From IMG/VR virus record IMGVR_UViG_3300009124_000127, positions 1 through 20,379 of that record: DNA of 20,379 bases. One strand, given 5' to 3'. This document shows, piece by piece, positions 1-20,379 of the stretch. The first letter of the stretch is position 1. Every line of letters begins with the position of its first letter. Both the position numbers and the translations under genes were made by a program. The notes beneath the pieces are model-generated. The model saw only the letters and a list, made by a program, of their open reading frames with translations, had not been told where the DNA came from and did no database searches. This DNA is from a virus.

Positions 1-135
1 TATGGGACTGCGACGAGAGGTGTATCTGGACAACAAGATCCAGGCACTGCTGGCAAGGTAGCAGGATTCTTAGGGTTTGCTGGAGATGCTTATAACTTTG
101 GGAAGGACCAAGGTTGGTGGGGCGGGGGCGGTTAG
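1..135 (+). CDS. 3' end of a Gly-rich protein (partial)
   Basis: Frame 1 is open from the window edge to a TAG at 133-135, giving 44 residues that end in two tryptophans and four glycines. The 5' end lies outside the window. It sits 6 bases before the next plus-strand gene, in the same direction, so it is probably the preceding gene of the virion-protein operon. The visible residues are Gly/Ala-rich with no motif I recognise; the rich Gly tail resembles tips of phage structural proteins, but that is only an impression. No function is assigned. Confidence 0.6.
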   Translation, partial: YGTATRGVSGQQDPGTAGKVAGFLGFAGDAYNFGKDQGWWGGGG

Positions 136-141
136 TTTTTC

Positions 142-2103
142 ATGAATAAGCGCAATAAAAAGATAAGCAAAGTGATGAGGGAGTACAAAGCTGGTACTCT
201 AAAATCAGGTGGATCTGGAAAGAAAGTAACGAACCCGAAGCAGGCTATGGCCATTGCTTTGTCGGAGGTTAGGAACATGAATCAAGGCGGAATGCTAGAC
301 AACATATATCAACGGCCTATGTTTCAGACGCCGCAGACAAGACAAAGCAGCGGTATTATGGCTGGCATTGCGCCTGTTCGTGGTTACGAAGATGGCGGTT
401 TAATATCCGATGACTTCTTTTCTTTAGAGCAAACTGAACAAGGATCTGGCGCAAACCTTAGAGACTTTACTAATTTATTTTTCGATCCAGAGGATCCTTT
501 AGACTACGCAACTTTGAGCCTTCTTTCTTTTCCTCCTGTGTATGTTGCCGCCAAGCTTGCTAAGGCTGGCGTTAAAGGATCTAAACTTGCAAATCAAATG
601 CAAAAAGTTAAGCAATATAAAGAAGCGACTGGTCAAGGTGTCAAGGCTGCTGGTGCATTTGAAGGCGTAAGACTCGCGGGAGAAGTCCCAAGAATTTTTG
701 CAGATGAAGAGCCTCGGTATTCAGATGAGGTTATGGAAGTTGCTAGTTCGATTGGAAACCTTAGACAAAAACCAGGTGCTGATGCAATAAGAGCTAGAGT
801 TGCTCAATCATACGGAGACGAGTTTGCAGATCAAGTTATGTCTGCTGGAAACTTTGCGAACGGCGGTATTGCTGCTTTGCCAAGATTTGGTAGGGGAGGT
901 CTTGTCGATGCACTTATTGCGATTAAGAAAGTAGGTGGGGATTATATAGAAAAGGCTCTTGATGCTTTAAAGCGGGGCGAGATTGAAGTTGAAGACGCAA
1001 GGGATTTAGATGTTCCAGAAGATGCCATACAGAGCGTTGTTGGATCTAAACTGGATGTTGGCGATATGGGAGGCGTTGTATCTCCTGGAAATGTAAGACG
1101 CGCTGGTGATGACGTTGAAGAAGTTGTAGAAGAAATGGATCTTCCTGACCTAGCAGATTACGGAAGAACAAGAGATGAATTAGATATAGTTGGCGGACTT
1201 CCTGATACAGGCGTTTATGGAACACCAAGAGCAAGAGAATACTTACCTATACTTTCTGATCAAGCGGTTGAAGGTGGAACTCAAGCTGCAAAAAGCACTC
1301 GAAGAAGTAGAAGACAAGCTAAAAAAGAAGAACAACCTGTTCAAGAAGAGCAGTTGTTACTACCTCCTCCTCCTGCGAAAAAAGGCTTTCTTGATTTAGA
1401 CGCAAGAATTGCTGCCGGAGCAGGTGCAGGCGCAAGAGGTATTGGATCTTTAGCTAGAAGTGCCGGAGAAGTTGCAGCAAGAAATAAAGCTTTGACAGCA
1501 GCAGCTGTGCCGGTGGTAGGAGCAGCAGGCTATGGTATTGCGGAAGTTTTTGGGGAAGATGAACAAGAAGTGGTCACAGATCCAGCGGTAACATCGTCAA
1601 GTGTCGATACAGGCGGTACAGGTGGCGATGGCGGTCCTCCTCCTCCTCCAGATCCAAGTATCTTCTCAAGAATCGGAGATTATCTTGGGGATCCAAGGAT
1701 CCAAGCTGGACTAATGAAGGTTGCTAAACCTACGGCTGGTTTTACTAAACGCAATCCGCTTGTTGATTTTTATGAAGGTAAAAGAGAGTACGATGTAGAA
1801 GAAGCTGCAATACGCAAGGGAGAAGAAGCTGGCAAGACTGCAATGATGAAGAACCTTGAACTCATCAAGAAGCTTCAGCCAGAAATGAAAGATGAAGAAG
1901 TCTTAAACTTGTTGCTGGGAGAGAAGAAAAAGACTAAACAAGATTATCTGACTTTATTCATTCAAGAAGAAATAAAGTCCATGGGGGGAATACCAAGCCC
2001 TGAAAGAATGAAAGAGTTAGAGCGTGTGGCAGCTTTACTAGCGGGGGAAACTGAGCCTGGAGAAGCTGCAAAAGACGCAGATGGCAATGAAATAATATTA
2101 TGA
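142..2103 (+). CDS. Large virion-associated protein with DUF6496-like N-terminus
   Basis: A 653-aa protein. Residues about 8-43 (VMREYKAGTLKSGG, then GKKVTNPKQAMAIALSE) match the short basic DUF6496-type motif as I know it, found in many phage and some bacterial proteins and of unknown function. Scattered Gly-rich turns (for example GGIAALPRFGRGG) are typical of long structural proteins of marine phages. A hydrophobic Ala/Gly/Val segment at about 450-470 could cross or enter a membrane. Proline runs occur near 405 and 500, and the C-terminus is charged and helical. The stop overlaps the next start by 4 bases (ATGA), so the two are translationally coupled. A role as internal or ejected virion protein is inferred from size, composition and partner; no enzymatic motif was seen. 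The ribosome site before the ATG is weak (G-rich run only). Confidence 0.85.
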   Translation: MNKRNKKISKVMREYKAGTLKSGGSGKKVTNPKQAMAIALSEVRNMNQGGMLDNIYQRPMFQTPQTRQSSGIMAGIAPVRGYEDGGLISDDFFSLEQTEQGSGANLRDFTNLFFDPEDPLDYATLSLLSFPPVYVAAKLAKAGVKGSKLANQMQKVKQYKEATGQGVKAAGAFEGVRLAGEVPRIFADEEPRYSDEVMEVASSIGNLRQKPGADAIRARVAQSYGDEFADQVMSAGNFANGGIAALPRFGRGGLVDALIAIKKVGGDYIEKALDALKRGEIEVEDARDLDVPEDAIQSVVGSKLDVGDMGGVVSPGNVRRAGDDVEEVVEEMDLPDLADYGRTRDELDIVGGLPDTGVYGTPRAREYLPILSDQAVEGGTQAAKSTRRSRRQAKKEEQPVQEEQLLLPPPPAKKGFLDLDARIAAGAGAGARGIGSLARSAGEVAARNKALTAAAVPVVGAAGYGIAEVFGEDEQEVVTDPAVTSSSVDTGGTGGDGGPPPPPDPSIFSRIGDYLGDPRIQAGLMKVAKPTAGFTKRNPLVDFYEGKREYDVEEAAIRKGEEAGKTAMMKNLELIKKLQPEMKDEEVLNLLLGEKKKTKQDYLTLFIQEEIKSMGGIPSPERMKELERVAALLAGETEPGEAAKDADGNEIIL

Positions 2104-5100
2104 TAAAGGTTAGGCTTCCAGACGGTCGTTCAGTAAAAGTAGATACTGAAGATGAAAGTGTTGCTAGACAGAAGGCTCAAGTCTTTTATGACAATAATCC
2201 CATGCCTGTTGAGCGTGGCGCACAGCTTGGAGAAGAAGATGTCAGTGCCGCAGGGGAGATTGCTCGAGGCGTAGGTGCTGGACTGGTTGGTGCTGTGGAG
2301 GGTTTATCTAGTTTACCCGCAGAACTAATAGATTACTTTTCAGATGACAGCAATCAAGCTGAAAAAGTAAGAAAGTTTTACGCCCAGTTTAAGCCAAACA
2401 CATCGACCACCGTAGGCGAAGCTACAAAGTTTATTACTCAGTTTGCCGTTCCAGGTGGTTTAGCCGCAAAGGCTGCTCGCGCATACAAGTTAGGCAAAGC
2501 GGGTGAGCTTGGTGCTTTCGGTGCAGCAGATGTTATTGCTACGACTCCTGATGTGGAGACACTTGGTGACTTTTTTGATGGAGGTCCAACAAAGCGTATA
2601 GATACAGAAGATCTTGAAGGGTCTGAAAGAGCAGCCGCAGAGCTTAATAATAGAATTAAAGTTGCCGCAGAGGGCGCTGGTTTTGTTCTTGGCGCACCAT
2701 TGCTTCTAAAAGGTATTGCCTCTGGCATAGGCGCCGGAGCAGATGTTCTTGCCAAAACAGATGTGACTCAGAAGGTAGCTAAAAAAGCTGAAGGCGCTTT
2801 AGATGCCATTAAAGATAGAGAGAACTTGTATAGGTTGACTGGAGTCGATGAGACTTTAGAAAACCCTCAGCTTAGAAAAAGAGTTATAGATAAAACATAT
2901 AACAGTTTAAAAAATAACTTAACCTTCCAAGGCAGAATGCCTAATGAAGTTGCTAAACAACTTGACGCAATCAAGATGCAAGACGTAGCGGCAAGCAATC
3001 AATTAGCAAGAAACAACTTTGAAGAAATAGACGGCGCCTTAAAAGCATTAAAACAGTCAGGCGACCTTAACGAAGTAGATGAAAGAGCAATTTTAAACGC
3101 TCTTAATGACTTTATGTTTGCCGAACCAAAGAAGGGCCTTAGCCGCGACATGGTAAAGCAGAGAGGCAAAGATGTTCTAGAAAGCTTTGATGGAAAGCTA
3201 AGATCAAAGAAAGTTAAATCTTTATTTGGAGACAGGAATTATAGCTTAGTTGATTCTGCTGCTAGATTTAGGGAGGGTATAGACGATCTTTCAAGAAGTT
3301 TAGCCGCAGAAGATCAGTTCCTTAATCCAGAGTTACAAAAGCAATTAATAGAAACCATTGGCAATACTAACGTAGGCTATTATGGAACTAGGCTTTACAG
3401 AACCATTAAAGCTAGGGACGGTTATGTTCCAAACAAAGAGCAAATAAGCGCTGCTTTAGAAGAAATACAAGAAGTAGCTAGGCAATCTGGTAAAGAATTA
3501 TCCGAGTCAGATGCTATGTCTCAGCTCAATGCTATACGGAGCACAGTAAACTTTCAGAACGCTAAGATGAAACCGAACATGATGTTCGAAGATGATACTT
3601 TGAGAGGTGTCTCTCAAGGCGTTTTGAAAGGAAGAAAGCTTGATAGTCTTCCTGCAATTAGAGATTTCTTAGGAGAGTACTCAGGCGGTTCTGACGTTGT
3701 TGGGAGAATAACCAGACAAGGCGGTTCGTATGATGACAGAGTTATACGGCAGCGAAGCTTAGAAGAACAAAGAATAGGTTTAAGAACTAAGGCGGTTGAG
3801 ACTGTTGACGTTATATCTAAGCAACTAGCTTCTGCCAGTTACTTTAAAAATCTTATCAAGTATAACGATTCTCTTCCGCAAGAAAGCAAGTTCATATTAG
3901 ATGCACCTCCTCCTACCTTAGAAGGTCTTGATCAATATGGTCGAATAGGATTTGGCTCTAATCAAACCGGAGAGATTACTGAGGCCATGCGAATGAAGTA
4001 TGGTCCTCTTGCAGGCAAGTACGTTAAGAAAGATTATCTTAGAGCACTAGAAGATGCCCCAACAGCTATTGGCGATGGCCCAATAAACAAACTGTATGCT
4101 ACCTTCCTGGGATTAAAAGGTATGTCTCAGGTTGCCAAGACTGTATATAGCCCTATCACACAAATAAGAAACGCTACGACTGCTGCGTTCTTTGCATTAA
4201 AAAATGGAAACTTCGGTAACGGAGAGAACCTGCTTAAGTCAGCGCAAACTGTTTTTAGTCAGATTGGACAAAGAGAAATCGGAGAAGGTTTTGGTGTTGC
4301 AGGAAGTAACTTCAAGGCTGGATCAAAGCAAGCTATTGATGAGTTTTACCAGAAGATGATAAAGCTTGGAGTTGTCAACTCAAACGCAAAGATAGGTGAA
4401 TTTGAAAGCTTGTTTAAAGATGCTCTTGAAGCAGAATCAGGCATACTTGGTGGCAAGGTAATGAAAAAAGCCTTAGACATTGCGGAAAATACTCAGAACA
4501 GGTTTGCCGGTAAGTTGTATCAAGGTTCTGATGACATTTGGAAGATATACAGTTATCAGATGGAGCTTGGTCGATTAAAAGATGCCTTTAGTAAAGGCGC
4601 AACAAATATTCCTGTAACAGATCCTAGAAACATTTTAGATCTTCAGCGCCGTGGCATAACGCCATCGCAGCTTAAAGGTAAAGAGCTTGATACTTTTCTT
4701 GAAAGAGAAGCCGCAGAGATTGTAAAAGATACAGTTCCGAACTACTCAAGAGTTCCTGAGTTTATAAAGACATTACGAAAACTGCCGGTAGGAAACTTCA
4801 TTGCCTTTCCTGCTGAAATTATTCGAACCAGTGGTAATGTTCTTGGTAGATCAATCAAAGAACTATCCAGTGAGTCTGCGGAAATTAGAGCCATAGGAAT
4901 GAGAAGGTTGATGGGCTCTATTGCTGTAGATGGAGGTATCGCTGGTGGCCTTTCAGCAAGCGCAATGATGCTAACCGGAGCAAATCAAGAACAAGTCGAA
5001 GCCTATAAAAGATCTTTTGCTATGCCGTGGGAAAAGAACGCAATGCTTATCCCCATCGGTACAGACAAGGACGGCAAGATTACTGAGATGTATAACTTCT

Positions 5101-6164
5101 CTTACACCAACCCTTACGACTATGTGACAAGGCCAGCAAGGGCTGTTCTTAACGCAGTCAACAATGGTGTTGCCGCAGAAAAAGACTTGACAAGTATTGC
5201 TTTTGATGCTGTTTATGAAAGCGGAACTGAGTTCTTTTCTCCGTTCCTTAGTGAATCTATCGTTACCGAAAAAGGCCTTGATGTTTTAAGAAATAAAAAC
5301 AACTATGGTGGTCAGGTATACAACGAAGCTGATCCGCTTGGATTAAAGTTTGCTAAAGGTTTTTCTCACATTGCTGAAGGCTTAACGCCTGGAGCTTTGC
5401 CGTTTAACATCAAGGGCGACATTTCAAGTCCAATCAACTTAAACGTAGAAGTTAAAGACTTTCCTAGAGCAGTAGGTCAAATGCTTGGCGCTAGTGAAGA
5501 GGCTGGTGTTAACAGGAAAGGACAAAGACTTGATGCTGCGGGTGAAATTGTAGAAGCATTAAGCGGTGTAAAAACAATCAAGCCTGATTTAGAAAGAACC
5601 TTAGAATACAGAGGTTACGAAGCTGCTCGACAAGTTAGAGAAGCATCCCGCATCTTTAACCAAATCGCTAAGTCAAGAGGTAATGCAGACGCAGAGTCAA
5701 TGACTAAAGCGTATATCGCCGCAAACGAGCAAAGGTTTAAAGCATTGCGTGACTTAAGTGTTGCTATTGATGATGCGAAAAAACTTGGTCTTGATAAATA
5801 CGCTATATATAAATCATTAAAGAAAGCTAAGACGCCTCATATTAAAGACCTTCTCTCTAAGCGTTTTGTGCCATTCTTTCCAAGCTCTCAGGTTATTATT
5901 GAAGCCAGAAGAAGCGCGGACAATAAGCTTTCTAATCCAATCGATATGAGCGATATACAAGAACAGTACAGAGATTTTGCCCAAAGGCGATACACTCCAA
6001 AAGCTATTGAAGAACAAAGAGCGCAGCAAGCGCCACCTAGTATCATGCCACCACCTGCACCAGGTGCTGTGCCTCCGCCAAGTCCGCCACCCAGCCAGTC
6101 TTTGTTTGACCGTGGCATAGATGCATTAAGAGATATAGAATTAGACAAACTCTTAGGTTCCTAA
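2100..6164 (+). CDS. Giant internal virion-like protein (1354 aa)
   Basis: It begins at an ATG that shares four bases with the previous stop. The N-terminus (MIKVRLPDGRSVKVDT, then a helix) is a short beta-helix module I associate with the starts of large phage virion proteins. Two glycine/alanine-rich hydrophobic stretches lie at about 55-75 and 945-960, and the middle is long, helical and charged. The last ~45 residues are proline-rich, with PPP runs, followed by a short amphipathic helix. No lysozyme, protease or receptor-binding motif was found. Size, membrane-interacting segments and position next to another large protein suggest an internal or ejected virion protein of a podovirus-like particle. 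A tape-measure role is less likely because it lacks obvious long periodic coiled coil. Coding is certain; function is inferred. Confidence 0.85.
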   Translation: MIKVRLPDGRSVKVDTEDESVARQKAQVFYDNNPMPVERGAQLGEEDVSAAGEIARGVGAGLVGAVEGLSSLPAELIDYFSDDSNQAEKVRKFYAQFKPNTSTTVGEATKFITQFAVPGGLAAKAARAYKLGKAGELGAFGAADVIATTPDVETLGDFFDGGPTKRIDTEDLEGSERAAAELNNRIKVAAEGAGFVLGAPLLLKGIASGIGAGADVLAKTDVTQKVAKKAEGALDAIKDRENLYRLTGVDETLENPQLRKRVIDKTYNSLKNNLTFQGRMPNEVAKQLDAIKMQDVAASNQLARNNFEEIDGALKALKQSGDLNEVDERAILNALNDFMFAEPKKGLSRDMVKQRGKDVLESFDGKLRSKKVKSLFGDRNYSLVDSAARFREGIDDLSRSLAAEDQFLNPELQKQLIETIGNTNVGYYGTRLYRTIKARDGYVPNKEQISAALEEIQEVARQSGKELSESDAMSQLNAIRSTVNFQNAKMKPNMMFEDDTLRGVSQGVLKGRKLDSLPAIRDFLGEYSGGSDVVGRITRQGGSYDDRVIRQRSLEEQRIGLRTKAVETVDVISKQLASASYFKNLIKYNDSLPQESKFILDAPPPTLEGLDQYGRIGFGSNQTGEITEAMRMKYGPLAGKYVKKDYLRALEDAPTAIGDGPINKLYATFLGLKGMSQVAKTVYSPITQIRNATTAAFFALKNGNFGNGENLLKSAQTVFSQIGQREIGEGFGVAGSNFKAGSKQAIDEFYQKMIKLGVVNSNAKIGEFESLFKDALEAESGILGGKVMKKALDIAENTQNRFAGKLYQGSDDIWKIYSYQMELGRLKDAFSKGATNIPVTDPRNILDLQRRGITPSQLKGKELDTFLEREAAEIVKDTVPNYSRVPEFIKTLRKLPVGNFIAFPAEIIRTSGNVLGRSIKELSSESAEIRAIGMRRLMGSIAVDGGIAGGLSASAMMLTGANQEQVEAYKRSFAMPWEKNAMLIPIGTDKDGKITEMYNFSYTNPYDYVTRPARAVLNAVNNGVAAEKDLTSIAFDAVYESGTEFFSPFLSESIVTEKGLDVLRNKNNYGGQVYNEADPLGLKFAKGFSHIAEGLTPGALPFNIKGDISSPINLNVEVKDFPRAVGQMLGASEEAGVNRKGQRLDAAGEIVEALSGVKTIKPDLERTLEYRGYEAARQVREASRIFNQIAKSRGNADAESMTKAYIAANEQRFKALRDLSVAIDDAKKLGLDKYAIYKSLKKAKTPHIKDLLSKRFVPFFPSSQVIIEARRSADNKLSNPIDMSDIQEQYRDFAQRRYTPKAIEEQRAQQAPPSIMPPPAPGAVPPPSPPPSQSLFDRGIDALRDIELDKLLGS

Positions 6165-6168
6165 TCTC

Positions 6169-6636
6169 TTGCTACCACAACGCAAAAAGAAAACCGGAAA
6201 GTACTTTGCCCAGAAGGTTGAGTACGATGGTGTTAAGTTTGATTCAAAGCTTGAAGCTGCTCGATACAAGATCCTCAAAGCAAGAGAGGAGGATGGTGAG
6301 ATTGAGAACGTTGAAGTTCAGGTTCCCTATGAATGCGTGGTAGAAGGCAAGAAGATCTGCAAGTACATCGCAGACTTTAGATACTGGTGCAAAGATCAGT
6401 ATGTGGTAGAAGACACCAAGGGTGTGCTGACTCAAGTGTTCTCGCTAAAGAAGAAACTTGTCGAAGCTTTACACCCTGGCGTCATCATCCAAATCATCAA
6501 GGATCCGAGAGAGTGGCCACCTAGAACGGTACTTGATCCTCATCCATCACATGCACATTTACGAACTCAGCATCAAACGTGTTCCGAATGTTCTGAGCAG
6601 AGCCCATCATCAGATCAGGATCAAAGTTGGTCTTAG
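6169..6636 (+). CDS. DUF1064-family nuclease-like protein
   Basis: 155 residues from a TTG at 6169; the frame has a stop at 6154-6156 and no ATG or GTG between, so TTG is the only usual start. The ribosome site is weak, so coupling to the upstream gene is possible. Residues 10-105 fit DUF1064 as I know it: a KVEYDGVKFDSKLEAARY start, then a core of YIADFRYW and VVEDTKG, ending with a Lys-rich helix and a hydrophobic strand (IIQII). The D/E/K pattern (ADF...VEDTKG) is that of PD-(D/E)XK nucleases, and the family is often suggested to act as a phage Holliday-junction or VRR-like nuclease; activity here is inferred. The family core ends near residue 115. The remaining ~40 residues are low in structure and are encoded antisense to the end of the opposing exonuclease gene, an unusual 116-base convergent overlap. 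Confidence 0.8.
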   Translation: MLPQRKKKTGKYFAQKVEYDGVKFDSKLEAARYKILKAREEDGEIENVEVQVPYECVVEGKKICKYIADFRYWCKDQYVVEDTKGVLTQVFSLKKKLVEALHPGVIIQIIKDPREWPPRTVLDPHPSHAHLRTQHQTCSECSEQSPSSDQDQSWS

Positions 6637-7609
6637 ATAGTTCTCGCAACTCAGGACTACTAAATGACTGTTTGTCAAGTCCTTTAGATACCGCATTAAA
6701 GAACACAACTATTCCAGATCGATAGGCGATCTTGTCGTCAGTGCTGTCCTCTGGGATATGCTCAGCAGGAACCAGCGCAGGCATCCATAGGTGCTCGCTA
6801 CAGCCATCTTTCTGCTCTTCAATGGTAAGACTCTTGCTGAATCTATCGCACCACCAGACGGCTCCATTTGAGTCTGTGATGGGCTTTGACTTGATGCAGT
6901 TTCTACAGTTCACAGATGAGGGCAAGCGCCGTCCAAGATAAACCTCACGATACACATGCGATTCATTCTTTAATCGCCAATCCTTTTCGCTCATACCATC
7001 AGGGACTACATCACTGGTGATCAATCGATGTGCCTTTTCTTGTGCCTGTTCCCATATCGATGGGTTGTAATCAATAAGTTCAGAATAGATCTCGCTATTA
7101 TTCTTATTGACTACGACAACCAAAGTTCGATTGACACCAAAGATCCCCATGTAAGAGTGGATCTGCCACTGGTATGTCTTACTCCAACCTTGATAATCCT
7201 GAAGCTTTACAAGTTCTTTGAATCGTTTATCGTTTGCGCTCTTGATCTCGAGCAAGACTATCTCTTCCAGGTTAGGTGGTATCTTTCTGACAAAGCCATC
7301 ACAAGATCCAGCAAAGTGTCCGCCAAAGGCAGATGCCCTGTATTGCTTACCATCCTTATCGACTGGCGATACACCTATCACTTTGGTCGAAGTGAGGTAG
7401 TCAACCACTTGATCTTCGATGCGCTGCCCTAGATCAAACAACCTCAGCATTCTGCCTCCGAAGTCTGGCCTCAAGCACCAGTAAAAGTTCATCCAGATCT
7501 TACGCTCATCGTCATCGCCGATGATACTGAACCCCATGTGACCTCTGTTACGATCGTTCTGTTCGACGATGGCCTCGTCGATCTGTTCAAAAATTGACTC
7601 CAATGACAT
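6521..7609 (-). CDS. Phage PD-(D/E)XK exonuclease with C-terminal Cys cluster
   Basis: A 362-aa protein. The RecB/Cas4-like nuclease signature is visible: a helix Glu at about 65, Asp104 (GSCDGF), Glu121-x-Lys123 (LLEIKS) and the helix motif YQWQIHSYM with Gln147/Gln149. A C-terminal cluster, Cys235, Cys238, Cys254 and Cys270 followed by His273, resembles the metal or iron-sulfur site of related nucleases; the cofactor cannot be told from sequence. It would resect double-stranded ends to make single strands for annealing by the Sak4-like ATPase and DUF669 protein encoded upstream. The start overlaps the end of the helicase gene by 23 bases, with an AAGGAGG site about 12 bases before the ATG. 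Last gene of the minus-strand operon; its 3' end overlaps the opposing DUF1064 gene. Confidence 0.88.
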   Translation of the reverse strand: MSLESIFEQIDEAIVEQNDRNRGHMGFSIIGDDDERKIWMNFYWCLRPDFGGRMLRLFDLGQRIEDQVVDYLTSTKVIGVSPVDKDGKQYRASAFGGHFAGSCDGFVRKIPPNLEEIVLLEIKSANDKRFKELVKLQDYQGWSKTYQWQIHSYMGIFGVNRTLVVVVNKNNSEIYSELIDYNPSIWEQAQEKAHRLITSDVVPDGMSEKDWRLKNESHVYREVYLGRRLPSSVNCRNCIKSKPITDSNGAVWWCDRFSKSLTIEEQKDGCSEHLWMPALVPAEHIPEDSTDDKIAYRSGIVVFFNAVSKGLDKQSFSSPELRELSKTNFDPDLMMGSAQNIRNTFDAEFVNVHVMDEDQVPF

Positions 7610-9248
7610 TCCAGTACTTACCCTCCTTCTTTAAGTTAACCTGTTTGATCTTGTCAAATACCCCAACCTCATTGATTAGCTTCACCGCTAGGTCAATGCT
7701 GTAAGGATACTTGTTTGAACCCGTCATCTTATTCCACTTGATCCGAGCCATATCTCCGGCCTTACCCTTCATGCCGATCATGAGCGCAGTGCTTTGAGGC
7801 CAGTAAACCCCATCGCATTGAAACTCTACGCTGAGATAATCGTTTCCATTCTTCGATGTCTTTTTCTTTGCTCTGACCGCAATCACATCCTCTGACCTGT
7901 AGATGGGCTCGTTCTTCTCCGGCATCTCATCAGATAGGACGTAACCTTCTGCGGCAATGTCGCTGGCGGATACGGCTGTATCGTTATCGTTTTGTGGGCC
8001 TCCATCTAACACAAGAGCCCTAACAGGCTTAGGTGCCTCGCATTCTTCGCAGTTCTTAACTTCATGGTCATTAACATGGAAGCATTCACCGCACACCCAT
8101 ACCAGACTTCCTTGCGGAGGAGGTGGTCTTGACGGCCTAGCCTTATCAATACAACCATGGCGCTGCATGTTCTCACCGTAATCAAGAAGCAAACAATCTT
8201 CTTTTCCAGGCCATGGGCGCATGCCTCTACCGCAGATCTGGACGTACAAACCAAGTGATTGCGTGGGTCTAAGTATCGCAATGCAGTCTGTTCTCGGAGC
8301 ATCCCACCCTTCTGTGAGTACAGCTACGTTACACAAGGCGTTGATCTGGCCTTGTTCAAACTGTTTTAGGATGGCGTCTCTTTCATTCTTGGGAGTTTCA
8401 GCCGTGATAAATGCAGCAGTGATACCGGATCGGATAAGCAACATGCACATCTTCTCTGCATGAAGCACACTGACACAGAAGAATACAGTGCTGGTCCTAC
8501 CCTTTGAGTATGCTTTCTCAATCCAATCATCGATGATGTTTAGGATTGTCAAATCATCCATGGCAAGGACCTCAAGGTCTGACTCTCGATAGTCGCCACC
8601 TTTAAACTTCAGTCTTGCTTTACTGGCGTCGATGACCGCTTCCTTGGCCACGGCGAATGCAGTTAACCTGCATAAGTAACCTTCTTCCATAAGCTCTGGG
8701 ATGGTCACTGAGTGAGCTACACCATCGAAGAAATCACCATCATTACCGTAGATAAACCCTTGGTTCATGCGATAGGGCGTAGCCGTAACGCCAAGGATCT
8801 TTGGACAACCTATCTCTTCAAAGTGATTGATGATCTTTCTGTACCGGCTTTTCTTTTCTTTGCCTACATGGTGGGCTTCATCGATGATGATGTAGTCTAC
8901 CGGCAAGGACTTATCTAACCTGGTTTGCGAGGCGAGCGTATCTCTACTCGCGATAATAATCGGCGCGGTGTTATTAAACTTCTTAAGACTAGCAGCGAGT
9001 ACACCATATGGTGCATTCGGCCAAACGTTTAGCAGTTTCTCTTCTGCCTGAGAGATTAACTCTTGGCGATGGGCGAGGATAAGAAATCTCCTCGAGGGAT
9101 CTTGCTTGTAAAGCGTCTGGATTAGTGTTGCGAATACAACTGTCTTACCCGCACCAGTCGGCAGGACTATAAGAGGGTTTGTAATCTTGTTATCTAACCA
9201 ACAGGTAGCTTTATCTAAAGCTTTTTTCTGGTAGTTTCTAAGTTCCAT
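7587..9248 (-). CDS. SF2 DEAH-type helicase with zinc-finger insert
   Basis: A 553-aa superfamily 2 helicase of the ResIII/UvsW-like type. Motifs in order: a Q-like YQ pair at 6-7, Walker A PTGAGKT (30-36), DEAH (123-126), TATP (155-158), a motif IV region near 255, motif V TEGWD (312-316) and motif VI QICGRGMRP (337-345). After the core lies a small zinc finger, Cys386-x2-Cys389 and Cys400-x2-Cys403. A C-terminal ~100-residue beta-rich domain follows that I often see on phage helicases of this kind. Expected role: ATP-driven unwinding or branch migration in recombination-dependent replication or repair. The ATG shares one base with the stop of the upstream 87-aa gene (TGATG), so the two are coupled; an AAGGA site lies 11 bases upstream. 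Confidence 0.92.
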   Translation of the reverse strand: MELRNYQKKALDKATCWLDNKITNPLIVLPTGAGKTVVFATLIQTLYKQDPSRRFLILAHRQELISQAEEKLLNVWPNAPYGVLAASLKKFNNTAPIIIASRDTLASQTRLDKSLPVDYIIIDEAHHVGKEKKSRYRKIINHFEEIGCPKILGVTATPYRMNQGFIYGNDGDFFDGVAHSVTIPELMEEGYLCRLTAFAVAKEAVIDASKARLKFKGGDYRESDLEVLAMDDLTILNIIDDWIEKAYSKGRTSTVFFCVSVLHAEKMCMLLIRSGITAAFITAETPKNERDAILKQFEQGQINALCNVAVLTEGWDAPRTDCIAILRPTQSLGLYVQICGRGMRPWPGKEDCLLLDYGENMQRHGCIDKARPSRPPPPQGSLVWVCGECFHVNDHEVKNCEECEAPKPVRALVLDGGPQNDNDTAVSASDIAAEGYVLSDEMPEKNEPIYRSEDVIAVRAKKKTSKNGNDYLSVEFQCDGVYWPQSTALMIGMKGKAGDMARIKWNKMTGSNKYPYSIDLAVKLINEVGVFDKIKQVNLKKEGKYWNVIGVNF

Positions 9249-9511
9249 CAGTGGACTATTCCTTCTCCTTGAACTTCATTGAGTGTATTAATTGCAACCT
9301 TTTCTTTGATTGACTGTATCGATGCATCTACGCTTTCAGGATCAGCAAAGGTATAAGCATGTATGAGGGAGAACGTGCTCATGACTTCTGACACAGCCTC
9401 AAGACTGTAGCCGCTATCTCTCATGATCTTTAACCATTCCTTTAAATGCTCGTAAGCATCGGACATTTCTTCGTTGTTGAATTGAATCTCAATCTGATCT
9501 ACTTCATCCAT
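9248..9511 (-). CDS. Small acidic protein of unknown function
   Basis: 87 residues, acidic and mostly helical, with no motif I recognise. It starts at an ATG preceded by AGGAG at a spacing of six, a strong ribosome site, and its stop overlaps the helicase start by one base. The tight coupling supports a real gene, perhaps a helicase accessory or regulator, but that is only inferred from position. A 69-base gap separates it from the upstream DUF669 gene. The gap holds an 11-base palindrome (GCACCAGGTGC at 9559-9569) and a weak AAAAG/CTTTT hairpin. Confidence 0.75.
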   Translation of the reverse strand: MDEVDQIEIQFNNEEMSDAYEHLKEWLKIMRDSGYSLEAVSEVMSTFSLIHAYTFADPESVDASIQSIKEKVAINTLNEVQGEGIVH

Positions 9512-9580
9512 GTATCTCTCCTAATAAAAGCGCCCACTTTTGGTCGTCTGGTAGGGCGGCACCAGGTGCTTGCGATCGAC

Positions 9581-10105
9581 CTATGCGGACCAGTTATTGG
9601 TCTGCACTTGTTGGGTTGGTGCAGGTTGAGGCGCAGGTTGAGCAGCGGGAGCGGCTTGCTGCTGCTGTTGGTGCGCTACGTTCTGCGGTGGCTTGAATGA
9701 AGTGATCCTCGCTTTGTCCTTGTACATTCCACCGTTGGGGTTAGCTTTACCAGCTTCAATCTCAGTGATTACATTGAGCGGCTTCTGCATGGCAGAGTTG
9801 ACCAGCGCAGTCCCGAGAGGCTGATTTGTATCAACGCCAGTGGCGCCAATAAAGCTTTTCAATCGAGCCATACCTACCTTTGATTCGCCAGTAATGGTGA
9901 AGTTTTCCCATACATGCATGTTGGCATGCGTAGGTCCAAGCACCTTGAAGTCAAACGCGAGGTAAATGTTGCCAGCGTTTGAAGTCCTTTCTTCAAAGCT
10001 AACTGCCTCAACAGTCCATTCACCCGCAGGGAGAGGGCCGCTATCCATGTTGGAGCCACCTGCTTCAACTGCACTCCAGTCAATACCTTGATCTAATATA
10101 CCCAT
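9581..10105 (-). CDS. DUF669-family single-stranded DNA-binding protein
   Basis: A 174-aa protein. The first ~135 residues follow the DUF669 pattern: an N-terminal LPAGEW strand, a strand pair ending in YLAFDFKV, then WENFTI and a helix that starts ARLKSFIGATG. DUF669 proteins accompany Sak/Sak4-type annealing proteins in phages and are thought to be phage single-strand binding proteins. The C-terminal ~35 residues are a flexible tail of Gln, Pro and Ala (poly-Gln at ~140-146), as in many SSBs, although it ends NNWSA rather than in an acidic tip. An AAGGA site lies six bases before the ATG. It is the third gene of the minus operon, nine bases after the Sak4-like gene. Likely role: coat single strands at forks and recombination intermediates and recruit partners through the tail. 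Confidence 0.85.
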   Translation of the reverse strand: MGILDQGIDWSAVEAGGSNMDSGPLPAGEWTVEAVSFEERTSNAGNIYLAFDFKVLGPTHANMHVWENFTITGESKVGMARLKSFIGATGVDTNQPLGTALVNSAMQKPLNVITEIEAGKANPNGGMYKDKARITSFKPPQNVAHQQQQQAAPAAQPAPQPAPTQQVQTNNWSA

Positions 10106-10114
10106 AATAATTCC

Positions 10115-10876
10115 TTATTGTTGTGGTGCCAGAGCGGCACCGTAATGTTGTTCAAAAGACTTCCAATCAAATTCAATTTGATCAGGAAGAACTACCCTTG
10201 ACTTGGCGTCATGGCTGGCGGCAAATTTAGTGAACAAAGCGCGGTTGCCATAGCTGACAGCGCGAGCCTTACTACCATCCTTCACCACCTCTACTTTGTA
10301 GTTCGCAAAAAAGTTGAAATCCACCCAATCTTTGATGAGCGCATTCACATTCTTGTGACACTTCATCTCCCATCGGTCATAGGATTCGTTCTTTGCATCG
10401 TTAAAAGGCTTGATGCCTACATGGCTGAGCAGAATGATGTTCATTCTTTTCTGCCGATGCAGGAAGTTCAAACCGTCTAACAGTTTGACCCAAAGTTCTC
10501 GGACCACGGTGTAACCTTTGCCGAATCCTGGAGAATCAATGCTGTCCCAGCCATTGGCTTGACATGCATGAGCCTCAGCCTTCAACGCAGCGGCATCCGT
10601 AGTATCCAGAACCAAGGTCTGGAACTGATGATCCTCATTGGCCAGTGACATCAACTGGTCGAGGATATCTTTCCATTCATTAGCCAAGGGGAATCGAGCA
10701 ACACCATCGATGAAGTTCAATCCATCCTCCGCCTGTATGAAGATTGCGTTAGGCGCACCTGCACCAAACGTTGATTTACCAATACCATCGGTGCCTTGGA
10801 TATTCATCCTGACCGGCGGTAATGCTTCGTTGGGAACTGATTCCCGAGCCGTAGTTACTTGAGCTAGTAACGACAT
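10115..10876 (-). CDS. Sak4-like RecA-fold ATPase (phage recombinase)
   Basis: A 253-aa AAA_24/RecA-core protein. Walker A is GTDGIGKST (28-36). Walker B is the TLVLD strand ending at Asp91, followed by a TTD. A sensor-like strand IILLSHVG ends near 154. The length and the position beside a DUF669 single-strand binding protein and a PD-(D/E)XK nuclease match the Sak4 family, which pairs or anneals single strands in phage recombination. A GGAGG site overlaps the upstream stop codon, with one base between that stop and this ATG, so translation is coupled to the preceding gene. A generic phage NTPase is the alternative; Sak4 is favoured by context. Confidence 0.87.
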   Translation of the reverse strand: MSLLAQVTTARESVPNEALPPVRMNIQGTDGIGKSTFGAGAPNAIFIQAEDGLNFIDGVARFPLANEWKDILDQLMSLANEDHQFQTLVLDTTDAAALKAEAHACQANGWDSIDSPGFGKGYTVVRELWVKLLDGLNFLHRQKRMNIILLSHVGIKPFNDAKNESYDRWEMKCHKNVNALIKDWVDFNFFANYKVEVVKDGSKARAVSYGNRALFTKFAASHDAKSRVVLPDQIEFDWKSFEQHYGAALAPQQ

Positions 10877-10877
10877 G

Positions 10878-11288
10878 CTATACCTCCTTTATTGCTTTGA
10901 TTTTAGGGTCCCCGAGCTTGGTCGAAAGCGCAGCATGAATGCCTTCAACGAGCGGATGCTTTGGATTTTCCAAGGCAAACGTCTTGAACTTATTCAAGTT
11001 GACTTTGATTTCAGAAGGGGGGGTTACAAAGGAAGGCCAATCTTCAGTTGACGGATACATACTTAATGCATCTACCAATAGATCTTGATCCCAAACGTAG
11101 GTACGTTTGATCTCAAAAGTCACACCGTTCTCAGTGCGCTCTCCTCCCTGATTACGAAGTGGCGCTATAGCATCACTCGCAATTTTTGTGTCAAGCACTT
11201 CTCTTTCGAGACGCTTTATCTTACTATCGATCTCCGACTTAATTTTCTTAGCAGCGATCAACTCTTTTACGATACTCTCGTATTCCAT
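10878..11288 (-). CDS. Phage protein with N-terminal coiled coil, first gene of recombination operon
   Basis: 136 residues. The first ~35 form a charged, heptad-like helix (VKELIAAKKIKSEIDSKIK); the rest is a mixed domain with a YVWDQDLL strand/helix. I have seen similar short proteins ahead of Sak4-type genes in phages but cannot name the family with confidence. The start is preceded by AAAGGAG at a good distance. It is the first gene after the divergent control region, so it is expressed first, and its stop lies one base before the Sak4 start. An accessory factor for the recombinase is plausible but unproven. Confidence 0.8.
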   Translation of the reverse strand: MEYESIVKELIAAKKIKSEIDSKIKRLEREVLDTKIASDAIAPLRNQGGERTENGVTFEIKRTYVWDQDLLVDALSMYPSTEDWPSFVTPPSEIKVNLNKFKTFALENPKHPLVEGIHAALSTKLGDPKIKAIKEV

Positions 11289-11318
11289 CTACATCTCCTT
11301 TCTCTACTCTCCACGGAC

Positions 11319-11347
11319 ATCGTATTATTATCCTCACATAATATCAA
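11319..11347 (-). promoter_or_regulatory. Sigma70-like promoter for the minus recombination operon
   Basis: On the minus strand, TTGATA (11342-11347) and TACGAT (11319-11324) are separated by exactly 17 bases. That is five of six and four of six matches to the sigma70 boxes, and the site lies about 30 bases upstream of the first start codon of the recombination operon. A perfect 7-base inverted repeat overlaps the -35 box, suggesting control by a repressor. Confidence 0.55.
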
Positions 11348-11360
11348 GTCTTTTTATGTG
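11335..11360. promoter_or_regulatory. Operator-like inverted repeat in divergent control region
   Basis: CACATAA (11335-11341) and TTATGTG (11354-11360) are perfect 7-base inverted arms 12 bases apart, extendable outward by a T-G wobble and one C-G pair. The repeat covers the -35 box of the minus promoter and lies between the divergent operons (minus from 11288, plus from 11408). A dimeric regulator bound here could control both directions. I could not place a convincing plus-strand promoter; a TATGCT at 11374-11379 is the best -10 candidate but lacks a good -35. Confidence 0.45.
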
Positions 11361-11407
11361 GGAAATTATCATGTATGCTGTGGAGGCAAATACATAGGAG
11401 ACCCAAC

Positions 11408-11638
11408 GTGGATATCACAATCGAGAAAGGCGTCAGCGCCGGACCACCTAAGCGTGGCCCAGGCAGGTGGCAACGCATACTACTTAAGTTAGACATCGGA
11501 GATTCGTTCGTCATTGACGAAAGTAAAGATCCAAAGCAATCGCAGGTCAGAGCTATCAGACAATCAGCCAAGGGGCTTGGCTACCAGGTGGTCACTGCAT
11601 TGGAAGGAACATCGAGGCGCATTGAAAGGATAGGCTAA
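11408..11638 (+). CDS. Small basic protein of unknown function
   Basis: I place the start at GTG 11408, because AGGAG at 11396-11400 lies seven bases before it; an upstream ATG at 11375 in the same frame has no such site. The resulting 76-aa protein is basic, with the segment GDSFVID followed by SQVRAIRQSAKGLGYQ and a final strand RRIERI. This pattern recurs in small phage proteins near replication genes; I know no function. The compact beta-helix-beta shape would suit a nucleic-acid-binding role, which is only inferred. Its TAA overlaps the primase ATG by one base, so it is coupled to the primase gene. Confidence 0.8.
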   Translation: MDITIEKGVSAGPPKRGPGRWQRILLKLDIGDSFVIDESKDPKQSQVRAIRQSAKGLGYQVVTALEGTSRRIERIG

Positions 11639-13698
11639 TGCATTTTTTCCAACAGAATTTCTGTGGAGAAAACATAGAGCCTGATATCAAGGGCGACTGG
11701 TTACACGAAATGTGGGAGCTTGGCTTCCATATCATTCCGTGTGGCTCTCCGGCAGAAATAATACCTCAGTACTTTCGCAGCCGTCATCCGTTCGATCCAG
11801 AAGATGCACTAAAAGCGAAGTGGGCGAAGACCCCGCGTGTGAAATGGACACACTATCAAACCATACAGCCAAGTCAGGCAGAGGTGGATAAGTGGCATGC
11901 CGATTATCCGCAAGCTAACTGGGCAGTCATTACCGGCATAAACTTTGCCGTTGTCGATGCAGACAGCGATGAAGCTGTGCAATGGATAGAGTCTGGTGGC
12001 ATAACGCGAACGCCATTAAAGCAAGTCACGCCTCGAGGTGGGACGCATTACTTCTATGCGCTTGGACCAAACGACATACGCAATAGCGTAGGAAAAAACA
12101 AGATTGACATTCGTGGCGATGGCGGGTATGTGATGATCGCACCATCGGTCGGGTATCGTCTTGAATGCGAACAGTCGTATGGCGTCACGGCGATGGATGA
12201 ACTGCCATTGCTGACTGTCGATGACTTAGGAAGGATCAGTGGATTCAACTCTGTCGATCCTAATACCGGCGAGATCCCATCGATCAGAGAGAAGCTAACA
12301 GAAGAACCGCAGGTCGAAGGCAGTCGCAACGACACCCTCGCACGGTTGGTTGGCAAGTGGATCAAAGAAGGTTGGGGTTTGCGTGAGGTGCTGATCAAAG
12401 CACAGGACTGGAATCAAACCTGTCAACCTCCGATGGACTTAGTCGAGACAACGAAGACAGTGATGTCTATCTGTCAAGGTCACATCAAGCGCAACCCAGA
12501 CCTCGCTCAAAGCGGGATCAACGATTGGAATACCTCAACGTGGCAGACGGGATTGACCGAGGACCTGAAAGAAATACAGGAACAGGAAGACCCAATTGAT
12601 ACCCCCGAAAAACCGGACAAAGGCCCCCTCGGTTTAGTACCTTTCAATGCCCAAGAATGGCAGGAGATAGAGGACGATACCATTGAGCAGTACTGGGGTG
12701 ATCGGTTTATTTTTGAGAACAGTCGGGTGCTGTTGTTGGGTAAGCCTAAGATCGGTAAGTCCAATTGGCTTGGCGCGTTCGCTGCGGGAGCAACGACCGG
12801 CACAGATTTCATGGGCGTCCCGTTCAACAAACCATTGAAGGTGATGTGGTTCCAGGCTGAGATCATTGCAGAGTTCTTGAAGCAACGGGTCGAGATGTAC
12901 TACCAGCGGTTCTCAACGAACGATGACCTCCGTCAGATGGGGTTCAGTAACCTGATCATCAGCGGCAGACTGCGTAAAAACTTGATGAAGGATAGCGACA
13001 TCCAAGCTTTCAGTGATGAAGTGGCGTTTCATAACCCAGACATTGTGATGATCGATCCGATCATTAACTTCTTTGACGGGGAAGAAAACAGCAACACTGA
13101 AATCAGAAAGCTTTTGGATCGGGTTGATATGCTCATGGAGCTTAACAATGTGTCTTGTATTGTCGCGCATCATACGGGTAAGGAACGAGCGGATGACAAA
13201 TCATTCCTATCAGCACGGGGTGGGTCCGTGTTCGCGGGATGGTTCGACAGCGGGATCAAGCTCATGGGTGAGAAGCCGAACATCAACGTGTTCTATGAAG
13301 CGCGTAATGCGGCAGACCCTCAAGAGCACATCGCGTTCTTTGATTTCGATGATGGCTTATGGCAGGTGAGCGACTTCACCCGCATGCCGAACGCAAAGAG
13401 CGAAGAAGAAATCCATGAGGATGAGGTAGAGATAGCGGGAATCGTCATGAAGGCGATGAAAGAGAATCAATTTTATAAGCGATCGGAGCTGGAGTTTGAA
13501 GCTAAGACCGCACTTAAACGTCACAAGAAAGCGAATGGTGTACAGGCCTGTAAGAAGGCGGTCGGCTATGTACAGAAACACTTGGGGCATATCGTACATA
13601 CACACGCGGAACCTGGGCTGGCAATGTGGCACTATCTGGGTAGCAGTACAGCAGCGAAGCCTTGGGAAGTAGAAGCAGGAGAGAAGGATGAAGGTTAA
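11638..13698 (+). CDS. Bifunctional primase-polymerase / RepA-like helicase fusion
   Basis: 686 residues. The N-terminal ~200 form a prim-pol domain (PF09250 type): catalytic Asp107 and Asp109 in FAVVDADSD, His137 in RGGTHYFYAL, and a final strand VMIAPSVGY. A RepA-like (AAA_25) ATPase follows, with Walker A GKPKIGKSN at 368-376 and Walker B strand IVMIDPI with Asp473, then a sensor-like VAHHTGK. The last ~90 residues look like a winged-helix or HTH cap. Such fusions prime and unwind DNA at phage and plasmid origins, so this is the likely initiator/replicative helicase-primase. The origin-like repeats 2 kb downstream with a DnaA box fit that role. The start shares one base with the upstream stop. 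Confidence 0.92.
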   Translation: MHFFQQNFCGENIEPDIKGDWLHEMWELGFHIIPCGSPAEIIPQYFRSRHPFDPEDALKAKWAKTPRVKWTHYQTIQPSQAEVDKWHADYPQANWAVITGINFAVVDADSDEAVQWIESGGITRTPLKQVTPRGGTHYFYALGPNDIRNSVGKNKIDIRGDGGYVMIAPSVGYRLECEQSYGVTAMDELPLLTVDDLGRISGFNSVDPNTGEIPSIREKLTEEPQVEGSRNDTLARLVGKWIKEGWGLREVLIKAQDWNQTCQPPMDLVETTKTVMSICQGHIKRNPDLAQSGINDWNTSTWQTGLTEDLKEIQEQEDPIDTPEKPDKGPLGLVPFNAQEWQEIEDDTIEQYWGDRFIFENSRVLLLGKPKIGKSNWLGAFAAGATTGTDFMGVPFNKPLKVMWFQAEIIAEFLKQRVEMYYQRFSTNDDLRQMGFSNLIISGRLRKNLMKDSDIQAFSDEVAFHNPDIVMIDPIINFFDGEENSNTEIRKLLDRVDMLMELNNVSCIVAHHTGKERADDKSFLSARGGSVFAGWFDSGIKLMGEKPNINVFYEARNAADPQEHIAFFDFDDGLWQVSDFTRMPNAKSEEEIHEDEVEIAGIVMKAMKENQFYKRSELEFEAKTALKRHKKANGVQACKKAVGYVQKHLGHIVHTHAEPGLAMWHYLGSSTAAKPWEVEAGEKDEG

Positions 13699-13825
13699 CT
13701 TAGATCTGAACGAGCGGGAGGTCGAAGAACTTATGGAGAAGTACGATGACCTAGTCGAGAAGGTGGATAAGATGATGGCGCTGCTCGAGCGTATCAGTGA
13801 TCACATTGAAGGGGAGGTGGCGTGA
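13688..13825 (+). CDS. 45-aa coiled-coil protein
   Basis: A short gene between the primase and the GIY-YIG gene, overlapping the former by 11 bases and the latter by 4 (GTGA). The ATG is preceded by AGGAGAGAAGG, a strong ribosome site. The protein is very acidic and almost entirely helical with Leu/Val/Met at heptad-like spacing (VEELMEKYDDLVEKVDKMM). It probably forms a dimeric coiled coil; the function is unknown, and a replisome accessory or adaptor is a guess from position. Confidence 0.72.
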   Translation: MKVNLDLNEREVEELMEKYDDLVEKVDKMMALLERISDHIEGEVA

Positions 13826-14532
13826 AAGAAAGGTGGCCAGAATGGATACCTAAAGAATCCAGGAGGGCTTGGCTTACAAGCTCAGAACTTAATAAGTTAT
13901 TGATGATAGATGGGATTAGTTGTGCTGGTTACATTCAAAGGCAAGAAAGACTTGGTAAGCCCATCAAGCACAAGATTTATAATGCCGGTAAAAGATACAG
14001 AATACTTGATGTCATCGCTCGAGCAAGGGCCGAAGCAGTTAGCATAGGTCGGCCTAAAATCATTAAAGAAAAGATGGACGTAGATTTTCTGATTGAAAAA
14101 CGGAATAAGCTTGAACAAGAAGTAACAGATCTCTTAGATAAAAGAAATGCTCACTTAGCGGAGTCTCATTTTATGTCAGACGCTTTGACTGGCAAGCATA
14201 TGCTCATCGAAAGAGAGATCGTAAAGGTTGCATCACCGATTGATACAAGTGATTACTGCGGCGTATATTTTTTGGTCAAGGGTGATCGCGTAGTCTACGT
14301 TGGGCAGTCGATACACATACAAATGCGGGTAAGAGAACATTCAAAGGATAAAGACTTCGATTCTTTTTCTTTTATAAGATGTGAAAAGAAAAAGCTTGAT
14401 GTGCTTGAAAGCTTGTACATCCACGCACTAAGGCCGGAGCAACAGGGTAGGTCTGGTCCTCGTAGGCACAAGATAATGGCTGCGCCGTATAGTTTTAATC
14501 AGTTGCTTGAGATGACAAAGGAGATCGCGTGA
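13822..14532 (+). CDS. GIY-YIG endonuclease-like protein with N-terminal DNA-binding region
   Basis: 236 residues from GTG 13822, with GGGGAGG just upstream; the start overlaps the 45-aa gene by 4 bases. The C-terminal ~90 residues carry a GIY-YIG fold: CGVYFLV (147-149), VVYVG (159-161), Arg169 on the first helix and Glu196 in LESLYIHAL, in the correct order and spacing. The usual terminal Asn is not obvious. Residues 15-75 resemble a helix-turn-helix DNA-binding segment and 84-115 a helical linker. It could be a free-standing homing endonuclease or a phage nuclease for DNA processing. There is no intron or disrupted host gene next to it, so mobility is not demonstrated. Its stop overlaps the next start (GTGA). 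Confidence 0.82.
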   Translation: MKERWPEWIPKESRRAWLTSSELNKLLMIDGISCAGYIQRQERLGKPIKHKIYNAGKRYRILDVIARARAEAVSIGRPKIIKEKMDVDFLIEKRNKLEQEVTDLLDKRNAHLAESHFMSDALTGKHMLIEREIVKVASPIDTSDYCGVYFLVKGDRVVYVGQSIHIQMRVREHSKDKDFDSFSFIRCEKKKLDVLESLYIHALRPEQQGRSGPRRHKIMAAPYSFNQLLEMTKEIA

Positions 14533-15335
14533 ATCCGTACCTAATTGATGAGCCATCAGTAATTAGCTTTAGTGGTGGGCGTACATCGGCGTACATGCTT
14601 TACAAGGTTCTTGAAGCGCATGGTGGGAAGTTGCCTGACTATGTTGTGGTAGCGTTTTCCAACACCGGCAAAGAGATGCCTCAGACACTTGACTTCGTTG
14701 ATCGGTGCTCAAAGGAATGGGATGTGCCGATTGTTTGGCTTGAGTTCATCAAGGAAAAGAAACCTGGAATTGTCGTGGACTATGAGTCGGCATCAAGGAA
14801 GGGCGAGCCTTTTCACAACCTAATCTCACAAAAGAAGTTCATTCCTAACGACAGGATCCGCGCCTGCACAGAACAGTTGAAGGTAGTGCCGATCAATAAG
14901 TACATGGAATCATTAGGTCATGACCCGTTCTTAACCGTGGTCGGGATAAGGGCAGACGAGCAGAGGCGAGTCGCAAAGCAGCGAGCAAAAGAAAACTACG
15001 CGCTGCCCCTAGCCGATGCCGGTGTAACGCTCCAGGACATCGATGCATTTTGGGCGCAGCAGCCGTTTAAGTTGGACCTGCCTATGTCTCAGAATGGTGA
15101 GAGCCCGTTGTCTAATTGTGACTTATGTTTCTTTAAGAGTGTATCAAGGAAGCTGTCTATCATCAGGGAACAGCCGGACATGGCGGACTGGTGGATCGAG
15201 CAAGAGGAAAGGATCGGTAACGTATTCCGGCGTCAGCATCCGTCTTACAGGGAACTTAAGATCATGGCGTCTGATCAAGGGCAGTTGTTTGATTTTGAAA
15301 ACGAGGAGTCGATGTCTTGCTTTTGTGGTGATTAG
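14529..15335 (+). CDS. PAPS-reductase-like PP-loop protein with Cys cluster
   Basis: 268 residues, starting at GTG 14529 with AAAGGAG five bases upstream. The adenine-nucleotide alpha hydrolase signature is clear: PP-loop SFSGGRTS (13-20), then RACTEQLK with Cys113, GIRADEQRR (139-147), Cys197-x2-Cys200 and a C-terminal Cys264-x-Cys266. The four or five cysteines suit a [4Fe-4S] site, as in DndC-like and related sulfur or nucleotide-modifying enzymes, but the cluster is inferred. Phage proteins of this family are usually annotated as phosphoadenosine phosphosulfate reductase, although a sulfate role is doubtful in a phage. A part in DNA or RNA base or backbone modification is an alternative. 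No dndBDE, queuosine or thioredoxin partner gene is seen here. Confidence 0.85.
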   Translation: MNPYLIDEPSVISFSGGRTSAYMLYKVLEAHGGKLPDYVVVAFSNTGKEMPQTLDFVDRCSKEWDVPIVWLEFIKEKKPGIVVDYESASRKGEPFHNLISQKKFIPNDRIRACTEQLKVVPINKYMESLGHDPFLTVVGIRADEQRRVAKQRAKENYALPLADAGVTLQDIDAFWAQQPFKLDLPMSQNGESPLSNCDLCFFKSVSRKLSIIREQPDMADWWIEQEERIGNVFRRQHPSYRELKIMASDQGQLFDFENEESMSCFCGD

Positions 15336-15341
15336 GGGGGA

Positions 15342-15377
15342 GCTACACTGAGGAAAAGGTATGAACCCCAGTGTAGC
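15342..15377 (+). other. RNA hairpin downstream of PAPS-reductase-like gene
   Basis: GCTACACTG (15342-15350) and CAGTGTAGC (15369-15377) form a perfect 9-base stem, with an 18-base loop that may fold into a small GGT/ACC hairpin. It begins six bases after the stop of the PP-loop gene. No T-run follows, so a classical rho-independent terminator is not supported; a processing site or mRNA stabiliser is possible. A tiny reading frame begins in the loop at ATG 15361. Confidence 0.6.
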
Positions 15378-15453
15378 AATACCCAAAGCAATTAAGGTAT
15401 GTTGGAAGTAAAGGGACATCCAACGGAAACAATCCTATCAGAAGGAGCGTGGA

Positions 15454-15636
15454 ATGGACAACAACTTAATGCTATTTGGGGCAAACTATTACGTCTATCA
15501 GCACTACGGAATCGAGGCAGCAATCTTGGTTTATGTGGGCATCGTGATCGCGATGTGGGTGGGTGTCAAAAAAAACTTAGGGAGGAAAGTTAAAGTAAAT
15601 TCTAGGCCCAATATCGATAAGTTAGTGGTCACTTAG
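15454..15636 (+). CDS. Small single-pass membrane protein
   Basis: 60 residues with an AGGAG site six bases before the ATG. One hydrophobic segment (AAILVYVGIVIAMWVGV, about 22-38) is followed by positive residues (KKNLGRKVK), which predicts an outside-to-inside single span with a basic cytoplasmic tail. There is no holin or spanin signature I can confirm, though a small holin-like role cannot be excluded. It is separated from the PP-loop gene by ~118 bases that carry two inverted repeats (15342-15377 and 15401-15424) and by a 294-base non-coding region from terS. Confidence 0.7.
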   Translation: MDNNLMLFGANYYVYQHYGIEAAILVYVGIVIAMWVGVKKNLGRKVKVNSRPNIDKLVVT

Positions 15637-15930
15637 GTCGGTACAGTGCGATTGTACCTACCCCCTGTGGATAAGTCTGTAAGTGATTGATATCCCTGGA
15701 AAAGATGGGTCGGTATAGTCGGTATGGTCTGTACCTACGCTGTACTGGGTATACCTACTTCGTAAGTCATTGATTTATAAGGGTGGTACATAGGTACAGT
15801 AGGTACACTCTCTAAAGAGAGGGAGAGATATATTAAAATATCTCCCTATCGGAACACTCTCTCTTGTATGTTAGAGTCGGCTTTGAAAATAAAAAAAATG
15901 CGAAGGGTTTTTTTTTAAGGAGTAAATTTT
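15637..15930. other. Origin-like region: DnaA box, GGTAYA iterons, hairpins
   Basis: A 294-base stretch without a gene. It holds a perfect DnaA box, TGTGGATAA (15666-15674; TTATCCACA on the minus strand). It also holds many GGTAYA-type hexamers: plus strand at 15640, 15712, 15721 (GGTATG), 15748, 15785, 15793 and 15802; minus strand at 15653, 15730 and 15750. The last ones form near-tandem 9-mers, TAGGTACAG then TAGGTACAC (15791-15808). A 13-mer GTAAGTSATTGAT occurs at 15679-15691 and 15762-15774. Next come CTCTCT/AGAGAG (15808-15821), a 7-base stem (15825-15831/15838-15844) in an AT-rich block, and an A8/T9 tract pair (15891-15916). Iterons plus DnaA box plus AT-rich flank are the usual parts of a theta origin; cos/pac or terS binding is the alternative because terS follows directly. 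Confidence 0.6.
15666..15674 (-). promoter_or_regulatory. Perfect DnaA box
   Basis: TGTGGATAA on the plus strand is TTATCCACA on the minus, the consensus R1-type DnaA site. It lies between the first inverted GGTACA pair (15640/15653) and the 13-mer repeat. A single perfect 9-mer could be chance, but its placement among iteron-like repeats after a primase/helicase operon favours function. Confidence 0.55.
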
Positions 15931-16572
15931 GTGAGTGAGTTGATTGAAAAGTTGGATCCAAATCAGGACATTCTGAGGAACCCAGATCAGTACAAGCCAA
16001 AGCGTAGACAGATGAAGTTTACGCCGAAGCAAGAAAAGTTTATCCAGTTGTTTGTGTATCATGATCTGACGAATACAGAGTGCGCCCATCGTGCAGGCTA
16101 TGCGTTCCCGTCAGTCGCAGCGACTAAGATGCTGAACGATCCAAGGTACACGCATATTCAGACGAAGATCCAGGAGTTGAAGGAACTCGAGCAGAAAAAG
16201 TATGAGATTACTTTTGAGAAGGTTGCGCGTGATCTTCAGAAGATTCGGGATGCCGCCATGGAGGACGGGACTTATGGTGCAGCAGTACAAGCAGAGCTGG
16301 GAAGGGCGAAGCTTGCAGGCTTGATGATCGATAAGAAGGAGATCAAGACAGGAAGGATCGATCAGATGGATCGGTCTGAGGTTGAGGCGCGTCTCATGGC
16401 GTTGCTTGAGAAGAATGACCTTGCGCCCAAGGCAGTTGAGGATGAGGCTGAGGAGGACGTTGAGGATCTCGAGGGGGACTTTGAGGATGCAGAGTGGGAG
16501 GTGATTGAGGATGAGATTGACGATGAGATTGACGATGAGATTGAGGAGATAGACGATGAAGACGGTTGCTGA
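15931..16572 (+). CDS. terS: Terminase small subunit
   Basis: 213 residues from GTG 15931, preceded by AAGGAG at eight bases. The N-terminal FTPKQEKFIQLFV, then the TNTECAHRAGY helix and the PSVAATKMLND segment (30-72), is the DNA-recognition HTH region of the Terminase_2 family. A helical oligomerisation region follows (80-150), then a very acidic tail from ~165, partly made of three 12-base repeats. It would recognise the packaging site and load the large subunit. terL, which usually follows, is not in the window on this strand, so the packaging module is split or rearranged. The nearby non-coding region could contain the packaging site. Confidence 0.88.
   Translation: MSELIEKLDPNQDILRNPDQYKPKRRQMKFTPKQEKFIQLFVYHDLTNTECAHRAGYAFPSVAATKMLNDPRYTHIQTKIQELKELEQKKYEITFEKVARDLQKIRDAAMEDGTYGAAVQAELGRAKLAGLMIDKKEIKTGRIDQMDRSEVEARLMALLEKNDLAPKAVEDEAEEDVEDLEGDFEDAEWEVIEDEIDDEIDDEIEEIDDEDGC
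16510..16545 (+). repeat. Three 12-base tandem repeats in terS tail
   Basis: GATGAGATTGAC occurs at 16510-16521 and 16522-16533, followed by a copy with one change (GATGAGATTGAG, 16534-16545). They encode DEID-DEID-DEIE in the acidic C-terminus of the small terminase, so the repeat is in frame and its copy number could vary between relatives. The last copy also supplies the GAGGAG ribosome site of the next gene. Confidence 0.85.
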
Positions 16573-16864
16573 TAGATGTGAAGATTACTATGACGTTATT
16601 CTTGTAGGTACTGGGTTTAAAGATGGGCATTACACACACAAGGAAGATGCGGAAGAAGTCGCTAAACATTTTCGAAATGTTAGGTTCCCGAACATAGAAG
16701 CCAAGGTCCAGAGTGTGGCGTGGCACCCTCTGCTTGATAAAGATTTTTGGGCAATACCTGATAATCACGAGCAGTTAATATTAATTAATGAGCGGATGGG
16801 AAGCATGGCGAGTTCAAATATTCTCCACCTCCGGCCTCAAGATGAGACCGAAGGGGAGGGTTAG
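16556..16864 (+). CDS. Small protein of unknown function after terS
   Basis: 102 residues. The ATG lies inside the end of terS (17-base overlap), with GAGGAG seven bases upstream. The sequence reads like a compact alpha/beta protein with strands DVILVGTG and KVQSVAWHP and a helix DAEEVAKHFRN; no family is recognised. It ends two bases before the end of the opposing minus operon. The coupling suggests it is made with terS, but a packaging role is only a guess. Confidence 0.7.
   Translation: MKTVADRCEDYYDVILVGTGFKDGHYTHKEDAEEVAKHFRNVRFPNIEAKVQSVAWHPLLDKDFWAIPDNHEQLILINERMGSMASSNILHLRPQDETEGEG
16825..16860. terminator. Possible weak hairpin at convergent gene ends
   Basis: The sequence folds with CTCA/TGAG around an AGA loop (16836-16846), extended by CGG/CCG across one mismatch and by CCTC/GAGG across a bulge. 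It lies at the junction of the plus gene ending at 16864 and the minus operon ending at 16866. There is no T-run on either strand, so terminator activity is uncertain. Confidence 0.3.
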
Positions 16865-16865
16865 G

Positions 16866-17252
16866 TTAGATCGAGTTGATGCTGACAGAAATGCGAACAT
16901 CCATGTTGTGATGCTGGTAAAATTCTGAAAGAGAATCTCTAAGCTTTAATGCTTTCTCGACCATTTCAGGTTGATCTATGTAAAAGTCTTCTTTGTATAG
17001 ACTGGTTTGGCTCAAGATCAAAGATGGGTGATTGACCACATAATCTTCTTCGAAGACGGTAACGACAATGTCAGCCGCTCGCATGTTGTACATTTTTTCG
17101 CATTGTTCCTTGAGTTGAACATCGCGCCAAGATAAAACGTCTTTCTCTCGGGCAAGCTGTGCCTCCAGATCTTTAATCGTTGCGGCTTGTTTGTTAATTT
17201 CAACTGCTTGCTCATCGATTACGGTTTGCTTCGTTCTGTATTTCTTTGTCAT
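16866..17252 (-). CDS. Coiled-coil protein of unknown function
   Basis: 128 residues from ATG 17252, where AAGGA lies seven bases upstream and the previous stop is one base away (TAAGATG). An upstream in-frame GTG at 17288 has no site of its own and would overlap the zinc-finger gene by 35 bases, so I reject it. The first ~60 residues (VIDEQAVEINKQAATIKDLE and onward) are a heptad coiled coil; the remainder is a small mixed domain with IVVTVFEEDYVV. No family is recognised. Last gene of the methyltransferase operon. Confidence 0.75.
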   Translation of the reverse strand: MTKKYRTKQTVIDEQAVEINKQAATIKDLEAQLAREKDVLSWRDVQLKEQCEKMYNMRAADIVVTVFEEDYVVNHPSLILSQTSLYKEDFYIDQPEMVEKALKLRDSLSEFYQHHNMDVRISVSINSI

Positions 17253-17253
17253 C

Positions 17254-17589
17254 TTATTTTCCTTTTCTTGCTTTGAGTAGTAAGGCACTTGCGGCCTTTG
17301 ATGGAGGTCGAAAGCATCGGCTCTTGCGAGCTTTGTCTGTCAACCTTTTCTTTGTTCTGAAACAACGGTCGAAGGTGTACGCTTTTCTTCGATGCGGAAT
17401 AGAACAAAACTTTGCACCAACATGGGTGCTTGCGAACTCCACGCGACACCATGCGCAGGTGAAGTTGCGGGTTTTCTTTTGACGATGCATGAAGCTGGAG
17501 TTCTTCCTGAAACCTCCTCGTCTTTCGGTTGGATTATTTTCCTCGATTTCCAGGCTCTCAATCTCGGGCGCTGCGGTGATGCTCGGCAT
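17254..17589 (-). CDS. Small zinc-finger-like basic protein
   Basis: 111 residues; the ATG has AGGAG nine bases upstream. A metal site is visible as Cys45-x2-Cys48, Cys62 and His66 (CAWCRVEF, then KFCSIPHRR), like treble-clef fingers of the FCS type with His replacing the last Cys. Flanking regions are rich in Arg and Lys, so nucleic-acid binding is likely. The N-terminal 11 codons overlap the end of the methyltransferase gene by 32 bases in another frame. The gene might help DNA targeting of the methyltransferase, but that is inferred only from neighbourhood. Confidence 0.75.
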   Translation of the reverse strand: MPSITAAPEIESLEIEENNPTERRGGFRKNSSFMHRQKKTRNFTCAWCRVEFASTHVGAKFCSIPHRRKAYTFDRCFRTKKRLTDKARKSRCFRPPSKAASALLLKARKGK

Positions 17590-18457
17590 AAACTAACTCT
17601 CCTATTCTTTGTACCAGTTGGGGGACTACGGCGTTTCCGAGGGATTTAATTCGGTCCACCCGATTGGGAACCCCATCAACCACTCGGTCCACATCGGGCT
17701 CAGCTTCCCAGTAGGACGATCCGAGTCCTTCGCCTTCGCACAGAGGTACGAGCGCTGGTCCATATGCGTATGGCTTTTGCTCCCGACTGGACCACAGTCT
17801 TTGTATTCGCTCGCTCTCGGAGTCGGCCACATCTTCACGGCTGTCTCCAGACCATCGCCGGACTTCTTGCTCAGACCCTTGCGATTGTAGTTTCCGTGAA
17901 GGGTGGGTGTCGGCCAGACTCTCACTTCCTTGGCGAGCGTTCTCTGGTTCGCGGTGTCCATGTTCTTCCAATCGGAGTTCATTGGCGTGGGCCACAATCC
18001 AGCATCGGTCTCGCTTGTGGTGGGCTTCGACGGCACAAGCCGGAATAACAAACGATTGGACTTCGTAACCTTCGGCTTCCAAGTCAAGGCAAACATCGTC
18101 GAGTGCCATGCTGACGAACCCAGAAACGTTTTCACCAATGACCCAAGCCGGAGCTGACTCTTTGATGACTCGTAACATTTCAGGCCAGAGGTGACGGTCG
18201 TCTTCCTTTCCAAGTTGCTTGCCTGCAACGGAGAATGGTTGGCATGGGAATCCTCCGCAAACAACGTCAATTGCGTTTTTATATTCTCGTCCATCTAATT
18301 TCCTTATGTCTTCGTGAATGGTGATGTCCGGCCAATGCTTGGCCAAAACCTGCCTACAGAATTTATCCTTCTCGCACATCGCGATGGTCTCCATCCCAGC
18401 CCACTCAAGGCCAAGAGAGAAACCACCGATGCCGGAGAAAAGGTCAAGGACTTTCAT
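17558..18457 (-). CDS. dcm: DNA cytosine-5 methyltransferase
   Basis: A 299-aa m5C methyltransferase. Motif I is DLFSGIGG (5-12), motif IV GGFPCQPFS (68-76) with catalytic Cys72, motif VI ENV (109-111), motif VIII-like RDR (149-151), and motif X ends with GNAVVPQL (274-281). The section 155-255 that should hold the target-recognition domain is hydrophilic, rich in Glu, Ser and Arg, with repeated VAHA/LADT/VADS units, and encodes another open frame in +1. The small size suggests a minimal target domain, so specificity cannot be guessed. No cognate restriction enzyme is present: an orphan enzyme that probably protects phage DNA. The ATG overlaps the upstream stop by four bases (ATGA). Confidence 0.9.
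   Translation of the reverse strand: MKVLDLFSGIGGFSLGLEWAGMETIAMCEKDKFCRQVLAKHWPDITIHEDIRKLDGREYKNAIDVVCGGFPCQPFSVAGKQLGKEDDRHLWPEMLRVIKESAPAWVIGENVSGFVSMALDDVCLDLEAEGYEVQSFVIPACAVEAHHKRDRCWIVAHANELRLEEHGHREPENARQGSESLADTHPSRKLQSQGSEQEVRRWSGDSREDVADSESERIQRLWSSREQKPYAYGPALVPLCEGEGLGSSYWEAEPDVDRVVDGVPNRVDRIKSLGNAVVPQLVQRIGELVYAEHHRSARD
17626..18294 (-). CDS. Nested +1-frame ORF in dcm: WPTP-motif protein (possible overprinted gene)
   Basis: 222 codons wholly inside the methyltransferase gene, same strand, shifted by one base. ATG 18294 has AAGGA six bases upstream. The product has a distinct pattern: LTLFAEDS near the start, a Cys/Gly/Ser region ending SSAWHST, LTWKPKVTKSNRLLFRL (70-86), three WPTP motifs (101, 127, 156) and a C-terminus SPMWTEWLMGFPIGW. 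I recognise this order from a family often annotated in phages and Bacteroides. Each landmark is also the +1 reading of a methyltransferase landmark: WPTP against VAHA/VADS, and EWLMGFPIGW against DRVVDGVPNR. Conservation of either frame would therefore conserve the other. It may be translated as a second protein, or be a shadow frame that databases list as a gene. Function unknown. Confidence 0.5.
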   Translation of the reverse strand: MDENIKTQLTLFAEDSHANHSPLQASNLERKTTVTSGLKCYESSKSQLRLGSLVKTFLGSSAWHSTMFALTWKPKVTKSNRLLFRLVPSKPTTSETDAGLWPTPMNSDWKNMDTANQRTLAKEVRVWPTPTLHGNYNRKGLSKKSGDGLETAVKMWPTPRASEYKDCGPVGSKSHTHMDQRSYLCAKAKDSDRPTGKLSPMWTEWLMGFPIGWTELNPSETP

Positions 18458-18597
18458 GCGTCCTCCTGAACATTCTTAAAACAGATACACAGTTCACCAT
18501 CTATTGCGTAATCTCCAAACTCATCCATGTATTCAAAATCTACGTCAGTGCTTTTAACTGCTTGCCAAATAATCTCGAACAGTTCGCTCTTAGTCAT
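18454..18597 (-). CDS. Small acidic 47-aa protein upstream of dcm
   Basis: A 47-codon gene linked at both ends by ATGA overlaps: its start overlaps the stop of the 18594-18980 gene and its stop overlaps the methyltransferase start. The sequence is acidic and helical with two cysteines near the end (LCICF). The double 4-base coupling is strong evidence that it is real despite its size. No family is recognised; a small regulator or accessory of the methyltransferase is possible. Confidence 0.72.
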   Translation of the reverse strand: MTKSELFEIIWQAVKSTDVDFEYMDEFGDYAIDGELCICFKNVQEDA

Positions 18598-18980
18598 TCA
18601 TCCTCCTCCTCGTCTCTTGGATGAAGGCTAAAGAATCCTTGGTTAGGACAATGCAAGGGCGCTTCGTTTACCCATTTCCATTTGCTTGATTCAACGATGT
18701 TGGGAAAGAAGATTTCCTTTGCACCTTCAGGCGATGCGGACATGTACTCAAAAAAGTCTTCTTCAAGATCAATGCCCTCGTTGCGAGTGCTGAGACCGTT
18801 CATCTTGGCGAGGAGTTCGTAGTAGTCTACGCCTCCGAACTCACCATAGCCCTCGTAGTTGGGCTCATGCCAGACATTGCCCTCGTTGTCGTGCAGATAG
18901 ACGGGCAATGCGCCTTCGTCTGTGTATCTGTTGGTCACGGATTCACCCGTGTCGTTTGTTAACCATGAAAACATACCCAT
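18594..18980 (-). CDS. Phage protein of unknown function (MGMFSWLTND family)
   Basis: 129 residues from ATG 18980, where GGGAG lies a few bases upstream and the preceding stop is one base away. A longer in-frame start at 19076 would add 32 basic residues encoded antisense-like within the neighbouring gene and is rejected. The segments MGMFSWLTNDTGES, PVYLHDNEGNVW and YEGYGEFGGVDYYELLA form a pattern I have seen in proteins of many phages and some bacteria; the function is unknown. No signal peptide or membrane segment. Confidence 0.8.
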   Translation of the reverse strand: MGMFSWLTNDTGESVTNRYTDEGALPVYLHDNEGNVWHEPNYEGYGEFGGVDYYELLAKMNGLSTRNEGIDLEEDFFEYMSASPEGAKEIFFPNIVESSKWKWVNEAPLHCPNQGFFSLHPRDEEEDE

Positions 18981-18981
18981 T

Positions 18982-19170
18982 TTACTCTCCCTTACAGTTT
19001 GGATTGGTTTGCCAGTAATCTGGCCAGTGACCCGCGCATACCATCTCGCGGTATTGCTTTTCCATCTCGACTTCATGCTTGTAGTCTTCGTTGGATACCC
19101 AGATGAAGATGATCGCTATGATCGCAACCATAGCGAGACCCATCAGTGATTTACGTTCTTGTTCAAACAT
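18982..19170 (-). CDS. Small single-pass membrane protein with C-terminal Cys pair
   Basis: 62 residues from ATG 19170; GGGAG lies eight bases upstream and the ATG shares one base with the previous stop (TAATG). An in-frame ATG at 19185 is less favoured. A hydrophobic segment (LMGLAMVAIIAIIFIWV) follows a short charged N-terminus, then a soluble tail with VCAGHWPDYW and a last Cys (NPNCKGE). The tail may lie outside the membrane with a disulfide. The pattern is common in phage small membrane proteins of unknown function. Confidence 0.75.
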   Translation of the reverse strand: MFEQERKSLMGLAMVAIIAIIFIWVSNEDYKHEVEMEKQYREMVCAGHWPDYWQTNPNCKGE

Positions 19171-19430
19171 TATGATTGCTCCCATCCCATGGTCCCCTCA
19201 GCGATGTCGGTCTCGGGGTCAAGGTCATCGTCACGACCGATGCCGATCTTGCGAAGGATTGCCTCGGCTTCTTCGGTGTAATCTTCGTAGTCGCTCTGAC
19301 TCTCGGCGGTTAGGTGATAGCTTCTGAACTTCGAATCGTATTGATACTTGAGTTCAAGGCCGTCACGTTCGATCAAGATCTCAGCAAGATCGTCGATCAT
19401 TTCGATAAATTCAAATACGGCTACTTCCAT
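19170..19430 (-). CDS. Acidic protein of unknown function
   Basis: 86 residues, acidic and mostly helical, rich in Glu and Asp with a DDDLDPETD stretch near the C-terminus. The start overlaps the end of the previous gene by ten bases; an AAGGG site lies ten bases upstream. No motif is recognised. The acidic surface could mimic DNA, as some phage anti-restriction proteins do, but that is speculation only. Confidence 0.7.
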   Translation of the reverse strand: MEVAVFEFIEMIDDLAEILIERDGLELKYQYDSKFRSYHLTAESQSDYEDYTEEAEAILRKIGIGRDDDLDPETDIAEGTMGWEQS

Positions 19431-19960
19431 TGGTCTGTTACCCTTATCCAGTGGTTGAATTGCACATCTTCAGGAAGATCATTGAGCACAAGATAATCGG
19501 GTGCGTTCTGATCCTTAGCGTATGCGATGGCATCATCGGTCGGCTTCTGTTTGATCTCGTAGATCTCATTAGTGCTGACCTTGAGTAGGTGGATCTTTCT
19601 TTTCATTGAAGCTTTCATTTCTTTGATCATGAGATGACGGTTCAGTGCATCCGTCACAACAATGTCAATGAGCATGTCGCTTTGACCGTTGTCATACTTG
19701 CTAAGCTGACCGTAGCATTTCGGATCGTTTTCTTTGATGTCGTCTGCGGAGACTTGGCGAAGATCGGACAGCATCTGTCTGAAGCTTTCATCCGATTGAC
19801 CATTGTATGGGTAGTAGGTGTTTGCACCTCCGCGACCATCGTTCTCGTACTTGCAGACTCGCTTGCCATCAATGCAGACAGTCGCGTCAACGCAATGCGT
19901 CTCATGGCTTGCCCATGATGACCACTTGATGTTCTTGAGAGAGATTCTTGATTCGCTCAT
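19421..19960 (-). CDS. Phage protein of unknown function
   Basis: 179 residues. The N-terminal region (LKNIKWSSWASHETHC, then CIDGKRVCKYENDGRGG and YYPY) is a pattern I have seen in hypothetical phage proteins that also carry the DGRGG element. The middle is acidic and the C-terminus ends in a small domain (DYLVLNDLPEDVQ). Its ATG overlaps the upstream stop by 4 bases (ATGA), so it is coupled to the operon's first gene. Function unknown. Confidence 0.8.
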   Translation of the reverse strand: MSESRISLKNIKWSSWASHETHCVDATVCIDGKRVCKYENDGRGGANTYYPYNGQSDESFRQMLSDLRQVSADDIKENDPKCYGQLSKYDNGQSDMLIDIVVTDALNRHLMIKEMKASMKRKIHLLKVSTNEIYEIKQKPTDDAIAYAKDQNAPDYLVLNDLPEDVQFNHWIRVTDQWK

Positions 19961-20280
19961 GACTCACCTCCCGATACAACTTTGATCCCTTCGTAAACGT
20001 AGTCTTGAACCTTGCGAAGCACAAGGGATACCGCCGATTGAGTGTGACCGCCGATGTTCCAATCGTGGATTCGTTCGACTTCTATGGTGTCATCACCCGT
20101 GTATGCGGGGCCGTTCTTCCAGTTGTAGATGGTTGCGACCACGCCATCAATTTCGATCGCCCATTGGACATCGGACTTACCCGTTGATGAGACATCCTCG
20201 GGCTCGCCGAACATATCAACGAGGTCATAGAATCCAATATGGATCTCGCCTTGAAGGCAGGTTAGGTTAGTGTTGACCAT
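19957..20280 (-). CDS. Phage protein of unknown function, first gene of minus operon
   Basis: 107 residues with an AAGGA site six or seven bases before the ATG. The sequence MFGEPEDVSSTGKSDVQWAI, followed by DGVVATIYNWKNG and a DWNIGG element, is shared with many small phage proteins as I recall, always of unknown function. It is the first gene after a strong promoter at 20312-20341, so probably made early, and it is coupled to the next gene by a 4-base overlap. Confidence 0.82.
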   Translation of the reverse strand: MVNTNLTCLQGEIHIGFYDLVDMFGEPEDVSSTGKSDVQWAIEIDGVVATIYNWKNGPAYTGDDTIEVERIHDWNIGGHTQSAVSLVLRKVQDYVYEGIKVVSGGES

Positions 20281-20311
20281 TGTTTTTCCTTATTTTTGCT
20301 TTGGGTTTACG

Positions 20312-20341
20312 ATTTTAAGGTTTGCTTGATGTGGTTGTCAA
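20312..20341 (-). promoter_or_regulatory. Strong sigma70-like promoter for the methyltransferase operon
   Basis: On the minus strand a perfect TTGACA (20336-20341) is followed, 18 bases later, by TAAAAT (20312-20317); read as TTAAAA the spacing is 17. It lies 30-60 bases before the first start codon of the operon. GCTTGA (20324-20329) and TCAAGC (20338-20343) form an inverted repeat over the -35 box and spacer, suggesting an operator. Confidence 0.62.
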
Positions 20342-20379
20342 GCGGATATTTACTTACAGCTTAGGGAAATGTGCTGATT

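Follow-up and report, generated by a model that had tools for sequence, protein, structure and literature searches.

A nested +1-frame gene in phage cytosine methyltransferases and the putative two-polypeptide enzyme that it would complete

INTRODUCTION

Can one stretch of phage DNA encode a cytosine methyltransferase and, one base out of register, a second protein? The question is raised by a 20,379-base virus record (IMGVR_UViG_3300009124_000127), analysed over its whole length and called the window here. An earlier note, made from the sequence alone, had pointed to a 222-codon +1 frame nested inside a methyltransferase gene, with an AAGGA ribosome-binding site ahead of its ATG at 18294, and had proposed that, if this frame is translated, a single phage locus encodes both proteins by overprinting. 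We call the long frame D and the nested frame W. The open frame, its ATG and the AAGGA site are all present (Table 1). So are the landmarks ascribed to W (three WPTP motifs, LTWKPKVTKSNRLLF and MWTEWLMGFPIGW), and the correspondences drawn between the frames, RDRCWIVAHA with ETDAGLWPTP and VDRVVDGVPNR with WTEWLMGFPIGW, hold. From sequence comparison and structural modelling, we consider it highly probable that the locus specifies a putative two-polypeptide C5-cytosine DNA methyltransferase, in which D would be the catalytic chain and W would contribute the target-recognition domain (TRD) and motif IX.

Table 1. Positions of D, W and their parts in the window
Feature	Position	Strand	Basis
D: putative C5-cytosine methyltransferase large subunit, 299 aa, motifs I–VIII and X	17558..18457	-	Pfam DNA_methylase, HhaI match, AF2 fold
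W: 222-aa nested +1 ORF, putative small subunit, TRD units and motif IX	17626..18294	-	phrog_1008, selection, nesting
AAGGA, Shine–Dalgarno-like site of W, 6 nt before ATG 18294	18301..18305	-	Sequence
W residues 1–100, N-terminal domain over D motifs IV–VIII	17995..18294	-	Both frames constrained
Predicted beta-hairpin, W 69–89		-	AF2, pLDDT about 90 at W residues 71–90
WPTP unit 1, W 101–126	17917..17994	-	Alignment; 88% identical unit in L022
WPTP unit 2, W 127–155	17830..17916	-	Alignment; unit clusters
WPTP unit 3, W 156–195	17710..17829	-	Alignment; unit comparison
Motif IX in W frame, GKLSPMWTEWLMGFPIGWTE, W 196–215	17650..17709	-	HMM matches; graft test
Motif IV PCQPFS in D, catalytic Cys	18230..18247	-	Invariant columns P71 C72 Q73
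D residues 170–265, passenger stretch under W TRD units and motif IX	17663..17950	-	dNN/dSN 0.97 (TRD part); AF2
Motif X IKSLGNAVVPQ in D	17618..17650	-	Invariant G274 N275; confident helices 267–298

RESULTS AND DISCUSSION

The nested frame is an overprinted gene

We counted stop codons in 80 homologous genes, which had been picked by D alignment alone, blind to W. Their +1 frame contains 4 stops, against 281 expected under synonymous permutation, and it is fully open in 77 of the 80 (2.6 expected under the same permutation). No such depletion was seen in the +2 frame of these genes, with 1046 stops observed and 1079 expected. Among 42 methyltransferase genes without a W match, stops occur in the +1 frame at a rate of 0.055 per codon. 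This set comprises single-chain methyltransferases of the ordinary kind and one further gene, L294, apparently of the nested type and overlooked by the W profile.

Selection was then gauged in 46 disjoint gene pairs, in which each change was classified by its consequence in D and in W, and intervals were obtained by bootstrap. This is a simple counting method, similar to OLGenie but distinct from that program. Outside W, the W frame behaves neutrally, with dNN/dNS of 1.05 upstream and 1.09 in the tail. Inside W, the ratio is 0.62 (0.54–0.72) over motifs IV–VIII, 0.46 (0.34–0.58) over the TRD and 0.27 (0.19–0.37) over IX–X; the intervals exclude 1 wherever constraint on W is claimed. For D, dNN/dSN is 0.13 upstream of W, 0.25 over IV–VIII, 0.38 over IX–X and 0.49 in the tail, and over the TRD it is 0.97 (0.89–1.05), indicating no detectable protein constraint. 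Purifying selection hence acts on both frames over IV–VIII and IX–X, and on W only over the TRD.

At the start of W, the D-synonymous rate drops from 1.0 to 0.43. The rate is about 1.0 until 16 codons before this point, 0.78 in the last 15, and 0.3–0.6 from the W start onward. A Shine–Dalgarno (SD) match of at least 4 nt accompanies the W start in 74 of 87 loci with one possible start, compared with 32.7 expected when the codons of D are redrawn synonymously. Relatedness makes the loci less than fully independent, and the z-scores should be taken as upper limits; the effects are nonetheless large. Selection in both frames of the overlap, together with a start signal of its own for W, is what defines an overprinted pair. 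W is a real overprinted gene and not a shadow. The overprinting proposal of the earlier note is thereby borne out: the frame is conserved, and W withstood the test by which the note would have judged it a shadow, namely frequent stops in homologues together with no reduction in synonymous variation.

D resembles a catalytic chain without its small domain

D matches Pfam DNA_methylase (PF00145) at 4.2e-49, but only over profile positions 1–207 of 324. Its sequence match to HhaI covers residues 2–168 only, and it also matches phrog_363. Motifs I, IV (PCQ), VI (ENV), VIII and X are all present, with invariant columns in the alignment, which places D among the C5-methyltransferases; carrying I–VIII and X without IX, it has the composition of a large subunit of the M.EcoHK31I type. 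The AF2 model of D is confident over residues 1–165 and 267–299, with pLDDT <50 over 186–269, and the middle stretch (pLDDT about 40) has no secondary structure. Foldseek aligned this model with M.HhaI over ~165–170 columns (3.6e-15). Judged from these alignments and the model, the portion that D lacks is the small domain, that is, the TRD and motif IX. Because its TRD stretch is unconstrained and is unfolded in AF2, D alone would be without a target-recognition domain.

The same stretch of D contains low-complexity VAHA/VADS repeats, which had been interpreted as a price that the methyltransferase pays for keeping the second frame open. Our data reverse this reading. Since selection over the TRD acts on W and not on D, WPTP is the genuine protein and the VAHA/VADS stretch its shadow, the repeats being the out-of-frame image of the WPTP units.

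W carries exchangeable WPTP units and motif IX

The TRD of W is an array of WPTP units, with a median length of 39 residues and 1–8 units per protein. Whole units have been gained or lost among the window and loci L001, L003 and L007, and the 88% identical counterpart of unit 1 in L022 (Table 1) lies in a gene whose D is 39% identical. Across 33 disjoint pairs, exchanged units of equal length are 75% identical in the W frame versus 36% in the D frame, while the catalytic halves of these pairs are about 42% identical. For one pair of units, identity is 91% in the W frame, 27% in the D frame and 65% at the DNA level. Such tandem exchangeable units between VIII and IX, forming mosaics across backgrounds, are the hallmark of multispecific phage methyltransferases. 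We also asked whether WPTP could be a form of the TRD motif 'TL', P[STCA]PT[ILV]. The pattern P[STCA]PT occurs in 180 of 569 units, which is suggestive only. By analogy, each WPTP unit may correspond to one DNA target.

As for W as a whole, it matches the profile of phrog_1008 ('DNA methyltransferase') at 2e-35 over 212 residues; searches of Pfam, NCBIfam and PDB sequences with W alone gave nothing significant. AF2, run with 67 sequences, returned a low-confidence model (mean pLDDT 58). The C-terminus, L[NS]Pxx[TV]EWLMGFPxGWT, has the spacing of motif IX. With an HMM of this C-terminus, the six best matches in ordinary methyltransferases are motif IX, directly before motif X (E about 0.001–0.015); in L325, for example, LNGFPKGWTE is followed by GMPNRMRYFCMGNALVV. 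Comparison of W with ordinary methyltransferases by hhalign gave weak signals (P 0.017–0.06), mainly at motif IX, with the local matches correctly placed; the comparison sets were 11 and 42 methyltransferases taken as ordinary, the larger including L294, with its row garbled.

In a graft made in silico, the hybrid D(I–VIII)+W(TRD,IX)+D(X) matches the Pfam profile over positions 1–320 of 324, with 171.5 bits. Shuffling motif IX shrinks the match to 1–163 (158 bits); with the TRD shuffled and IX intact, 1–320 is kept (170–176 bits). On the DNA, the order VIII–TRD–IX–X is that of a normal gene; only the frame differs, passing to W for TRD and IX and returning to D for X. A smaller polypeptide, read in another frame, that contains motif IX is the arrangement of the M.EcoHK31I type. 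The partner that the earlier note had left as unknown can be assigned from its sequence: W carries the motif IX and the target-recognition region that D is without, and is very probably the DNA-targeting part of the enzyme, its probable specificity subunit.

One enzyme from two frames

We propose that D and W would share a single mRNA, on which an internal ribosome-binding site and ATG would start W in the +1 frame. D would act as the catalytic subunit, supplying AdoMet binding, the catalytic Cys, motifs I–VIII and motif X, and W would dock on it as the missing small domain to give one enzyme, whose DNA specificity would come from the WPTP units. The likeliest use would be to shield phage DNA from restriction by the host; no gene recognisable as a restriction gene adjoins D/W. 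We infer the two-chain assembly, the choice of target by the WPTP units and the anti-restriction role. We also lean towards a broader view, in which the whole target-recognition module has moved to the overlapping frame, as an array of ~39-residue units that are shuffled and that would each recognise a DNA target of their own. Specificity would then be a separate protein that evolves by cassette exchange while the catalytic frame drifts freely there, in a large phage-borne family.

A single chain could arise instead if ribosomes translating D slipped to the W frame once past motif VIII, joining I–VIII to the TRD and IX and leaving the W start idle. Programmed frameshifting of this kind would fit the placement of TRD and IX directly after VIII in the W frame, the end of W just past IX, and an indel in L185 and L202 that fuses D I–VIII to W motif IX in one ORF. 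Yet constraint on the W frame sets in at the ATG of W, about 100 codons before the TRD, this ATG has an SD site, and a slipped chain would be without motif X. We regard frameshifting as improbable.

W might alternatively be an independent protein, such as a regulator or an anti-restriction factor, that overprints D and stays outside the enzyme. This is very unlikely, given that motif IX is in W and absent from D, that the hybrid completes the Pfam profile only with IX intact, that D, with its TRD stretch unconstrained and unfolded, would be left without a target-recognition domain, and that no standalone W exists among the loci analysed (see below). It would nonetheless account for the N-terminal 100 residues of W, which are without counterpart in ordinary methyltransferases, and for the absence of a Pfam or NCBIfam family match for W alone. 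Least credible of all, and rejected on the substitution test, the unit comparison, the synonymous-rate step and the stop depletion, is a shadow ORF that is open and conserved merely through conservation of the methyltransferase protein: motifs VIII and X of D do dictate part of the W sequence, and W is never found apart from D, but the TRD stretch of D is unconserved while W is conserved, SD matches are enriched, and ordinary methyltransferases lack an open +1 frame.

If the two-chain enzyme is correct, several practical points follow. A database family now 'hypothetical' or mislabelled becomes a probable specificity subunit, and hundreds of annotated phage and prophage cytosine methyltransferases are suggested to be half an enzyme. 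No activity would be expected of D alone, and the TRD that it seems to contain would be useless for predicting targets. The WPTP units may offer a readable code that ties unit sequence to methylated motif. Further, D/W is a clean and widespread overprinted gene, in which selection along the DNA runs D, both, W, both, D; it is well suited to testing overlapping-gene theory and gene finders.

Relation to known split and multispecific enzymes

Two-polypeptide cytosine methyltransferases offer a basis for comparison. The small-subunit gene of M.EcoHK31I is likewise said to be nested in another frame of the large-subunit gene. According to PMC3404938, in M.EcoHK31I (YGGCCR; Lee, Kam and Shaw 1995) motifs I–VIII and X are assigned to the large polypeptide, IX to the small one, and the predicted TRD to the large subunit. 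By this reported motif layout, D/W shares the split of I–VIII and X versus IX. In D/W, unlike M.EcoHK31I as described there, both the selection pattern and the structure prediction assign the TRD to the nested small subunit, a difference that counts against the two-chain reading. Because the TRD is not in its large subunit, D/W is a variant rather than a strict member of the M.EcoHK31I type. It differs further in being a phage gene, in forming a large and diverse family, and in having no recognisable restriction enzyme adjoining.

M.AquI (CYCGRG) also consists of two polypeptides, the small one having IX and at least half of the variable region (PMC3404938). D/W resembles it in dividing the motifs between two polypeptides; unlike W, however, the AquI small subunit also has motif X, and the AquI split falls inside the variable region. 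An AquI-like layout occurs at L175:2293-3595, where D stops right after VIII and a single ORF in the W frame spans TRD, IX and X. This locus, from a single metagenome-derived genome, is a natural case without the TRD frame of D.

Enzymes of the Bacillus phages SPR, SP beta, phi 3T, rho 11 and H2 have tandem target-recognising domains between VIII and IX (PMC8936443), and the WPTP units resemble such an array. Unlike D/W, these multispecific enzymes are single chains in one frame. An account of the phage D/W family was not found in the open-licence literature. Judged against open-licence papers, what is apparently new relative to M.EcoHK31I is the large phage family, the TRD in the nested frame and the exchangeable WPTP array.

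Distribution, annotation and neighbouring genes

A tblastn search with W returned 177 phage records, and W-bearing phages have hosts as distant from one another as Paenibacillus, Lacticaseibacillus, Klebsiella, Mycobacterium, Pseudomonas, Xanthomonas and Bacteroides. Pattern scans found at least 523 viral and at least 406 bacterial stretches coding for W relatives. Whether homologues of W always overlap a methyltransferase, a check that the earlier note had proposed, can be answered: W lies inside a D gene in 286 of 286 analysed loci, in the +1 phase in 282 and with an indel in 4, and standalone W genes were absent from these 286. The apparent sharing of one frame by W and D in the four loci reflects indels breaking both frames, or fusion (L175). 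That a few loci have indels breaking both frames counts against the two-chain reading.

Five near-identical nested-methyltransferase matches (L134, L136-L139) lie at different chromosome sites in a Roseovarius genome, OX638333.1; they are probably multi-copy prophages.

The family that the note ascribed to phages and Bacteroides corresponds to phrog_1008, and W occurs in a Bacteroides phage as well. The suspicion that such a family might be a database artefact can be set aside. The family is real, and its label, 'DNA methyltransferase', is imprecise, as it does not convey that W partners a second methyltransferase ORF and lies nested in it, out of frame. Across the hundreds of phages and bacteria concerned, the arrangement mostly lacks annotation or is wrongly annotated, and annotation of the two frames varies. 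Both are recorded in Paenibacillus larvae phage Shelly ('g55 internal gene'), and a second 'DNA methyltransferase' is annotated at the nested frame in K1ind2 and PhiXhv-18; other annotators recorded D alone. In Pseudomonas phage PMG1 (L039) and Xanthomonas phage FoX4 (L045), D was missed and only W is annotated, as 'hypothetical protein'. In Guernseyvirinae records, the W frame bears the label 'putative Mte8-like protein' (L287, Salmonella phage W5_chr3; also the PMG1 notes). The name Mte8 may be a mnemonic for E. coli modification methylase.

Two other genes of the window were noted. An ORF at 13822–14532 (+) contains GVYFLVKGDRVVYVGQS and is GIY-YIG nuclease-like, although neither Pfam nor PHROG gave a match at the thresholds applied. 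A PAPS reductase-like gene lies at 14529–15335 (+), matching PF01507 (7.4e-08) and phrog_424; in Bacteroides phage BKO1-TP3 (L038:2884-3789), an annotated PAPS reductase sits just downstream of the nested methyltransferase.
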